Part shown: positions 1 to 64,000 of the stretch, in pieces
Position numbering within the stretch: the first letter of the stretch is position 1
How the letters are laid out: each line of letters starts with the position of its first letter
From: Bacteroidota bacterium
Lineage (GTDB): Bacteria; Bacteroidota; Bacteroidia; Bacteroidales; F082
Length of the DNA stretch: 64,000 nt
Assembly: GCA_009773165.1 (NCBI GenBank)
Contig: WOUZ01000004.1
Span: 62,001 to 126,000 of the forward strand
Direction of reading: 5' to 3'
Notes under the pieces: generated by a model
The model's database searches: none
Told to the model about the DNA's origin: nothing
What the model saw: only the letters and a program-made list of their open reading frames with translations
Position numbers and translations under genes: made by a program

Positions 1-257
1 TAAATTATCTTGAACTACATCCTGAAATCAACTCTGTTATCATTGTTACGTCTTCTTTTCATGGATTACGGACAAAGAAAATTTTCAATAAAGCTATTAA
101 GCAACTTGATCGGGAAATCTTAGTAGTTGTCCCGTTTAATAATCACTCCGTATTTAATTCCAAAAAGTGGTGGTCTGATCGATACAGCGCTACTATGGTA
201 GCTTTTGAATACCTCAAACTGATCAATTATTACGTAAGCGATCAGTTTAGTTTGTAA
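1..257 (+). CDS. DUF218 (YdcF/SanA-like) protein, 3' end only
   Basis: The open frame beginning at base 3 runs without a start to a TAA at 255-257, so only the last 84 residues are in the window. The visible part reads VIIVTSSFHGLRTKKIF, then a beta-strand ILVVVP and WWSDRYSA, and ends in a helix containing EYLKLINYYV. This is the usual C-terminal half of the DUF218 fold seen in YdcF and SanA, where a T/S-x-x-H-x-x-R-like segment is followed by a WW motif and a helix. Members are envelope-associated proteins of mostly uncertain biochemical function. The gene converges with the next one; between them lies a 10-base palindrome, AAGTATACTT (275-284), followed by a T/A-rich run that might help terminate either transcript. 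Confidence 0.75.
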   Translation, partial: NYLELHPEINSVIIVTSSFHGLRTKKIFNKAIKQLDREILVVVPFNNHSVFNSKKWWSDRYSATMVAFEYLKLINYYVSDQFSL

Positions 258-292
258 TCAAATAGAAATTCAATAAGTATACTTTTAATATT

Positions 293-973
293 TTAATCCC
301 CATATTTTCGATCAAGCTGATTATAGAAAGCAATCCAATCAGCAATTTCCTCCCAGCTAAGTTCATTAAATAGCTTATCAGAGAAAAAAATACGTGCAAA
401 GCCTGATTGTAAAGGAAGAAAATTGCTTAACAAATTTGCATCTCCTGTACGAATAATCAAATCAAGCGGATTAGTGACCCACAAATGATCAGTAAAGCTT
501 TCATTTTCTTTTGTAAGTTGCTGTGCTTGAATTATTTCCTCAAGTGGATTGTATGCAATACAGAGATTAATTTTGTAATTTTTATTATTGATTGAAGAGA
601 GAATTAGCTCACTCAAAGCCATTTCTGATTCATTTCCTAAAAACGATGGATTTCCTGCTATAGAGATTCTTATGTTAAACTGATTGACAATTCGTGCAAG
701 GTCTTCTAATAAAGCGGTTTGAATAGCATTAGAAAAAGCTAAAATTTCGTGATTTTCCCGTCTGTAATTCTGACTACTTGATAAATATATACTGATTTCA
801 TCAACACCTTCCTGAAACATTTTAGGAACAAATTCAGCTAAATGTTTCCTTGTAATTGTGTATGACTCACTTAAACTCACATCGTTTTTTACCGCCCATC
901 TCCTTCCTCCATCAGGAATCAATCCAAGGTGCAGTTTTTTTTTCGACTTGTCAGGATGGAAATTATCAAACAT
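293..973 (-). CDS. Divergent cis-prenyltransferase (UppS-like) protein
   Basis: A protein of 226 residues that resembles undecaprenyl diphosphate synthase throughout. Near the N terminus is LIPDGGRRWA (Asp21 matches the catalytic Asp of the IMDGNGRWA motif). Near the C terminus is DLIIRTGDANLLSNFLPLQ, followed by FARIFF and a helix with SWEEIADWI. True synthases make the C55 lipid carrier from isopentenyl diphosphate. Here the glutamate of RTGGE is Ala and the glutamate of AYAELYF is Arg; both help bind magnesium in the Escherichia coli enzyme. The Asn of DGNGR is also lost. It may be inactive, regulatory, or act on another substrate. The ATG at 973 is preferred; an upstream TTG at 988 in the same frame is less likely. 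It is probably not the housekeeping uppS. Confidence 0.75.
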   Translation of the reverse strand: MFDNFHPDKSKKKLHLGLIPDGGRRWAVKNDVSLSESYTITRKHLAEFVPKMFQEGVDEISIYLSSSQNYRRENHEILAFSNAIQTALLEDLARIVNQFNIRISIAGNPSFLGNESEMALSELILSSINNKNYKINLCIAYNPLEEIIQAQQLTKENESFTDHLWVTNPLDLIIRTGDANLLSNFLPLQSGFARIFFSDKLFNELSWEEIADWIAFYNQLDRKYGD

Positions 974-1025
974 AAAAAGATGGTTCAAAAAATTTAATTT
1001 GAAAAAGGTACCCTTGTTATAAAAA

Positions 1026-1033
1026 CAAAGATA
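1026..1033 (-). promoter_or_regulatory. Candidate Bacteroidota -7 box (TATCTTTG)
   Basis: On the minus strand the bases read TATCTTTG, an exact match to the Bacteroidota -7 consensus TAnnTTTG. It lies about 50 bases ahead of the ATG of the UppS-like gene. No TTG -33 element is seen at 19-20 bases, so the call rests on the -7 box and its position alone. Confidence 0.45.
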
Positions 1034-1079
1034 CCTTTAAATTTTGTTTGTCTATTTTTTAAAAACTACTTCCGAAGGG

Positions 1080-3125
1080 TTAGTTTCCTTTATCATATAT
1101 AAACTCTTGATCACGGTAGCCTTGTTTATTCTCGTACCAATCCATATAGCTAAATCCGCTGCTTTGAACCCATTGTCCAAAAACCAAATGAGCATCCAGA
1201 ATCACTTTCTTTTCTAATGGATAGGCAAAAGCCTGCGGAAGATGCATTCCCCATGGGAGGTTAGTCTTTGATTTATAATATTTTCCTGTACTTAAATTTG
1301 TGTCGTCATCTTCAGTGCCAAAATAGACAGGATTTGCTAAAGCAGTAGGTGGATAACCAGGTAAATGAACTTCTTTATCCCGTTGTTTATTAATAAAAAT
1401 GAAAGGATTATACGGAGGTAATCCAATAGCAGCCATTGTTTGAGCGTTTGTAAAAGTTACATTAACAGTGACATCCTCCGGCTGAACATAAGCCATTTCG
1501 GGACGGGTATTCACAAAACCTGAAGCGATTGTTTCAAAAAGATTATAGGTATTATCGAAAGGAATAATTGTTGCTTTGGTCTGCCCAGCTTCAGTATTAT
1601 TTGCATTAAGGGTAACAATATTTTCTCTGTGATCAAAACCATCAACAGAAGCAACCGCAGAAGGAGGAACATTAATTTGAAATCCAAAACCATTCTTATA
1701 ACCAGCTCCAATTGCCTCAATTGTGAAGGTGGAAACGATATCCTTAACCAGATTATCGGCATTGGTCACCTGGTTAATGTTGTAAGAAAGCACAAGATCA
1801 TTAAAATCATAATCACCTTTCAAAGGCCAAAGGTCTTCGTAAGCCAGTGATCCTGTTTTGTTTCTGCCTGGAAAATAATTATTAAAAGCCCTTAAGGGAT
1901 CAGCAGGATAATCGTCCATAACATCAAAAACACCATCTGCGTCGGTATCGATCAGGTTAGGATCCACGAAAGGCATATTTGAATTATCAATAGCCTCAAT
2001 TGGGTTAGATGTCACATAATAGATAGCATCGTTGAAATCGTTATCACATCCGGAAGATGTTCTATTAATATCCTCAAATCCAATTAGATATAGCTGACGA
2101 ACCGCATCATAAAGTAGCACGTTATGCTGCTGTTTGGTTGGATCAGTCTCAGGATTGAATGCCGGATTTGAATAAAAATGGACAAGGTTTGTGTTTACAG
2201 TTGAGCCAGTGTAGCCATTAGCTATCAGCACCCAACCAATTCCAGTTCCTGCAGGAAAAGTTCCAATCTTAACTTTATCGCCTGAATATAAACCGCCTCC
2301 GCTATTATAATAAGAGAGATTGGGGAAAATGATACGGATGGTATCAATTTCCGCTTTTGTTGCTGGCGGATCGGTTAGGTCGTAAGTGTAAAAAGCGATT
2401 GTGTTTTTATAACCTGCACCTTCATGCACAAAAGTTATCCAAACATCAGCATCTTCAATTATCCGGGTATCAGTTTGATTATTATCTGCTAAGTATTCAG
2501 GATGATATTGAGGTACCGGAGCTCTTTCAGGCAAAGCTGCATTGATATCAGCCAGCATTTCAGCATCAATCACATCACGGGGAGTTAATAAACAAGCTGG
2601 CTTTCCAACATTATTAAACGCGCAAAGGTAGAGATACCCTGCTGATACATTTTTAAGTTCATATGAACCTTTCAACTGACTTAAAACACTTGCACTTCCT
2701 CCGATTGTTAAATCAAAGGAACTGTTTTGGACAGTCACTTCAGTTACAGTTGGCAAACCTACATAACGTGTTACAATATAAAGCTTTGTAGTAACAAAAT
2801 CAAGCGGATATGAGGTTTCCCATATGCCATCAATGTTCGTTTGGCCGGTTAACATCAGATCACCTTCAAACGTTTCCTCGTCAAAAGTCCGATAGATATA
2901 TACTATGGCTTTAGAGATTGGGTTGTCATAAATGTCTTTAGTCACGATTCGCATGTTAAATGTCTGAACCATTTCATAATTGAAATTATCACTTACAACA
3001 AGTTCATCAATTGACGTAATTGGTTTCGGATCATCAGGGTCGTCATTTTCTTTTTTGCATGATTGAAGACTTACTAATATCGCCAAAAACAACCATAAGG
3101 TGTTAAAATAGAATTTCGTTTTCAT
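1080..3125 (-). CDS. LruC domain lipoprotein with DUF4114 module
   Basis: A 681-residue exported lipoprotein. The ATG at 3125 gives a signal sequence ending ILVSLQSC, with lipid-bearing Cys23. An N-terminal Ig-like region (about 50-150) is followed by a DUF4114-type segment around 220-370 with GFEDINRTSSGCDNDFND. After a calcium-loop-like stretch, DTDADGVFDVMDDYPAD, comes the LruC domain with GDYDFNDLVLSY. The repeated Asp-rich D-x-D-F-N-D motifs suggest calcium binding. LruC was named from a Leptospira outer-membrane lipoprotein; no biochemical role is established. The gene stands alone between the UppS-like gene and the end of the polysaccharide locus, with its own 5' region, so it need not belong to that locus. 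Confidence 0.8.
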   Translation of the reverse strand: MKTKFYFNTLWLFLAILVSLQSCKKENDDPDDPKPITSIDELVVSDNFNYEMVQTFNMRIVTKDIYDNPISKAIVYIYRTFDEETFEGDLMLTGQTNIDGIWETSYPLDFVTTKLYIVTRYVGLPTVTEVTVQNSSFDLTIGGSASVLSQLKGSYELKNVSAGYLYLCAFNNVGKPACLLTPRDVIDAEMLADINAALPERAPVPQYHPEYLADNNQTDTRIIEDADVWITFVHEGAGYKNTIAFYTYDLTDPPATKAEIDTIRIIFPNLSYYNSGGGLYSGDKVKIGTFPAGTGIGWVLIANGYTGSTVNTNLVHFYSNPAFNPETDPTKQQHNVLLYDAVRQLYLIGFEDINRTSSGCDNDFNDAIYYVTSNPIEAIDNSNMPFVDPNLIDTDADGVFDVMDDYPADPLRAFNNYFPGRNKTGSLAYEDLWPLKGDYDFNDLVLSYNINQVTNADNLVKDIVSTFTIEAIGAGYKNGFGFQINVPPSAVASVDGFDHRENIVTLNANNTEAGQTKATIIPFDNTYNLFETIASGFVNTRPEMAYVQPEDVTVNVTFTNAQTMAAIGLPPYNPFIFINKQRDKEVHLPGYPPTALANPVYFGTEDDDTNLSTGKYYKSKTNLPWGMHLPQAFAYPLEKKVILDAHLVFGQWVQSSGFSYMDWYENKQGYRDQEFIYDKGN

Positions 3126-3203
3126 TTGATTTATTAGGGATTTAGTTTGATAAATCAATATTTATGCCAAATTTGTATATATATGATTAATAATTATTTA
3201 TGA

Positions 3204-3211
3204 CAAATATA
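3204..3211 (-). promoter_or_regulatory. Candidate -7 box (TATATTTG) for the LruC lipoprotein gene
   Basis: The minus strand reads TATATTTG, matching TAnnTTTG, about 80 bases before the lipoprotein start. No TTG lies at the usual spacing upstream. The surrounding 160 bases are very AT rich, so a chance match is possible. Confidence 0.3.
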
Positions 3212-3277
3212 ACACATATACTATTCCATAAATCAGATTACTTTCTACTTTATACACAAAGTGTTCAAAATAGGAAT

Positions 3278-3292
3278 AACTTAAATTAAGTT
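3278..3292 (-). other. Perfect inverted repeat over the stop codon of the last locus gene
   Basis: AACTTAA-A-TTAAGTT spans the TAA stop (3286-3288) of the acyltransferase gene that ends the polysaccharide locus. It could form a small hairpin in the mRNA, but it is AT only apart from two G-C pairs and no strong T-run follows, so it is at best a weak terminator. Confidence 0.3.
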
Positions 3293-4290
3293 GACTTATA
3301 TGTTAGTTTTTTAGACCATTGCATTGCAGGTTTTTCAACGAATTTAAAGAAAAGCCATGCAGCGAAAATGGACACAAACATAGCTACAAACACAGCAAGG
3401 CTACGTTGTAATTCTGTTTTAAGAAAATTTTCAGCCAAATTTATCATTCTGCCCCCAATGGGAATATGAACAAGATAAAGCGAATAAGAAATATCCCCCA
3501 GGAATTTCGAAATCCGATCCGTAAAATCAAGGTACATGATGAAAAAATAGGGAAGCAAAGCTGCGATCAGGTATCTTTTGTCGAACCTTACAAATATCAT
3601 AATAAGAACAACCATTAGCATTAATCCAAATTCCTGCCGTGATATATAGTTGACCTTCATCTGAAAGATCAGGATTCCAACCACAAAAAGCAACCCATAA
3701 TTTAAAATCAAACTATGCCTGTCAACAAAAAAGCCTGACAGAGCAAATACAACAATTACAAAATAGTTCAACCATTTTTTTGGATGCAGAATAAGTGGAA
3801 ATACCAAAGCAATAAGCAGATAATACTGAAATTCAATAGCCAATGTCCAGTAAACATCATTATACCATGGATAATCAAAAAAAGCATTTAAATAACCCAG
3901 ATGGAAAGCCAACGCAGTAAAATCAATCGAAAAACCGGCTCCTCTGTAGTAAGGAGATAAAGTACTCACCCAATTTAAAATCAAAACCAAAGCAATACTC
4001 ACAAGATAGGGTGGTTCAATACGAACAAATCGTTTCCCCAGAAACTTCCAAAAATTGGAATAGTGATATCTTCCACGATACATTGAATAGGGGATCACGA
4101 ATCCTGAAATGACGAAGAACACTTCTACCCCCAGAAAACCATATCTGCCAATAACAAATAATGGATTTGTTTTACTTAATAAATCGGGGTTACCATGTGT
4201 GAAATGGAAAAACACAACTGCCAACGCAGCCAATCCGCGCAAAAGGTCCAATGAACCCAAATACCCCAGTTTCTCTTTAGCTTTATCCAT
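3286..4290 (-). CDS. OafA/YrhL-type membrane acyltransferase
   Basis: A 334-residue polytopic membrane protein of acyltransferase family 3. The N terminus has the family signature LDLLRGLAALAVVFFHF, with Arg18 and His29 in the first membrane helix, and about ten hydrophobic segments follow. Family members move acetyl or similar groups from the cytoplasm onto surface glycans such as O-antigen sugars. The ATG at 4290 shares a base with the TAA of the preceding glycosyltransferase gene (TAATG), which implies translational coupling; a TTG six bases upstream is less likely. Its place as the last gene of the locus suggests it decorates the finished glycan. The acceptor sugar cannot be read from sequence. 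Confidence 0.88.
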   Translation of the reverse strand: MDKAKEKLGYLGSLDLLRGLAALAVVFFHFTHGNPDLLSKTNPLFVIGRYGFLGVEVFFVISGFVIPYSMYRGRYHYSNFWKFLGKRFVRIEPPYLVSIALVLILNWVSTLSPYYRGAGFSIDFTALAFHLGYLNAFFDYPWYNDVYWTLAIEFQYYLLIALVFPLILHPKKWLNYFVIVVFALSGFFVDRHSLILNYGLLFVVGILIFQMKVNYISRQEFGLMLMVVLIMIFVRFDKRYLIAALLPYFFIMYLDFTDRISKFLGDISYSLYLVHIPIGGRMINLAENFLKTELQRSLAVFVAMFVSIFAAWLFFKFVEKPAMQWSKKLTYKST

Positions 4291-5114
4291 TACCAAATCG
4301 TGTTTAAATTTCTAAAAAAGTGCTTTGCTTTATCAGTATCTGTCTGAAATACATATCCATGTGGTATTGATTTGGCAAAAAAGTTAAATTCACCCAAGTG
4401 CACATTAATATCACTTTGTTCAGCAACAGACGTCTGGATTTGATGTAATAAATCATTAGAAGTCTTTCGGGCAACTGCACTCAGAAGTCCAAGAAGCTCT
4501 GTATTTTGTGTATAATAAACCTCCTGAGGTGGATAAACAGCATCCATTTTTATAAAGTGGGGATTGACTCCTTTTACAATCTGATCAATTAAAGTGCTGT
4601 ATATCACTTCATAGCCAAATGCTCCAGCTACAAATGGCCAAGAATCACCTTGTTGAAAACCTCTGTACCCACAGGCAACATCTGGCATTGTAACACCAAA
4701 AGAGTCTTCAATAAGCAAAACAGCAAACAGGTTGGAGGCAATTTTTGCATCCGGCACATTCTCTGGATCGGAGAACCTGCTGCCTAAAACGAAAGAATGC
4801 TTTTGAAGTGCTGTTTCAAAAAATGGTATAGAAACAGGATTGTGCTGCCCATCACCATCCATAAAAATCACATGCGTTTTATTATTTTGCGTCGCAAATG
4901 AAAATACAGCCCGATACACTGCCGCTATTCCTGCATTTGATGGGAATTTAACAACTTCAAAGCCATTTGAGGTTGCAATTTCGGCACTGGAATCACTGCT
5001 CCCATCATCGATGACTACCACATCATCTTTAAATGGCATCAACTGTCTCAACAATTCAGGCAGATGAACTGCTTCGTTGAAAACAGCAACAGCGATAAGC
5101 AAGCTGGTTTTCAC
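4290..5114 (-). CDS. GT2 glycosyltransferase, dolichol-phosphate-mannosyltransferase-like
   Basis: A 274-residue GT-A fold enzyme. VVVIDDGSSD (32-41) is the nucleotide-binding strand and DGDGQHNP (86-93) is the metal-binding segment. The DxDGQ form is typical of the DPM1/ArnC branch of family 2 rather than of the SDD-type GT2 enzymes elsewhere in this locus. No C-terminal membrane helices are seen, so it could transfer sugar to a lipid phosphate or directly to the chain. The start is a GTG at 5114, placed right at the first beta-strand; no ATG fits. It lies 4 bases after the next GT2 gene and overlaps the acyltransferase by one base. Confidence 0.82.
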   Translation of the reverse strand: MKTSLLIAVAVFNEAVHLPELLRQLMPFKDDVVVIDDGSSDSSAEIATSNGFEVVKFPSNAGIAAVYRAVFSFATQNNKTHVIFMDGDGQHNPVSIPFFETALQKHSFVLGSRFSDPENVPDAKIASNLFAVLLIEDSFGVTMPDVACGYRGFQQGDSWPFVAGAFGYEVIYSTLIDQIVKGVNPHFIKMDAVYPPQEVYYTQNTELLGLLSAVARKTSNDLLHQIQTSVAEQSDINVHLGEFNFFAKSIPHGYVFQTDTDKAKHFFRNLNTIW

Positions 5115-5118
5115 TTCG

Positions 5119-5865
5119 TTATTTAATTATAAACTGTTTTACTTTGCGGAGATTTTTAAAAACAAGAGTAAAAAAGCTTCCAAAATTATTGTCCTGAATA
5201 GCCTTCATATCTTCCTTTGTCTTTTTTATAATGTTTTTCAAACTTCGGTTACTCGCCCCTCCTACCCTCATTTTTACCATCACTTCAGGAAGGTAATAAG
5301 TAGATATACGGTGTTTACCCAAAAAACGAAGCATAGTATCATAATCTGCTGCAATCCTAAAATCGGTATTGAATAGTCCGTAACTATCGTAAACTTTCTT
5401 TTTTACATAGAAAGTCGGGTGAGGAGGCATCCATCCCATTTTCAGTCTTCGCAAGCTAAATCTACCTGATTTCCAATATCTAAGAACTTTATTCGTGTCG
5501 TTTTTATAAACATACTGAAGGTCGCCATACACAGAATCAACATCATTTGTTTTAAATATTTCTGCAACTTTAGCAAGGATATCATCAGATGCAAACAAGT
5601 CATCAGAGTGCATAAAACCAATTACATCACCGGAAGCCATTCTGATTCCCTTATTTAACGCATCATAAATTCCCTTATCGGGTTCACTAACAAATTTCGA
5701 AATCCGGCTTCCATAGGATTTAACTACTTCAACCGTATTATCTTTCGATTTTCCGTCAACGATAATATATTCAATGTCGTTATAGGTTTGCGAAAGTACT
5801 GAATCAATGGCATCACTAATGGAATGGCCACTATTGTAAGCGATGGTAATAACAGAGATTTTCAT
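5119..5865 (-). CDS. GT2 glycosyltransferase
   Basis: A 248-residue family 2 enzyme. It starts MKISVITIAYNS, has the nucleotide-binding VDGKSKDNT (36-44) and SDD (87-89) as the metal-binding DxD-like motif, then GWMPPHPTFYVKK, which is common in the WcaA/colanic-acid-type GT2 group. It would add one sugar of the repeat unit on the cytoplasmic side of the inner membrane. ATG at 5865 is clear. Donor and linkage cannot be told from sequence. Confidence 0.85.
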   Translation of the reverse strand: MKISVITIAYNSGHSISDAIDSVLSQTYNDIEYIIVDGKSKDNTVEVVKSYGSRISKFVSEPDKGIYDALNKGIRMASGDVIGFMHSDDLFASDDILAKVAEIFKTNDVDSVYGDLQYVYKNDTNKVLRYWKSGRFSLRRLKMGWMPPHPTFYVKKKVYDSYGLFNTDFRIAADYDTMLRFLGKHRISTYYLPEVMVKMRVGGASNRSLKNIIKKTKEDMKAIQDNNFGSFFTLVFKNLRKVKQFIIK

Positions 5866-5876
5866 AATTTTTTGGT

Positions 5877-6431
5877 TTATTCGATGATTCTATCTTTTAC
5901 TTTCAAAGCTGGATTTCCTTGATAAATAGAAAATGGATCCAGATTTTTAGTAGCTACTGAATTAACAGCCAATACACTATGTGTGAAACAAGTTACCCCC
6001 GGACAGACGACGCTATGAGCTCCAACCCACGCACCATCTTCCAGAATAATCGGAAGAGTAATTAAATCGAAAGTTGATTTTTTGAAATTATGATTTCCAC
6101 ACAACAACATAGCTCCCTGCGAAATACAACAATTCTTTCCTATAGTCACTTCAGCCAGATTGTCGATCCAGGCATTTTCGCCGATCCAGGTATAATCTCC
6201 AACCGACAGTTTCCATGGGTATTTGATGTTAACTGAAGGTTTTACCACAACCCCTTTGCCGATTTTTGCTCCAAAAGCTCGTAAAAATGCGATTTTCAAG
6301 CTGTTAACTGGGTTCAAGGGGTTTATAAAAAAGAAAACATTAATGATAAACCAGAGTAAACGTTTAAGCGCCCCTGCTCCTGTGTTGAAATCTCCTGTTG
6401 TGTAAACGGATAAATCGGTAGTTCTATTCAT
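5877..6431 (-). CDS. WcaF-like left-handed beta-helix acetyltransferase
   Basis: A 184-residue hexapeptide-repeat acetyltransferase close to WcaF of colanic acid synthesis. A hydrophobic N-terminal segment FIINVFFFINPLNP precedes hexapeptide repeats such as IGENAWIDN, IGKNCCISQ and DGAWVGAHSVVCPGV, ending with the usual loop IYQGNPALKVKDR. The CGNHNF segment holds the probable catalytic His. It would O-acetylate a sugar of the glycan using acetyl-CoA. The ATG at 6431 overlaps the upstream GT4 gene by 8 bases, so the two are likely coupled. An in-frame TTG two codons earlier is not needed. Confidence 0.87.
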   Translation of the reverse strand: MNRTTDLSVYTTGDFNTGAGALKRLLWFIINVFFFINPLNPVNSLKIAFLRAFGAKIGKGVVVKPSVNIKYPWKLSVGDYTWIGENAWIDNLAEVTIGKNCCISQGAMLLCGNHNFKKSTFDLITLPIILEDGAWVGAHSVVCPGVTCFTHSVLAVNSVATKNLDPFSIYQGNPALKVKDRIIE

Positions 6432-7566
6432 CTGCAAATAGTTTTATGTTTTGTTCCAAAATGCTGTTGTTTTGCATGAATTCATGTGCATACTGCAAAG
6501 ATGCTTTTGAAAACATTTCATACGTACTTTGATCCATTTCGATCAATTGATTGATTGCTGCAACGAATGTTGAATCATCTTCCAAAGGAAGATCCCAACC
6601 AGATTTGGATTTTTCCAGATTACGCCAGGGAGTATTTCTGCTGATGATAACTGGTGTAGAGGCCATAAAACTTTCTAGTATGGTATGCCCAAAATTTTCG
6701 CCATTAGTTGGCATAAACATCGCATGATACGTTGACAACATACTCAATACCTTATCACCAGGAATACTCCCTTTATAGTTAACTTTCACATTACCGGGTA
6801 ATTCTGCAATTACATTTTTACACTGATTCCAATATTCTTCATTGTAAACCGGTCCATAAATATCAAAAACAATTTCGCCTTTGGTACACGTTTTCAGCAC
6901 TTCAATGGCATAAAGGGTGTTCTTCTCAGGTGAAATACGTGCAACGGAACATAAATTCAATAAGCCTTTTAGTTTAATCCGGGATGCCCAAGGTGCCAGT
7001 TCTATTTTCATTGGCAATTCCTCTGCAATCAAAATCCGGGCTTTTTTGCCAATAGTCAACCTAATATCTACTGCCTCAGAGGCATTAGCTGCATGAAACA
7101 CAACATTTTTGTAAAATCCACCAAATCGAGCCAATTTAATGCCTATAGCCTTTTTTTTTGCCTTAACTGCTAACGAATGTTTACCTAACATTCCGTGTGA
7201 ACCAATGACGACTGGAACCTTTTTAACTTTTGCAAGAATTACCGGCAAAACAGAAAAGTAAAAGGAATAAACACCATGTACATAAGCTAAATCAAAGCTG
7301 GTTTCAGCAACTAACTTATTTAATGTCTGTATTTTAAGCTGATCAGCTGAAATGTAATAAGCTTCTGCATTAGGGGCAATTCGATTCCATTGATTACTTT
7401 TTATTTGTTCATATGGAACTGTTTCACAATAGTCAGTATCACGGGTTATTACTTTAAACTCATATTTACCCTCCAGATGAGCTATTTGGTTTGAAAAGGC
7501 TTTCAAAACACCACCTGCCCTGTATCCGGGCAGGTACCAATCAATGAAAGAAAGTATTGTTTTCAT
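6424..7566 (-). CDS. GT4 glycosyltransferase
   Basis: A 380-residue GT-B fold enzyme. The N-terminal domain starts KTILSFIDWYLPGYRAGG, where the GG loop is typical of family 4. The C-terminal Rossmann domain has VARISPEKNTLYAIEVL and the donor-binding region MPTNGENFGHTILESFMASTPVI, with the family's E-x7-E pattern (glutamates in GENFGHTILE). It is expected to be a cytoplasmic sugar transferase of the polysaccharide locus. ATG at 7566; the 3' end overlaps the wcaF-like start. Confidence 0.87.
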   Translation of the reverse strand: MKTILSFIDWYLPGYRAGGVLKAFSNQIAHLEGKYEFKVITRDTDYCETVPYEQIKSNQWNRIAPNAEAYYISADQLKIQTLNKLVAETSFDLAYVHGVYSFYFSVLPVILAKVKKVPVVIGSHGMLGKHSLAVKAKKKAIGIKLARFGGFYKNVVFHAANASEAVDIRLTIGKKARILIAEELPMKIELAPWASRIKLKGLLNLCSVARISPEKNTLYAIEVLKTCTKGEIVFDIYGPVYNEEYWNQCKNVIAELPGNVKVNYKGSIPGDKVLSMLSTYHAMFMPTNGENFGHTILESFMASTPVIISRNTPWRNLEKSKSGWDLPLEDDSTFVAAINQLIEMDQSTYEMFSKASLQYAHEFMQNNSILEQNIKLFADE

Positions 7567-7587
7567 AATTAAAAGCTGTTAAAGGCA

Positions 7588-8586
7588 TTATGTTGTTTGA
7601 GCGATTTGCTCGTATAGCTGCGTATATTTCGCAGCTATTGTTCTTGCTGAAAAACGTTCTACATTTTTTAATCCTTTTTGAATCAAATCATTACGAAGAT
7701 TCTCATTTTCGATCAGCGATTTAATAGCTGCTTTAATCTCACCCACATCTTCAGGATTGACGATCAATGCTGCGTCACCAGCTACTTCAGGCATACTTGT
7801 TCTATTTGAGGTGATAATTGGCCTGCCTACAGCGTTTGCCTCAATTATAGGCATTCCAAAACCTTCATACAACGAAACAAATGATACGATGTCGGCTTCT
7901 TTATAGCGCTTAATAACATGCTCATAGGGAAGGTTAAAATAGTTCTCGAATTCGATATTATGTTTTTCGAGCAGTTTTTTATGATGGTCGCGCAAATGCC
8001 CTAAGATAGTTAGTTTCACTTGCATTCCATCGATGGCCTCAATCAAACGCTCCAGATTCTTATTATGTGCTGTACCTATGTGTAAAATATTAGGTTTATG
8101 AGAGTTAAACGTATGCTCAGAATATTTTATTGAAGGAGATATACAGTTATGAACAACAACGATCTTTTCAGGATCAACATGGATTACTTTTAACAATTCC
8201 TGCTTGGTGAACTCCGATATTACAGTAATATAACGCACACGGCGTGCTGGCAATGAAAACCAAAAAAGTTTGATTATTTTTCTGGCTATTCCTGTAAGAC
8301 GTTTCAGTACTTCAAGGTCATGAATAGTGAGAATTGTTTTGTTTTTTGACATTAACAGCGCAATAAAATGTACATCGCCTGTTATGTGATTCACTTGTTC
8401 CTGCTCACCAATTACCTCGAAGCAACTCTTTATCCTATCAATAATACCCTTACTTGCTCTACTAAGGTAATAATTGCTGTGTTCAACATTCTCAGGCAAG
8501 CCTGACTGAATGAAACCAAATAATTCCTCAATACTGAAATAGTCGGTAAAGGGTTTTCTAAAAAAATAGACCACATTGATATTCAT
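7588..8586 (-). CDS. GT4 glycosyltransferase
   Basis: A 332-residue GT-B enzyme of family 4, group 1. The N domain is short, with TILTIHDLEVL and the linker VISEFTKQELLK. The C domain carries ILHIGTAHNKNLERLIEAI and FVSLYEGFGMPIIEANAVGRPII, with the E-x7-E motif (EGFGMPIIE), which is typical of mannosyl- and related transferases. ATG at 8586 directly precedes the first strand NINVVYFF. The gene sits 11 bases after the Wzy-like gene. Confidence 0.87.
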   Translation of the reverse strand: MNINVVYFFRKPFTDYFSIEELFGFIQSGLPENVEHSNYYLSRASKGIIDRIKSCFEVIGEQEQVNHITGDVHFIALLMSKNKTILTIHDLEVLKRLTGIARKIIKLFWFSLPARRVRYITVISEFTKQELLKVIHVDPEKIVVVHNCISPSIKYSEHTFNSHKPNILHIGTAHNKNLERLIEAIDGMQVKLTILGHLRDHHKKLLEKHNIEFENYFNLPYEHVIKRYKEADIVSFVSLYEGFGMPIIEANAVGRPIITSNRTSMPEVAGDAALIVNPEDVGEIKAAIKSLIENENLRNDLIQKGLKNVERFSARTIAAKYTQLYEQIAQTT

Positions 8587-8597
8587 ATCTTTAAGGA

Positions 8598-9956
8598 TTA
8601 CATTTTAAGTTTGAGAATCTTTGTCATTCCAAAGAATACAATAAAAGCGACAAGTGCAGCTTTTGTAAAATGGTTAAAAACAGTAGCGAAATCTGTTTCA
8701 GCTTTAATTACCTGAAAAAACAAAACCGGAAGCCACAAAATGAGTGTTGGATAGGTTTTTGATAAGGATATAACTTTGATAATAATTACATTATAAAATA
8801 ATCCTATAAAAAAAAGAAAAATGATTCCCCCTAAAACACCATAATTTGCATAGCCTTCACCTACTAATGAAATATCCATACTTGTGGTTTCGGGAAGTTC
8901 GGTTCCAGTGAAGCGTTCAAAGTTAGCTCTGCCGCCGGCTTTTGCTTTTGTTGGAGCGAGTACACGTGGTAAAAGGCCGGCGTAAATGGCTGTTTCGATT
9001 GTTTCACCTTTCACAAATGGATATTTTTCAGGCATATGACCTAAAATTCGGGCGATAATCCATCCTTGATTTAATCGCGCCCCTACATTTTGCATGGCGC
9101 TTGTTTCAAATAAGACAGCAGGATTTTCAAGACGGCTTAAAATAACTTCCTGATAAATTTCACCGTTGCTTTTATCGCTATCACTGTACCATGTGGCCAT
9201 TCGGTACTCCTCTTTGGTGGATTGAATAAGCATCACCATTATAAAACCAACTCCTAAAATGGCAATTTTTCCAGGCATAGGAATTTTAAGTACAAAAGCC
9301 ACTACTAATAGCGAAAACATCATCCATAAAATCAATTCACCAAACATACCCATCAGCACAGCTTGAAAAATCACCATGCCCATAACTCCTGCAAATGCAA
9401 ACCACTTCAATTTCGATTTGGTGAAAAGAATGATATAAACACCAACGAACTGCATTCCGGAAAGCAAAAAGAATAAAAAAGAAAGGCTTTTTGGGAGAAA
9501 TTTTCCAGCAAAGCCTGCCGCAAGTCCAATAGCCGCAATCAAATAACCAAGAAGCTGTTTGTCACTTATAAACTCCTTCAGCTTTTGAATATCTTCTTCA
9601 TTGATAATCCGTTCATCGGTTATTGGAAAATACAATCCGATTACCAGAGCTGCACATGCCGGTACCACATAATGCATATAAGTTGCTTCATCTACATCCA
9701 TGTAGTAAAGCTCATCATAAGGCAGAATATTGTAAGCCATCACAGGCCCAACAATCCATTGCATTAACGCCAAAAAAGCGATTAGGTCACGCACCTCGAT
9801 TCGCTTTCCCAAATCCTGAACAAATTTGAGAACTACACCAAAAGAAAGCACAAGACCAAGTGTTGACACAAAATATAAGTCAGTAAAAAACTCGAACCAG
9901 GCAAACGTAAGAATGCCCATGGCAATAAGTCCTAAACTTCTGTGCGTCAAATACAT
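8598..9956 (-). CDS. Wzy-like polysaccharide repeat-unit polymerase candidate
   Basis: A 452-residue inner-membrane protein with about ten to twelve hydrophobic helices and one large polar loop between roughly residues 255 and 365. In that loop are the motif GRANFERFTGTELPETTSMDISLVGEG and many charged residues. This topology fits O-antigen polymerases (Wzy) and related repeat-unit polymerases, which join lipid-linked repeats in the periplasm. Such proteins share almost no sequence, so the call rests on topology and position among glycosyltransferases. An O-antigen ligase is a less likely alternative because the WaaL-type signature is not evident. Its presence beside an ABC exporter is discussed under findings. 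Confidence 0.65.
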   Translation of the reverse strand: MYLTHRSLGLIAMGILTFAWFEFFTDLYFVSTLGLVLSFGVVLKFVQDLGKRIEVRDLIAFLALMQWIVGPVMAYNILPYDELYYMDVDEATYMHYVVPACAALVIGLYFPITDERIINEEDIQKLKEFISDKQLLGYLIAAIGLAAGFAGKFLPKSLSFLFFLLSGMQFVGVYIILFTKSKLKWFAFAGVMGMVIFQAVLMGMFGELILWMMFSLLVVAFVLKIPMPGKIAILGVGFIMVMLIQSTKEEYRMATWYSDSDKSNGEIYQEVILSRLENPAVLFETSAMQNVGARLNQGWIIARILGHMPEKYPFVKGETIETAIYAGLLPRVLAPTKAKAGGRANFERFTGTELPETTSMDISLVGEGYANYGVLGGIIFLFFIGLFYNVIIIKVISLSKTYPTLILWLPVLFFQVIKAETDFATVFNHFTKAALVAFIVFFGMTKILKLKM

Positions 9957-9964
9957 AAAAATTC

Positions 9965-11125
9965 CTAAATATGATTTTCCAAACTTTTAACAATATTTTC
10001 AAATGACCAATTCTGAATGATCCTGAATGACTCATTTCCCATTTTTTCCAGTCCTTCTTTACTTTTAAGGAGGTGCTTCAAAGCTGCTGAGCAGTCTTGC
10101 ATATCACCTGAAGTAAAAATTCGTCCATTCACATTATCAGAAACCAGATCAGGAGCACAGCCCGTTTTGTCGCTAAGCAAAATAGCTTTCTCACAAGCCA
10201 TAGCTTCATTTACAACAAGACCCCATGTTTCGCCAGGACCCTGTGAAGGCAATGCCAATACATCTGCTAAATGGTAGACAACAGGCATCATTTGTTGATT
10301 TTGAAAAGGCAAAAAATGAATATTTATTTGACCTTCAGCCATATGTTTCATTTCTTCTTCATAAATACCATTTCCAACAAATATAAGATGGCTTCCTGTT
10401 TGGTTTAGATGCCGAAAAGCTTCCAGCAAAAGAATCGGATTCTTTTTCGACTCAAACTTTCCCACAAATAACACAACCAAGTCTTCTTTTGCAATCCCGA
10501 GTTTCTCCCTCCATTCACCTGCTTGTTGTTTAAAAGATATGACATTACTACTAAACCGTTCGTTATCAATGGCATGTGGAGCAAAATATAACTTGTCAGG
10601 TGAGAATCCATGTTTCAAAAAATAGGTTTTATTGTGTTGTCCAACATAAAAAGCACCATCACATTTTTTATAAACATGCGTCAGAACCAACCTCCTGAGC
10701 ATTTGTTTCAATCCAGATTTCTCATCAATTAAGGTTGAGTCACCACGAAAATAAACAGGGATTTTCCCTTTAAAATATTTCATGGTGCTATAATGAGCTT
10801 TATAGTTCCAGCCATAGATTAAAACGGCTTCAGCACCCCAATTTTTAATGGCCGGAATTAAATCAGGGCAATCAATTCCTTTATACCCAATTGGGCCGGG
10901 GGTTTTTGAAATATTGTTAATGAATTGATATTCATAACCTTCAAGTAATGGGATATCCCATTTTATTTCTTTGCCAAAATCTTTATCAAACAACTTTTCC
11001 TGACTTTGACTCCATGTATAAAATACCTTTGGATATACTTTTGCAGACCTGGCTAAGGTGGCAAACATGGGAGCATTGTACTGAATGGGATGAGAAGAAA
11101 TAATTGCTAAGCGTTTCTTTTTCAT
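9965..11125 (-). CDS. GT4 glycosyltransferase
   Basis: A 386-residue GT-B enzyme. The N domain starts KKKRLAIISSHPIQYNAPMF, a form often seen in family 4 enzymes of surface-glycan loci. The C domain has VLFVGKFESKKNPILLLEAF and ALPSQGPGETWGLVVNEAMACEKAIL, including the E-x7-E motif (ETWGLVVNE). ATG at 11125 overlaps the TGA of the upstream gene in an ATGA arrangement, so translation is probably coupled. Confidence 0.87.
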   Translation of the reverse strand: MKKKRLAIISSHPIQYNAPMFATLARSAKVYPKVFYTWSQSQEKLFDKDFGKEIKWDIPLLEGYEYQFINNISKTPGPIGYKGIDCPDLIPAIKNWGAEAVLIYGWNYKAHYSTMKYFKGKIPVYFRGDSTLIDEKSGLKQMLRRLVLTHVYKKCDGAFYVGQHNKTYFLKHGFSPDKLYFAPHAIDNERFSSNVISFKQQAGEWREKLGIAKEDLVVLFVGKFESKKNPILLLEAFRHLNQTGSHLIFVGNGIYEEEMKHMAEGQINIHFLPFQNQQMMPVVYHLADVLALPSQGPGETWGLVVNEAMACEKAILLSDKTGCAPDLVSDNVNGRIFTSGDMQDCSAALKHLLKSKEGLEKMGNESFRIIQNWSFENIVKSLENHI

Positions 11126-12414
11126 GACTTTAGTGTTTTTTCAAAAAAATCAACTTGCTTTCGTGTAGCTTCTCTGGCTGTAAATGGCTCAAATGCTTCC
11201 CAGTTTGTTGCAGGTGTATATGGGAGCTTATTAAGTTCATTTTTTAGGACTTCATAGAAATGATCAGCAATAGATTCTGGATTATCATCATTGGAAAAAC
11301 TGACACACTCCCCTGCTTTGGTACTATTTAAAATCTCAACAACACTGCTGTTTTCGTTAAAAACCGCAATTAAAGGCCTTTTTGATAAGATATAAGGATA
11401 CAATTTTGAGGCAGTATAATTGGTATCAGTTGAACCAGGAACGATCAGCAGATCAGCCTCTTTGAGCACTTTCATAGCAGTGAAATAGGGCAATCTGTCG
11501 GTGATTTCAGTTACCTGATCAAGTACTCCATAACGTTCTGCGATTGGTTCAATAGTTTTTTGGCCTTTGCCATCGGCTGCGTAACTTGTACCTATGAAAA
11601 ACATCTGAATTTTTTTAAACAGCTCAGGTTGAATTGCAATACCTTTTGCCAGTCCGGAAAATATTCCGCTGAGGGCCAACTGCATATCATGTCCTCCACG
11701 GCCAATATATACCATGTGAATATTTTCGTCATACTTATCGAAAACTTCGTTACTGATATCAGCTTCATCCAAAATATCAAAATCAATACTTGCTCCGCCA
11801 AAAGGAATGACAGTGCACATTTCCGGATGGATATTGCTATATCGCTCCATTAACATTTTTGGATAACCAGCTGATACAGAAATAATTCCATCAACTTTTT
11901 TCATAGCAAAAGCTTCCAAATACTTATCCAGACGGTAGGCCATCCAAAATTTAGGAGGACGTTCATGGCTTGGCTTATCCAGATAAAAATCATTGCGCCA
12001 TGGATCTTGCATATCAATGATATAAGGAACATTGAACTTCCTTTTCCAAATCCGACCTAAGATCATCACCGGAAATGCTGTTGTAGTAAAATAGACAAGG
12101 TCATACTTCCTTGACTTCAACAGACGGTTACCCTCCTTATAATATTGATATAAAGACCTGTAGCCACTATTTCCTAAACCAAACTTTCTTGTTTTAGATG
12201 CTTCAAAAGCTTTTATCCGGATAATTTCACTAGTGGCCGGGATGGTTTTTAGGAGCAAAGGATCTTCACTCATTTCAATAAACTCTGGTTCAACAGCTAC
12301 AACTGTCGCATGCCATCCAAAATCCTCAAAATAAAGCAAACTCTGTCTTATGCGATGCATGTCAGCAGCGTTGACAGGTGGAAAATTAGGCGATATTACC
12401 AATACATTTTTCAT
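11122..12414 (-). CDS. GT4-like glycosyltransferase
   Basis: A 430-residue GT-B-like protein. It opens MKNVLVISPNFPPVNAADMHRIRQ, where the PP-V-(G/A)-G-like loop marks the acceptor domain, and the region IIDMQDPWRNDFYLD is typical of a family-4 subgroup found in Bacteroidota glycan loci. The C-terminal half has IPFGGA, VYIGRGGHDMQ and LIVPGSTDTNYTASKLYPYILSKRPLIAV; the usual E-x7-E is not obvious, so the donor site may be altered. The ATG at 12414 is chosen because the strand MKNVLVISP begins there; an earlier in-frame start at 12447 would add 11 residues and overlap the upstream gene. Confidence 0.8.
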   Translation of the reverse strand: MKNVLVISPNFPPVNAADMHRIRQSLLYFEDFGWHATVVAVEPEFIEMSEDPLLLKTIPATSEIIRIKAFEASKTRKFGLGNSGYRSLYQYYKEGNRLLKSRKYDLVYFTTTAFPVMILGRIWKRKFNVPYIIDMQDPWRNDFYLDKPSHERPPKFWMAYRLDKYLEAFAMKKVDGIISVSAGYPKMLMERYSNIHPEMCTVIPFGGASIDFDILDEADISNEVFDKYDENIHMVYIGRGGHDMQLALSGIFSGLAKGIAIQPELFKKIQMFFIGTSYAADGKGQKTIEPIAERYGVLDQVTEITDRLPYFTAMKVLKEADLLIVPGSTDTNYTASKLYPYILSKRPLIAVFNENSSVVEILNSTKAGECVSFSNDDNPESIADHFYEVLKNELNKLPYTPATNWEAFEPFTAREATRKQVDFFEKTLKS

Positions 12415-12425
12415 AAGCAATGATT

Positions 12426-13658
12426 TTAAATAACCTTTGTAACCCAATCAACAAGGTTTTGCTCCTGCCGTTCCCAACAAAACATTTCTTCTGCCAAACG
12501 CAGCGCGTCTTTTTTTGCCTCCACCAAGGTTATTTTATCTTTAAGTAACTGATTAATAGTGGTTAAAAAACTTTTTTTATCCTTGTTTGTAAACAAAAAA
12601 ACAGCATTTCCTGCTAAAGAAGCTACTTCTTTTTGTCCTGAAGTATCGGTAGCAACTACTGCAATTCCGGCAAGGAGGTATTGTAAAATTTTGTTGGTGA
12701 TGGTCAGATTCCTGCTGTCGGGAACATACTCTTCAATGGCAAGTCCAATATCATGTTCAGCAATTCGTGAAAGCAACTCAAGATGAGGCACAAGCGGATG
12801 AAAATAGAGACGGTGACCTTTCTCAGCCGGAAACAAATTAATAAGCTCATCCTTAAAAGAGCCAAAAAGGTTTCCTCGCAAATGAAGGTCAAGAGGTGTT
12901 TCAATTTCGGCAAGTGCTTCAACCAGAAATTCCAGACCACGTCCTGGTCCAATTGTTTGTGAATACCAATGAATGGATGGTCGATCTGTATCGGAACGAT
13001 CTTTGAAAAGACCATCCATATAAGAACGTTCAGCCCATGGAAAAACATTATGAAGCACTTTGGGTCGTTCAGTGCCGGCAAAAACAGCCAAAGCAGAAGC
13101 TAAACTTTCAGAAGTTGTATAAGTTAAGCTAGCATTATTAAGTGCAAACTTTTCATTCTTTTCAAGAAGTCTGATTGGCCTGCTTTTATTCGCCTCAGGT
13201 AAAAGGTCATGAGAATACCAATCTTCAAAATCGAAAGCAACATTAAATCCTTTTTTTAAAAGTCTTACTCCAATAACTGTGCTCATTTCCTGGTGACAAG
13301 TATACAGATCAGCACGTTCAGCAACAGCTGCACGAAGGTTTGCATGATAATCATATCCCAGGGCATATTTATTTTCTATCCCGAATCTGCTGATAAACTC
13401 CCCTGCAACACGTCGTTTCAGACGTTCTTTGAGCCTGTACCAGTCGGAGGCCTGACCTGGAATCATATTAATGACTCCTTTGTATGCAATTCTCTTGTTG
13501 TCAATGAGTTTTAAATCCTCTTCCAACAGGTCGGGATAAGTGAAAGTTGTTAAAATGCTTACCTCAAAACCAGCTTTTGATAGCGTATTGGCTTCTTTCA
13601 CTACTCTTGGATTTCGACATAAGTGACTCTGAGTCAATATACAAATTTTCTTTGGCAT
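12426..13658 (-). CDS. GT4-like glycosyltransferase
   Basis: A 410-residue GT-B protein. The N domain begins PKKICILTQSHLCRNPRVVKEANTLSKAG, the phosphate-loop style seen in many family 4 enzymes whose first motif is xNPRVxKEA. The C domain includes IHWYSQTIGPGRGLEFLVEAL and IAEHDIGLAIEEYVPDSRNLTITNKILQYLLAGIAVVATD; the K-x-x-x-Y-L-x-A-G-x-P-like segment matches the donor-binding helix of this subgroup. ATG at 13658, three bases after the upstream GT2 stop. Sugar specificity is unknown. Confidence 0.83.
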   Translation of the reverse strand: MPKKICILTQSHLCRNPRVVKEANTLSKAGFEVSILTTFTYPDLLEEDLKLIDNKRIAYKGVINMIPGQASDWYRLKERLKRRVAGEFISRFGIENKYALGYDYHANLRAAVAERADLYTCHQEMSTVIGVRLLKKGFNVAFDFEDWYSHDLLPEANKSRPIRLLEKNEKFALNNASLTYTTSESLASALAVFAGTERPKVLHNVFPWAERSYMDGLFKDRSDTDRPSIHWYSQTIGPGRGLEFLVEALAEIETPLDLHLRGNLFGSFKDELINLFPAEKGHRLYFHPLVPHLELLSRIAEHDIGLAIEEYVPDSRNLTITNKILQYLLAGIAVVATDTSGQKEVASLAGNAVFLFTNKDKKSFLTTINQLLKDKITLVEAKKDALRLAEEMFCWERQEQNLVDWVTKVI

Positions 13659-13661
13659 GGT

Positions 13662-14654
13662 TTAACTTTTTTGAGTGAGGGAGTGAACCAATGATCTTAA
13701 CTTCTTTGCTGATTTCCAACCAAACAATGATTTGGTAGTTTCAATCAATTTACCTCCAAGAACCGGAAGAGCAGGTTTCATACCAGTTTCCTTTACTTTC
13801 TGTTCGCAAAAATCAACAAGATCAGGAAACATAGGGTAGGCATTGATCGCAATCTCTTGGTACAAAGTGCTGATTGCCTGTCTGTAATGAATCGAATCTG
13901 TGAAATCTCCCAGATATTTGGCTTTACAGTTCAACGCATGTAATGCGCTTTCGAGATTGGCTTTTTTGTTATAACGCGACGAAATATTCCCTCCGGCAAT
14001 AAATCTTCGGTAATAGTTTATTCCACCGGTGGTTCGGATGCCATTGGAGGCCAGAACTGCTCGTGCAAAATACTCTCCATCCTGATCCAAAAGTAACGAT
14101 TCGTCCCAGGGACCAATTTTCTTTGCGATTTCAATAGGTGTAAGCCAGGCACTTGTTTGCACCATCCATCTTTCGCCATAGCCACCATATAAACGTATCA
14201 AAAAGTCGACAGGGTCATCAGTGTCAAAAATCCAATTTGATTCTTCTCGCGGAGTCATTGTGCGGTAATCTTCACCATCCATAAAATGAACAGAAGGACT
14301 TATCCCCATATATCCCTTGTTCTTTTCGAGGATATCAACCTGGGCTTCAATCTTGTCATAACTGAGCACATCATCAGCATCAAGGTATTGGATATAGTTT
14401 CCCTTGCTCGCAGCCAAACCCTTATTGCGGGCAACACATGCACCTTGATTGGATTGAACGAATATTTTAACCCGGTCAGATTCAAATTTCCGGGCGCGTT
14501 CGACAGTTTTATCCTTAGAACCATCATCAATAACGAATGCTTCACAATTTTTCCAGCTTTGATGAACAACAGCATCAAGTGTCTCTTCAATAAACCTTTC
14601 CGCGTTATAGGAAGGTATTACTATGGAAACCAATGGAATAGTAGTGAGTGACAT
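13662..14654 (-). CDS. GT2 glycosyltransferase
   Basis: A 330-residue family 2 enzyme. PLVSIVIPSYNAERFIEETLDAV opens the GT-A fold, followed by AFVIDDGSKDKT for nucleotide binding and YLDADD as the metal-binding motif. The C-terminal part (about 220-330) is helical without clear membrane segments. It should act on the cytoplasmic face to extend the lipid-linked chain. ATG at 14654. Confidence 0.86.
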   Translation of the reverse strand: MSLTTIPLVSIVIPSYNAERFIEETLDAVVHQSWKNCEAFVIDDGSKDKTVERARKFESDRVKIFVQSNQGACVARNKGLAASKGNYIQYLDADDVLSYDKIEAQVDILEKNKGYMGISPSVHFMDGEDYRTMTPREESNWIFDTDDPVDFLIRLYGGYGERWMVQTSAWLTPIEIAKKIGPWDESLLLDQDGEYFARAVLASNGIRTTGGINYYRRFIAGGNISSRYNKKANLESALHALNCKAKYLGDFTDSIHYRQAISTLYQEIAINAYPMFPDLVDFCEQKVKETGMKPALPVLGGKLIETTKSLFGWKSAKKLRSLVHSLTQKS

Positions 14655-14665
14655 AATGAATTATT

Positions 14666-15316
14666 TTAAACTGAGAGTTTCTTTTTGCGATAATCATCGA
14701 ATTTTTCAGCCCTGATATAACCTCTGTATTTTTGTTTGTAATTCAATCTTACCAGCTGCTCAGGGTCGAGTTTTTTAATCAGTTTGGCAGGATTACCTGC
14801 AATAACACAATTGCCTTCAGGAAATGACTTTGTTACTACCGAACCTGCTCCAACAACAGTAAAATCACCAAGTTCCACACCTGGTAAAATCATCGAGTTC
14901 ATTCCAATCCAGCAATAACTGCCAATTTTGGTTTCACTCGAAAATTGTTTCATATGGTCGTAAATCTCATGTCCTCCGCTCAAGATACCTACATTTTGAG
15001 CAATAAATGTATAATCTCCAAAAGTTAGTTTTCCAGATCCCTGAATGTAACAACCTGGAATAAAACCCGGATTCGTGCCAACTCCAACCAAGATATTATG
15101 AGCACCTAAAATCCTGCTTGTAAAATGGGTAGGCCAGTAGGCTTCTTTATTATAGCCAAGCACTTTCTGTTTATACCATTTTGAAAAAGTGTAGCGGTCA
15201 TTCTGACTTTGAGTATCACGGATAAACCTGAAATACGGCAAACGTGTGATCATCCAGATAAAAATCTTCAATGGATTTGAGAACGTATCTTTTAGCTTTT
15301 CAGAAGTGATTTTCAT
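14666..15316 (-). CDS. Left-handed beta-helix acetyltransferase (CysE/LacA/NodL type)
   Basis: A 216-residue hexapeptide-repeat transferase. The N-terminal 70 residues are helical and basic. Repeats such as [58 protein letters not shown] and the final [14 protein letters not shown] define the coil. The SGGHEIYD segment would hold the catalytic His. It probably O-acetylates a sugar or a nucleotide sugar. It is the second such enzyme in the locus, which implies acetylation at more than one site. ATG at 15316; a 55-base gap separates it from the upstream GT2 gene. Confidence 0.86.
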
Positions 15317-15371
15317 TTCATTGTAGGTTTTAAAGTCTGCTATGCTGTTATTGCAAAAAAAAGGAAAAACA

Positions 15372-16265
15372 CTATTTTGGCTTTGACATCAACCTCGACA
15401 AAATTTCACCATAACCCATTCCGGATTCTTTTTTCAGCACACGCATCGTTGATAAGGAATGGTTTTTTCCAACACCCATGATATAACGTGCCTGATTCCA
15501 CCTGACTTTCTCAAGTGCTTTGGTTTTTTCATCAGCGTTCAAGGGGCATTCTTCTTTTAGAAGCATTTCTTCGGAACATTTTATGTACTTGAAAGGTACA
15601 GTAAAATCAGTTCGATTATGCTGCATCTCCTGCTCTTCATGTTCTCTGTACCATACAACTCCCTGTTGCATAAGCACAACCGGAAATTTAGCTGCTAACA
15701 TATGCCACATCTCGAAATCACCCAAATAGCGCCTTCCACTAAATCCACCTACAGCATCAAAAGCGCTTTTTAACATTATCGCCGACAGAGGTGCTTTATG
15801 AAACAATTGCTGCTGAAAATAATGACGTTGATATGCTTCCCTCGGACTTAACTTGAAAGGATACATTTTAAACTTGTCCTGAGGCAAAGAAGATAAGCCA
15901 AATCCGGCGTCGGGAAATTTTTCCATTCCTTCTACAAGTATCTGCAAACCTGTAGGATAGATCATATCATCAGCATCGACATATTTAAGATATTTGCCTG
16001 ATGCAAGGCTGGCAGCTTTGTTTCTGTTTGGGTAATCTCCCAGATTTTTTTCGTTCAGGATCGACTTAACACGGGGATCTCTTGCGGCATAACTGCGAGC
16101 AATCTCCAAACTTTTGTCCTTTGACTGATCATCAACTACCAAAAGCTCAAAATTTTCATATGTGGATTGTAACACGCTTTCGATAGCTTGTGCCAGATAT
16201 TTCTCGCGGTTGTAAGTCGTCATCAAAACACTTACCAAAGGGTTTTCATTGTTTTCCATCTTCAT
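15372..16265 (-). CDS. GT2 glycosyltransferase
   Basis: A 297-residue family 2 enzyme: [36 protein letters not shown] and [11 protein letters not shown] give the GT-A core with its metal-binding DADD. A downstream [25 protein letters not shown] matches the acceptor-side segment of this family, where E/D-W/M-H-like residues contribute the base. Two ATG codons, at 16265 and 16259, are possible; both leave the fold intact. Confidence 0.86.
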
Positions 16266-16269
16266 AATT

Positions 16270-17250
16270 TTATTGTTTCTTTAATTGAACTCCTTGCGGT
16301 GGATAGCCAACGAGTTTTTTTTGAGAAGCCTCAACGCCATCCATTCCTTTAAACCGGGCATTAAACCCAAAAATAAGCGCAGCAGTCCAGGCTGCTCTAA
16401 CAAGTTGGAAATTATACCACATCCAATGAAGCTTCTCGGAAAGACTAAGCTCCTTCATTTTTAAAAGTCTGATCTTAATCTCGGCTACTTTTACAAATGG
16501 ATTTTTTGGATATTTAATATAATTATAAAACTTATAATTCTGATATAGAATGATATAACTCCTTTTGAAGTAGAAAGTATAGTCCTGATGATGATAATGA
16601 TACACCCTTGCCCTGTAGTCGTAAACGATTTTGTAACCCGCTTCCAAAGCGTCCTTTGCCCATAAAGTATCCTCTGAGAACATGAGTTTACGAAATGGAA
16701 GCTTTTCTTTTAAGCTTTTGCGGTACATGGCATTTACATCATCCCAATTACAATATTTATGCTGCTCCCTTCCTGTCAGTTTTTTGAATTCGTCTGTGTC
16801 TTTAAACTGATAACTGAAAGGGACTGCTTGATTTATTGGTCTGAACCACTGAAGGGGATTTTTGCTTTTATCATGATTTACAATCTGTTGTCCGCAAACA
16901 CCAGCAACTTCAGGGTCGTCAAAATGGCTTCTCATTGTTTCAATCCAACGGTCATCAGCTGCTGTTGCATCTTGTACTGTCATCACAACATATTCACCTT
17001 GTGCTAATTGCACACCAAGGTTACGTGTTTCTCCGTGATTAAACTCCTTTGGAGGAAGATGATGAATTTTAACCGGGTAATTTTTCAGTAATTCTAAAGT
17101 TCCATCCGTTGATCCGGAATCAATTATAATTACCTCCATCCGATCCTTAACTGTCTGTTTAAACAAGGCGTCAAGACAAGATACAAGGGTATCTATTCCA
17201 TTTTTAACCGGAATAACAACAGAAAATTCGATAGCATTATCAGTATTCAT
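16270..17250 (-). CDS. GT2 glycosyltransferase (rhamnosyltransferase-like)
   Basis: A 326-residue family 2 enzyme. FSVVIPVKNG, VIIIDSGSTDGT, FNHGETRNLGVQLAQGEYVVMTVQDATAADDRWIE and the later SEDTLWAKDALEAGYKIVYDYRARVYHYHHQ are the signature of the group that includes many rhamnosyltransferases; the HGETRN loop and the QDA motif in place of DxD are typical. Specificity for rhamnose is an inference from that group only, and no dTDP-rhamnose genes are visible here. ATG at 17250, one base past the stop of the upstream gene. Confidence 0.84.
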   Translation of the reverse strand: MNTDNAIEFSVVIPVKNGIDTLVSCLDALFKQTVKDRMEVIIIDSGSTDGTLELLKNYPVKIHHLPPKEFNHGETRNLGVQLAQGEYVVMTVQDATAADDRWIETMRSHFDDPEVAGVCGQQIVNHDKSKNPLQWFRPINQAVPFSYQFKDTDEFKKLTGREQHKYCNWDDVNAMYRKSLKEKLPFRKLMFSEDTLWAKDALEAGYKIVYDYRARVYHYHHQDYTFYFKRSYIILYQNYKFYNYIKYPKNPFVKVAEIKIRLLKMKELSLSEKLHWMWYNFQLVRAAWTAALIFGFNARFKGMDGVEASQKKLVGYPPQGVQLKKQ

Positions 17251-17251
17251 C

Positions 17252-18271
17252 TTATTGATTTTGAATATAATGGAATTTTCCTATTGAAGAAACAACGCGT
17301 CTTCGCTTAATAAGAAATTGAATAAACTGGTTAAGTACAGGCAATCTGTTAAGACGTAATAAAAACATAAACTGAAGAAACCTAACTTTTATCAAAAAGC
17401 GGGTATCGAAAATTTTATTCTTAAGACCAAATAATAAACATGTGTTTGCAACAGAATGGTTTAGCGACTTTACAGCCCCTATGACAACATTTGTCCCAAG
17501 AACTTTAAGACTTGAACGTATTTCGTCTGTCATCTTATTGTGAAGTGCTAGGCTATGATCCATAAAAATCTTTTGCCTGCTAAGCATCTTTGGTGGTGTG
17601 CTAATTTCTCCCTGACTGATACTTCCACTTTCATGTTGCCTATAGTAAATATCTGGTTTTAAATAATCTAAAACGATATATTTAAAGTTTTGAATCAATG
17701 CTTTAAGATGAAAGTCAACATCTTGCCAGCAAGCAAGACCTTCGGTGAACCCTCCTATACGATCCACTGCTTTCCTACTCCAAATTGGTCCGGAAGTTTG
17801 CCAAACAGCGTCTAACTCCAGGAAGCGAAGAAGTTCTGAACGAGCATTTGTTTTATTCCACAGATATGTTGCATTTGAAGGATCATTTTTAAAGAGGAGC
17901 ATCGGAAAGACCCAAAAATCATATTCCGGGTGTTCCAAAATACTGTTGATGCGTTGTTCTAAACAAAAAGGAGCAAGTAAGTCATCGGAATCCAGAAAAA
18001 TAAAAAACTCACCTTCTGACTTTTCAAAAGCAATATTTCTGCAGGTTGGTGCTCCGTTAGGAGTTCGGTCACGTTTGAAGTATTTAATTCGGTTATCCTT
18101 ATTAACAAATTCATTACCAATACGATCGCTTTCATCATTAGATCCATCATCAACAACAATAGCTTCCCAATGTGGATACGATTGAGCAATAATCGACGCC
18201 AGTGTTTCAGCCATCAACTTTCCCCTGTTGTAATTGGGGATAAGGATTGAAATAAGCGTCTTTTCTTCCAT
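17252..18271 (-). CDS. GT2 glycosyltransferase
   Basis: A 339-residue family 2 enzyme: LISILIPNYNRGKLMAETLASI, AIVVDDGSNDESD and FIFLDSDDLLAP form the core with metal-binding DSDD; DRIGGFTEGLACWQDVDFHLKAL is the acceptor-side segment. The last 80 residues are basic and partly hydrophobic (FLQFMFLLRLNRL), suggesting membrane association. ATG at 18271. Confidence 0.86.
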   Translation of the reverse strand: MEEKTLISILIPNYNRGKLMAETLASIIAQSYPHWEAIVVDDGSNDESDRIGNEFVNKDNRIKYFKRDRTPNGAPTCRNIAFEKSEGEFFIFLDSDDLLAPFCLEQRINSILEHPEYDFWVFPMLLFKNDPSNATYLWNKTNARSELLRFLELDAVWQTSGPIWSRKAVDRIGGFTEGLACWQDVDFHLKALIQNFKYIVLDYLKPDIYYRQHESGSISQGEISTPPKMLSRQKIFMDHSLALHNKMTDEIRSSLKVLGTNVVIGAVKSLNHSVANTCLLFGLKNKIFDTRFLIKVRFLQFMFLLRLNRLPVLNQFIQFLIKRRRVVSSIGKFHYIQNQ

Positions 18272-18304
18272 AATGCAGTAAATAAGAAATATCCTTAACC
18301 TTAA

Positions 18305-19324
18305 TTATCTGAACATTTTTTTTACAGAAACGCCAGCTGCTATCCACTTTTCGCCTAAAACGGGAAACAGCAACATTTTCCATGTACGGCTGTCTTTCCA
18401 TCCATCGTGTATGATTTCTCTGGCAATCTTATTTCGAACACTTTTATCACCAGCATTTGAAACCAACCCATACATATAACGCAAATCCTCCCTGAATAAA
18501 GATCCATTTGCCTTAGGCAGATCGATACTTTCAACAACTTTTTCTGGTGGCGGCGGCGGAACAGGCTCCCCTCTCATGATAGGATCAGTGCCTGTCTTTC
18601 TGCGCTGTAATGAATATTCAACCAGTAAGTTCCTGAAATGTTGTATCTTATGTGCATGACGATGTGTTGCAGAACCCGGATGAATGCGCATATAATAATT
18701 ACAAACATTTAAGACTCCAATTTTATGTTTTTCTAGCAAACGCAGCCAAAGGTCATTATCCTCGGAAACAATAAATTCGGTTCGGTAACATCCGAGGTCC
18801 AATACATCTTGTTTTCTAAAACAGGCTGTACCATGAACAACCGGACTTGACCTATCAGTTGCGAAATCATCAAATGAAAGATCTTTTAATGGCTTTCCTT
18901 CAAAGAATTTATTGTTTGGAACTCTGTATTTGTGTGCAATAAAACCGTTCAAAGTCATGAATGCCTGCTGATTACATACCATTACATAGTCAGGATGAGA
19001 TTCAAGAAAATCAACCTGAATTTGCAAGCTGTCAGCTGTTGAGATATCATCAGCATCATGCCGGCGAACATATTTACCACGGGCAATTTTTAAACCGTTG
19101 TTAAGCGAACGTGCTACACCTTGATTTTCCTGAATGACAGATACAATACGTGGATCGCTGTATGAATTGATAATCTCTTGCGAATCGTCTTTAGAGCCAT
19201 CGTTAATAATGAGCAATTCAAAATCTTTAAATGTTTGATTTAAAATGCTTTCAATTGCCGGACGAAGGTAATCGCGCCCATTGTATACGGGCATTAATAC
19301 ACTCACAAATGGTTGCTTTTCCAT
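18305..19324 (-). CDS. GT2 glycosyltransferase
   Basis: A 339-residue family 2 enzyme: PFVSVLMPVYNGRDYLRPAIESIL, LLIINDGSKDDS and YVRRHDADDIS form the GT-A core with metal-binding DADD; VSEDNDLWLRLLEKHKIGVL provides the acceptor-side motif. A proline-rich linker, PPPPPEK, lies near residue 255 ahead of a small helical C-terminal region. ATG at 19324, 11 bases downstream of the Wzt gene. It is the first glycosyltransferase after the exporter, so it is probably on the same transcript. Confidence 0.86.
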   Translation of the reverse strand: MEKQPFVSVLMPVYNGRDYLRPAIESILNQTFKDFELLIINDGSKDDSQEIINSYSDPRIVSVIQENQGVARSLNNGLKIARGKYVRRHDADDISTADSLQIQVDFLESHPDYVMVCNQQAFMTLNGFIAHKYRVPNNKFFEGKPLKDLSFDDFATDRSSPVVHGTACFRKQDVLDLGCYRTEFIVSEDNDLWLRLLEKHKIGVLNVCNYYMRIHPGSATHRHAHKIQHFRNLLVEYSLQRRKTGTDPIMRGEPVPPPPPEKVVESIDLPKANGSLFREDLRYMYGLVSNAGDKSVRNKIAREIIHDGWKDSRTWKMLLFPVLGEKWIAAGVSVKKMFR

Positions 19325-19335
19325 AACAATTGGTT

Positions 19336-20592
19336 TTATTTTGCACTCCAGGAAGATTTTAATACTGATTTTGCGCGCTTATCGAAAGGAAAAGGTCTGC
19401 GAATATATAATTCGCCTTGCTTGATGGTGAAACGGATACAGTTTTCGATATAATCAAAAGTTCCGTATTTATTTCCCAACCATAAAGAAATGTAGTAGGT
19501 TCCGGGAGCAAAAGACATCTCTTTAATTTCCACGCTTAATCGTTTCTCTTCACCTTTTTGCAGGTTTTTTATTTCAAAGAGATCGTCAGCATTGGTAATA
19601 TGTCCGATAAATTCATTGGAATCATTACGAATATCAAGCGTAAAGTCAGTATAATCAGTTGTTTCTTTGGCAACAAATCCAGCATTGATTTTGAAATTTT
19701 CACCCAGAAAAACTTCATCGATGACTTTTCCCTGCATATTCGTCATTTCGTAGTTTTTGATTTCTACCAAACGTGTGCCACTGCGTTTGAGTTCATTTTC
19801 ATTGACAGAGGCTTTCTTATAGGCCGAAGTGATGTCATGAATTGGACCCTCCAGTACTAATGTGCCATTTTGAAGCAGAATTCCTTTTGTACACAATTGC
19901 TCCACTGCCGTAAGGTTATGGCTAACAAATAATACAGTACGACCGCTTTTCGACACAGACTGCATCTTTCCAATTGCTTTCTTTTGAAATTCAGCATCAC
20001 CAACTGCCAAAACTTCATCTACAATAAGTATCTCAGGTTCGAGATGGGCAGCAACAGCAAAAGCCAATCTTACATACATACCTGATGAATAACGTTTTAC
20101 CGGAGTATCGACGTATTTGCTAACACCAGAGAACTCTACTATTTCATCAAATTTAGATTTAATTTCTCTGTTGGTCATCCCAAGAATTGCTCCATTGAGA
20201 AAGATATTTTCCTTACCCGTAAGCTCCGGATGGAAACCTGTTCCTACCTCCAAAAGACTGGCTATACGGCCTTTCACTTTTATTTCACCAGTTGTTGGGG
20301 CTGTGACACGCGAAAGTAATTTGAGTAACGTCGATTTTCCAGCACCGTTTTTCCCTACAACTCCCAACACTTCGCCATCATTAAGCGAGAAATTGATGTC
20401 TCGTAAAGCCCATACATAATCTCCATCACGTACGTTGAGCTTATTGGAAACACCAACTTTTTTTGTTGGGTCCTCTTTGCCGCTAATCCTGGCGAAAAAA
20501 CGATTCAAGTCATGGCTTAGCGTTCCTGTTCCTACAACACCAAGTCTGTATTGCTTGGATACATTTTCGAATTTTATTACTACATCTGACAT
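19336..20592 (-). CDS. wzt: ABC polysaccharide exporter ATPase with C-terminal sugar-binding domain
   Basis: A 418-residue Wzt/TagH-type ATPase. Walker A is GVVGKNGAGKST (77-88), the signature YSSGM (168-172) and Walker B ILIVDE (188-193); LEVGTGFHPELTGKENIFLNG is characteristic of polysaccharide exporters. From about residue 270 a beta-rich Wzt C-terminal domain follows, with FKINAGFVAKETTDYT and FAPGTYYISLWL. In E. coli O9a this domain binds the modified end of the finished O-antigen before export. With the permease gene upstream it forms the inner-membrane exporter for undecaprenyl-linked chains. ATG at 20592. Confidence 0.92.
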   Translation of the reverse strand: MSDVVIKFENVSKQYRLGVVGTGTLSHDLNRFFARISGKEDPTKKVGVSNKLNVRDGDYVWALRDINFSLNDGEVLGVVGKNGAGKSTLLKLLSRVTAPTTGEIKVKGRIASLLEVGTGFHPELTGKENIFLNGAILGMTNREIKSKFDEIVEFSGVSKYVDTPVKRYSSGMYVRLAFAVAAHLEPEILIVDEVLAVGDAEFQKKAIGKMQSVSKSGRTVLFVSHNLTAVEQLCTKGILLQNGTLVLEGPIHDITSAYKKASVNENELKRSGTRLVEIKNYEMTNMQGKVIDEVFLGENFKINAGFVAKETTDYTDFTLDIRNDSNEFIGHITNADDLFEIKNLQKGEEKRLSVEIKEMSFAPGTYYISLWLGNKYGTFDYIENCIRFTIKQGELYIRRPFPFDKRAKSVLKSSWSAK

Positions 20593-20635
20593 TTTTGTCG
20601 GTTCTAAAGTGAATAAATTCAGTTACTTAACTAAA

Positions 20636-21499
20636 CTAGACGGTGTCCATAAATGTACGTTCTACCTTATTGAAAATTAGAATTCCCACTGCAAGCAAAA
20701 CAACAGTGAAAGCTAAACTATATAACAGACTCATATAATTTACTGTACCAACACCCAATAGAGCAGTTTTAAAAGTCTCAACGATTGGTGTCATTGGGTT
20801 TGCCATCACAAATGCCTTATATTTCTCAGGGATTTCTGACATGGGATAAATAACCGGAGTTGCATACATCCATAGGGTAACACCAAAGGTTACAAGATGC
20901 ACCAAATCACGGTATTTTGTTGTCAATGAGGATATTATGATTCCAAAACCAAGACCTAGTCCAGCAATGAGAAGGACAAGAAAAGGGATCAATAATACTT
21001 CAATGCCAGGCATTACATCAGTGCCCACAACGATAAAATAAATCAGGAAACCAAGCAGAAACACAAATTGAATGGCAAAACTTACCAGGTTTGAAATGAC
21101 GATAGAAATCGGCATTGCCAACCTGGGAAAATAAACTTTGCCAAAAATACTTGCGTTTTTGATGAATGTCTGAGAAGTATCATTTAAGCATGTTGAAAAG
21201 TAATTCCATCCAACTATGCCTGTCATATAAAACAGCACCTTTGGAATGCCATCTGTAGGAATTCCTGCGATATTACCAAAAACAACAACAAACATCAGTG
21301 TTGTTAGCAATGGCTGTATGATAAACCAAAGTGGACCTAGAATCGTTTGTTTGAATTTAGCCACGAAATCGCGCTTCACAAACATTGTAATTAGATCTCT
21401 GTATTGCCAAAGTTCCATGAGATTTACCTCAAAGAGACTTTTCTTTGGCCGCATGACCATGCTCCAGTTTTCTTGTTGACCGACAGTTTTTGTATTCAT
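20636..21499 (-). CDS. wzm: ABC polysaccharide exporter permease
   Basis: A 287-residue ABC-2 permease. After a cytoplasmic N-terminal stretch with YRDLITMFVKRDFVAKFKQTILGPLWFIIQPL, which is nearly diagnostic of Wzm/TagG/KpsM proteins, there are six membrane helices, and TKYRDLVHLVTFGVTLWMYATPVIYP lies in the last third. It pairs with the Wzt ATPase encoded 43 bases downstream. ATG at 21499. The pair moves whole glycan chains on their lipid carrier across the inner membrane. Confidence 0.92.
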   Translation of the reverse strand: MNTKTVGQQENWSMVMRPKKSLFEVNLMELWQYRDLITMFVKRDFVAKFKQTILGPLWFIIQPLLTTLMFVVVFGNIAGIPTDGIPKVLFYMTGIVGWNYFSTCLNDTSQTFIKNASIFGKVYFPRLAMPISIVISNLVSFAIQFVFLLGFLIYFIVVGTDVMPGIEVLLIPFLVLLIAGLGLGFGIIISSLTTKYRDLVHLVTFGVTLWMYATPVIYPMSEIPEKYKAFVMANPMTPIVETFKTALLGVGTVNYMSLLYSLAFTVVLLAVGILIFNKVERTFMDTV

Positions 21500-21526
21500 T
21501 ATTTGAACATCTTTTTGTTAAATGAA

Positions 21527-22495
21527 TCAGGCGTACTTTTGAAGAAAATCTTCATAAGCATTAAGAATGCCATCCCGTAGCGAGATGGTAGGTTCAAAAC
21601 CAATTGACAGCAAAAGGCTTACATCAAGCAGCTTACGTGGTGTTCCATCAGGCTTACTGGTATCAAATACCAATTCGCCTTCAAAACCTACAATTTCTTT
21701 AACGATTGTAGCAAGGTCTTTAATGGAAATATCTTTACCCCAGCCAATGTTAACAAACTGGTTTTCATTGTAATTTTCCATTAAAAACACACAAGCAGCC
21801 GCAAGATCATCAACATGCATAAACTCACGAAGTGGTGATCCTGTACCCCAAATAGTTACATTAGGATCGTTGCTGATTTTTGCTTCATGAAATTTTCGAA
21901 TTAAGGCCGGTAGAACGTGTGAATTTTGAAGGTCGTAGTTGTCTTCAGGACCATAAAGATTGGTTGGCATAGCAGCTATAAAATTCGTTCCATATTGAAG
22001 ATTATAGTTCTCACACATTTTCAACCCAGCAATTTTAGCTATCGCATAGGGTTCGTTGGTGTACTCAAGTGTATCGGTGAGCAGGTATGACTCTTTTATT
22101 GGTTGCGGGGCCATTTTTGGATAGATACATGAACTTCCAAGGAAAAGCAATTTTTTCACCCCTGCAACATAGGCCTGATGAATGATATTGTTTTGAATAA
22201 CAAGATTCTCATAAAGAAACTGAGCTCTGTAAAGGTTATTAGCAACTATACCACCCACTTTGGCTGCTGCATCAAAAACATAATCCGGCTTTTGTTCTTC
22301 AAAAAAGGCAGCTACCTGTTTGGAGTCCATTAGGTCAACCGGGAAAAATTGTACCTCCGGTCGATTCAACGATGGCTTACGATTTCTATAAGTTCCAATA
22401 ATATTCGTAAATCCTTGATTGATAAGGGATCGAATAATTGCACTGCCCACCATGCCTGTGGATCCGGCAACAAATATTTTGTCATTTTTATTCAT
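21527..22495 (-). CDS. fcl: GDP-L-fucose synthase
   Basis: A 322-residue short-chain dehydrogenase/reductase. It has a GSTGMVG NADP-binding loop (11-17), LGSSCIYPK (119-127) with the catalytic Ser, and Y150-x3-K154 in EPYAIAK. The following [14 protein letters not shown] and [19 protein letters not shown] match GDP-L-fucose synthase (WcaG/Fcl), the epimerase-reductase that turns GDP-4-keto-6-deoxymannose into GDP-L-fucose. The ATG at 22495 overlaps the end of gmd by 8 bases, and the two together form the complete branch from GDP-mannose. A more distal GTG at 22519 is unlikely. Confidence 0.94.
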
Positions 22496-23603
22496 AGTAA
22501 TTCTTGATTTCAAATCCACCGTCTTTAAGGTATTTGTCCTTTTGCATCAACTTCACATCGGATTGCATCATATCATGAACAAGAGCTTTTAAATCGTACT
22601 CAGGGTACCATCCAAGTTTAGTATTTGCTTTTGTTGGATCGCCTATAAGAAGTTCAACCTCAGTTGGCCTGAAATACCTAGGATCTATACTGACTACGAT
22701 AGTTCCAGGCTCAACAAAAAATTCTTTGTGATGACATTTCACTACAACACCAACTTCGTTTACTCCTTCGCCCTGGAAATCAATTTCGATCCCGACCTCA
22801 TTAAAGGCCATTCGAACAAACTCCCTAACTTCAGTAGTAACTCCTGTCGCAATTACATAATCGTCAGGAGTATCCTGCTGCAGAATGAGGTACATGGCTT
22901 TTATATAATCTTTTGCATGTCCCCAGTCTCTGCGGGCAGACAAATTTCCAAGGTGCAATGATTTCTCCATTCCTAGCGCTATTTTAGCAACAGCACGTGT
23001 GATTTTGCGCGTTACGAATGTTTCTCCACGAACAGGCGATTCGTGGTTAAAAAGAATCCCATTACAAGCATACATATTATATGCTTCACGGTAGTTGACC
23101 ATAATCCAGTAAGCATAGAGTTTTGCAACGGCATAAGGAGAGCGTGGATAAAAAGGAGTTTTCTCCGATTGAGGAACCTCTTGCACTAAACCATAAAGTT
23201 CAGAAGTTGAAGCCTGATAAATACGTGTTTTATCAGTCATTTTAAGCAGTCTAACAGCTTCCAACAAACGTAAAGCTCCTAATGCATCAGCGTTTCCTGT
23301 ATATTCTGCTGTGTCAAAACTCACTTTAACATGCGACATTGCTGCAAGATTATAAATTTCGTCTGGCTGTGTTTCCTGAACAATACGAATCAAATTAGTA
23401 GAATCAGTCATGTCGCCATAGTGCAGGGTGAAGTTTTTTGCATCAAGAAAAGGATCCTGATACAAATGATCAATACGATCGGTATTAAACATAGAAGCCC
23501 TGCGTTTGATACCATGTACGGTATAACCTTTCTTTAAAAGATACTCTGACAAGTAAGCGCCATCCTGGCCTGTTACACCTGTAATTAATGCTACTTTACT
23601 CAT
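22488..23603 (-). CDS. gmd: GDP-mannose 4,6-dehydratase
   Basis: A 371-residue SDR enzyme. The [11 protein letters not shown] loop (8-18) binds NADP; the catalytic set is Thr133 and Glu135 in STSELYG with Tyr157-x3-Lys161 in [12 protein letters not shown]. The stretch [22 protein letters not shown] is strongly conserved in Gmd. It makes GDP-4-keto-6-deoxy-D-mannose from GDP-mannose, the first step toward GDP-fucose, GDP-rhamnose or GDP-perosamine; the overlapping fcl gene points to fucose. ATG at 23603, 15 bases past the Wzc-like stop. Confidence 0.95.
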
Positions 23604-23618
23604 AATAATTTTCTTGTT

Positions 23619-25991
23619 TTATAATTTTCTTAAGAGATCAATGAATATTCGTCTGGCTCTAAGTAACCAGTTTATAAGGAAAAAGCGTTTTGGAGCTTCT
23701 TCGCCATAAACGGCTATATTTCTGTCTTTTACTTTAATATTTGCATCATTATAAATGATATGTATATTTTTTAGTTGATTACTTTCTGCATCTTTTAGAG
23801 CAGAAACAAGTTCTTTTTTACGTGTGAAATTATGGCGTACGACAAAAGCTGTTGCGTCGCTGTATTTATTTAGCAGAAATGCATCACCAAACAACCCAAT
23901 TGGTGGCGTATCCATCACTATATAGTCGTATTTCTTGCGTAATTCATTGAACATTTGTTGTGTTCGCTGCGACTCAATTAACTCATCCGGATTTGGAGGA
24001 ATGGGTCCGCTAAGCAATATGTCAAGATTCTTGGTAGATGTTTTCTGAATGACCTGATCGGCCGGTAATTGATGAATCAAACATGGAGTTATTCCAAGGT
24101 TCTCATCGAGATTAAGTTCTTTAGCCAAATTCGGACGACGCATATCAAAGCCAACAAGAATTGTTCGCTTTCCTGTAAGCGCATAAACTGAAGCGAGGTT
24201 AAGTGCAAAGAAGGTTTTTCCTTCTTCAATAACTGAAGAAGTTACCATTATAACCTGTTCACCTTGTGAAGGTTGAAGATTGATTTTGATGCGTATAATC
24301 CTGAAAAGTTCCGTAAAATAACTTCCGGGAGCTTTTAATACTGCATCAAAATTCCTTGAAGGATTTGTTGAAATGCTGCCGGCGATTGGATGATCTGTAT
24401 TAGCAATAATATCTTCAATAGCCATTACCCTGTTGTTGAGCACTACAATAAGGAACAGGAAGATTGAGGGTATCAAAATAGCCCAGATTATAGCATTGAT
24501 AAATGCTGCTTTTGGACTTGCTGAAACATTTGAAATACCTGTATCACCAGCAAAATCAACTACTTCATGATCAGGACTGTTGGCTGCACGCTGTATTTCA
24601 ACATCAGATTTACGTTTGAGTAAAAAATCGTATAGATTGTTTATAATCTTGTATTGACGCTCAATTGCAAGATATTCACGTTCGATTGTTGGCAACACCT
24701 GAAATTCTTCGTTGAGTTTAAACATCCTTTCTTCCGTATCGAGCAATTTTTTTTCAGTTGTCTCAATCGTACTGCGCATACTTTCGATTAGATTGTCTTT
24801 CATATTTTTTATGTCGGCTTCCAATATCTGAATATAAGGATTCTCTTTGGTAGAATTGGAAAGCAAGGCGTCTTTTTCGAGTATTCTTAATGACAATTTT
24901 CCTACCAACGCGTTGAACATCGGCAAGTTAACTCCCATTGAGGAAGGCATTACAATGTCGTCGTAGTTATCTCTGGTTTTTACATAATCGTAGAGGTACC
25001 GGTAATACTGCAAATCGATACGTAAATTCTTGGCATCCTTCGATTCCGAATCCAGGTTTTTAAGCAAGGAGCCAATTTTTTCCTGAATAAGCATAAACTG
25101 ATACTTTTGTCTGAAAGCTTCCAATTCACTTTCAGTACGTTTCAAATCTTCGCCAACTTCAATCAATTGTTTTTCAACAAAAAGGATGGTGTTGGTAAGA
25201 ATCTGATTCTTCTTTTCGAGGTTTGTGAGCAGGAACTCAGCAGTCAACTGATTGAGGTAATCCTTTTCCTTTGCTTTGTTAGCGCCTTTCGTTGCAACAA
25301 CGATCATCGAAGTACCACGTTCAACATAAACGCTTGTTTTGTTCATGTACTGATTTGTCAAACCATTGATGTCATTAATTGTAAAAGCATAACGACGGTT
25401 TACCTGTTTTTTTTGGTCAGTTTCCGGTTTCCATGTGATCCAGAATTTGTAATTACCTGATTGAACTGTGTCGCCAATCATATGGCGTTGAGGCACTTTA
25501 AACTGGGTAGCTATTTCGGAAGAAAGTTCAAATTCTACCTCTGATAAAAACTTCACTTTTATAGTCTTGTACCGTGGTTGAGTATGGTCATTATCAAAGC
25601 TTACAAGAAATGGGGCATCTTTATAAATTTCAATATCAATATATTCTCCTGATTCGTAGTAAGTTACGATGAAGTCAAGTTTCTCAACGATGCGCTTTAT
25701 CTGAGCAAAAGATTTCAACAAAGCAATCTGGTTGTCAATCAGTTTTGAATTAAGAAATGTTGGAGAAGAAGAAATAACACCTCGTTCCTGAAGCACAGAG
25801 GTATTGCTCTTATCTTCAATAAGAACAGTTGTTTTGAGGCTATACATCGGAATGATGTATTTGTTTTTATTTTGGGCAAATAAAAATGCTATTGCTAATG
25901 CAATTCCAAAAATATACCAGTTCTGCGCATATTTGCGTAGAATTCGCCCAACATCCAGACCTTGCTTTACGGAATTTACTGTCTTACCCAT
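23619..25991 (-). CDS. Wzc-like polysaccharide co-polymerase with tyrosine-kinase-type ATPase domain
   Basis: A 790-residue inner-membrane protein of the PCP-2a type. TM1 is near 30-45, a long periplasmic region with coiled coil covers about 50-500 and includes the Wzz domain, and TM2 is near 505-530 (IIWAILIPSIFLFLIVVL). The cytoplasmic BY-kinase-like domain has SSVIEEGKTFFALNLA (Walker A Lys592), LVGFDMRRP (Walker A') and DYIVMDTPP (Walker B). It would govern chain length and gate export together with the Wza-like protein just upstream. The tyrosine cluster normally found at the C-terminal tail is absent; only two Tyr lie in the last 60 residues. It is therefore uncertain whether it autophosphorylates in the standard way. 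ATG at 25991. Confidence 0.9.
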   Translation of the reverse strand: MGKTVNSVKQGLDVGRILRKYAQNWYIFGIALAIAFLFAQNKNKYIIPMYSLKTTVLIEDKSNTSVLQERGVISSSPTFLNSKLIDNQIALLKSFAQIKRIVEKLDFIVTYYESGEYIDIEIYKDAPFLVSFDNDHTQPRYKTIKVKFLSEVEFELSSEIATQFKVPQRHMIGDTVQSGNYKFWITWKPETDQKKQVNRRYAFTINDINGLTNQYMNKTSVYVERGTSMIVVATKGANKAKEKDYLNQLTAEFLLTNLEKKNQILTNTILFVEKQLIEVGEDLKRTESELEAFRQKYQFMLIQEKIGSLLKNLDSESKDAKNLRIDLQYYRYLYDYVKTRDNYDDIVMPSSMGVNLPMFNALVGKLSLRILEKDALLSNSTKENPYIQILEADIKNMKDNLIESMRSTIETTEKKLLDTEERMFKLNEEFQVLPTIEREYLAIERQYKIINNLYDFLLKRKSDVEIQRAANSPDHEVVDFAGDTGISNVSASPKAAFINAIIWAILIPSIFLFLIVVLNNRVMAIEDIIANTDHPIAGSISTNPSRNFDAVLKAPGSYFTELFRIIRIKINLQPSQGEQVIMVTSSVIEEGKTFFALNLASVYALTGKRTILVGFDMRRPNLAKELNLDENLGITPCLIHQLPADQVIQKTSTKNLDILLSGPIPPNPDELIESQRTQQMFNELRKKYDYIVMDTPPIGLFGDAFLLNKYSDATAFVVRHNFTRKKELVSALKDAESNQLKNIHIIYNDANIKVKDRNIAVYGEEAPKRFFLINWLLRARRIFIDLLRKL

Positions 25992-25992
25992 A

Positions 25993-26820
25993 TCAGTTGT
26001 TTAAAGCACCAAACTGCTGAATTAATAGAATCACTGTTATACTGGTGGTTAGCAACGTAGTGAACAATGTGAGAGAAAAAGTTGGTGTTATACCTATTGA
26101 TTTTGCCCGCATCGGTTCCACATAAATTACATCGTTGGGAAAAACATAAAACATGTTTTCGCCAATGAGCTTTCCACTAGTTACGTCGACAAGATAAACT
26201 TTACGCACACCATTTACTGATCTGAATACTTTAACTTCCTGTCTTCGAGCGTACTCAGTTAGTCCTCCTGCAAGTGTCAATGCTTCGTAGATGGTGATTT
26301 TATTTTTTGTCATGTTGTAAATACCTTCTTTACGTACCTCTCCCAAAACATTCACATAATTGTTGATAAGCTTTAATTCCACCCTAATACGCTCACCCAG
26401 AATGATTTTTGCTGCTTCTTTTACTCTTTGCTGTGCCTCTCTGACAGTGCAACTCCCTACCGAAATTTTTCCAAGATAAGGAAAGTCAACATATCCTTCA
26501 TCATCAACATAATACCCAATAAGTGCCTGATTACTTTCATTCAGAAAGTTAATACCTCCCATTGGTTCCATGAAAATTGAAAGTTCCTTTTCGATTGTTG
26601 AGACTGCAATATACAGGTAATCATTAGGTTGTATAACGTAAGCCTTTAAAATAGTGTCTTCTGAAACAAAATTGTTTGCATAACTGGAGTCATTGATCTG
26701 ATCATATTGCATCAACAGAATTTTCTTCTGAGGAATACATGATACCAGAAGGAAAAGGTAGATGGTAAAAATACTTACCCTTTTAAACATTTCGGGACGC
26801 AACATAAGGCTCCTTTTCAT
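25993..26820 (-). CDS. Wza-like outer-membrane polysaccharide export lipoprotein
   Basis: A 275-residue lipoprotein with a signal sequence ending YLFLLVSC (Cys28). It has a polysaccharide export (Poly_export) domain around 70-165, with VIQPNDYLYIAVST and VDDEGYVDFPYLGKISVGSCTVREAQQRV, then one SLBB segment (VNVLGEVRKEGIYNMTKNKITIYEALTLAGG). Unusually for Wza, a hydrophobic helix follows at the end (FTTLLTTSITVILLIQQF), a layout common in Bacteroidota homologues. It would form the outer-membrane channel for the glycan. ATG at 26820 is chosen; an upstream TTG at 26844 overlaps a likely promoter box. The stop lies one base before the Wzc-like start. Confidence 0.9.
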   Translation of the reverse strand: MKRSLMLRPEMFKRVSIFTIYLFLLVSCIPQKKILLMQYDQINDSSYANNFVSEDTILKAYVIQPNDYLYIAVSTIEKELSIFMEPMGGINFLNESNQALIGYYVDDEGYVDFPYLGKISVGSCTVREAQQRVKEAAKIILGERIRVELKLINNYVNVLGEVRKEGIYNMTKNKITIYEALTLAGGLTEYARRQEVKVFRSVNGVRKVYLVDVTSGKLIGENMFYVFPNDVIYVEPMRAKSIGITPTFSLTLFTTLLTTSITVILLIQQFGALNN

Positions 26821-26841
26821 AATTGGTGCTTTTGTATGTAA

Positions 26842-26849
26842 CAAATATA
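26842..26849 (-). promoter_or_regulatory. Candidate -7 box (TATATTTG) for the export operon
   Basis: The minus strand reads TATATTTG, an exact TAnnTTTG match, about 20 bases before the Wza-like ATG. A -33 TTG at 19-20 bases is lacking; the nearest lies about 29 bases upstream beyond an A-rich run at 26880-26897. The 154-base gap ahead of the Wza-like gene is the longest in the cluster after the first gene, making a promoter here reasonable. Confidence 0.4.
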
Positions 26850-26974
26850 TGGCTAAAAATGTCTTTTATAACTTCTGTCAAAAAAAAAGAAAAAAAATAT
26901 CAATAATTCGTTGTTTTCCTTCACAAACATTCGTTTCAAGAACTAAAAACAAACCTTTCAAATGCCAATAAAAC

Positions 26975-28528
26975 CTACTTTAAAAGTTTTGAAATCATAA
27001 ACAAAAGTTCCATTCGTTTTATTGGTTTCATTAAAATACCAGCAAAACTACCTGATTCAATGAGTGTTGTCCACTCCTGATGAATGTAGGCCGTTTGTGC
27101 AACAAAAGGCACTGATTGGAAATTGATCCAGTTTCTGCTGATTTCACTTTTCAAGGTAACACCGTTCCAAGGTTCGGGCAAACCTATGTCCATTAAAACA
27201 AGATGAAACGTTTGTCCGTTGTTTATTTGTTGTTGAATAAGGTTTATTGCTTCATTTCCAGTGTAGGCAACCACAACATTTGCTACTTCTTTCAAATAAA
27301 GTTTCAAAACCTGTGCGTTAATCTTGTCATCTTCGACAATTAAAATTGATGGATTTTTAACTTTTATTTCATCCATTAACTCCTTTTCTACGTCTACTGA
27401 ATTCTCGCCAATATATGGTTTGAAGTTGAGGGTGACAATTTCACCCATATCAGTTCCAGTTTTAAACGAAATTGATGTACTAAGTGTATTTAGTTCTAAA
27501 AGGAGTTTTCTTATTTCAGGATGTGATTTGAGTAATGTTGACTCTGTTTCATAAGGAGGTTGTTGTTGTTCCAACCATTGAGTCAGTTGTGACGGAAAAT
27601 CCAATCCTATGTTGTCAATACTGAAATCCAGGCTATGTGAGTCACTGTTTTTTACCACTTTAATCTTTATGAGCTCCGATCTGCAAAATTTAACTGCTTT
27701 CTCCATTAAATACCTAAGCACCCGTTCTAACCGATCTGTGTCGGTCAGCATTCGAATGTTTGTTTCAGTTTGAACATCAAAAGTGAGCTCGTTTTCGGTT
27801 GCAGCCTCTTCGAGTGAATAACGAATCTTGCCAATAAGTGCAGATGGTTCCACCACACTCAAATTCAGGTTTCGCTGAAATGGAACTAAAACATCCTCTT
27901 TACTGTCAACAAGTTTTTTGAGTTTATGTGAATTTTTGTAAATCCCACTGATGTAAGTTTGAAGCTTTGGGTCGAGTTGTTCTTTCATTAAAACTGAACT
28001 GAAACCCATGATACCATTCAATGCCGTTCTGATTTCATGCTGCTGCTCCGACGTCCATTCTTCAATTTTTGAAATTTCTACCGTCTGAACTTTTGGCTTT
28101 AATACCTCAGCTGGTTTTTCAATTTTCGGTACTATCTCAGGCGAATGAGAGGAAGCTTTAGTTTCGGTATTATCCACAGGCTTAACAATACACAAATATT
28201 TCTGTCCTTCAATTTCTGAAGTTTCGACAGATACTTTCTGAAGGTTATGATTTGCTGTTAAAAGAAACATTGAAGCATTAAAATCACGCAACTGCTTCAT
28301 ATCAAAAGGGTTACTTTCATTCGGATATACAAGAAACAGCTGTCGGGCAATAAGATCCAACAATATATTATCATTAAAGCCTGATAACGATTCAAAGGCT
28401 GCATTTGATAGCATGATATCGCCTTCAGCATCCACAAGCAGTGCTGCCTCAGGCTTATAATCTATTAAAGATTTGTAGTATTGCCTGTTGGTTAATTGTT
28501 TCCTGGGACGTTTATCCCTTTGATTCAC
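26975..28528 (-). CDS. PAS / degenerate histidine kinase / receiver hybrid protein
   Basis: A 517-residue soluble protein without membrane helices. A PAS-like domain (about 20-115) contains YKPEAALLVDAEGDIMLSN. A HisKA-like helix pair has HEIRTALNGIMGF with His164. The following ATPase-like region is worn down: the N-box reads YLMEKAVKF with Lys where Asn should be, the G1 box reads DNIGLD, and no G2 box is seen. From about 393 a receiver domain is intact (EDD, Asp447 in LVLMDIGLP, T in AQTAY, MKP). It probably cannot bind ATP normally and may act as a phosphate acceptor or partner of another kinase. It lies ahead of the Wza-like gene on the same strand, so it may control export. The start appears to be a GTG at 28528. 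Confidence 0.75.
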   Translation of the reverse strand: MNQRDKRPRKQLTNRQYYKSLIDYKPEAALLVDAEGDIMLSNAAFESLSGFNDNILLDLIARQLFLVYPNESNPFDMKQLRDFNASMFLLTANHNLQKVSVETSEIEGQKYLCIVKPVDNTETKASSHSPEIVPKIEKPAEVLKPKVQTVEISKIEEWTSEQQHEIRTALNGIMGFSSVLMKEQLDPKLQTYISGIYKNSHKLKKLVDSKEDVLVPFQRNLNLSVVEPSALIGKIRYSLEEAATENELTFDVQTETNIRMLTDTDRLERVLRYLMEKAVKFCRSELIKIKVVKNSDSHSLDFSIDNIGLDFPSQLTQWLEQQQPPYETESTLLKSHPEIRKLLLELNTLSTSISFKTGTDMGEIVTLNFKPYIGENSVDVEKELMDEIKVKNPSILIVEDDKINAQVLKLYLKEVANVVVAYTGNEAINLIQQQINNGQTFHLVLMDIGLPEPWNGVTLKSEISRNWINFQSVPFVAQTAYIHQEWTTLIESGSFAGILMKPIKRMELLFMISKLLK

Positions 28529-28640
28529 AGTAGTAAAAATAACACCTCCACTTTTGGTAACAACAGTAATTTGTACGTATTTACATCAATAATGTTTCAA
28601 ATGATTAAGTCAAACTGCTTGTATAAATGTTCTTATTTCG

Positions 28641-29795
28641 TTATTCTCTCTCAATGATAGCCCTGATTTTGTCAGCAAACGTATCCCAATTGAGTTGAGA
28701 TTCGAAGAAATCCCGTGACGAAATAGCTAAAGGAATATATGTTTTTTCATAATCATTAAAAATAGTTGCAATTTTTGAGGCGTACTCTTTTCCTGTGGCT
28801 TCTAATGGCAATCTGTAACCATTTACACCATTATAAACTGCACCACCAATTCCGCCGGTATCTGTTGTTATAGATGGGATCGCAAATGCACTTGCCTCGC
28901 AAAAAACGACTCCAAAACACTCTGCACGTGTTGGTAAAATCAAAAAATGATGACTTTTAAGTAAAGCTTCGAAACGCTTGTATTCATCGAAGTTATTTTT
29001 ATTAATAAACGGAATTACATGCAAATCATCATCTGCAACCGTGGCAGGAGGAGTGCAGCCACAAACTGTCAAAGATGCTCTCAAACCCTTTTTCTTAAGT
29101 TCCAACAAGGTTTCAAAAGCAATATCACCTCCTTTTCGCTCCCACTCTACTCCAAGAAATAACAATTTACAAACGTCATTTTCTTTGATTTGCAATACCT
29201 CATGTCGCTCAGGAATCTCATCCAGGTTTGGTCCGAAAGGAATCACAAACACTTTTTCAGGATTGGTCTGATAGGTGTGAATGGCTGAGTCCGCTGCCCA
29301 TTGCGAGGTAAAAACAACCCATCGGGATCGTTTATGAGCCAATTTTTCAATCAAATTACCTTCCCATTCTGATAGAGCCATGAATCCCGAGAACCACTCA
29401 TAATAATTATACAAACTGGCAAAAGTAGTGTCAGAATAATAAAGAATTGGAATATCTGTCCGAATCAATGCAATCTCTGTTGAAGAGCGCGGAGCGATAA
29501 TAAAATCCAACTCTTTCCCCTTAAGTTTTTTATTAAAAAACCCTGCATAACGAAATGCCATATAAATGCTATGATCCAAATTGTAGGGTCGTTTGAATTT
29601 TTTTCCGATCCTATTCAGAATACCACTTAGTAAACGTCTGGTTTTCATTGGTCCCAAAATCTCAACATCTCCCAGGTCTCGTTGAACAGCCCGCAGCAAA
29701 TGATAAGTTACACCCGATAGTTTTCGTTTATCGAGTGGGTCGAAAGAGGTGAGAAAACCAATTTTGTAACGTTTCATTATTGGATTTAATGGCAT
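28641..29795 (-). CDS. GT4 glycosyltransferase
   Basis: A 384-residue GT-B enzyme (378 if the second ATG at 29777 is used). KIGFLTSFDPLDKRKLSGVTYHLLRAV gives the N-domain loop; LLFLGVEWERKGGDIAFETLLELKKKG is the classic donor-domain entry with ERKGG, and LILPTRAECFGVVFCEASAFAIPSIT holds the E-x7-E motif (ECFGVVFCE). It opens the minus-strand locus and is divergent from the initiating transferase gene, 202 bases away. It may therefore add an early sugar, though order on the map does not prove order in the chain. Confidence 0.87.
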   Translation of the reverse strand: MPLNPIMKRYKIGFLTSFDPLDKRKLSGVTYHLLRAVQRDLGDVEILGPMKTRRLLSGILNRIGKKFKRPYNLDHSIYMAFRYAGFFNKKLKGKELDFIIAPRSSTEIALIRTDIPILYYSDTTFASLYNYYEWFSGFMALSEWEGNLIEKLAHKRSRWVVFTSQWAADSAIHTYQTNPEKVFVIPFGPNLDEIPERHEVLQIKENDVCKLLFLGVEWERKGGDIAFETLLELKKKGLRASLTVCGCTPPATVADDDLHVIPFINKNNFDEYKRFEALLKSHHFLILPTRAECFGVVFCEASAFAIPSITTDTGGIGGAVYNGVNGYRLPLEATGKEYASKIATIFNDYEKTYIPLAISSRDFFESQLNWDTFADKIRAIIERE

Positions 29796-29907
29796 TTTTT
29801 ATTTGAGGTTGTAAATGTAAAAAAGTTTTCAAGCCTGACGAAAAATTTGAACTTCCTGTACTTAATTATGTCTACGTATAAAAAAATATTATTTCAATGA
29901 TGTCAAG

Positions 29908-29937
29908 TTGAATTCAATCCCATATTGTTTATATTTG
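29908..29937 (+). promoter_or_regulatory. Bacteroidota-type promoter of the initiating transferase gene
   Basis: TTG (29908-29910), a 19-base spacer and TATATTTG (29930-29937) match the Bacteroidota primary sigma consensus exactly. Transcription would begin near 29942, giving a leader of about 55 bases to the ATG at 29998. It is one of the two most complete promoters in the window. Confidence 0.7.
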
Positions 29938-29997
29938 CTACAATCATTCAAATGTTTTTTTGCTTTTAATTAAGCTAACATAAACAAAATCAAATAT

Positions 29998-31158
29998 ATG
30001 GAAACCGAAGGGAAATCATTATTAGATTCAATTCTTCCATTAGCCGGATCATTTTTTACAGCTTTTATTATCACTTTGCTACTTATACCTATAATAATCA
30101 GGTTAAGCAAAAAGTATCAATTGGTTGATAAGCCAGATCAGCGGAAAGTGCACAAGGATCCGATACCTACACTTGGTGGCATTGGTTTCTTTAGTGGTTT
30201 TATCGGAATTGCCATTGCATGGATGTCGTGGAGTGGTCAGTTGGCTGATTTCATTTTGTTAATTGGACTAATTGTCCTTTTTACAATGGGAATTTTTGAC
30301 GACATGCTTGATTTAAGGGCTTCTCTCAAATTTGTGATACAAATAACTGTAGCTCTAATAATTTCATATTATGGTTTCAAAATTGAATCGTTACATGGTG
30401 TTTTTGGCATAAATGAAATGCCGGTTTGGGCACAATACACTTTTTCGGTTTTTCTTATCACAGGTTTAATAAATGCTTTTAACCTCATCGATGGTATTGA
30501 CGGCTTAGCGGGAGGATTAGCATTTATCAATTCGGCTGTTTTGGGAATTATTTTGTATCAACAGGAAAATATGCTTTATGCAACCTTGGCATTCACCTTC
30601 GCCGGTGCATTATTGGGTTTCTTAAAGTTTAATTTCAATCCTGCGAAAATCTTCATGGGCGACACCGGATCATTGGTTATTGGTTTTTTGATGGCTGTTC
30701 TTGGCATTGTAGTTATACGTGGAATTGACATAACTGAAATTTCAACTCCTTCACCAACAGGTAGTTTGATGATTGTTGTTGTTGGAATCCTCCTACTCCC
30801 TGTCTACGATACTTTACGTGTTTTTTCTGAACGTATTCTTAAAAAATCCTCTCCTTTCAAACCTGACAGAACGCATGTGCACCATCTTTTAATAGAGACC
30901 GGGGCAAGACATAAAAAAGCCTCCATCATATTATATGTTGCAAATCTTACCATTATTATAATGGCTTACTTTTTACGCGATGCAAATCCTTCTTTTTCAG
31001 TTTTGTTTTTGTTTGTATTGGCGGCTATTATGTCGGAAAGTATAAATCTGAAACGATGGTTGATGGAGCTTGCACTGGGAAAAAAGGCAGCAGAGAAAAC
31101 AAGCAAGATTGTTGAAGAAAACAGGTTTCTGGAAGATATTATTGATAAAGACAGTTAA
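29998..31158 (+). CDS. Undecaprenyl-phosphate sugar-1-phosphate transferase (WecA/TagO type)
   Basis: A 386-residue polytopic enzyme of the MraY/WecA family. Family landmarks are DKPDQRKVHKDPIPTLGG (44-61), the paired aspartates Asp101-Asp102 in IFDDMLDLR, NLIDGIDGLAGG (162-173), MGDTGS (220-225) and the HVHH motif (293-296) that separates sugar-nucleotide transferases of the WecA/TagO/Rfe group from MraY. It would move GlcNAc-1-phosphate or a related sugar phosphate from UDP to undecaprenyl phosphate and so start a glycan. No other initiating enzyme is visible in the locus, so this divergently transcribed gene is the obvious candidate. The C-terminal 50 residues are hydrophilic. Confidence 0.92.
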   Translation: METEGKSLLDSILPLAGSFFTAFIITLLLIPIIIRLSKKYQLVDKPDQRKVHKDPIPTLGGIGFFSGFIGIAIAWMSWSGQLADFILLIGLIVLFTMGIFDDMLDLRASLKFVIQITVALIISYYGFKIESLHGVFGINEMPVWAQYTFSVFLITGLINAFNLIDGIDGLAGGLAFINSAVLGIILYQQENMLYATLAFTFAGALLGFLKFNFNPAKIFMGDTGSLVIGFLMAVLGIVVIRGIDITEISTPSPTGSLMIVVVGILLLPVYDTLRVFSERILKKSSPFKPDRTHVHHLLIETGARHKKASIILYVANLTIIIMAYFLRDANPSFSVLFLFVLAAIMSESINLKRWLMELALGKKAAEKTSKIVEENRFLEDIIDKDS

Positions 31159-31172
31159 ATAAGTTATTGATT

Positions 31173-31715
31173 ATGAGTAAAAAAGAAATAATTTTCCTTG
31201 TTGAAGACAATGTTGGCTTTGCTTTGTCAACAAAAAAAGGACTTGAAAAAGAACTCGATTTTGAGGTTATTCACTTTGAAACGGGTGAAAAAATGCTTGA
31301 ATTTGTAGAGCAAAAGCCTGATGTGATTCCAGCTATTATTGTCCTGGATTACTATCTCAACAGCATGGAAGGAGCAGCTTTAAATGGTGGTGAAATCATG
31401 TTTAAGCTCAAAAACCCCGAAAAGAGGGTAAATCCTTTCCGAAAGGTTCCTGTTATCATGTTAACCGCTGCTAATGAACTAACTACAGCGATTACATTGC
31501 TCAAAAAAGGAGCCATGGACTATATTTTAAAAGACGAGGCCTTTTTTGAGAATTTGCTCAAAACGATTAATAACATCATCAATATCAGAAATTATCAAAC
31601 AGAGATTGTAATGCATAAAGCGAAAGCTGATGTTTACCGTAAGCGCTTGATTGGTATGTCGGTAGCATTTGGAGTCATCATTACCGCTTTGGTAATTCTA
31701 TTTTTGGCAAAATAA
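31173..31715 (+). CDS. Receiver-domain protein with a C-terminal membrane anchor
   Basis: A 180-residue protein. Residues 5-130 form a receiver domain: FLVEDN has the acidic pair, Asp59 lies in IIVLDYYLN, the Thr is in IMLTAAN, and Lys is in YILKDEA. There is no DNA-binding domain. Instead a short helical linker leads to a hydrophobic helix at the very end (SVAFGVIITALVILFLA), so the receiver would be held at the inner membrane by its tail. It starts 14 bases after the initiating transferase gene on the same strand, so the two are probably one operon. A role in controlling that membrane enzyme or a kinase at the membrane is inference. The ATG at 31173 is used; a TTG at 31167 is less likely. 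Confidence 0.85.
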   Translation: MSKKEIIFLVEDNVGFALSTKKGLEKELDFEVIHFETGEKMLEFVEQKPDVIPAIIVLDYYLNSMEGAALNGGEIMFKLKNPEKRVNPFRKVPVIMLTAANELTTAITLLKKGAMDYILKDEAFFENLLKTINNIINIRNYQTEIVMHKAKADVYRKRLIGMSVAFGVIITALVILFLAK

Positions 31716-31834
31716 TTTGATAAATGTATTTTTGATTAACCATGTCTTGATTCATCGTTCATTTTGAAAGCATTTTTATAATTAGGCAAAATATTTTTAG
31801 GATAAAGTTGAAAGTCCTTTTTTAAACAACGACT

Positions 31835-31863
31835 TTTGCAAAATGCTGATTTAAAATATTTTG
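31835..31863 (+). promoter_or_regulatory. Weak promoter candidate upstream of the FIST gene
   Basis: TTTG (31835-31838), an 18-base spacer and TATTTTG (31857-31863) resemble the Bacteroidota consensus but are one base short in the -7 box. The leader would be about 60 bases. The rest of the 212-base gap (31716-31927) shows nothing else clear. Confidence 0.3.
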
Positions 31864-31927
31864 TTTAAGTAAATTAGGTTTTATACTTTCTCAACCAATA
31901 TTGTTTTAATAACCTCAATTAACCTCT

Positions 31928-33070
31928 ATGAAAACAGAACAAATTATCTTTTCAACAAAAAGTGGTTGGACAAGAAAAAGCGACAATGGACTAGGCAATT
32001 TGGCCCAACTTGTATTTGTTTTTGGAAATCGCCACCTTTTAAAAAACCCGAAAAATATTGCATTCATAAAAGAGAACTACCCACTGGCTAAGTTTGCTGG
32101 TTGCTCCACCTCCGGTGAAATTTGTCAGGAAGAAGTTTTCGACGAAAATATTATCTGCACAGCAGTTTGGTTTGAAAAAACCACAATTGAAATTGCTGAA
32201 GAAAAAATCAACTCAATGAATGACAGCTTTTTGGTAGGTGAGAAGTTAGCAAAAAAACTAATGAAAGATAATTTGCGTCATGTGATGATATTTTCAGAGG
32301 GATTAAATATCAATGGAAGTGAGCTTACCAAAGGCCTTAATAAACAGCTTGATAACAGCATTTCGGTTACAGGAGGTTTAGCTGGCGATCAGGCCGAATT
32401 TATTGAAACAGTTATTGTTCACAATCAATCTGTAGATACTAACCTTGTAATTGGGATTGGGTTTTATGGTGATAATATTCAGGTAGGATATGGCTCGATG
32501 GGAGGCTGGGACTCCTTTGGGGTTGACAGGGAAGTAACACGATCGGAAAAAAATATATTGTATGAGCTTGATGGTCAGCCCGCTCTCGAACTCTATAAAA
32601 AATACCTGGGTGCTCACGCTGCCAATCTTCCGTCTTCGGCACTACTCTTCCCATTGAGCTTGCAGCTTGAGCAAAGTGATACTTCTGTTGTCAGAACAAT
32701 TTTATCAATAAATGAAACTGACGGAAGCATGGTTTTTGCCGGCGACATTCCACAAGGTTCATATGTGCGCTTAATGAAAGCCAGTTTCGACCGTTTGATT
32801 GACGGAGCCAATGATGCTGCTGAAATGTCTACTTTAAGTTTGCGTAACAGCCAACCAGATCTGGCTATTCTTATAAGCTGTGTTGGAAGAAAACTTGTTC
32901 TGAAACAACGTGTTGAAGAAGAACTTGAAGCAATTCGGGAAGTTACCGGACAAACAACAACTCTAACAGGGTTTTATTCCTACGGTGAAATTTGCCCGTT
33001 AAAACCCTTCGAACAACATTGCGAATTGCACAACCAAACTATGACAATTACAGTGTTTAAAGAAGTCTGA
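31928..33070 (+). CDS. FIST domain sensory protein
   Basis: A 380-residue soluble protein with FIST_N (about 25-215), containing FAGCSTSGEI, VTGGLAGDQ and VIGIGFYGDNIQVGYGSMGGWDSFG, and FIST_C (about 220-365), containing LYELDGQPALELYKKYLG and LTGFYSYGEICP. FIST domains are thought to bind small ligands, possibly amino acids, and commonly occur next to or fused with signalling domains. Here the protein is separate and is followed 9 bases later by a hybrid kinase gene, so it is probably the input component of that kinase pathway. ATG at 31928. Confidence 0.9.
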   Translation: MKTEQIIFSTKSGWTRKSDNGLGNLAQLVFVFGNRHLLKNPKNIAFIKENYPLAKFAGCSTSGEICQEEVFDENIICTAVWFEKTTIEIAEEKINSMNDSFLVGEKLAKKLMKDNLRHVMIFSEGLNINGSELTKGLNKQLDNSISVTGGLAGDQAEFIETVIVHNQSVDTNLVIGIGFYGDNIQVGYGSMGGWDSFGVDREVTRSEKNILYELDGQPALELYKKYLGAHAANLPSSALLFPLSLQLEQSDTSVVRTILSINETDGSMVFAGDIPQGSYVRLMKASFDRLIDGANDAAEMSTLSLRNSQPDLAILISCVGRKLVLKQRVEEELEAIREVTGQTTTLTGFYSYGEICPLKPFEQHCELHNQTMTITVFKEV

Positions 33071-33079
33071 CAACCGGTG

Positions 33080-35803
33080 ATGGATTTACAAAACAAACTT
33101 TTGCTCAGGCAGATACGCCGTCATTTCGGTTCTATTGAGAATGTCCCTGATGGATTTTTGCCATTTCTAAAGGACATTGGCAAGTCGTATGATGGTTTTG
33201 ATGAAGATGCCAAACTGCTTGTCAACTCCCTTGATATCAGCTCGCTGGAACTAAGAAATGCTTTTCTAAAACATAAACAGGATGCTGAATCACAAAAATT
33301 TATCATTCAAAAAATCAAAGAAGCAATATCTGTTCTTATTAAGAGTCAGGTTGCAGATCAAAAAATAGAGAGCCGTGCCGATGATGGAAAAAAACTCGTT
33401 GATGACCTGATTAGTCTTGTTGAGAACCACAAAAAAGCTGTTGATGAAGTGTTGAAGCTTTCTAAAGCTGTTGAGCAAAACCCTGCATCAATAGTTATCA
33501 CCGACCCAAAAGGTAATATTGAATATGTCAACAAAAAATTCTGTGACCTAACAGGTTATTCATTTGAAGAAGTGGTTGGTAAAAACCCACGCATTTTAAA
33601 ATCTGATACAACTAAGAAGGAATATGCTGAGGAGTTATGGCATACAATTCTTGATGGAAAAGAGTGGAGTGGAACTCTGCGAAATGTAAAAAAGAATGGT
33701 GAGTTCTACTGGGAGTCGGCTTTGATTGCTCCAATAATCAATGAAGAAAAGCAGATTACTCATTTTCTGGCTGTAAAGGAAGATATAACTGAACGTAAAC
33801 TAATGGACGAGACTTTGGCTTCCTTATCTGGTTTACAAACGATTCTGATGAATATTGCCTCGAAATATATCAATCTCAATTTGAATCAGATAGAGCCGGT
33901 TATTCAGGAGTCCCTGGCTGAGATTGGCCGTTTCGTTGAAGCAGATCGTGTCAATATATTTTATTACAATTATAGTGACAACATTTGCACTAATACCCAT
34001 GAATGGTGCTCCGAAGGTATTCCATTCCGAAAGGAAAGCTCAAAAAACATTTCAATTGACTTTATGACTGATTGGCTGGAGGCGCATCAAAAAGGAGAAT
34101 CTTTTTTAGTTGAAGATATTTCACTGCTTGCACCGGGAAAATTGAAAACAATGATCGAGTCATGTGCTGTAAAAAGTTTTCTTACTGTTCCTATGATGCG
34201 TGATGATACATGTATTGGATTTGTTGGATTTGATTACCTCACAAAGCTCCGGAAATCAGCTGAGAACGAAAAGAAGCTTTTGTATGTTTTCAGTCAGATG
34301 GTTGTCAATCTTCACATTCGGGCTGAACTTGAAAAGAATCTGCTTATCGAAAAAGAAAATGCTCAGGCAGCCAATCGTGCAAAATCTGAATTCCTGGCAA
34401 ATATGAGTCACGAGATTCGTACGCCTATGAACTCAATTTTAGGTTTCAGCGAAGTAATGCTTAACACAACTCATGATCCAAAACAAAAAAACTTTCTTAA
34501 GACCATACTCGACAGCGGCAAGTCGCTTCTTTCGCTTATTAATGACATTCTTGATCTTTCAAAAATTGAGGCAGGTCGAATGGAAATATCACCCGAACCT
34601 GCTGATATACGGATAATTATCAGAGAAATTTTCCAATTGTTTGAGCAAAAAGTAAAAGAAAAAAACATTGAACTTATTGCCGAAATTGATGAAAACTTCC
34701 CAAACACCATTATAATTGATGAGATCAGATTACGTCAGATACTGCTAAATCTGGTTGGAAATGCCATTAAGTTTACGTTACATGGTAAGGTTGTTGTAAG
34801 TGTCCATCTGTTGACAGATGATCAGGGAATTATAAGTTTTGAAATTGCCGTTACTGATACTGGTATTGGGATTCCTGAAAATGATCAACAACAAATTTTT
34901 GAATCTTTTAGTCAGCAATCGGGGCAGGATTATCGTCTGTATGGCGGAACTGGTCTGGGTTTAGCCATCAGCCGCCGTCTTTGCGAGCTTATGAATGGGA
35001 AAATAAGTGTTAAAAGTATTTTAGGATCGGGAAGTACTTTTACTGTTCATTTCAAGAATATCAAACACTCCGATGAAGAGCTTTCTCATGACAATTTTTA
35101 TTTATGGAGTGATGATAAAGTTCATTTTCATAATGCACATATTCTTATTGTTGATGATGTTCCTTATAACCGGCAGTTGTTAACTGCTTACCTTGAAGAG
35201 TTTAACCTGAAATTGACTGAGGCCGAGAATGGTGAAATGGCTGTTGAGTTAGCACGTCTTTATCATCCTGATCTTATTTTTATGGATATCAGGATGCCGG
35301 GAATGAATGGATATGAGGCAACCACCATACTTAAGAGTGATGAAAAAACCCAAAAAATTCCAATAATTGCTCTTACTGCTTCAACCATGCAAAGCGAAGT
35401 AGATAAGCTGAAAGCTTTATTTGATGGATACCTCCGTAAACCCGTTCAAAAAAGATCACTGCTTAATGAAATGATGCAATTCATTCCTTATGAGCATGTT
35501 GCATATCAAAACAAAACAGAGTCAAATGATGTCAGCAGTACACCAATAGAACCTTTAATGATTCCTGACACTATAAAACCACTTTTTAATACACAATTTT
35601 TGGACGAAATTAATCGGCAATCGTTGTTTATGATGACCGATAAACTGACAGAACTCTGTACTGCAATGGAAAAATTCGGCCAAGAAAATGATCTTGACCT
35701 GCTACTTGTTGAAGCTGCTGAACTACGCAATCATATAGAGAATTTTGATTTTGAACAGATTCAATACAGTCTTGTTACTATTAAAACACTCTTTAAAACC
35801 TAA
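33080..35803 (+). CDS. Soluble hybrid histidine kinase (PAS-GAF-HisKA-HATPase-REC)
   Basis: A 907-residue cytoplasmic hybrid kinase. The N-terminal 130 residues are helical; a PAS domain with PAC lies at about 132-250 ([26 protein letters not shown]); a GAF domain covers about 265-410. HisKA carries His444 in [14 protein letters not shown]; the HATPase has [16 protein letters not shown] and [10 protein letters not shown]; the receiver has Asp736 in [13 protein letters not shown]. The last 90 residues form a helical module common after receivers in such kinases, without a clear HPt His. No membrane helix is seen. It lies between the FIST gene and a REC-kinase gene and is probably part of a relay with both. 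The ATG at 33080 follows directly after an in-frame GTG. Confidence 0.93.
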
Positions 35804-35806
35804 TCA

Positions 35807-36931
35807 GTGAATACTCAAAAAAAATCAAAAAAAGACATCATCCTTGTTGTTGATGATCAGCCAAATAACTTGAAAGTCATTTCAAGTGTGTTAGGTGAAT
35901 CTTATTCATTAAGTTTTGCAAATAATGGAGTTAATGCTCTCAAGATTCTCGACGGCCTCACTCCTGATCTCGTTTTGCTTGATGTGATGATGCCCGAAAT
36001 GGATGGTTATGAAGTGTGTCAACATATTAAATCAAACGAAAAGACGAAAGACATACCAGTTATTTTTCTGACAGCAAAAACGGATATCGAAGATATCATC
36101 AAAGCTTTTAAAGCGGGTGCGGTAGATTACATCACCAAGCCATTCAATATCATGGAGTTAAAAGTTAGGGTGAGTAATCATATTAACTTAAAACACGCTC
36201 ATTCGGAACTCGAAGAGGCCAATAAAAAACTCATAAAGCTGAACCATGAAAAGGACAAATTTTTTACAATTATTGCACATGATTTAAGAAACCCTTTTAT
36301 TGGAATTACAAGCCTGAGTAAAATCATGCTCGATCAGCTAAAATCGAACGATTTTGAAAATATGGAAGAATATGTTCAAGAGATCAATAATGCATCCAAA
36401 AACGCATATAATTTATTGAAAAACCTACTCAATTGGGCACGGTCACAAACCGGCCGGATGGAGTTCACTCCTACCCTATTATCCGTTTTTTCTTTATTGG
36501 AAGAAACCGTAAATCTGCTAAAAGAGTCTGCCAGTTTGAAAGGTATTAATCTAATTAATACCGTACCTGCTGATATTGAAATAGTTGGCGACAAAGAAAT
36601 GCTAAGTGTTGTTTTTCGCAATATCATTTCCAACGCTATCAAATTCACAAAAACGGGAGGAACAATTCGTATTGAAGCTATTCAAAATGAATCAGAACTT
36701 ACAATTCAAGTGATTGATTCCGGAATTGGAATGACACCAAAAATGATAGAAGATATTTTTAAAATTGATAAATCAAGTGGTCGAAAAGGTACCAATGGCG
36801 AACCCAGCACCGGCCTTGGATTATTACTTTGTAAAGAGTTTATCGAAAAGCACAACGGCACAATCACGGTTACAAGTGAGGTAAATGTAGGCAGTGTGTT
36901 TGCAATCAGTTTGCCTTTAGCATCGGCTTGA
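35807..36931 (+). CDS. Receiver-first histidine kinase (REC-HisKA-HATPase)
   Basis: A 374-residue soluble protein with a receiver at 10-125 (VVDDQ, Asp59 in LVLLDVMMPEMDGYEV, KPF), a coiled linker (about 128-150), HisKA with His158 in IIAHDLRNPF, and a HATPase with IISNAIKFT, DSGIGM and TGLGL. Proteins of this order often receive phosphate from an upstream hybrid kinase and then alter their own kinase activity. The start is a GTG at 35807, four bases past the stop of the hybrid kinase, so the two are surely co-transcribed. No response regulator with a DNA-binding domain is present downstream. Confidence 0.92.
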   Translation: MNTQKKSKKDIILVVDDQPNNLKVISSVLGESYSLSFANNGVNALKILDGLTPDLVLLDVMMPEMDGYEVCQHIKSNEKTKDIPVIFLTAKTDIEDIIKAFKAGAVDYITKPFNIMELKVRVSNHINLKHAHSELEEANKKLIKLNHEKDKFFTIIAHDLRNPFIGITSLSKIMLDQLKSNDFENMEEYVQEINNASKNAYNLLKNLLNWARSQTGRMEFTPTLLSVFSLLEETVNLLKESASLKGINLINTVPADIEIVGDKEMLSVVFRNIISNAIKFTKTGGTIRIEAIQNESELTIQVIDSGIGMTPKMIEDIFKIDKSSGRKGTNGEPSTGLGLLLCKEFIEKHNGTITVTSEVNVGSVFAISLPLASA

Positions 36932-37005
36932 TTAATCTTCTCTTTCTAACACTCGCTTTGTTCATAGCTTTCTGAAAAGCTCATCCGCCATTGAGCATTA
37001 AACCT

Positions 37006-37013
37006 TACTTTTG
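37006..37013 (+). promoter_or_regulatory. Candidate -7 box (TACTTTTG) for parE
   Basis: TACTTTTG matches TAnnTTTG and lies 18 bases before the parE ATG (37032). No TTG is found at 19-20 bases upstream. A small inverted repeat, AGCTTT-CTGA-AAAGCT, lies just upstream (36967-36982) and could be the end signal of the preceding kinase operon. Confidence 0.4.
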
Positions 37014-37031
37014 CATAAATTTTTTTTCGAA

Positions 37032-38891
37032 ATGTCAGAAAATTACACCGACGACAGCATCCGGACGCTGGATTGGAAAGAGCATATACGTCTCCGACCA
37101 GGTATGTATATTGGAAAACTTGGCGATGGAACATCGCACGATGATGGTATCTATGTACTTCTGAAAGAGATCATTGATAACAGCATCGATGAATTCGTAA
37201 TGGGAAATGGTAAAACAATCGAAGTAACTATCACCGAAAATAAAGTAAGTATAAGGGATTTTGGACGAGGAATGCCGCTTGGAAAAGTTATTGACTGTGT
37301 TAGCCGCATTAATACAGGAGCGAAATACGATTCCAATGTATTTAAGAAATCAGTTGGCTTAAATGGTGTAGGCTCAAAAGCAGTAAATGCACTCTCCGGC
37401 TATTTCAAGGCTCAGTCGATTCGCGAAGGAATGACAAAAGTGGTTGAATACAGGCAGGGAAATCTGGTGCATGATGCCGCTATTGAACCTAACGAAGAAC
37501 GACCAGGTACGTATATCAGTTTTATTCCCGATGAAGAAATTTTTGGCATTTACCGTTACCTCCATGAATACGTTGAGGAAATGCTTTGGAACTATGTTTT
37601 CCTGAATAACGGCCTTACCATCATTTTTAACGGTCAGAAATTTTTTGCCAAAAATGGACTCCTCGACCTGCTCGAACGTAATATGGCAGGAACGGAAACC
37701 ATGATGTATCCCATCATTCACATCCGTGAAGAAGATTTTGAGTGTGCTTTTACCCACAGCAATAATACCTATAACGAGGAGTATTACAGTTTTGTAAATG
37801 GACAGCATACAACGCAGGGAGGAACACATCAAAATGCTTTCAGAGAAGCGATTGTGAAAACTATCCGTGAGTTTTACAACAAAGACTATGATACTGCCGA
37901 CATCAGAAATTCACTTGTTGCAGCCATTAGCATCAAAGTTCAGGAACCTGTTTTTGAATCACAGACCAAAACAAAGTTAGGTTCTCAAAATATGGAACCC
38001 AATGGCCGCAGCATCCGAACGTTTATAGGTGATATCATTAAAAAGCATCTTGATAACTATTTGCATATCAACCCCGACACTGCCGAAGCACTTCATCGAA
38101 AAATTCTACAAAGTGAACGCGAGCGGAAGGATATGGCCAATATTAAAAAGCTGGCCAAAGAAAGTGTGAAAAAAGTGAGCCTGCATAATAAGAAACTTCG
38201 GGATTGCCGTATTCATTTTAACACCAATCACGAGAAGCGACTCGAAACCACACTTTTTATAACTGAGGGTGACTCAGCCTCGGGAAGCATCACCAAAAGC
38301 CGTGATGTACAAACTCAGGCTGTATTTAGTTTGAAAGGTAAACCACTGAACAGTTATGGCTTAACTAAGAAAATTGTTTACGAAAACGAAGAATTTAATC
38401 TGTTGCAAGCAGCCATCAATATTGATGAAACCATCGAAAACCTTCGCTATAACAATATCGTGATTGCCACCGATGCGGATGTTGATGGTATGCATATACG
38501 ATTATTGCTTTTGACCTTCTTTTTGCAGTTTTATCCCGATCTTGTTAGAAGCGGACATGTTTACATCCTGCAAACACCTTTATTCCGGGTGCGCAATAAA
38601 AAAGAAACCATCTATTGTTATTCCGATGAGGAACGTCAGGCTGCATTAAAAAAACTGGGAGCGAACCCTGAGATCACTCGCTTTAAAGGTCTTGGCGAAA
38701 TTTCACCCGATGAGTTCCGGCATTTTATTGGGCCAACGATGCGTCTTGACCCGGTTATATTAAGGCGTGACATGTCGATTCCTGAGCTATTGGAATACTA
38801 CATGGGAAAAAACACTCCTGAACGTCAAACATTTATTATCAACAACCTTAGATTGGAAGAAGATTTGACAGAAGAGAAAATTACTATCTGA
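37032..38891 (+). CDS. parE: DNA topoisomerase IV subunit B
   Basis: A 619-residue type IIA topoisomerase ATPase subunit. The GHKL region has [18 protein letters not shown], and [14 protein letters not shown]; the transducer carries a QTKTKLG loop; the TOPRIM domain has EGDSASGSI (Glu412) and [10 protein letters not shown] (from Asp481); the end has [13 protein letters not shown]. The N terminus [15 protein letters not shown] and the lack of a long insertion in TOPRIM favour ParE over GyrB in Bacteroidota. It relaxes supercoils and unlinks daughter chromosomes with ParC. No parC follows; the next gene is convergent. ATG at 37032 is chosen over a TTG at 37011 that is part of the putative promoter. 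Confidence 0.9.
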
Positions 38892-38926
38892 GAAAATTCA
38901 GGTTCTTTTTTGTTTACACTTCCTGT

Positions 38927-41269
38927 TTAATCAGATTGTTTCATTTTCATGTATATAACCAATTCTCCACCTTTGATTAGTTCGCTGTGTGTGAGTTTGT
39001 TATTTGTAATCTCAATTCCATTCAGAACTACTTTGTCAACATAGACATTATTAATTCCCTGATCTATGACGTTTATCTTCAGTGATTTACCATTTGAAAA
39101 ATCAATGGTAGCATTTTTCACGAGCGGACTTCCAATTTCATACTGATCCGAACCGGGTAGAAGTGGATAAAATCCCAAAGCACTGAATACATACCATGCA
39201 CTCATCTGTCCTGCATCATCATTGCCACACAAACCATCTTCCTTATCGCTGTACATGGAATCAAGAATCATGCGCACTCTTTCCTGTGTTTTCCATGGAC
39301 TGTTCGTGTAATTGTAAAGATAGGGAATATGATGACCGGGCTCGTTTCCATGAACATAATTTCCAATAATTCCATCTCGTGTAATGTCTTCATTTTTAGC
39401 TATATACTTATCTTCAATTGGAGTATTAAATATCATATCAAGATGATCAGAAAACTGATCCTTCCCTCCCATCATTTCAATCATATGTTCCAACTGATGA
39501 GGGACATATAGTCCATAATTTAAGGCATTACCCTCAATAAAACCCTGTCCGTGTGTGTCAAAAGGATCAAAAGGACTCTTCCAGCTACCATCTGCCAACT
39601 TTGGTCGCATATAGCCTGATACTGAATCAAACACTTTTATATAGGATGCAGATCTTTTCATATAATCATGATAGATTGCGTCTTTTCCAGCCTTCTTTGC
39701 AATTTGAGCAATACACCAATCATTGTAAGCATATTCCAATGTTTTTGAAACAGCGTTTGGGCTCTTATCTTCAGACACATATCCCATTGATATATAATCA
39801 CCTAACCCATCAAAATAGGGGACATTGGAGGTGTTAACACATGCCTCAAGAATTCTATTGATATCAGCATCGGTAGTATTCTTGATCACTGCATCTGCCA
39901 AAACTGAAACAGCGTGGTAGCCAATCATACACCAGTTTTCGTTAGCATAATGACTCCATACCGGCAGCATTTTATGCACACTTTGATCATGGTGAGCAAG
40001 CATCGAATGCACCATATCATTGTTACGCTTTGGCTGGATGAGATTAAAAAGCGGATGTAGCGCTCTGTAAGTATCCCACAACGAAAAAATAGTGTGATTT
40101 GTGAACGTTTCTGAACGGTGTATATTCTGATCCAATCCTCTGTATTCATCATTCACATCTTCAAAAACGACCGGACTTAACATTGTGTGATAAAGTGCTG
40201 TATAAAACGTTGTCATTTGCCCGGGAAGAAGTGTCTCAACCTGAATTTTGGAAAGCTCATCATTCCATTTTTGACGTGTTTCCATTTTGACCTTTTCGAA
40301 GTCCCAATGAGGAAGTTCTGTATGGAGATTTTGAAGTGCATTGGATGAACTTACTGCAGAAAGGGCCATTTTCAACTTAATCTGCTCATTTTCTTTTGTC
40401 TTGAAGGAGAAATAGCTTCTGATTTCTCTGCCTGCCATCTCCGGAAAATTCAATTGCTCATTGAATTTTCGGTAAAAACCTTTATAAACAACCTTTTCAT
40501 TTCGTTTTTGACCATATGCAATAAATGGTTTCGAAAACTGCATCGCGAAATATACTGTTTTTGTTCTGGCCCAACCTGTTGTCTGACGGTATCCTGTCAC
40601 AACGGAGTCGTTCTCGACACGTAAAAAGGTCCAGACATTTTTTCCATCATAATTGTAAATATTCGACATCAAATCAAGGATGATATGGGCACTGTTTGAC
40701 TTCGGAAAAGTATATTGATGAAATCCAACACGTTCTGTTGTTGTAAACTCTGCTTTAATATTTGAATCATGCAGCAAAACACTGTAAAAACCAGGTTCTG
40801 CCACTTCATTCTTATGGTCAAAAGCTGCAAAGAATCCTTTCTCGGAATCAAGGCTTCCATTATTGCCATTCCATAAGCTGCCATTAACAGGCATTACAAG
40901 CAAATCTCCCAAATCGGAATGGCCTGTACCACTGAAATGGGTATGACTGAATCCATATATCAACGTATCATCATATTGATATCCACTACAATAGCGATAT
41001 ACTTCGGCATTGTAACTTCCATCTTCAAGGTACATGTCAACTTTATTTGTTTCCGGACTTAATTGGATCATTCCAAATGGAGCTGCCGCGCCGGGGAAGG
41101 TATGACCCATGTTTTTTGTCCCAATCAACGGGTTAACAAATTGGGCATAATCAGCTGACTCGCTATCAGAAATACCTTTATTACTTTCTTTTTTTTTATT
41201 GACATCATTCGAACAAGAATGAAGCAGGAACATAATTCCTAAAAAATAAATGATCTTTTTTGTATGCAT
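38927..41269 (-). CDS. GH92 alpha-mannosidase lipoprotein
   Basis: A 780-residue glycoside hydrolase family 92 protein with a lipoprotein signal (FLGIMFLLHSC, Cys19). The N-terminal beta-sandwich begins at NPLIGTKNMGHTFPGAAAPFGMIQLSPET and includes YGFSHTHFSGTGHSDLGDLLVMP; the (alpha/alpha)6 part carries HGNEPGHHIPYLYNY and CGNDDAGQMSAWYVFSALGFYPL, which are the calcium and catalytic segments of the family. GH92 enzymes are calcium-dependent exo-mannosidases, most often alpha-1,2, that trim mannose from N-glycans or mannans. It should act on the cell surface or in the periplasm. It stands alone, without a SusC/SusD pair or other hydrolases, and is convergent with parE. Confidence 0.93.
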   Translation of the reverse strand: MHTKKIIYFLGIMFLLHSCSNDVNKKKESNKGISDSESADYAQFVNPLIGTKNMGHTFPGAAAPFGMIQLSPETNKVDMYLEDGSYNAEVYRYCSGYQYDDTLIYGFSHTHFSGTGHSDLGDLLVMPVNGSLWNGNNGSLDSEKGFFAAFDHKNEVAEPGFYSVLLHDSNIKAEFTTTERVGFHQYTFPKSNSAHIILDLMSNIYNYDGKNVWTFLRVENDSVVTGYRQTTGWARTKTVYFAMQFSKPFIAYGQKRNEKVVYKGFYRKFNEQLNFPEMAGREIRSYFSFKTKENEQIKLKMALSAVSSSNALQNLHTELPHWDFEKVKMETRQKWNDELSKIQVETLLPGQMTTFYTALYHTMLSPVVFEDVNDEYRGLDQNIHRSETFTNHTIFSLWDTYRALHPLFNLIQPKRNNDMVHSMLAHHDQSVHKMLPVWSHYANENWCMIGYHAVSVLADAVIKNTTDADINRILEACVNTSNVPYFDGLGDYISMGYVSEDKSPNAVSKTLEYAYNDWCIAQIAKKAGKDAIYHDYMKRSASYIKVFDSVSGYMRPKLADGSWKSPFDPFDTHGQGFIEGNALNYGLYVPHQLEHMIEMMGGKDQFSDHLDMIFNTPIEDKYIAKNEDITRDGIIGNYVHGNEPGHHIPYLYNYTNSPWKTQERVRMILDSMYSDKEDGLCGNDDAGQMSAWYVFSALGFYPLLPGSDQYEIGSPLVKNATIDFSNGKSLKINVIDQGINNVYVDKVVLNGIEITNNKLTHSELIKGGELVIYMKMKQSD

Positions 41270-41307
41270 CTCGTAACACTTTACTAATTCTATTCAGTTT
41301 TACAAAA

Positions 41308-41315
41308 CAAAGATA
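41308..41315 (-). promoter_or_regulatory. Candidate -7 box (TATCTTTG) for the GH92 gene
   Basis: The minus strand reads TATCTTTG, the commonest form of TAnnTTTG, giving a leader of about 33 bases to the ATG at 41269. No well-spaced TTG is seen. The rest of the divergent gap to 41500 has no clear element on the plus strand besides TACTTTTTG near 41437, one base longer than the consensus. Confidence 0.45.
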
Positions 41316-41500
41316 CTTGGAGATTTCAAGCAGCCATTATCAATTACTAAAATATCCAAATTCTTTTTCGATTTAGTTGAACTGAAAATATTAATAAAGC
41401 TAGCCATCACTTTAGAGTATTCATTAACTTCGCCGATACTTTTTGTTAACAATACATGTTGCTTGATGATATAATCCAATCGCAACATAACCATTTCATT

Positions 41501-42400
41501 ATGAGACAATTATTTTATAAATTGATTTATCAGGAGCATGTTAATTATGTTCTGCGTAATCTGAACCAGCTCTTTCTTGGCCTACTGCCTTGCAAAATCA
41601 AACTTCCACCATCGGGTATGATCAAGATGTTTGATAGTAAAGGCAAACCGATTGCGGTACATACCAATCAGACCAATTACCTCACACATCTGCTTTTTTG
41701 GGAGGGCGGAGCGATGAAATTTGAATACACCCCGCTATTTGTTCAGCTTATTAAAAAAGTGAATACTTTTTATGATATTGGGGCAAACATTGGATATTAT
41801 TCGCTTTTGGCAGCATCCGAAAACAAGGAAGCTGTCATCGTAGGTTTTGAGCCAGCAAGTGGGCCCTTGTACTATTTTAGAAAAAATGTGGAGGCTAATA
41901 ACTTCCATCAAATACGAATCGAATCAATCGCATTAGCTGAAAAAGAAGGCGAACTCACCTTTTTTGAAATCAAAAACAAAAAATACCACTATTTAGAACA
42001 TAATCTTGCTGGTGAAAGCAATGCCGGAAGCAAAACTATTGGCAAAAACTTTGTTCCTGTTAACGTAATATCCTCTACCTTAGATATGTATGCTCAAAAG
42101 CATAACGATATCATTGATCTCATAAAAATGGATACCGAAGGTACTGAACACCTGATTCTTCAAAAAAGCCAGCATGTGCTTGAAACAATGAAACCAATCA
42201 TTATTTGTGAAACCTTGTTTAACACGATTGAAAATGAGCTGGAAATTGTTATGAAATCACATGGATTTTTATTCTTTAACCATGTGCCTGAAGGTTTAAA
42301 ACAAGTTGAGGGTATAACCCGCACCACTGATGATGGTGTTAGGAATTGCTTTTTTGTTCATCCTTCAAAGGTTCATCTGATTCAGGAGTTTATCGTTTGA
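41501..42400 (+). CDS. FkbM family methyltransferase
   Basis: A 299-residue SAM-dependent methyltransferase. FYDIGANIGYYSLLAA is the SAM-binding loop, FEPASGPLYYF follows as the acidic strand motif, and IDLIKMDTEGTEHLILQ is the hallmark FkbM segment. FkbM enzymes O-methylate sugars and other hydroxyls, including sugars of surface glycans. No partner gene adjoins: the GH92 gene is divergent and a protease gene follows after 56 bases. The ATG at 41501 (MRQLFYKLIYQ) is preferred because the earlier ATG at 41456 lies very near the likely promoter, but the longer form of 314 residues cannot be excluded. Confidence 0.88.
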   Translation: MRQLFYKLIYQEHVNYVLRNLNQLFLGLLPCKIKLPPSGMIKMFDSKGKPIAVHTNQTNYLTHLLFWEGGAMKFEYTPLFVQLIKKVNTFYDIGANIGYYSLLAASENKEAVIVGFEPASGPLYYFRKNVEANNFHQIRIESIALAEKEGELTFFEIKNKKYHYLEHNLAGESNAGSKTIGKNFVPVNVISSTLDMYAQKHNDIIDLIKMDTEGTEHLILQKSQHVLETMKPIIICETLFNTIENELEIVMKSHGFLFFNHVPEGLKQVEGITRTTDDGVRNCFFVHPSKVHLIQEFIV

Positions 42401-42456
42401 CCAAATGTTAATTATTTGTATAATAGTTAGTTAATGTATTACCTAAATTTATTTCA

Positions 42457-45261
42457 ATGAAAAAATTTATCGCATTTAACATCCTTTATTTTGCTGTGCT
42501 GATACAGCTTTTAGCGCAGGTCGATCTGAATCAACCACTTCCTGTTGACAAAGATGTCAAAATCGGAAAACTTGAAAACGGGATGACCTATTACATTCGC
42601 CACAACACAATGCCAGCCAATAGGTTGGAGATGAGATTAGTGGTAAATGCCGGATCTATTCTTGAGGATGATGAGCAACAAGGACTTGCACATTTTACCG
42701 AACATATGGCTTTCAATGGAACGGCCAACTTCTCAAAAAGTGCGCTCATCGATTTTCTGGAAAGAGCCGGTGTGAGGTTTGGTGCTGACCTGAATGCCTA
42801 CACCAGTTTTGATGAGACAGTGTACATGCTGCAACTTCCAACCGATCGTCAGGGTCTTATCGATTCCGCTTTCATGGTGATGGAGGACTGGGCACATCAG
42901 GTAGCTTTAGAAGGCGAAGAAATTGATAAAGAACGTGGAGTAATACGCGAAGAATGGCGGTTAGGTCTTGGTGCTGATGACAGAATGCGTAAAGCATATT
43001 TTCCTGTTATTTTCAACGGATCAAAATATGCAAACCGCTTACCTATTGGGCAAGTTGGTGTGATTGATACGGCATCGTATGAAACACTACGAAGGTTTTA
43101 CAAAGAATGGTACCGACCTAATTTACAGGCTATTATAGTAACCGGCGACCTTGATCTTGCTGTAATGGAAGCGAAAATTCAGCAACATTTTGCATCAATA
43201 ACCAATCCTGATGGTGCTCGTGAACGCACAAAATTCAGCATCCCCGAGAACAAAGAACCTTTAGTTGCCATCACAACCGACCCTGAAGCAACCAACACCT
43301 CAGTAATGATCTTTTATAAACATCCTAAAAAAGAAATTGCTACTCTGGATGATTACAAGACAAAGCTGATGCAAAACATCTACTCCAGTATGATTATCAG
43401 CCGTTTTAACGAGATCAATCAAAAAGCAGAATCGCCTTTTGTGTCAGCTTTTAGTTATTATGGTGGTTTTATTGGCAGGGCTTCTGATGCATATGTGTCA
43501 ACTGCAGGTGTAAAAGAAAATCAGATTCCTGCTGCAATCAAAGTAATGGTTGTTGAAAATGAGAGGGTTAAACAACATGGATTTACTTCATCTGAATTTG
43601 AAAGACAAAAAAAGCAGATTATTTCAGGCCTCGAAAAACGCCAGAAAGAGAAAGACAAAACGCCTTCAGCAAACTTTGTAAGAGATTATACCAATCATTT
43701 TCTCAACAAAAGTCCGATACCGGGAATCGATAATGAGTTGCAGCTGACAAAAGAATTGCTTCCGCTAATTAAACTGGAAGAAATGAATCAACTTGCAGGT
43801 CAATGGATTACAAAAGATAATATGGTTGTTGTTGTAACAGCTCCCGAGAAAGAAGGTATTGTTATCCCAAAAAAAGAGGAAGTGCTTGGTTTGATTGAAG
43901 CTGCTAAACAAACAAAAGTTGAACCTTATGTGGATAGTTTTTCCGAAGCACCTTTGTTAAGTAAGAAATTAAAACCGGGAGTTATTGCACAAAGATCAGC
44001 AGATGAAGCACTTGGAATTGAAACCATTACACTTAAAAACGGCGTAAAAGTTGTTATAAAATCGACCGATTTTAAGAATGATGAAATACTCTTTACAGCC
44101 TATGGTCCGGGAGGAGCGTCAACAGTGGATGATGATAAAGTCTATGCTGTAAACAATGCCGCCCGCCTGGTTGGGAAAAGTGGTTTAGGTAATTTCAGCA
44201 GCACTGACCTGGAGAAAAAACTCACTGGGCTCAATGTGAGTGTACAACCTTACATTGATGAGCTTCGGCAAGGATTACGAGGCAATGCCAGTCCAAAGGA
44301 TTTTGAAACACTTTTGCAGCTTATCTATCTTCATTTTGAACCTGCAAGACGCGATCAGCAAGCGTTTGAAGCATTCAAATCGCAGCTTGTCAATCAGTTT
44401 AAGTTTATGAAATCTAACCCTCAGGCTGTGTTCAGTGATACTGTTGCAAAGGTTGCCTCGTGTGGTAGTCCACGTACAATTGTATTGCCAAATGAAGGGC
44501 ATCTCGCTCAACTTCAGGCTGATGTGATGTATTCTATTTATGATCAGCTTTTTGTTGATGCAAGTAATTTCACCTTCATTTTTACAGGTAATATCGTTAA
44601 TAAAGATCATCTGGATCTGATTACAACCTATCTTGGAAACCTTCCTGTTAAAAAATCATTGGAATGGGTTGATAGAAAAGGCTGTTTTCCCGAAGGAAAG
44701 ACAGAGACAAAAGTTTATGCCGGGACAGAATATAAGAGTATGGTTGCGATGTTGTTTAAAGAAAATTTTGAGTACAATTCATCAACTATTCTTGGGATGA
44801 ATCTTCTTTCGAAAGCCTACAACATCAAGCTACGCGAAAATATGCGCGAAGAAATTGGTGGTGTTTATGGCGTTGGAGCAAGGATATCAACTACTCGTTT
44901 TCCTGAACCAAAATGCTCTGTTTATGTAAGTTGGGGTACAAACCCCGAACTTGTTGATACGCTTTCAACTATTGTTTTTGATCAGATGAAACAGCTGATT
45001 ACTGTTGGGCCATCCTCCGAAGACTTGCAGAAAGTGAAAGAGACCTCTGTCAGAGAGCGAGAAACAGATGACCGTCAGAACAGATTTTGGCTGAGCTATA
45101 TCGAAAATTCACTTCAAAACGATCTGCCTATGCTCAGCTTCGAAGCATATAAAAAACAAGTGGAAGCAGCAACAGCCAACGATTTGAGAGATCTGGCCGC
45201 TAAATTTCTACGTCCAGAGCATTATGCACGCGTGGTATTGTATCCTGAAAAGAAAGAATAG
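42457..45261 (+). CDS. M16 family zinc metalloprotease, exported
   Basis: A 934-residue insulinase/pitrilysin-type peptidase with a signal sequence (KKFIAFNILYFAVLIQLLAQ). The zinc motif HFTEH is at 79-83, with the third ligand in the following helix near GEEIDKERGVIREEW. A first half (about 35-480) contains M16 and M16_C domains and a second half (about 510-930) contains the inactive pair, including RENMREEIGGVYGVGARIST, the usual R-x-x-x-Y-like substrate-binding segment. These enzymes degrade peptides in the periplasm. Monocistronic: a strong terminator lies just downstream. Confidence 0.93.
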   Translation: MKKFIAFNILYFAVLIQLLAQVDLNQPLPVDKDVKIGKLENGMTYYIRHNTMPANRLEMRLVVNAGSILEDDEQQGLAHFTEHMAFNGTANFSKSALIDFLERAGVRFGADLNAYTSFDETVYMLQLPTDRQGLIDSAFMVMEDWAHQVALEGEEIDKERGVIREEWRLGLGADDRMRKAYFPVIFNGSKYANRLPIGQVGVIDTASYETLRRFYKEWYRPNLQAIIVTGDLDLAVMEAKIQQHFASITNPDGARERTKFSIPENKEPLVAITTDPEATNTSVMIFYKHPKKEIATLDDYKTKLMQNIYSSMIISRFNEINQKAESPFVSAFSYYGGFIGRASDAYVSTAGVKENQIPAAIKVMVVENERVKQHGFTSSEFERQKKQIISGLEKRQKEKDKTPSANFVRDYTNHFLNKSPIPGIDNELQLTKELLPLIKLEEMNQLAGQWITKDNMVVVVTAPEKEGIVIPKKEEVLGLIEAAKQTKVEPYVDSFSEAPLLSKKLKPGVIAQRSADEALGIETITLKNGVKVVIKSTDFKNDEILFTAYGPGGASTVDDDKVYAVNNAARLVGKSGLGNFSSTDLEKKLTGLNVSVQPYIDELRQGLRGNASPKDFETLLQLIYLHFEPARRDQQAFEAFKSQLVNQFKFMKSNPQAVFSDTVAKVASCGSPRTIVLPNEGHLAQLQADVMYSIYDQLFVDASNFTFIFTGNIVNKDHLDLITTYLGNLPVKKSLEWVDRKGCFPEGKTETKVYAGTEYKSMVAMLFKENFEYNSSTILGMNLLSKAYNIKLRENMREEIGGVYGVGARISTTRFPEPKCSVYVSWGTNPELVDTLSTIVFDQMKQLITVGPSSEDLQKVKETSVRERETDDRQNRFWLSYIENSLQNDLPMLSFEAYKKQVEAATANDLRDLAAKFLRPEHYARVVLYPEKKE

Positions 45262-45286
45262 TTAAATCACTATTACAAGTTTTTAG

Positions 45287-45325
45287 AAGAGGCTCTCCCC
45301 TGTTTTGGGGAAAGTCTCTTTTTCT
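45287..45325 (+). terminator. Rho-independent terminator of the M16 protease gene
   Basis: A 14-base stem (45287-45300 with 45307-45320) has one G-U pair and one mismatch, a six-base loop TGTTTT and a GC-rich CCCC/GGGG top. It is followed by a T-rich tail. It begins 25 bases after the protease stop codon and is a convincing terminator. Confidence 0.85.
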
Positions 45326-45492
45326 TTGAAAAAGTTGCAAGTAAGTTGACTTAGCTAATTTTTGTATCTACTAAATATACAAACCCGAAATTGTTAAGAT
45401 ATAAATAGCTGTCCAGTAGGTATATAAGATGAGAAGCTCGGCTTCTTTAGTATCTATTGAAAAAAACCTATTTTTGCAAAAACTTAACAAAG

Positions 45493-46053
45493 ATGCAAAT
45501 CATCTCTCGGTTTATCCTTTGGCTAATGGGCTGGAGAATAATAGGCAATATTCCTCCTGATATTAAAAAATGTGTCATTCTTGCTGCACCCCATACCAGC
45601 AACATGGATTTCTTTATTGGACGTCTCGCCTATTGGTCGCTAGCTGTACCGGTAAAATTTCTAATAAAAAAAGAAGCTTTCCAAAACCCTTTGGGGTTTC
45701 TTGTTAAAAATATGGGTGGCATCCCTGTCGACCGCAAAAAAAGCACAAATTTGGTTGATCAGGTTGCTGACCTTTTTAAAGATTATGAGGTTCTCAATGT
45801 GATTATCACTCCTGAAGGGACGCGAAAACTGGTAACAAATTGGAAAAAAGGATTTTATTATATCGCATTAAGAGCCAATGTGCCTATCGTTATGGGTTTT
45901 GTTGATTATAAAAGCAAAGTTGGTGGGTTTGGCCCTGTTATTTATCCTTCAGGTGATTTCGATGCCGACTTTAAACAGATCGAAGACTTCTATCGAACAA
46001 AATCAGCCCGTTTCCCAAAAATGTTCAGCCTGAGCCCCGAGAACAATTTGTAA
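45493..46053 (+). CDS. PlsC-like 1-acyl-glycerol-3-phosphate acyltransferase family protein
   Basis: A 186-residue acyltransferase of the LPLAT superfamily. The HX4D motif is PHTSNMDF (His34, Asp39), followed by FLIKKEAF, GGIPVDRKKS and ITPEGTR, the acceptor-phosphate-binding motif. The N-terminal helix FILWLMGW would hold it at the membrane. It is shorter than PlsC (about 240 residues) and belongs to a compact group found in many bacteria whose acceptor lipid is not settled. The ATG at 45493 fits; a TTG at 45457 in frame would lie upstream of TATTTTTG (45469-45476), a possible -7 box. Confidence 0.85.
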   Translation: MQIISRFILWLMGWRIIGNIPPDIKKCVILAAPHTSNMDFFIGRLAYWSLAVPVKFLIKKEAFQNPLGFLVKNMGGIPVDRKKSTNLVDQVADLFKDYEVLNVIITPEGTRKLVTNWKKGFYYIALRANVPIVMGFVDYKSKVGGFGPVIYPSGDFDADFKQIEDFYRTKSARFPKMFSLSPENNL

Positions 46054-46065
46054 AGCGAATCTTTT

Positions 46066-46518
46066 TTAATGGGCGTAAGTGCCAAAAAGTTTATTCACCC
46101 GTTCGTGAAAGCGATGCACGCCTTCGGGTTCAGTGTACATAAACACACAGCGTCCGGTAATAATATTGGCATCTGAATCCTTAACTATATCAGCTGTTTC
46201 CGGGCCATCAGAAAATTGCTGAATCCAAATGTGTTTGATACCTTTGGAAAGTGCTTCCTTCAAGAGCTCATCAGTTGCTTTTGCAGGTACGATCAAACAC
46301 AAAGCATGAACATCATCAGGAAGCTCCGTAATGTTAGCAACAACTTTTAACCCGTTTACCTCAGTGATTTCGCGATGAACAGGAACGACTTCATACCCTT
46401 TTTTGAGCAGTTGTTCCATTACCTGATTACCAAATTTTTCTTTTGTACGGCTAATCCCTATAACACCAATTTTCGAAGATTTTAAAAACGCTTCTATTTG
46501 TTTATAATTCCCTTTCAT
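46066..46518 (-). CDS. CoA-binding domain protein (YccU-like)
   Basis: A 150-residue protein with a Rossmann-type CoA-binding domain: KIGVIGISRTKEKFGNQVMEQLLKKGYEVVPVH, then LPDDVHALCLIVPAKATDELLKEALSKGIKHIWIQ and ITGRCVFMYTEP. It is close to YccU and to the CoA-binding part of succinyl-CoA synthetases, but lacks any catalytic domain. Function unknown. ATG at 46518; its stop lies 12 bases from the stop of the convergent acyltransferase gene. Confidence 0.87.
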   Translation of the reverse strand: MKGNYKQIEAFLKSSKIGVIGISRTKEKFGNQVMEQLLKKGYEVVPVHREITEVNGLKVVANITELPDDVHALCLIVPAKATDELLKEALSKGIKHIWIQQFSDGPETADIVKDSDANIITGRCVFMYTEPEGVHRFHERVNKLFGTYAH

Positions 46519-46536
46519 AACAATACTATTTGCCTG

Positions 46537-46566
46537 CAAATGTAATAAAATGTAAAAAAAATCCAA
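46537..46566 (-). promoter_or_regulatory. Bacteroidota-type promoter of the CoA-binding protein gene
   Basis: On the minus strand TTG (46566-46564), a 19-base spacer and TACATTTG (46544-46537) match the Bacteroidota consensus exactly. The leader would be about 15 bases to the ATG at 46518. This shows that the gene need not depend on the folC transcript upstream. Confidence 0.65.
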
Positions 46567-46622
46567 TGAATCAACATAAATTTAACATATGCAAACTATT
46601 GGATATAAAGGAATTATATAGT

Positions 46623-47924
46623 TTAAACAATTTCAGCTACTACAAAAGTACTTCCTCCAACAAAAACCAGATCATCAGGTCGGGCGGCATTTAAAGCACT
46701 GAAATAAGCACTTCTAACCGAATCGTAAACTCTACCTCTAAGTCCAATTTCAAAGGCCTGATTCGCAAGTTCTTCAGATGCCAATCCCCTTGGGATATCA
46801 GCTTTACAGAAATAATAGATTGCATGCCTTGGGAGCATTTGTAACATCGCCTCAATCGACTTATCGTTCACCATTCCCAAAACAAAATGAAGCTGATTAA
46901 ACTGCATTAATCTGATCTGAAAAACAACTTCCCTGATGCCATCCACATTATGAGCTGTATCGGCTATCGCTAAAGGATTCCGGCTTACTATCTGCCATCG
47001 CCCGGACAATCCGGTATTTCTGACTACAGCTTCAAGGCCATAGCGGATATCTTTATCATCGAGGTTAAAATGAGCTTTTAGCATGTCGGCTGCGCAAACG
47101 GCGGTTACAAGGTTTTTTTGCTGATAAGTTCCAAGTAACGGAAGCTCCAGCTCCTCAAAATAAAGCTGACTGTTCTTCCATACATCAAAACTTTGTATTT
47201 GTTTATCCGAAGTTTGCAACTTATTGGCATCAAATACGCGATCTGCAAAAACAATAGGAGCATTCATTTCCAATGCTTTATTCTCAAAAACAGCAGTTGT
47301 CTCAGCTTGTGTTTGTCCAATCACCACCGGCACTCCCTGCTTGATAATACCTGCCTTTTCAGCTGCAATTGCTTCTAAAGTTGTACCAAGGTATTGGGTA
47401 TGGTCCAAACTAATATTGGTGATGACACTCAACAGTGGTTGAATTACATTTGTCGAATCAAGGCGTCCGCCCATTCCGGTTTCAATAATAGCTACATCAA
47501 CTTTTTCATCAGCAAAATACTGAAAAGCCATACCAACTGTCATTTCAAAAAAAGAGAGATCCATTTCATCAAATTTCGAAACATGACGATTGATAAAATC
47601 CATTACCGACTCCTGAGAAATCATTTGTCCGTTGACACGAATACGTTCCCTGAAATCACGCAGATGCGGCGAGGTGTACAAACCTGTTTTGTAACCACAT
47701 TCTGCCAATATAGATGCCAGCATATGAGAAACTGACCCTTTTCCGTTCGTCCCGGCAATGTGAACCGTTTTAAATTGTTTTTCAGGATGATTGAGATGAT
47801 CCAGAAGCAAAATGGTATTGTTCAGGTCGGCTTTATAAGCAGCCCCTCCTATCCGCTGATACATAGGAAGTTTGTCAAACATCCACTTCAACGTATCTTC
47901 GTAGTTTGCAAATGTTTTGCTCAT
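46623..47924 (-). CDS. folC: Folylpolyglutamate synthase / dihydrofolate synthase
   Basis: A 433-residue Mur-ligase-fold enzyme. VHIAGTNGKGSVSHMLASIL (55-74) is the P-loop; GLYTSPHLRDFRERIRVNG is the folate-binding loop typical of FolC; ETGMGGRLDSTN and SLDHTQYLGTTLEAIAAEKAGIIK are its other markers, and IADTAHNVDG closes the central domain. It adds glutamate to dihydropteroate or to folates. It follows the TonB-like gene by 20 bases on the minus strand and probably shares its transcript. ATG at 47924. Confidence 0.95.
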   Translation of the reverse strand: MSKTFANYEDTLKWMFDKLPMYQRIGGAAYKADLNNTILLLDHLNHPEKQFKTVHIAGTNGKGSVSHMLASILAECGYKTGLYTSPHLRDFRERIRVNGQMISQESVMDFINRHVSKFDEMDLSFFEMTVGMAFQYFADEKVDVAIIETGMGGRLDSTNVIQPLLSVITNISLDHTQYLGTTLEAIAAEKAGIIKQGVPVVIGQTQAETTAVFENKALEMNAPIVFADRVFDANKLQTSDKQIQSFDVWKNSQLYFEELELPLLGTYQQKNLVTAVCAADMLKAHFNLDDKDIRYGLEAVVRNTGLSGRWQIVSRNPLAIADTAHNVDGIREVVFQIRLMQFNQLHFVLGMVNDKSIEAMLQMLPRHAIYYFCKADIPRGLASEELANQAFEIGLRGRVYDSVRSAYFSALNAARPDDLVFVGGSTFVVAEIV

Positions 47925-47944
47925 AAGCTTCAGTGTGATTAAAC

Positions 47945-48772
47945 TTAATTTCCGATGATAAAAGTGTAGGTTATTGTACCTTTTTGAAGGTTTGCTGCGG
48001 TTTCATCTGTTGTAAAACGGGAATTTAAAGCTGCTTTAACTGCTAAACTCCTCAGGTTTGCATCGAGAATATTTGTGCCTCGTAAGTTAACTTCTGCACG
48101 CGTTACCAAACCTTTGCGGTCGACCCAGATATCAACCACAACATCACCCTGCTCTCTGAAAGTAGCTTTAGGTTCAGCTAATTTAACGGCTCCTCTGCCT
48201 CCCAAACTAAAAGAAGGTCCGTTTCCTTGTCCTCCCTGACCTTCGTATCTTTTAACATCTTTCAACCCATTTGGGTTTCCCTGATCACCAGGCTGACCAG
48301 TAATACCTTCTGATCCAGAGCTTGGATTGGCATCACCAGAACCTTTAAACAATGCGCGTTTGTTCACAACAGGCTGAGGCTCTGGTTGTGGTTCTTGTTT
48401 TACAATCTGTTCTGTTTCTTTCGGTTTAGCCTCTGGTTTGGGAGCAGGTTCTCTTCGCGGCTTTGGCTTCACTATTTTTTCAGGTGGTAACGCAGGGGCA
48501 TCTTCTGTTTGCTGGGTTGTAATTTCTTCTTTTACATCTTCTGCAACCACAGGGCTTGGTGCACTGGCAGGGGGCTGTTGTCCACCAGCAAGTTCGGGTT
48601 GTATCAAGCCCATTCCCTGATCCATATACCCCAAATCCACTTCTACTCCTTCCTCAGCAGGTAAGGGAAGAGGTGTACGAAGCGCCATAAAAAACAAAGC
48701 GACCAGAAGCAACGCATGAAATATCACCGTCGCAACCACTCCTTTTCGTTTATTTTGATCGTTGTTCTGCAT
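47945..48772 (-). CDS. TonB family energy transducer
   Basis: A 275-residue protein with one N-terminal membrane helix (VVATVIFHALLLVALFFMAL, with the transmembrane His typical of TonB). A periplasmic Pro/Glu/Lys-rich stretch (about 75-140), a Gly-rich stretch (about 145-190) and a C-terminal TonB/TolA-like beta-alpha-beta domain (DVVVDIWVDRKGLVTRAEVNLRGTN) follow. It carries energy from ExbB-ExbD to outer-membrane transporters or, alternatively, serves a Tol-like role. It starts at the base next to the exbD stop, so the three genes form one unit. ATG at 48772. Confidence 0.88.
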   Translation of the reverse strand: MQNNDQNKRKGVVATVIFHALLLVALFFMALRTPLPLPAEEGVEVDLGYMDQGMGLIQPELAGGQQPPASAPSPVVAEDVKEEITTQQTEDAPALPPEKIVKPKPRREPAPKPEAKPKETEQIVKQEPQPEPQPVVNKRALFKGSGDANPSSGSEGITGQPGDQGNPNGLKDVKRYEGQGGQGNGPSFSLGGRGAVKLAEPKATFREQGDVVVDIWVDRKGLVTRAEVNLRGTNILDANLRSLAVKAALNSRFTTDETAANLQKGTITYTFIIGN

Positions 48773-49186
48773 TTATTTTTTGGGAGATGTTGCCAGAATA
48801 ACCTTATGCTTTGCCTTTGAAGTTTCGTTCAGCTGATTTATTGCATCTATCACATTCACAACATATTGCACAGGTACTGTCTTGTCTGATCGTAAAACAA
48901 CAGTTCCTTCTGTTTCCGTTTTTAAAGCTGCTTGAAGCGATGCTGCCAAATTACTCTCTTCAACTTGTTGCTCCTCAACAAAATACGAAAAGGTCTCATT
49001 GATATAAACAGTGACTGTCTGCTTGGCCATAGTTTTACTGCTGCTCGACGGTAAAAGCAACTTGATTGCGTTTGGCGCAATAAGTGTTGATGTAAGCATA
49101 AAAAATATCAACAGCAGAAACACGAGATCCGACATGGAAGCCATGCTAAAACTGACATTAAGTTTATTTCGGGTTCGAATTGCCAT
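48773..49186 (-). CDS. exbD: ExbD/TolR biopolymer transport protein
   Basis: A 137-residue protein with an N-terminal membrane helix, SDLVFLLLIFFMLTSTLI, in which Asp20 is the conserved proton-carrying acid. A periplasmic domain follows, containing VVLRSDKTVPVQYVVNVIDAINQL. It combines with ExbB to harness the proton gradient. ATG at 49186; exbB ends 19 bases upstream. Confidence 0.92.
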   Translation of the reverse strand: MAIRTRNKLNVSFSMASMSDLVFLLLIFFMLTSTLIAPNAIKLLLPSSSSKTMAKQTVTVYINETFSYFVEEQQVEESNLAASLQAALKTETEGTVVLRSDKTVPVQYVVNVIDAINQLNETSKAKHKVILATSPKK

Positions 49187-49205
49187 ATTATTGTTTTATT
49201 GCCTT

Positions 49206-49904
49206 TTAGCGGGCAGGTTCGTGCAATACATCCATAAATTCTGTTGCTCTAGCTTCAAGCAAATAAACTACATTTTCAATTCGGGATACAATCACATTGT
49301 AAAATATAAATGCAATAATTCCAACAACAAGGCCGCCAACAGTTGTGATCATGGCAAGGTATATACCCGATGACAACATTTGAATATCAATATTATTTCC
49401 GGCCATCGACATGTCATAAAAAGCCTGAACCATACCAAGTACTGTCCCAAGAAATCCAAGCATTGGAGCAGCTCCGGCCATTGTTGCCAACCAGGCAATG
49501 CCTTTCTCCAGCTTACTTACCTCAAGCTTACCAACATTTTCGATAGCTGCATTGATATCATTGAGTGGTTTACCAATGCGCGCCAAACCTTTTTCTATCA
49601 TTCGCGCATTTGGGGTGTCGGTGTTACGGCACAACGCTATTGCGGCATCCAGTCTGCCGGCATGAATATACTCCCGGATGTTGTTCATGAAATTTTTATC
49701 ACTTACAGAAGCTTTTGAAATAGTAAGATAGCGTTCTACGAAAATATAAACGGTAATGACAGAAAAAACTGCCAGAACTGCCATGATCCAGCCTCCTTTG
49801 AAAGCCAGGTCAAGTATTGAGAGACTTACTTCAGTTTTTTGAACAGCGGCGGCACTAAGGTCATTGGTAACCGTTTGAAGTTGTAGAAGAATGGGTTTAA
49901 ACAT
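49206..49904 (-). CDS. exbB: ExbB/TolQ/MotA proton channel protein
   Basis: A 232-residue protein with three membrane helices (about 28-50, 125-150, 165-190). LATMAGAAPMLGFLGTVLGMVQAFYDMS is the family signature with conserved Thr and Gly in the pore helix. It forms the pentameric proton channel around ExbD. The ATG at 49904 is right for this family; an upstream in-frame ATG-like start at 50027 would add an unconserved 41-residue tail and run into anmK. Confidence 0.92.
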   Translation of the reverse strand: MFKPILLQLQTVTNDLSAAAVQKTEVSLSILDLAFKGGWIMAVLAVFSVITVYIFVERYLTISKASVSDKNFMNNIREYIHAGRLDAAIALCRNTDTPNARMIEKGLARIGKPLNDINAAIENVGKLEVSKLEKGIAWLATMAGAAPMLGFLGTVLGMVQAFYDMSMAGNNIDIQMLSSGIYLAMITTVGGLVVGIIAFIFYNVIVSRIENVVYLLEARATEFMDVLHEPAR

Positions 49905-49953
49905 GGTATAACTATTATCTGTTTTATGGCTTATTAACTGTGTTTTATTGATT

Positions 49954-51045
49954 TTAGTATGATTTCTTTTCGAATGAAGGGTGATAAATATCACCGGTAG
50001 AACTGTCGGAACTAGCTCCGGTAACACTACAAAGGCAATTTATTTTACCAAGATAACGCAACAAGCCCAAAAAAGCGAAAACAATTGCTTCTTTCATTTG
50101 AATGATTTCTTTGGAAGGAATAATTACCTTATGGTTTGAAAGCTCTTTAATCCGTTCAATAAGGTAATTGTTGAAAGCACCACCTCCTGTTATAAGTATC
50201 CTTCCCATTGGAAATTCATTTATTACATCAGCAACCTGACCCGCAATATGCTTGCAACATGTTGCTAACTTATCTTCAATACTTAAATCACTTTGATCTA
50301 ACACTGGGATAAACTTACCCTCCACCCACTCTCTCCCTAAAGACTTTGGGTAAGGCAGCTGGTAATAATCAAGTGAGTTAAGTTGATCCAATAAATCCTG
50401 ATTTACTCTCCCGGCAGATGCCATTCTACCCTCGGAGTCGTATTTATGTCCTTTTTGACCAGCAAGGTAATTCAGCACCATATTAGCAGGGCTTATATCG
50501 AAAGCAATTCTCATCCCATTCACTTCAAATGAAATATTTGAAATACCACCAATATTAAGACAAAAGTCATATTTCGTAAAAAGCAATCGATCACCAACTG
50601 GAACCAAGGGTGCTCCCTGACCACCTTTCTTCACATCAGCAATACGGAAATTGTTGATAGTTATAACACCAGCTTTATTAGCAATTTGTTGACCGTTACC
50701 AATTTGCAAAGTAATTCCCTGTTCTGGCTTATGAAAAATGGTATGTCCGTGAGAGGATATAAGCAGCGGGTTTAACTGATTTTTTATGATAAATGCCCGT
50801 GTCTTTTCAGCGAGCAGATTCCCAAATTTCAGATCGAGTGATTTTATTTCTTCTTCTTTCTGATAAAATGCCTGACTCAGGAGTCTGACCCATTCTTCTT
50901 CCCAGGAAAACTCCTCCTTTGCAATAACCTGAAAATCCCATGTGCCATTAACTAAAGTAAAAGAGCAACAAACAAGGTCAAGACCATCGAGTGAAGTCCC
51001 CGACATAAGTCCGATTACCTGATATGTGCTGGTTGTTTCACTCAT
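49954..51045 (-). CDS. anmK: Anhydro-N-acetylmuramic acid kinase
   Basis: A 363-residue AnmK: GLMSGTSLDGLDLV (12-25) is the phosphate loop, GHTIFHKP and QIGNGQQIANKAG follow, INIGGISNISF and AFDISPANMVLNYLA carry the catalytic Asp, and ITGGGAFNNYLIERI closes the ATP site. It phosphorylates 1,6-anhydro-MurNAc from recycled cell wall to MurNAc-6-phosphate. The start overlaps the end of murF as ATGA, linking cell-wall recycling with synthesis in one transcript. ATG at 51045. Confidence 0.95.
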   Translation of the reverse strand: MSETTSTYQVIGLMSGTSLDGLDLVCCSFTLVNGTWDFQVIAKEEFSWEEEWVRLLSQAFYQKEEEIKSLDLKFGNLLAEKTRAFIIKNQLNPLLISSHGHTIFHKPEQGITLQIGNGQQIANKAGVITINNFRIADVKKGGQGAPLVPVGDRLLFTKYDFCLNIGGISNISFEVNGMRIAFDISPANMVLNYLAGQKGHKYDSEGRMASAGRVNQDLLDQLNSLDYYQLPYPKSLGREWVEGKFIPVLDQSDLSIEDKLATCCKHIAGQVADVINEFPMGRILITGGGAFNNYLIERIKELSNHKVIIPSKEIIQMKEAIVFAFLGLLRYLGKINCLCSVTGASSDSSTGDIYHPSFEKKSY

Positions 51046-52334
51046 AAAAGCGGTAATACTTTCTCTAATTTGATTCCACGGCTTGCTTTGATCAAAACAT
51101 CGGAGTTTCGTATTGGTTTCTTCTTCAAATAGTTAAATAATCCATCTGCATCATTGAAATGAAGCCAGTCGTCTCCGGCATAAACCCGCTCAAACAATGG
51201 ACCTACCAAAAATACCTGGTTAAAATCGAGATCTGTCAACAACTTAAGAATTTCAGCATGCTCCGTATCGCTTGAATCACCAAGTTCCAACATATCTCCA
51301 ATGATTACAACAGCTTTAGCTCCACGCATACGATCAAAATTATTGATTGCGGCTGCCATACTGACAGGATTGGCATTATAAGCATCCATGATTACCTTGT
51401 TGGTCTTTGTTTCAATCAGTTGTGACCGACTATTTGAAGGGATATATGATGAAATCGCTGAAACAATCTTGTCTGCTTTAATACCAAAATAACACCCGAT
51501 TGAAATCGCAGCCAGAATATTTTCTGTATTGTAAGCACCTATTATTCGGGTGGCAATAACAGCTTGCTGATCCTGATATTCATATGCAATATGTAGATAA
51601 GGCTGATCAGCGACAAGTTCGCCGTAGAGGTTATTGTGAAGCGCTTCACCATAGGTAAACCGGGAGATATTTACTGAGAGACGATTAAGCAACTCATTAT
51701 CAGCATTTACGAACAAAAGCTTTCCATGATCATCAATCCAGGAGTAAAGCTCTGATTTGGCATTTATGACACCTGTTAAATTTCCAAAACCTTCGATGTG
51801 AGCCTTTCCAATGTTTGTTATAAGGCCATAATCAGGTTGAGCAATTTTGCAAAGCTGCATGATTTCACCCATGTGGTTGGCCCCCATTTCGATGACAGCC
51901 ATCTCCGTTTCTGGCTTTATCCTTAGGATTGTAAGAGGCACTCCAATATGATTATTGAGATTTCCCTCTGTGGCAATTGTATTAAACACAGATGACAGAA
52001 CGTTGAATACCAACTCTTTAGTTGTTGTCTTTCCGTTTGAACCTGTGATACCTATTATCTTTGCTGACATTTTGGACCTATGCAAGATTGCCAATTGCTG
52101 CAAGGTCTTTAATGTATCTTCTACAATAAAAACGCGCTGATCTTTTGCCAGCAAAGGATCGTCTGCTACTGCAAACGCTGCTCCACCTTCAAGAGCTTTT
52201 TCGACCCAAAGGTTGGCATTATGATTTGGCCCTTTCAATGCAAAAAAGATTGACCCGGGTTTAAGCTGTCGTGTATCCGTTGAAATGCCGGTGCTTTGCA
52301 AAAAATGCTTGTAAATTGTTTCGATGGTATTCAT
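51042..52334 (-). CDS. murF: UDP-N-acetylmuramoyl-tripeptide:D-Ala-D-Ala ligase
   Basis: A 430-residue Mur ligase: the N-terminal UDP-binding domain has STDTRQLKPGSIFFALKG, the P-loop is GITGSNGKTTTKE (95-107), NNHIGVPLTIL and EMGANHMGEI mark MurF, and the C-terminal domain has VIIGDMLELGDSSDTEH. It adds D-Ala-D-Ala to the UDP-MurNAc-tripeptide. The ATG at 52334 is favoured, although a -7-like box TATATTTG (52346-52339) ends only five bases before it. An ATG at 52367 would extend the protein by 11 residues. A terminator separates it from gldJ. Confidence 0.95.
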   Translation of the reverse strand: MNTIETIYKHFLQSTGISTDTRQLKPGSIFFALKGPNHNANLWVEKALEGGAAFAVADDPLLAKDQRVFIVEDTLKTLQQLAILHRSKMSAKIIGITGSNGKTTTKELVFNVLSSVFNTIATEGNLNNHIGVPLTILRIKPETEMAVIEMGANHMGEIMQLCKIAQPDYGLITNIGKAHIEGFGNLTGVINAKSELYSWIDDHGKLLFVNADNELLNRLSVNISRFTYGEALHNNLYGELVADQPYLHIAYEYQDQQAVIATRIIGAYNTENILAAISIGCYFGIKADKIVSAISSYIPSNSRSQLIETKTNKVIMDAYNANPVSMAAAINNFDRMRGAKAVVIIGDMLELGDSSDTEHAEILKLLTDLDFNQVFLVGPLFERVYAGDDWLHFNDADGLFNYLKKKPIRNSDVLIKASRGIKLEKVLPLL

Positions 52335-52416
52335 GCTGCAAATATAGGATGAATCAGTTGTCAACATTTGAGTTTAAAAAACTATCGTTACAAAAATCAA
52401 AATGAATTTTTTCGCA

Positions 52417-52446
52417 AGAAAAAACCCCACCTTTTGGATGGGGTTC
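52417..52446 (-). terminator. Rho-independent terminator of the gldJ transcript
   Basis: Read on the minus strand, AACCCCA (52445-52439), a short inner TCC-AAAA-GG hairpin and TGGGGTT (52429-52423) form a strong stem followed by a T-run (52424-52419). It begins 23 bases after the gldJ stop and separates gldJ from murF. A T-rich stretch on the other side could make it work in both directions. Confidence 0.8.
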
Positions 52447-52468
52447 GATTTATTTTTTGAGATGCAGA

Positions 52469-53932
52469 CTACTTCCCAATTGAGCTGCCTACTTTATTCA
52501 TTGCACATCTGAAACCGATGGTACTTGATGCCTCATCTTCGTTAAGAAAACGACGTACACCAGGACTCATAAAGTAAGCTCTGTCGGCCCATGAACCACC
52601 TTTGAATACTCTTGCCTTATCTGAGATAAGGGTTGTTTCGCCATAATCATACATCTTTGCGGTAGAATTTGGATCTTCAGTTAAGTTCGACCAATCATTC
52701 TGAATGGTAGAAGAATAATCACCATCACGATAGTTAACTGCATTGCCTCTGCGGTAATTCTTACGGTTTGCTGCTTCTTCAGGAGTTATTTCAACATATT
52801 GCAACCTTCCTAATGAGTCTTTCTGTGCAATTGACCCATCAAGTTCGCGTTTTTTGTTTACAAAAATATTACCACGGAAAGGGCTGTAATCAGCAACATC
52901 TTCAAATGAAAGTGGACGATAAACATCCAAAACCCATTCAGCGACGTTACCACCCATATTATACAATCCATAATCATTTGGCCAATAAGAACCTACAGGA
53001 GCAGGAAGTGCAGCACCATCGTTCAAACTACCCGCAACACCCATATAGTCACCTTGTCCGCGTTTAAAGTTGGCAACAAAGCTTCCCATATATTTTTTAT
53101 GGTCTGTGCGCAGCCCATCACCGTTCCAAGGATATTTTCTTCCCTCAACAACACGTTCGTTGATCGTATTTCCAACAAGACCTATTGCTGCATATTCCCA
53201 TTCTGCTTCTGTGGGAAGGCGATATTTTGGAAGCATGATACCATCTTCAAAACGAACGTTGCGAATTCCTGATCCACTTGGGTCAAGATCTGCTTTTCCG
53301 TCTTTCACAAGTCCTTCATACTGACCAGCTAAATATGCTTCGGTATTGAAATTATTTTCATTTTTCTGATCAGGGTCAAAATCCAGAATTCCTGCTTCAA
53401 TAAGCAGCAATTCATTTACGCGGTCGGTTCTCCAGTTTGCATAGTCATTGGCTTGCAACCATGATACACCTACGACAGGATAATCCTGATAAGAAGGGTG
53501 ACGAAAATATAACTCAACCAAAGGCTCATTATATGAAAGACGGTCACGCCAAACAAGAGAATCAGGTAATGCCCGCTGAACCACCATAGGGTAATCTTGA
53601 CCATAAACACGGTTTAACCAATAGCTGTATTCGAGGTAATCCAGGTTACTGACTTCTGTTTCGTCCATGTAAAAAGAGGCAACAGTAACACGTCTGGGGA
53701 TATTATTCCACTCAAACATTAAATCTTCCTGGGTTGCTCCCATCAGAAAAGTTCCGCCTTCGATGGCTACTAATCCCGGACCAACATTTTGCTCTTTGCT
53801 TTGAGCCACTTCAAAACCTCCGGCTTTCGGATCATTATAGTTCCAACCTGTTGTGCGTGAGGCTTGTTTTTGGCAGGAGGTAAAAAGAAGTCCTGCGATG
53901 AACATCGTGAGAATGATGTGCGTTTTTTTCAT
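52469..53932 (-). CDS. gldJ: GldJ-like T9SS / gliding lipoprotein
   Basis: A 487-residue lipoprotein with signal MKKTHIILTMFIAGLLFTSC (Cys20). The rest is a formylglycine-generating-enzyme-like (SUMF1) fold: GPGLVAIEGGTFLMGATQEDLMFEWNN, FYMDETEVSNLDYLEYSYWL, YPVVGVSWLQANDYANWRTDRVNE, YRLPTEAEWEYAA, YNMGGNVAEWVLDVYRP and VFKGGSWADRAYFMSPGVRRF. The order and details are those of GldJ of Flavobacterium johnsoniae, a periplasm-facing lipoprotein needed for T9SS function and gliding, rather than GldK/PorK. Catalytic activity is not known for these proteins. It follows the porP-like gene by 45 bases; murF is next but beyond a terminator. ATG at 53932. Confidence 0.92.
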   Translation of the reverse strand: MKKTHIILTMFIAGLLFTSCQKQASRTTGWNYNDPKAGGFEVAQSKEQNVGPGLVAIEGGTFLMGATQEDLMFEWNNIPRRVTVASFYMDETEVSNLDYLEYSYWLNRVYGQDYPMVVQRALPDSLVWRDRLSYNEPLVELYFRHPSYQDYPVVGVSWLQANDYANWRTDRVNELLLIEAGILDFDPDQKNENNFNTEAYLAGQYEGLVKDGKADLDPSGSGIRNVRFEDGIMLPKYRLPTEAEWEYAAIGLVGNTINERVVEGRKYPWNGDGLRTDHKKYMGSFVANFKRGQGDYMGVAGSLNDGAALPAPVGSYWPNDYGLYNMGGNVAEWVLDVYRPLSFEDVADYSPFRGNIFVNKKRELDGSIAQKDSLGRLQYVEITPEEAANRKNYRRGNAVNYRDGDYSSTIQNDWSNLTEDPNSTAKMYDYGETTLISDKARVFKGGSWADRAYFMSPGVRRFLNEDEASSTIGFRCAMNKVGSSIGK

Positions 53933-53977
53933 TTGTATCAATATTGTCTTCTAACGTTCAAAATTTAAAGCTACTAA

Positions 53978-54979
53978 CTAAAAAGAGGGTGATTTTATTG
54001 TACGTACGGTTCTTTTTGGGTAGGTATAAACACAAAAATCCCATCCGAACGATATTTCATGTGCTCCCCCACTCTTTCCTGAAAGCTTTGACACCGTGTA
54101 ATCATAACTGTAGCCAATTCGATAATTGTTCCATTGCAGTCCTAAAAGGACAGCGACAGCATCTGCGTTATTAGGAGTATGACGATACCAAAGACCAGTC
54201 ACAAAAGGTGCTTTACCTAAATATACGCCCATATTGAGCTGACTAAAATTATGTTGCTGCAAAAATAGTAGATTTGGTTGAATCAATAGGTCTCCTTGTT
54301 GAACTTCTCCAAAACTTCCTGTACTTGCATTGAAATTTAAACCAGCATGAGCCGTGTAACGCAAATGCAATTGCTCGGCATTATCTTCATAAAACGACAT
54401 TTGAGGCTGACTCAGATGATCGGCACTGACACCGACAAAAAATTTATCGCTATATCCATATGCAAGTCCGGCAGCAAAATCTGCAGTGTAAATAGTTGGT
54501 TCTGATGGAGATGTCTCCATAGTTTGGAGGTCAGCAACCCCGGTAGACGAATTAATCATATCTGCAAAAACAAGATTATTCCAATCAATGCTCTCCTGAT
54601 AAAATGCCGCTTTAACACCAAAATGAACAAACGATTGAGCAGTAATCTGCAGTTTATACGAATATAATCCCGCAGCAAGTGTTCGGTTGTATGCTCCGCT
54701 AGCCTGTTGATCACGCACAACCATGAATCCAAAACCGCTATTAATTGTGGCCAGGTTTTGGTCGTAAGCAATGCTGTAAGTGACATATGCTTTGTTAAGA
54801 GAAGGCCATTGGTTGCGAAAATTCAAGTTCAGCCGACCGCATTCTGTATTACCGGCCAATGCAGGATTCAGATACATTGGATTGGCATAAAACTGTGAAA
54901 ATGAGGCATCCTGAGCTTTCATTGAGAAAGTCAGAAACCATAATAAAAGCACAATTAATAACCGATTTATTGAGATCAT
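53978..54979 (-). CDS. PorP/SprF family T9SS outer-membrane protein
   Basis: A 333-residue outer-membrane protein with signal sequence LLIVLLLWFLTFSMKAQ. The mature start DASFSQFYANPMYLNPALAG is the hallmark of PorP/SprF proteins, followed by beta-barrel strands such as GRLNLNFRNQWP and GFGFMVVRDQQASGAYNRTLAAGLYSY, and an aromatic C terminus region. PorP serves the core secretion system, while SprF paralogues anchor particular cargo; sequence alone does not decide which it is. No cargo gene with a CTD adjoins, and gldJ lies downstream, which slightly favours a role in the machinery. ATG at 54979. Confidence 0.88.
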   Translation of the reverse strand: MISINRLLIVLLLWFLTFSMKAQDASFSQFYANPMYLNPALAGNTECGRLNLNFRNQWPSLNKAYVTYSIAYDQNLATINSGFGFMVVRDQQASGAYNRTLAAGLYSYKLQITAQSFVHFGVKAAFYQESIDWNNLVFADMINSSTGVADLQTMETSPSEPTIYTADFAAGLAYGYSDKFFVGVSADHLSQPQMSFYEDNAEQLHLRYTAHAGLNFNASTGSFGEVQQGDLLIQPNLLFLQQHNFSQLNMGVYLGKAPFVTGLWYRHTPNNADAVAVLLGLQWNNYRIGYSYDYTVSKLSGKSGGAHEISFGWDFCVYTYPKRTVRTIKSPSF

Positions 54980-55190
54980 TCCATGAACTGACTTGCAAGA
55001 ATTCAGTGGCGCAATGTTACGGAAAATTTCGTTAAGATCAGGTAATCAGACAAAAAATCAATCATAACTTAAAGCTGTACTCTGACCGATGAAATATTTA
55101 TTTAACTGAATAAGATGGTAATAAACTGATTTTCATATTAATAATTTTTTAGTGTAGAGATGTACATTTCTCAAATGCATTTTAGCGACA

Positions 55191-55235
55191 TTCAAAACTC
55201 GAATTCGTTTCAAAAATTATTCTTTTCAAAACTCG
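55191..55235. repeat. Direct repeat TTCAAAACTCG, two copies
   Basis: TTCAAAACTCG occurs at 55191-55201 and again at 55225-55235, with starts 34 bases apart. The 7-base core TTCAAAA occurs a third time between them (55209-55215). Spacings of 18 and 16 bases are near but not exactly on helical phase. These could be binding sites for a regulator of the divergent T9SS genes, or chance in AT-rich DNA. Confidence 0.6.
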
Positions 55236-55254
55236 TTCAACAATTAACATAAAC

Positions 55255-55302
55255 ATGGCTAAGGTAGACCCTCAGGCAATAATCAGTACAAATAATCGTT
55301 AG
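55255..55302 (+). other. Possible 15-codon leader peptide ahead of porU
   Basis: ATG GCT AAG opens a frame encoding MAKVDPQAIISTNNR, ending in TAG. The upstream bases TTAACATAAAC are A-rich, as in well-translated Bacteroidota genes, and GCT-AAG after ATG is typical of highly expressed genes. A hairpin follows at once (55303-55319). It might be a leader peptide, or the severed start of a lost gene. Evidence is context only. Confidence 0.25.
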
Positions 55303-55419
55303 ACTTGTGAAAAACAAGTATCTTTTAAAGATAAGGTATTTTCGAAACAACATAAATGAATTTTAGTTGTTAAATAGTAGTAGCAGAAAAACAATGATTC
55401 TGACACAAAAAAAAGCTTT

Positions 55420-58400
55420 ATGTACCGCTCTCTACTCTTTCTTTTGGTTGTAATCGCCAGCATTTCGCTAAAGTCGCAGCAGCTGTTTGATTCAAAATAT
55501 GTTGATATTAAATGGGTTTCAATATCTGATTCCACGCTCTCTTTTAATGAATCCAACAGAATGATCTTTAAAGATGCTCATTTCATGTCCGAAGATGAAA
55601 TTTTACCCTTTTATATCGATCATCTGAATTTATTCGACAAAACGCTGACGATTACAGCACGGCTTTCAGAATTAGTAGTATCTCCTGTTGAATCTTTTGA
55701 ATTGGAAGCTTTTTCGGGCATTAATCTTCCAACTGATTTTATTCCGGAAACTGCAATACTTTCGGGTCGCGATGAAGCATTTGCTAAAACAACTATTCCT
55801 ACCTTAAGGAGAAATCAACAAACAGGTGAAATTGAACGACTTGAATCTTTCAAAATCGATTATCACTACGAAATGAAACCATCTGAAAAAGATGGTATTG
55901 CTGGTTTTGCAACTACTTCGGTACTCGCTTCAGGAGAATGGTTCAAATTTCGTCTGAATAAAAGCGGTGTGTACAAAATATCTTTCTCTGATTTACAGGC
56001 TATTGGGATTAATCCATCATCTGTCAATCCTAAAAACATTCGCATTTATGGTAATGGTGGTGGCACATTACCCGAAAACAACTCTGCTTCACGGTATGAT
56101 GATTTGTTTGAAAATCCAATTAAGATTGTAGGTGAAGAAGACGGTGTTTTCAATCAGAACGACTACATTTTATTTTACGGACAAGGCCCAGTCGTTTGGG
56201 ATTACGACCCGGTGGATGGATTTTTCGTTCATCGTCCCAACTATTATGATGATTACACCTATTATTATGTCACTGCGAGTTTGGGTGAAGGAAAGCGCAT
56301 GCCCGAAAGTCAGGTTCAGCAAACCAGCAACGCTACGATAACCTCATTTGTTGATTATCAATTATATGAGCAGGATTTAGTTAACCTTTCAAATACAGGT
56401 CGAACATGGTATGGCGATCTTTTTGATGTTACCCTTAGTAAGGATTTCGAGTTTGACTTTCCGAATATTGATCAAAGTCGTCAAGGAAAATTGGTTACAC
56501 AAGTAGCAGCACGTTCATTTGGATCATCCAATTTTCAACTTTCATTAAATGGTTCACTTCAACAAACAATTCCGGTTGATGCTACTCAAGCTACAGGTTA
56601 TGACTGGGCAAAAGGTAACTCCGGAATTCAACGCTTTACCCCATCATCTGACAAAACAACTGTTGGAATTAAATATAACAGAGCCCTCAATTCCGCAAGA
56701 GGGTGGCTTGATTATATCAGTTTAAATGTCTGGAGACAGCTAAAATTTACAGGCTCACAGATGCACTTTAACAACACACAACTCACTGGCGAAGATTCTT
56801 TTGTTACGATGGAGCTTGCCAATGCAAGCACATCTGTTGAAATATGGGATGTAACAGAAGCAGTGAACCCGGTCAGGATTTTGCCATCAGTTCAGGCATC
56901 AACGCTACGCTTTATTATAACCGGAAGCGAGATAAGGCAATTTATCGCTTTTGATCAAAGCAGTTTTTTTAGTGTTGAAAAAATAGGTGCAGTCGCAAAT
57001 CAGAACCTCCATAGTTTGAGAGATATTGACTACTTAATCATCGCCCACCCTGATTTCGTTGAACAAGCGGAGCAATTGGCTGAAATACACCGTACCCAAA
57101 GCGGGTTAGATGTTTTTGTCACAGTTCCATCTCTCATTTATAATGAATTTTCATCCGGAGCACAAGATGTTACTGCAATCAGAGATTTTGCCAGAATGCT
57201 ATATTCCAGCAGTTCACCCGGACGGGAACTGAGGTACATGCTACTTTTTGGTGATGCATCATTCGATTATAAGGATAGGATTTCGGGCAACACGAATTTT
57301 GTGCCCACCTACGAAGCTGTTGCATCACTCAATCTTGTCAACTCCATTGCAACAGATGATTATTACGGCTACCTCGATACCAATGAAGGTACCGGAGCAA
57401 ATAGCCTCCTCGACATTGGAATTGGAAGGTTCCCTGTTGCGACAGCCACCGAAGCACAACAAATTGTTGATAAAATTATCAGGTATCTAAGCGACGATGA
57501 AGACGTTATGAGCCCATGGCGAAATGAAATTACTTTCGTTTCTGATGATGGCGACTCCAACACGCACCTCAATGATGCTGAAACTATTGTTACATTACTA
57601 CGCAATGATTATCCCGATTTTAACCTCGACAAAATCCACCTTGATGCCTACAAGCAAGTAGCAACACCAAGTGGCCAAAAAGCACCTGAGGTTAATGAAG
57701 CCATAAATAAGCGTGTTGAAAGAGGAAGTCTTATTATAAATTATTCAGGTCATGGTGGCGAAGTTGGCTGGACTGAGGAGCGTATTCTTCAAATCGCTGA
57801 TATCACTTCGTGGCGTAACAGAAACAAATTACCGGTTTTCATTACAGCTACCTGTGAGTTTTCACGCTATGACGATGCTGAGAGAACTTCTGCCGGTGAG
57901 ATGGTTTTTCTTAATCCTTTCGGTGGTGCAATAGCCATGTTCACAACAGCGCGAGCTACCTATTCCACTACAAACCTTAGGCTCAACAAGGCGATTTTTA
58001 ACGATAATATTTTCACGAAAATTAATGGTCAATATCCACGATTCGGTGATGTCATCCGTAAATCAAAACTTACTGGAGATGCTAACGACCGAAAATTTGT
58101 ACTTCTTGGAGATCCTGCCCTTCAGATAAGTTTTCCAAAAGAAAAGGTTATAACAACTCATATCAACGGCAACCCAGTTAACATGGTTTCTGATACCTTA
58201 AAAGCTCTTGATGAGGTTACTGTATCAGGTATCATTGCAGACAGAAACGAAATACAACTCACTAATTTTAATGGTGTTTTGTATGCTACAGTTTATGATA
58301 AAGAAGCTCAGGTTAATACCTATGGAGACCAGGGCCCAACAACAAGTTTCCTGTTACGTAACAGCATCATCCATAAAAGTACGGTTGAAGTTGTCAATGG

Positions 58401-59214
58401 CCACTTTGAATTCAGGTTTATGATTCCCAAAGACATCGCCTATAAATATGGCTCTGGTCGTATAAGTTATTATGCTACTGATTACCAAACAGATGCACAA
58501 GGCAATTTTGAAGATTTCTATGTTGGTGGTTTCAGTAACAATGTTGTTGATGATCAGGCAGGGCCAAATATAAAGCTTTATATAGGCGATACAACCTTTG
58601 TAAGCGGAGGTTTTACTGATGAGAATCCAAGTTTGCTTGCATTACTTGCAGATGAAAATGGTATTAACACAACAGGCTCAGGAATCGGGCACGATCTTGT
58701 TGCAACATTGACAGGAGCTTCAGAGAGATATGCTATCATTAATGAATTTTATACCGGAAAACTTAATGCAACCGCAGAAGGATCAGTCGTTTATCCTTTT
58801 GCAAATCTGAATCCAGGAAAGCATACGCTTACTCTTAAAGCATGGGATATTTTAAACAATTCAAATACAGCAACAATCGAATTTGAAGTAATCCTCAGCA
58901 ATAATATTCGTGTTGAAAATCTGATGAATTATCCGAACCCATTTCATCAAACCACCTCTTTTGTATTCGACCATAATCAATCATCCGATCCACTTGATGT
59001 AGAAATTTCCATTTATAATACCAGTGGGATGCTAATTAAGACGATAATTTCGGAAAATCATTACAGTAACGGATACCGAAGCCAGCCAATTCATTGGAAT
59101 GGATTATCAGATCAAGGTAATCCTGTCGCAAAAGGTTTGTATATTTACCGCCTCGTTGTGACAAATTCCCAGGGAGTGCAAACAGATAAAAGAGCTAAGT
59201 TATTATATTATTGA
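55420..59214 (+). CDS. porU: PorU-like T9SS C-terminal signal peptidase (sortase)
   Basis: A 1264-residue exported protein of the gingipain (C25) clan. A signal sequence, YRSLLFLLVVIASISLKSQ, is followed by an N-terminal region of about 180 residues, then GEWFKFRLNKSGVYKISFSDL, typical of PorU. The C25 domain spans about 540-900: ISGNTNFVPTYEAV, IGIGRFPVAT, NYSGHGGEVGW (His778) and ITATCEFSRYD (Cys812), 34 residues apart, form the dyad. A T9SS-type C-terminal domain with NYPNPFHQTTSFVFDH and GLYIYRLVV ends the protein. In P. gingivalis PorU removes the CTD of cargo and links cargo to anionic LPS. It is followed 8 bases later by a paralogue. Confidence 0.93.
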   Translation: MYRSLLFLLVVIASISLKSQQLFDSKYVDIKWVSISDSTLSFNESNRMIFKDAHFMSEDEILPFYIDHLNLFDKTLTITARLSELVVSPVESFELEAFSGINLPTDFIPETAILSGRDEAFAKTTIPTLRRNQQTGEIERLESFKIDYHYEMKPSEKDGIAGFATTSVLASGEWFKFRLNKSGVYKISFSDLQAIGINPSSVNPKNIRIYGNGGGTLPENNSASRYDDLFENPIKIVGEEDGVFNQNDYILFYGQGPVVWDYDPVDGFFVHRPNYYDDYTYYYVTASLGEGKRMPESQVQQTSNATITSFVDYQLYEQDLVNLSNTGRTWYGDLFDVTLSKDFEFDFPNIDQSRQGKLVTQVAARSFGSSNFQLSLNGSLQQTIPVDATQATGYDWAKGNSGIQRFTPSSDKTTVGIKYNRALNSARGWLDYISLNVWRQLKFTGSQMHFNNTQLTGEDSFVTMELANASTSVEIWDVTEAVNPVRILPSVQASTLRFIITGSEIRQFIAFDQSSFFSVEKIGAVANQNLHSLRDIDYLIIAHPDFVEQAEQLAEIHRTQSGLDVFVTVPSLIYNEFSSGAQDVTAIRDFARMLYSSSSPGRELRYMLLFGDASFDYKDRISGNTNFVPTYEAVASLNLVNSIATDDYYGYLDTNEGTGANSLLDIGIGRFPVATATEAQQIVDKIIRYLSDDEDVMSPWRNEITFVSDDGDSNTHLNDAETIVTLLRNDYPDFNLDKIHLDAYKQVATPSGQKAPEVNEAINKRVERGSLIINYSGHGGEVGWTEERILQIADITSWRNRNKLPVFITATCEFSRYDDAERTSAGEMVFLNPFGGAIAMFTTARATYSTTNLRLNKAIFNDNIFTKINGQYPRFGDVIRKSKLTGDANDRKFVLLGDPALQISFPKEKVITTHINGNPVNMVSDTLKALDEVTVSGIIADRNEIQLTNFNGVLYATVYDKEAQVNTYGDQGPTTSFLLRNSIIHKSTVEVVNGHFEFRFMIPKDIAYKYGSGRISYYATDYQTDAQGNFEDFYVGGFSNNVVDDQAGPNIKLYIGDTTFVSGGFTDENPSLLALLADENGINTTGSGIGHDLVATLTGASERYAIINEFYTGKLNATAEGSVVYPFANLNPGKHTLTLKAWDILNNSNTATIEFEVILSNNIRVENLMNYPNPFHQTTSFVFDHNQSSDPLDVEISIYNTSGMLIKTIISENHYSNGYRSQPIHWNGLSDQGNPVAKGLYIYRLVVTNSQGVQTDKRAKLLYY

Positions 59215-59221
59215 CACTTAC

Positions 59222-62200
59222 ATGTTAAACAAGTTTACTGATAATCGGTTTACTTTCAGGAATAAGGCTTTGGGGATTTCCCTGATTCTTTTAGTTTTTG
59301 TGCATGCTCCATTTTTGGTTTTGGCTCAGACTAAAAAAGTTGAAATACAATCAGACAGTTCTTCATTCAATCGTGGCAACGATCCTTCAGTTTATACTGA
59401 TAATTCAGTACTAAACGAAGGAACATGGATCAAACTTGGTATTACAGAAACAGGAATATATAAACTCACCTACAGCGACTTACAACAATATGGTCTGCAA
59501 CCATCAGCCATCGATCCTAGAAATTTAGCCATTTATGGCAACGGAGGTTCTATGTTACCCGAATTAAATAGTGCATTCAGGTATGATGATCTTTTTGAAA
59601 ATGCTGTTTTAGTTGTTGGTGAGGAGGATGGCGTATTCAATGAAAATGATGTGCTTTTGTTTTATGCCTTAAATACCGTTAATTGGAAATGGCAAAACAA
59701 CCGCTTCATTCATGAAATCAATTATTATTCTGATACGAATTTCTACTTTTTGACAGTTAAAAACGATGTTGGAAAACGTATTCAACAACAAACTCAACCT
59801 TCCGCAGAACCTCTTCGCGAGACAGAATATTTTCTTGACTATCAACACCATGAAAATGATCTGGAAAATTTAATATTGAGTGGTAAAGAATGGTTTGGTG
59901 AAGAAATGTCGAAAAGCCATCCTGAATTACAGTTTTCGTTTCAGTTTCCTAACCGTGTTACCAACCGACCTGTGCGATTCGAAATTGATATTGCAGGAAG
60001 AAGTATAACAGAGACATTTAATTTTTCGGTTTCATCCAATGGTCAAATAATAGTTAACCCTCTTCCCTTTCAGCAATTATCAATTGGAAATTCAACACAT
60101 GCCAGAGAAGTTTATCAAAACTTAACCTTCAACTCCGAAGATGATAATTTCACTTTTGCCATAACTATTGATGCTGAAAATGATAATTCAGAGGCATGGC
60201 TGAATTTTATCCGTATCAACACTTGGAGAAAACTTATTTATGAAGGTACTCAGCTACAGTTCAGTAACCCTGATCTTACGATGGAAAATGGTATCGGACG
60301 TTATAAACTCAGTGGTATTCCCGAACAGGTTTATTTATGGGACATTACTGAACCACTACTTCCAAAATCACAAGAGTACATACTGAATGGCAATCAGCTG
60401 GAATTCAAAGCCTTTTCTGATACTTTACGGCATTTTATTGCATTTGAAGCATCCAACGCTTTTTCAGTTGAAAATTTCAAGGTTATTTCAAATCAAAATC
60501 TTCATGCTATCACCAGCTGTGATATGCTGATAGTTGCACATCCTGATTTCATTGCCCAGGCAGAGGAGCTTGCCGGTGTGCATTATACCGATGATGGGTT
60601 ACAGAGTATAGTGGTCAATATCAATGACATTTACAACGAATTTGGAAGTGGTAAAGCTGATATCTCGGCCATACGCGATTTTGTACGTATGGTTTATCTG
60701 AAAAGCAACCAACAGCTCAAATACCTGCTTCTTTTTGGTGACGGTTCCTATGATTACAAGAACAGAATTCCAAATAACACCAATTTTATTTCAACATATC
60801 AGGCGAGCGGGTCTCTCGTTGAAACACAAAGTTTTGTAAGCGACGATTATTTTGGCCTGCTCGATCAAATTGAAGGACTCGAAATGTTTGGAATACTCGA
60901 CATTGGTATCGGACGTTTTCCGGTAAGCACTAAAGAAGATGCGCAGGTAATGGTCGAAAAAGTAAAAAGTTACTTACTTGCTGGCGCTGAGCAAAATGGT
61001 GAATGGCGTAACAACATAACTTTTATGGCTGATGACGCTGACAGCAACCTGCATTTTAATCAAGCCGAAACCTTGTCGCAGGATGTAGACACTGCCTTTG
61101 CAAATTTGAATATCAGAAAAATCTATCTCGATAGCTACAAACGCACAGTTGTTCCCGGAGGATATCGCTATCCAGATGCCAATAATTCCATTTTATCACA
61201 AATAGAAGAAGGTTCACTGATAGTCAATTACACGGGTCACGGTGGAATTACCGGGCTATCCGACGAGAAAGTATTTACAATAGGCGAGATAGAAAATCTG
61301 AGCAACCACAACAAATTGCCTTTTTTTATTACAGCAACATGTGAGTTTAGCCGCTTCGACAATCCCGGCTTTGTTTCAGCCGGAGAGCGATTGTTATTGA
61401 ATCCTACAGGTGGAGCAATTGCACTTATGACAACTACACGTCTTGCTTTTGCTCACTCAAACTTTGCTGTTAACAGAAGAGTTTATGACGCCATGTTTGA
61501 GAATAACCGACAACAAATCAGACGTTTAGGCGATATCATCAGGATGAGCAAGAACCCCACAAGTACATATATCTATAATTTTGTCTTACTGGGTGATCCC
61601 GCTTTACGGCTTGCATATCCCAAATATAAAGTTGAAGTGACAGAGTTCAATGGTACATCACCTTCTTTAACAGATACACTTGGAGCAATGTCAGAGGTAG
61701 TTTTAAAAGGTCAAATCGTTGATCAAAACGAACAACTTGTGAGTGATTTCAATGGGTATCTTTATCCAAAAATGTTCGACAAGAAATCGAAATTTAAAAC
61801 CCTTGCTAATGATGGCGCAAGTCTTGCTGCATTTTTCTCCTACTTCGAAAAGCTGATATACAAAGGAAAAGTAAGTGTCAAAGAAGGCCAGTTTGAACTC
61901 AGGTACATGATTCCAAAAGATATTGCCTATCAATTTGGACAAGCTAAGTTGAGTTTCTACGCTGTTGACACGACAAATTATAGTGATGCAGGTGGCTATT
62001 TCAACGAGCTTGTTGTTGGTGGCTTTGATGATACAGTAAATCAGGATCAAAACGGACCAGAAATAGAGATGTATATTAATGAACCTGGATTCAAGAATGG
62101 CGACTACAGCTCTCCCAATCCTGTAGTTTTTATCCAATTAAATGATCCTCAAGGGATTCATTTTTTAGGGAATAGCATTGGTCGTGATATTGTACTTACC

Positions 62201-62716
62201 TATGAAGGTACTGAAAGCAAACAATACCAATTGAATCATTATTTTGAGACCTCACTTGACGCTTTCGACCAAGGTACCATCAGATTTAATTTACATGACT
62301 TAGCAGCTGGAAGCCACCGTCTGAATTTGAAAGCCTGGGACCTGCACAACAACTCTTCTGAATTCGAGATATGGTTTAAAGTAGATCAAACCGCTTCCAT
62401 AGCAATAACTGAACTTTCAAACCGTCCCAATCCATTTTCATCATCTACTGAGTTTGTATTTCAGCATAATAAACCCGACCAGCCGCTGAAAGTAACTATT
62501 GATATTTTCAATCAAATGGGAGGCAGGGTAACCCAATTCACCCGTGAAACACAAAGTTCCGGCGTTTTATCATCTCCAATCAAATGGGATGGAACCCGCT
62601 CAGATGGAAGTAAATTACCTGCCGGATTATATGTATACAATGTACAAATTGAAGATGAAGGAGGGAATGTGTTTAATGCCAGCCAACGTTTGATCATTCT
62701 GCCACTTAAAGAATAA
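59222..62716 (+). CDS. Second PorU-like C25 protease (tandem paralogue)
   Basis: A 1164-residue paralogue of the preceding protein, about 100 residues shorter mainly at the N terminus. A signal sequence (LGISLILLVFVHAPFLVLAQ) is followed soon by EGTWIKLGITETGIYKLTYSDLQ, parallel to the first protein. The dyad is intact: NYTGHGGITGL (His673) and ITATCEFSRFD (Cys707), with the same 34-residue spacing. It ends with NRPNPFSSSTEFVFQH and GLYVYNVQI, again a T9SS CTD. It should be active. With porU 8 bases upstream and porV 26 bases or more downstream, all three are probably one operon. Whether it serves other cargo, the same cargo, or backs up PorU is unknown. Confidence 0.9.
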   Translation: MLNKFTDNRFTFRNKALGISLILLVFVHAPFLVLAQTKKVEIQSDSSSFNRGNDPSVYTDNSVLNEGTWIKLGITETGIYKLTYSDLQQYGLQPSAIDPRNLAIYGNGGSMLPELNSAFRYDDLFENAVLVVGEEDGVFNENDVLLFYALNTVNWKWQNNRFIHEINYYSDTNFYFLTVKNDVGKRIQQQTQPSAEPLRETEYFLDYQHHENDLENLILSGKEWFGEEMSKSHPELQFSFQFPNRVTNRPVRFEIDIAGRSITETFNFSVSSNGQIIVNPLPFQQLSIGNSTHAREVYQNLTFNSEDDNFTFAITIDAENDNSEAWLNFIRINTWRKLIYEGTQLQFSNPDLTMENGIGRYKLSGIPEQVYLWDITEPLLPKSQEYILNGNQLEFKAFSDTLRHFIAFEASNAFSVENFKVISNQNLHAITSCDMLIVAHPDFIAQAEELAGVHYTDDGLQSIVVNINDIYNEFGSGKADISAIRDFVRMVYLKSNQQLKYLLLFGDGSYDYKNRIPNNTNFISTYQASGSLVETQSFVSDDYFGLLDQIEGLEMFGILDIGIGRFPVSTKEDAQVMVEKVKSYLLAGAEQNGEWRNNITFMADDADSNLHFNQAETLSQDVDTAFANLNIRKIYLDSYKRTVVPGGYRYPDANNSILSQIEEGSLIVNYTGHGGITGLSDEKVFTIGEIENLSNHNKLPFFITATCEFSRFDNPGFVSAGERLLLNPTGGAIALMTTTRLAFAHSNFAVNRRVYDAMFENNRQQIRRLGDIIRMSKNPTSTYIYNFVLLGDPALRLAYPKYKVEVTEFNGTSPSLTDTLGAMSEVVLKGQIVDQNEQLVSDFNGYLYPKMFDKKSKFKTLANDGASLAAFFSYFEKLIYKGKVSVKEGQFELRYMIPKDIAYQFGQAKLSFYAVDTTNYSDAGGYFNELVVGGFDDTVNQDQNGPEIEMYINEPGFKNGDYSSPNPVVFIQLNDPQGIHFLGNSIGRDIVLTYEGTESKQYQLNHYFETSLDAFDQGTIRFNLHDLAAGSHRLNLKAWDLHNNSSEFEIWFKVDQTASIAITELSNRPNPFSSSTEFVFQHNKPDQPLKVTIDIFNQMGGRVTQFTRETQSSGVLSSPIKWDGTRSDGSKLPAGLYVYNVQIEDEGGNVFNASQRLIILPLKE

Positions 62717-62790
62717 TTTTGTTTCCGACAATAAAATATAACATGAATCGTTTAGCAACAATATCAAATCACAACATCACGCACGTAAAT

Positions 62791-64000
62791 ATGAAGTTAA
62801 AAGTAACATTCCTAGCAGTTCTTACAGTTATAACCACCTTGGTTCAGGCGCAAACCTATCAGGAACTTTCAGGACGCAACACACTCAATGTCATTACCAC
62901 AGCTGTTCCATTTTTGATGATCGCACCGGATGCAAGAGCTGGATCAATGGGAGATGTTGGCGTTTCGTCATCTCCAGATGTATATTCAATGCATTGGAAT
63001 CCAGCTAAATACGCTGTAATGGAAAGCGATATGAGCGTTGGATTATCCTATAGCCCTTGGCTAAGAAACCTGGTTCCTGATATGAACCTGGCTTATCTTG
63101 CTTTTGCAAAACGTATTGATAATAATTCTTCTATTGGTGCAACTTTGAGATTTTTCACTTTGGGTGATATACAATTCACCGATAAAGATGGAATTGATCA
63201 AGGAACATATCGTCCCAGCGAATGGGCTTTGGATGCTACCTACTCCAGAAAATTAACTGATAACCTTTCAGGTGCCGTTGCAGGAAGGTTTATTTATTCG
63301 AACCTTACACTCGGACAAAATGTTGGCGGAGCATCTACTTCGGCAGGGATTTCAGCTGCTGCTGACGTTGCTGTTTACTGGGAAAAAGAAGTGGTTTGGT
63401 TTAGTGGTATTGATTCAAAATTTGCCTGGGGTATTAACATTTCAAATATCGGGACAAAACTGGGTTATAGTTCAGCTAGTATCAAAAAAGACTTCATTCC
63501 TACCAATTTACGTTTTGGACCTACCTTGAAACTTGCCATAGATGATTATAATGAGATTGCTTTCTCCATTGATGTAAACAAATTACTCGTTCCTACCCCT
63601 CCTATTTATAAGCGTGACTCCATCACAGGAAATCCTATCCCAATACCAGGTTCTGATAAATACGAAATCCTGGATGGATTGGATGATGATGTTTCTGTTG
63701 TTGCCGGAGTACTTCAATCCTTCTATGATTCACCAGGTGGTTTTGAAGAAGAAATGCGCGAACTAAGTGTCTCATTTGGAGCTGAATATTGGTATAACAA
63801 GGTTTTCGCGCTAAGAGGTGGTGCTTTTTACGAAGATGCTACTAAAGGAAACCGCAAATTCTTCACCTTAGGTGCAGGTTTACGTTACAATGTTTTTGGA
63901 CTTGATTTCTCCTATTTAATCCCGATTGATTCACGTAACAACCCTCTGCAGAATACATTACGCTTTGCCCTGACTTTCGATTTAGATAATGTAGGAAAAG
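62791..64000 (+). CDS. porV: PorV (LptO) T9SS outer-membrane shuttle protein, 3' end missing
   Basis: An open frame runs from the ATG at 62791 past the window edge, so only the first 403 residues are seen. The signal MKLKVTFLAVLTVITTLVQAQ precedes NVITTAVPFLMIAPDARAGSMGDVGVSSSPDVYSMHWNPAKYA, the diagnostic start of PorV. Barrel strands such as LAYLAFAKRIDNNSSIGATLRFF and a long extracellular loop with RDSITGNPIP follow. PorV collects cargo from the SprA translocon and passes it to PorU. An in-frame ATG at 62743 would add 16 residues ahead of the signal and is less likely. Confidence 0.92.
   Translation, partial: MKLKVTFLAVLTVITTLVQAQTYQELSGRNTLNVITTAVPFLMIAPDARAGSMGDVGVSSSPDVYSMHWNPAKYAVMESDMSVGLSYSPWLRNLVPDMNLAYLAFAKRIDNNSSIGATLRFFTLGDIQFTDKDGIDQGTYRPSEWALDATYSRKLTDNLSGAVAGRFIYSNLTLGQNVGGASTSAGISAAADVAVYWEKEVVWFSGIDSKFAWGINISNIGTKLGYSSASIKKDFIPTNLRFGPTLKLAIDDYNEIAFSIDVNKLLVPTPPIYKRDSITGNPIPIPGSDKYEILDGLDDDVSVVAGVLQSFYDSPGGFEEEMRELSVSFGAEYWYNKVFALRGGAFYEDATKGNRKFFTLGAGLRYNVFGLDFSYLIPIDSRNNPLQNTLRFALTFDLDNVGK

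Follow-up and report, generated by a model that had tools for sequence, protein, structure and literature searches.

The gingipains RgpB and Kgp, members of peptidase family C25, are Arg- or Lys-specific proteases. Both the preliminary description and the review sections consulted speak of one PorU, the T9SS sortase, in P. gingivalis, and how PorU decides which cargo is anchored and which released is named an open question in one account (PMC10202324). In the stretch of 64,000 nucleotides of Bacteroidota DNA analysed here (the window), two porU-like genes, A and B, lie in tandem upstream of porV (Table 1), as a preliminary description had noted. We tentatively favour the reading that A and B would be two working sortases of one T9SS, which arose by an old tandem porU duplication, differ in junction preference and serve their own shares of the cargo. 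No paper on this PorU pair was found in the literature searched.

Both proteins match the PorU model NF033707 over practically its full length, and by sequence they are classed as full PorU-family sortases with intact His/Cys. They are identical at 448 of 1099 positions (41%, BLASTP). Each begins with a signal-peptide-like stretch, read by eye alone, in line with the signal sequences described earlier. The C-terminal sorting domain (CTD) announced for both copies holds for A, whereas for B the TIGR04183 score lies on either side of the cut-off (23 bits) depending on the search: 19.9 bits by hmmscan, 22.9 in the genome search and 24.8 with in-frame neighbours. A ends with TGA and is separated from the ATG of B by 7 bases (59215–59221); the spacing of 8 bases given before is the difference between the coordinates. 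For porV, another in-frame ATG is present at 62791 besides the first one used in Table 1. The pair lies next to porV, and its genome also encodes PorZ and type A cargo. Promoter and terminator scans gave counts equal to those of shuffled sequences and were uninformative, and the Rfam and tRNA scans of the 64-kb window returned no match. The same window also contains an ABC-exporter polysaccharide cluster.

Table 1. Features of the tandem porU locus (window coordinates; bits are model scores)
Feature	Position	Strand	Basis
gldJ, divergent	52469..53941	-	TIGR03524 463.9 bits, cut-off 458.2
porP/sprF-like gene, divergent	53978..54979	-	TIGR03519 236.5 bits
PorU copy A, with N-terminal extension, upstream lineage, 1264 aa	55420..59214	+	NF033707 1320.4 bits (cut-off 420), model positions 1-1093 of 1095; A clade
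Long-form N-terminal domain of A, ~residues 20-160 (limits drawn by hand), absent from B	55477..55899	+	NF052318 34.6 bits
C25 catalytic domain of A, residues 538-902	57031..58125	+	Pfam PF01364 (Peptidase_C25) 358.3 bits
Catalytic His778 of A	57751..57753	+	His in 56/56 A rows
Catalytic Cys812 of A	57853..57855	+	Cys in 56/56 A rows
Ala846-Thr847 of A, S1-loop, mark A lineage	57955..57960	+	Thr847 in 56/56; aligned with RgpB 281-282 (1cvr)
Lys892 of A, second column separating A/B	58093..58095	+	K54 R1 of 56, 1 gap
Type A C-terminal sorting domain of A	58930..59184	+	TIGR04183 24.0 bits, cut-off 23
PorU copy B, porV-proximal, short form, 1164 aa	59222..62716	+	NF033707 1240.8 bits (cut-off 420), model positions 1-1095; B clade, support 99
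C25 catalytic domain of B, residues 435-797	60524..61612	+	Pfam PF01364 (Peptidase_C25) 350.1 bits
Catalytic His673 of B	61238..61240	+	His in 56/57 B rows; remaining row is a contig-cut fragment
Catalytic Cys707 of B	61340..61342	+	Cys in 56/57 B rows; remaining row is a contig-cut fragment
Leu741-Ala742 of B, S1-loop positions	61442..61447	+	B742: A50 S5 V1 (56 rows)
Asn786 of B	61577..61579	+	N53 H2 of 56, 1 gap
Type A C-terminal sorting domain of B, weak	62426..62656	+	TIGR04183 19.9 bits (hmmscan), cut-off 23
porV, cargo shuttle, cut by window end	62743..64000	+	PorV_fam NF033709, 406 bits at the corresponding genome position

According to a hand count, 22 of the 25 genomes searched in the window's family have the PorU tandem; two of the remaining three contain one copy each, and the last gave just one match, on a short contig. 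In the window's order, the pair was recovered from 56 genomes or loci, drawn from 19 family codes plus the window and five named loci. These 56 were chosen because two matches were listed, so that the number is not a frequency. The complete order gldJ-porP / porU-porU-porV was seen in 33 of the 56, and the others miss at least one flanking match in the fetched stretch. Two further loci fetched as possible pairs (L100 and L101) had one PorU each in the stretch. Copies were labelled A or B by gene position, not by tree, with one exception: a tandem of family f31 (L102), a further pair within the window's order, lies outside the A and B lineages and, once FastTree had been run, was counted among the other PorU rows. 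These other rows comprise pairs from other families of the class as well as single-copy genes. The rows exclude overlapping loci (L001-L008, L017-L045), ORFs below 600 aa and six duplicates of named loci.

Under a mixture model with 8 rows of each copy, B formed one clade (support 99) and A another (90), and with all 18 chosen B rows (13 family codes) B again came out as one clade with support 99; the two copies thus appear as two old clades in the kind of tree that had been suggested. The history with the best support is a single duplication inside the order, after which B was lost a few times. Another root, with A, single copies and f122 copies together versus B and the outgroup, was not rejected (p-AU 0.189). 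With FastTree, the B copies fell outside a 123-row group of A and single copies and in several pieces, a placement that we read as a long-branch pattern; the weakly placed copies L055_2of2, L105_2of2 and L069_2of2 are absent from both mixture-model B sets. Within the A clade, three members, namely L067 (G010), L068 (G021) and L113 (G281), have apparently lost B, which would thus be dispensable there.

The dyads named in the preliminary description were recovered, the two copies having them in the same alignment columns. B retains 65 of 67 near-invariant PorU columns, including all 34 that fall in the C25 domain; L105_2of2 is included in the dyad counts and excluded from those of the near-invariant and separating columns. 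For two close pairs, dN/dS was 0.071 and 0.078 in A and 0.109 and 0.086 in B, and the window's own comparison with its nearest relative gave no value, as synonymous sites were saturated. In all five regions compared, B evolves faster than A, a pattern that mild relaxation would fit as well. Trees, dyad counts and dN/dS agree that neither copy decays, as had been stated, and rule out a recent duplication or decay of B; both copies would have been kept under purifying selection since an old tandem duplication. Nor does either copy belong to the separate NCBIfam family PorU2 (NF052324, cut-off 450 bits), which is ruled out by scores of 199.7 bits for B and 170.6 for A. Seven of eight PorU relatives scanned with the same model reached 137-203 bits and the eighth (L016) 231; the term PorU2 was not found in the literature searched.

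The short N terminus of B, described before as a lack of about 100 residues, is confirmed relative to the long form. On the long-form model NF052318 (cut-off 40 bits), A remains below the cut-off and B has no match, while the B copy of another locus (L104) scores 57.3 bits. Since the N-terminal domain is retained in 47 of 57 B rows, its shortness in the window is not part of the A/B division, and we take it as a local, repeated loss.

Only 2 of 1194 alignment columns separate A from B completely. At column A847/B742, Thr in A and Ala, Ser or Val in B stand against mostly Val in other PorU proteins (V53 A6 I1 T1), and at A892/B786 Lys or Arg in A and Asn or His in B against mostly N44 K10. The neighbouring column A846/B741 has A39 P12 L5 in A and Leu in 52 of 56 B rows, and the only consistent indel is one column at A888. 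Other PorU means 61 rows here, six rows near the split (L067, L068, L113, L111, L114, L121) having been taken out, and L015 and L016 are part of neither the column counts nor the dyad counts. When labels were swapped within 54 genomes (100 draws), the maximum separation was 0.41 as compared with 1.00 observed; the A/B split is therefore real, and function is not thereby demonstrated. For full separation it would suffice that each clade gained a single substitution on its stem and then inherited it, and we regard the columns as fixed, conserved differences, not as function. Measured from the commonest state in other PorUs, A would have changed to a new setting, with Thr in place of Val and Lys in place of Asn, while in B the Val would have given way to the smaller Ala or Ser.

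A847 aligns with Gln282 of RgpB (chain 1cvr), a register good to about one residue, as chain 4ief is shifted by one. In the available text of PMC4357240, RgpB is Arg-specific and Gln282 touches the P1 arginine. As the sharpest A/B difference falls in the loop that matches the RgpB S1 pocket in the alignment, the sequences point to different readings of P1. According to our proposal of two working sortases, PorV would pass type A cargo to either A or B, each would cleave the CTD via its Cys/His dyad, and the cargo would then be joined to PorZ-delivered glycan or released. Owing to the different S1-pocket loops, a different residue may be favoured at the cut, and the ~130 type A cargo proteins may be shared out, most of them being handled by one sortase or the other. 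Of the preliminary interpretation, the old lineages, the lack of decay and the catalytic residues intact in both copies are borne out; the division of labour raised there is plausible but unproven.

The position of one of the two separating columns, plus its neighbour, in the S1 loop would also agree with a regulatory pair, in which A and B form a heterodimer, one blocks the other, and the choice of the blocked partner is adjusted by the changes in the S1 loop. This model is likened to the P. gingivalis PorU homodimer with a hairpin in the partner's active site: in the part of PMC10202324 consulted, PorU is reported to be inhibited upon dimerisation by the partner's beta-hairpin. The narrow gap between the genes means that both could be made in similar amounts. 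On the other hand, a pure inhibitor would need no dyad and both are retained; we consider such a pair quite unlikely.

In the window's genome, 133 type A CTDs score above the cut-off, a number that includes those of A and B themselves, versus 5 of type B. A division of the copies by CTD class, which had been offered as one option, is judged unlikely from these counts and from F. johnsoniae, for which the accessible text of PMC9143113 reports secretion of type B cargo without need for PorU or PorV. An alternative that makes use of the large type A load is dosage, with A and B doing the same job and two copies being kept because many type A proteins are secreted. Among the matches listed, genomes with the tandem have more CTD candidates (n=38, median 179, none below 74) than those with one PorU (n=42, median 77, 20 below 74), with p = 3.5e-5 uncorrected and p = 0.0012 with one value per family (18 vs 39). 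The 80 genomes were hand-picked from listings; the 38 tandem ones were checked in fetched sequence, while the 42 others, only some of them fetched, were assigned from listings with two candidates scored per genome. The window's own genome had 142 candidates among the matches listed, 150 in the full search, versus 135 matches. Two single-copy members of the A clade with few candidates among the matches listed (G010 with 48, G281 with 32) would suit the dosage idea, but a third (G021) has 107 and other single-copy genomes reach 441 on the same basis. With phylogenetic correction, only four independent pairs are available among these data and the sign test is not significant, so that cargo load was rejected as a correlate, being significant only without the correction. 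Fixed S1-loop differences would moreover be unexpected between equal enzymes, and we hold dosage to be unlikely.

It is also conceivable that both enzymes make the same cut and differ in the second step, one attaching cargo to a surface glycan and the other releasing it or using another glycan. The choice between attachment and release by PorU is stated as unsolved in the part of PMC10202324 seen, PorZ occurs throughout, and the window has its exporter cluster. However, the PorZ N-domain is over the cut-off in all 80 genomes, tandem and single-copy alike, with no second delivery module seen there, and the separating column that was mapped lies close to S1 and has no clear place on the acceptor side. 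This makes a pure second-step difference very unlikely. PorZ presence, lacking any contrast, was also discarded as a correlate of the pair.

A rather unlikely extension of the two-sortase proposal is that the two PorUs read different P1 residues and thereby sort the ~130 type A proteins into two fates, such as anchored versus released, or two glycan anchors. If true, this would be a junction-residue sorting code, of which no description for the T9SS was found in the literature searched. A natural sortase pair that spans many families and differs at a few named positions, one of them near the active site, would permit a direct test of the decision between anchoring and release. For annotation, the single name PorU given to both copies (NF033707 here) merges two old lineages.

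P. gingivalis PorU (PDB 6za2) aligns with A and B over nearly the whole chain, dyad included (E 1.9e-151 and 1.4e-139); it has Val at column 847, whereas the window has two paralogues with differing S1 loops. For the gingipains, the catalytic domain can be aligned, with 57.9 bits to 1cvr and 31 bits to Kgp chains. The position of RgpB Asp163 is Leu or Thr in B by a hand reading of uncertain register, and with a non-acidic residue there Arg specificity would not be expected. PorU2 has a distant likeness to the N-terminal and catalytic part of A and B. Other duplicated PorUs, namely the tandems of f122/g205, f153 and f31 and dispersed pairs, likewise comprise two PorU genes, and those of f122 and f153 precede porV as the A/B pair does. 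In the tree, all of them stand apart from the A/B split, and at column 847 the tandem copies of f122, f153 and f31 carry Val, unlike A and B.

The two PorU genes lie head to tail, with porV downstream of the second copy (B) and with gldJ and a porP-like gene upstream in divergent orientation; within the 4.38 Mb genome, the window corresponds to G000:C29:62001-126000. The preliminary description was right about their adjacency, but 7 bases rather than 8 separate the stop codon of the upstream copy (A) from the ATG of B. NF033707, the model for PorU sortases, aligns with both proteins over almost its whole length (A 1320.4 bits, B 1240.8 bits; cut-off 420 bits), and both also match peptidase family C25. 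Among proteins of solved structure, each is most closely matched by PorU of P. gingivalis. A and B share 41% identity. In G007, from the window's genus, both PorU proteins are identical to those on a contig of Bacteroidales bacterium isolate RS341.

Table. Positions of PorU-related and accessory features
Feature	Position	Strand	Remark
PorU copy A	window 55420-59214	+	ORF, 1264 aa
PorU copy B	window 59222-62716	+	ORF, 1164 aa
Polysaccharide cluster	window 3286-25991	-	glycosyltransferases (several), epimerase, ABC protein with Wzt_C
Third PorU-like protein	L146:4715-7705	-	~880-1000 aa class
Third PorU-like protein	L147:638-3604	+	~880-1000 aa class
Third PorU-like protein	L148:5950-8931	+	~880-1000 aa class
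Third PorU-like protein	L149:90-2717	-	~880-1000 aa class
PorV-family barrel	G000:C32:187004-187948		over cut-off
PorV-family barrel	G000:C1:186891-187835		over cut-off

Whole-genome searches with NF033707, counted by hand, placed PorU copies side by side in 22 of 25 genomes of the window's family (f1); G010 and G021 have a single copy, and G002 has one match on a short contig. Neighbourhoods were taken from the order and class, mainly from genomes listed with two PorU matches, so the counts for the tandem set are not a frequency. For the order, this set holds 56 rows for A and, because one genome carries B twice, 57 for B; they come from the window, five named loci and genomes of 19 family codes. 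The order gldJ< porP< U> U> porV> was found at 33 of the 56 loci; at the other 23, one of them with three PorUs, at least one flanking match is missing within the fetched stretch.

In a FastTree phylogeny of 186 rows, upstream copies group with single-copy PorUs, and the order's downstream copies all fall outside this group on long branches, except for the pair at L102 (f31), which sits elsewhere and was counted among the other PorU rows. Under the LG+C20 mixture model, the 18 B rows chosen, which represent 13 family codes, all fall in a single clade (99*), and the 18 A rows plus three single-copy rows form another (support 90); these are the two old clades for which the preliminary description had proposed to look. 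With another selection of 37 rows that includes an Ignavibacteriae outgroup, the order is a clade (93), within which A, B and two single-copy rows group together (87), with the A and B clades at 90 and 99*. The simplest history is a single duplication within the order that predates the divergence of those 13 families, with later losses of B; the single-copy PorUs of L067, L068 and L113 are nested in A. An alternative rooting, with B outside the remainder together with the outgroup, was not rejected (p-AU 0.189).

The His-Cys dyad is intact in 56/56 A rows, in 56/57 B rows (the remaining one being a fragment cut at a contig end) and in all 67 other PorU rows compared, so that both copies are catalytically complete by sequence, as initially described. 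Among 67 near-invariant columns, defined on A plus the other rows, 65 carry the same residue in more than 90% of B, including 34/34 in the catalytic domain. For two close pairs, Nei-Gojobori dN/dS came to 0.071 and 0.078 in A against 0.109 and 0.086 in B. In all five regions, B rows share a lower mean identity with one another than A rows do, most clearly in the Ig-like and CTD parts. B thus evolves faster, which also fits mild relaxation; its old clade, intact dyad and low dN/dS argue against recent duplication or decay. The long-form N-terminal domain is filled in 51/56 A and 47/57 B rows; the ten B rows without it are the cut fragment and members of f1, f72, f94 and f96. Since most B rows have the domain and several lineages miss it, the window's B lacks it through a local loss.

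Complete separation of A from B was found at two of 1194 columns compared. At A847/B742, A has Thr in 56/56 rows and B has Ala (50), Ser (5) or Val (1, the weakly placed L055 in FastTree); among 61 other PorU rows, Val (53) prevails over Ala (6), Ile (1) and Thr (1). The second column, A892/B786, holds Lys (54) or Arg (1) in A and Asn (53) or His (2) in B, other PorUs having mostly Asn (44) or Lys (10). The third-best column, A846/B741, adjoins the first. When A and B were swapped at random in 54 genomes (100 draws), separation reached at most 0.41 versus 1.00 observed; the counts reflect conservation after the split and not repeated independent change, since relatives share one ancestral change. 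Thr847 also occurs in L067, L068 and L113, as expected if B was lost there, and Ser in L111, L114 and L121, rows near the split. A profile of 23 catalytic domains sets 847/742 against Gln282 in chain 1cvr of RgpB; a second RgpB chain, 4ief, is shifted by one, so the mapping holds to within about one residue. According to passages in PMC4357240 and PMC9559808, the P1 arginine is contacted in RgpB by Gln282 and by Trp284, the latter also lying over the S1 pocket. The best lineage marker therefore adjoins the residue-reading pocket.

Other PorU arrays were also encountered. The L102 pair would reflect another duplication or a mixed origin. In another family of the class (f122/g205; L126, L128-L131), a separate tandem pair has a porV-proximal copy grouping with single-locus PorUs, a diverged upstream copy, and Val at column 847 in 10/10 copies. 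The tandem PorUs of L133 (f153), accompanied by three porV-like ORFs, are tree sisters and look recent; L089 (f111) has three consecutive PorUs, the two downstream ones being sisters. Two PorU matches each were found in G151, G233 and G295 (f25) and in G044, G148, G230 and G292 (f21), some of which may be split genes.

Three genomes of f1 and one of f14 encode a third PorU-like protein (L146-L149), with no porV match within the fetched stretches. His is kept in 4/4, but the catalytic Cys is not (Gly, Ser, Gly, gap); two of three scanned have a type A CTD over cut-off. It looks like a secreted pseudo-enzyme, perhaps derived from the A lineage, as Thr occupies the S1 column in 3/4.

No description of a tandem PorU pair was found in the passages available from the open-access literature searched, nor was PorU2 mentioned in that literature. 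The passages on PorU and copies in a T9SS phylogeny paper (PMC7323717) describe no duplicate PorU, and 'duplicat' is absent from that paper; the 'two PorU' wording in the relevant passage of PMC11285876 refers to mutants.

The window's genome encodes 133 type A CTDs over cut-off (135 matches less two below), two of them in the PorU pair itself, and five type B CTDs. Besides porV, two more PorV-family barrels exceed the cut-off (Table), possibly extra shuttles. The PorZ N-domain is over cut-off in 80/80 genomes searched, including this one, and the window's polysaccharide cluster, with a GDP-mannose 4,6-dehydratase (580.5 bits, cut-off 415) and a Wzm-like permease below its cut-off (65 bits against 380), could make the surface glycan for cargo joining. 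According to PMC10202324, PorU, PorQ and PorZ of P. gingivalis receive their type A cargo from PorV, and PorU cuts the CTD, then joins the cargo to PorZ-delivered glycan or releases it, a choice described there as unsolved; transfer and release may be split between A and B. The same source reports that PorU, once dimeric, is inhibited by a hairpin of its partner, and A and B may likewise be a heterodimeric regulatory pair; dosage is a further possible explanation. As the favoured reading, we infer from the sequences that A and B would be two active sortases differing in junction preference.
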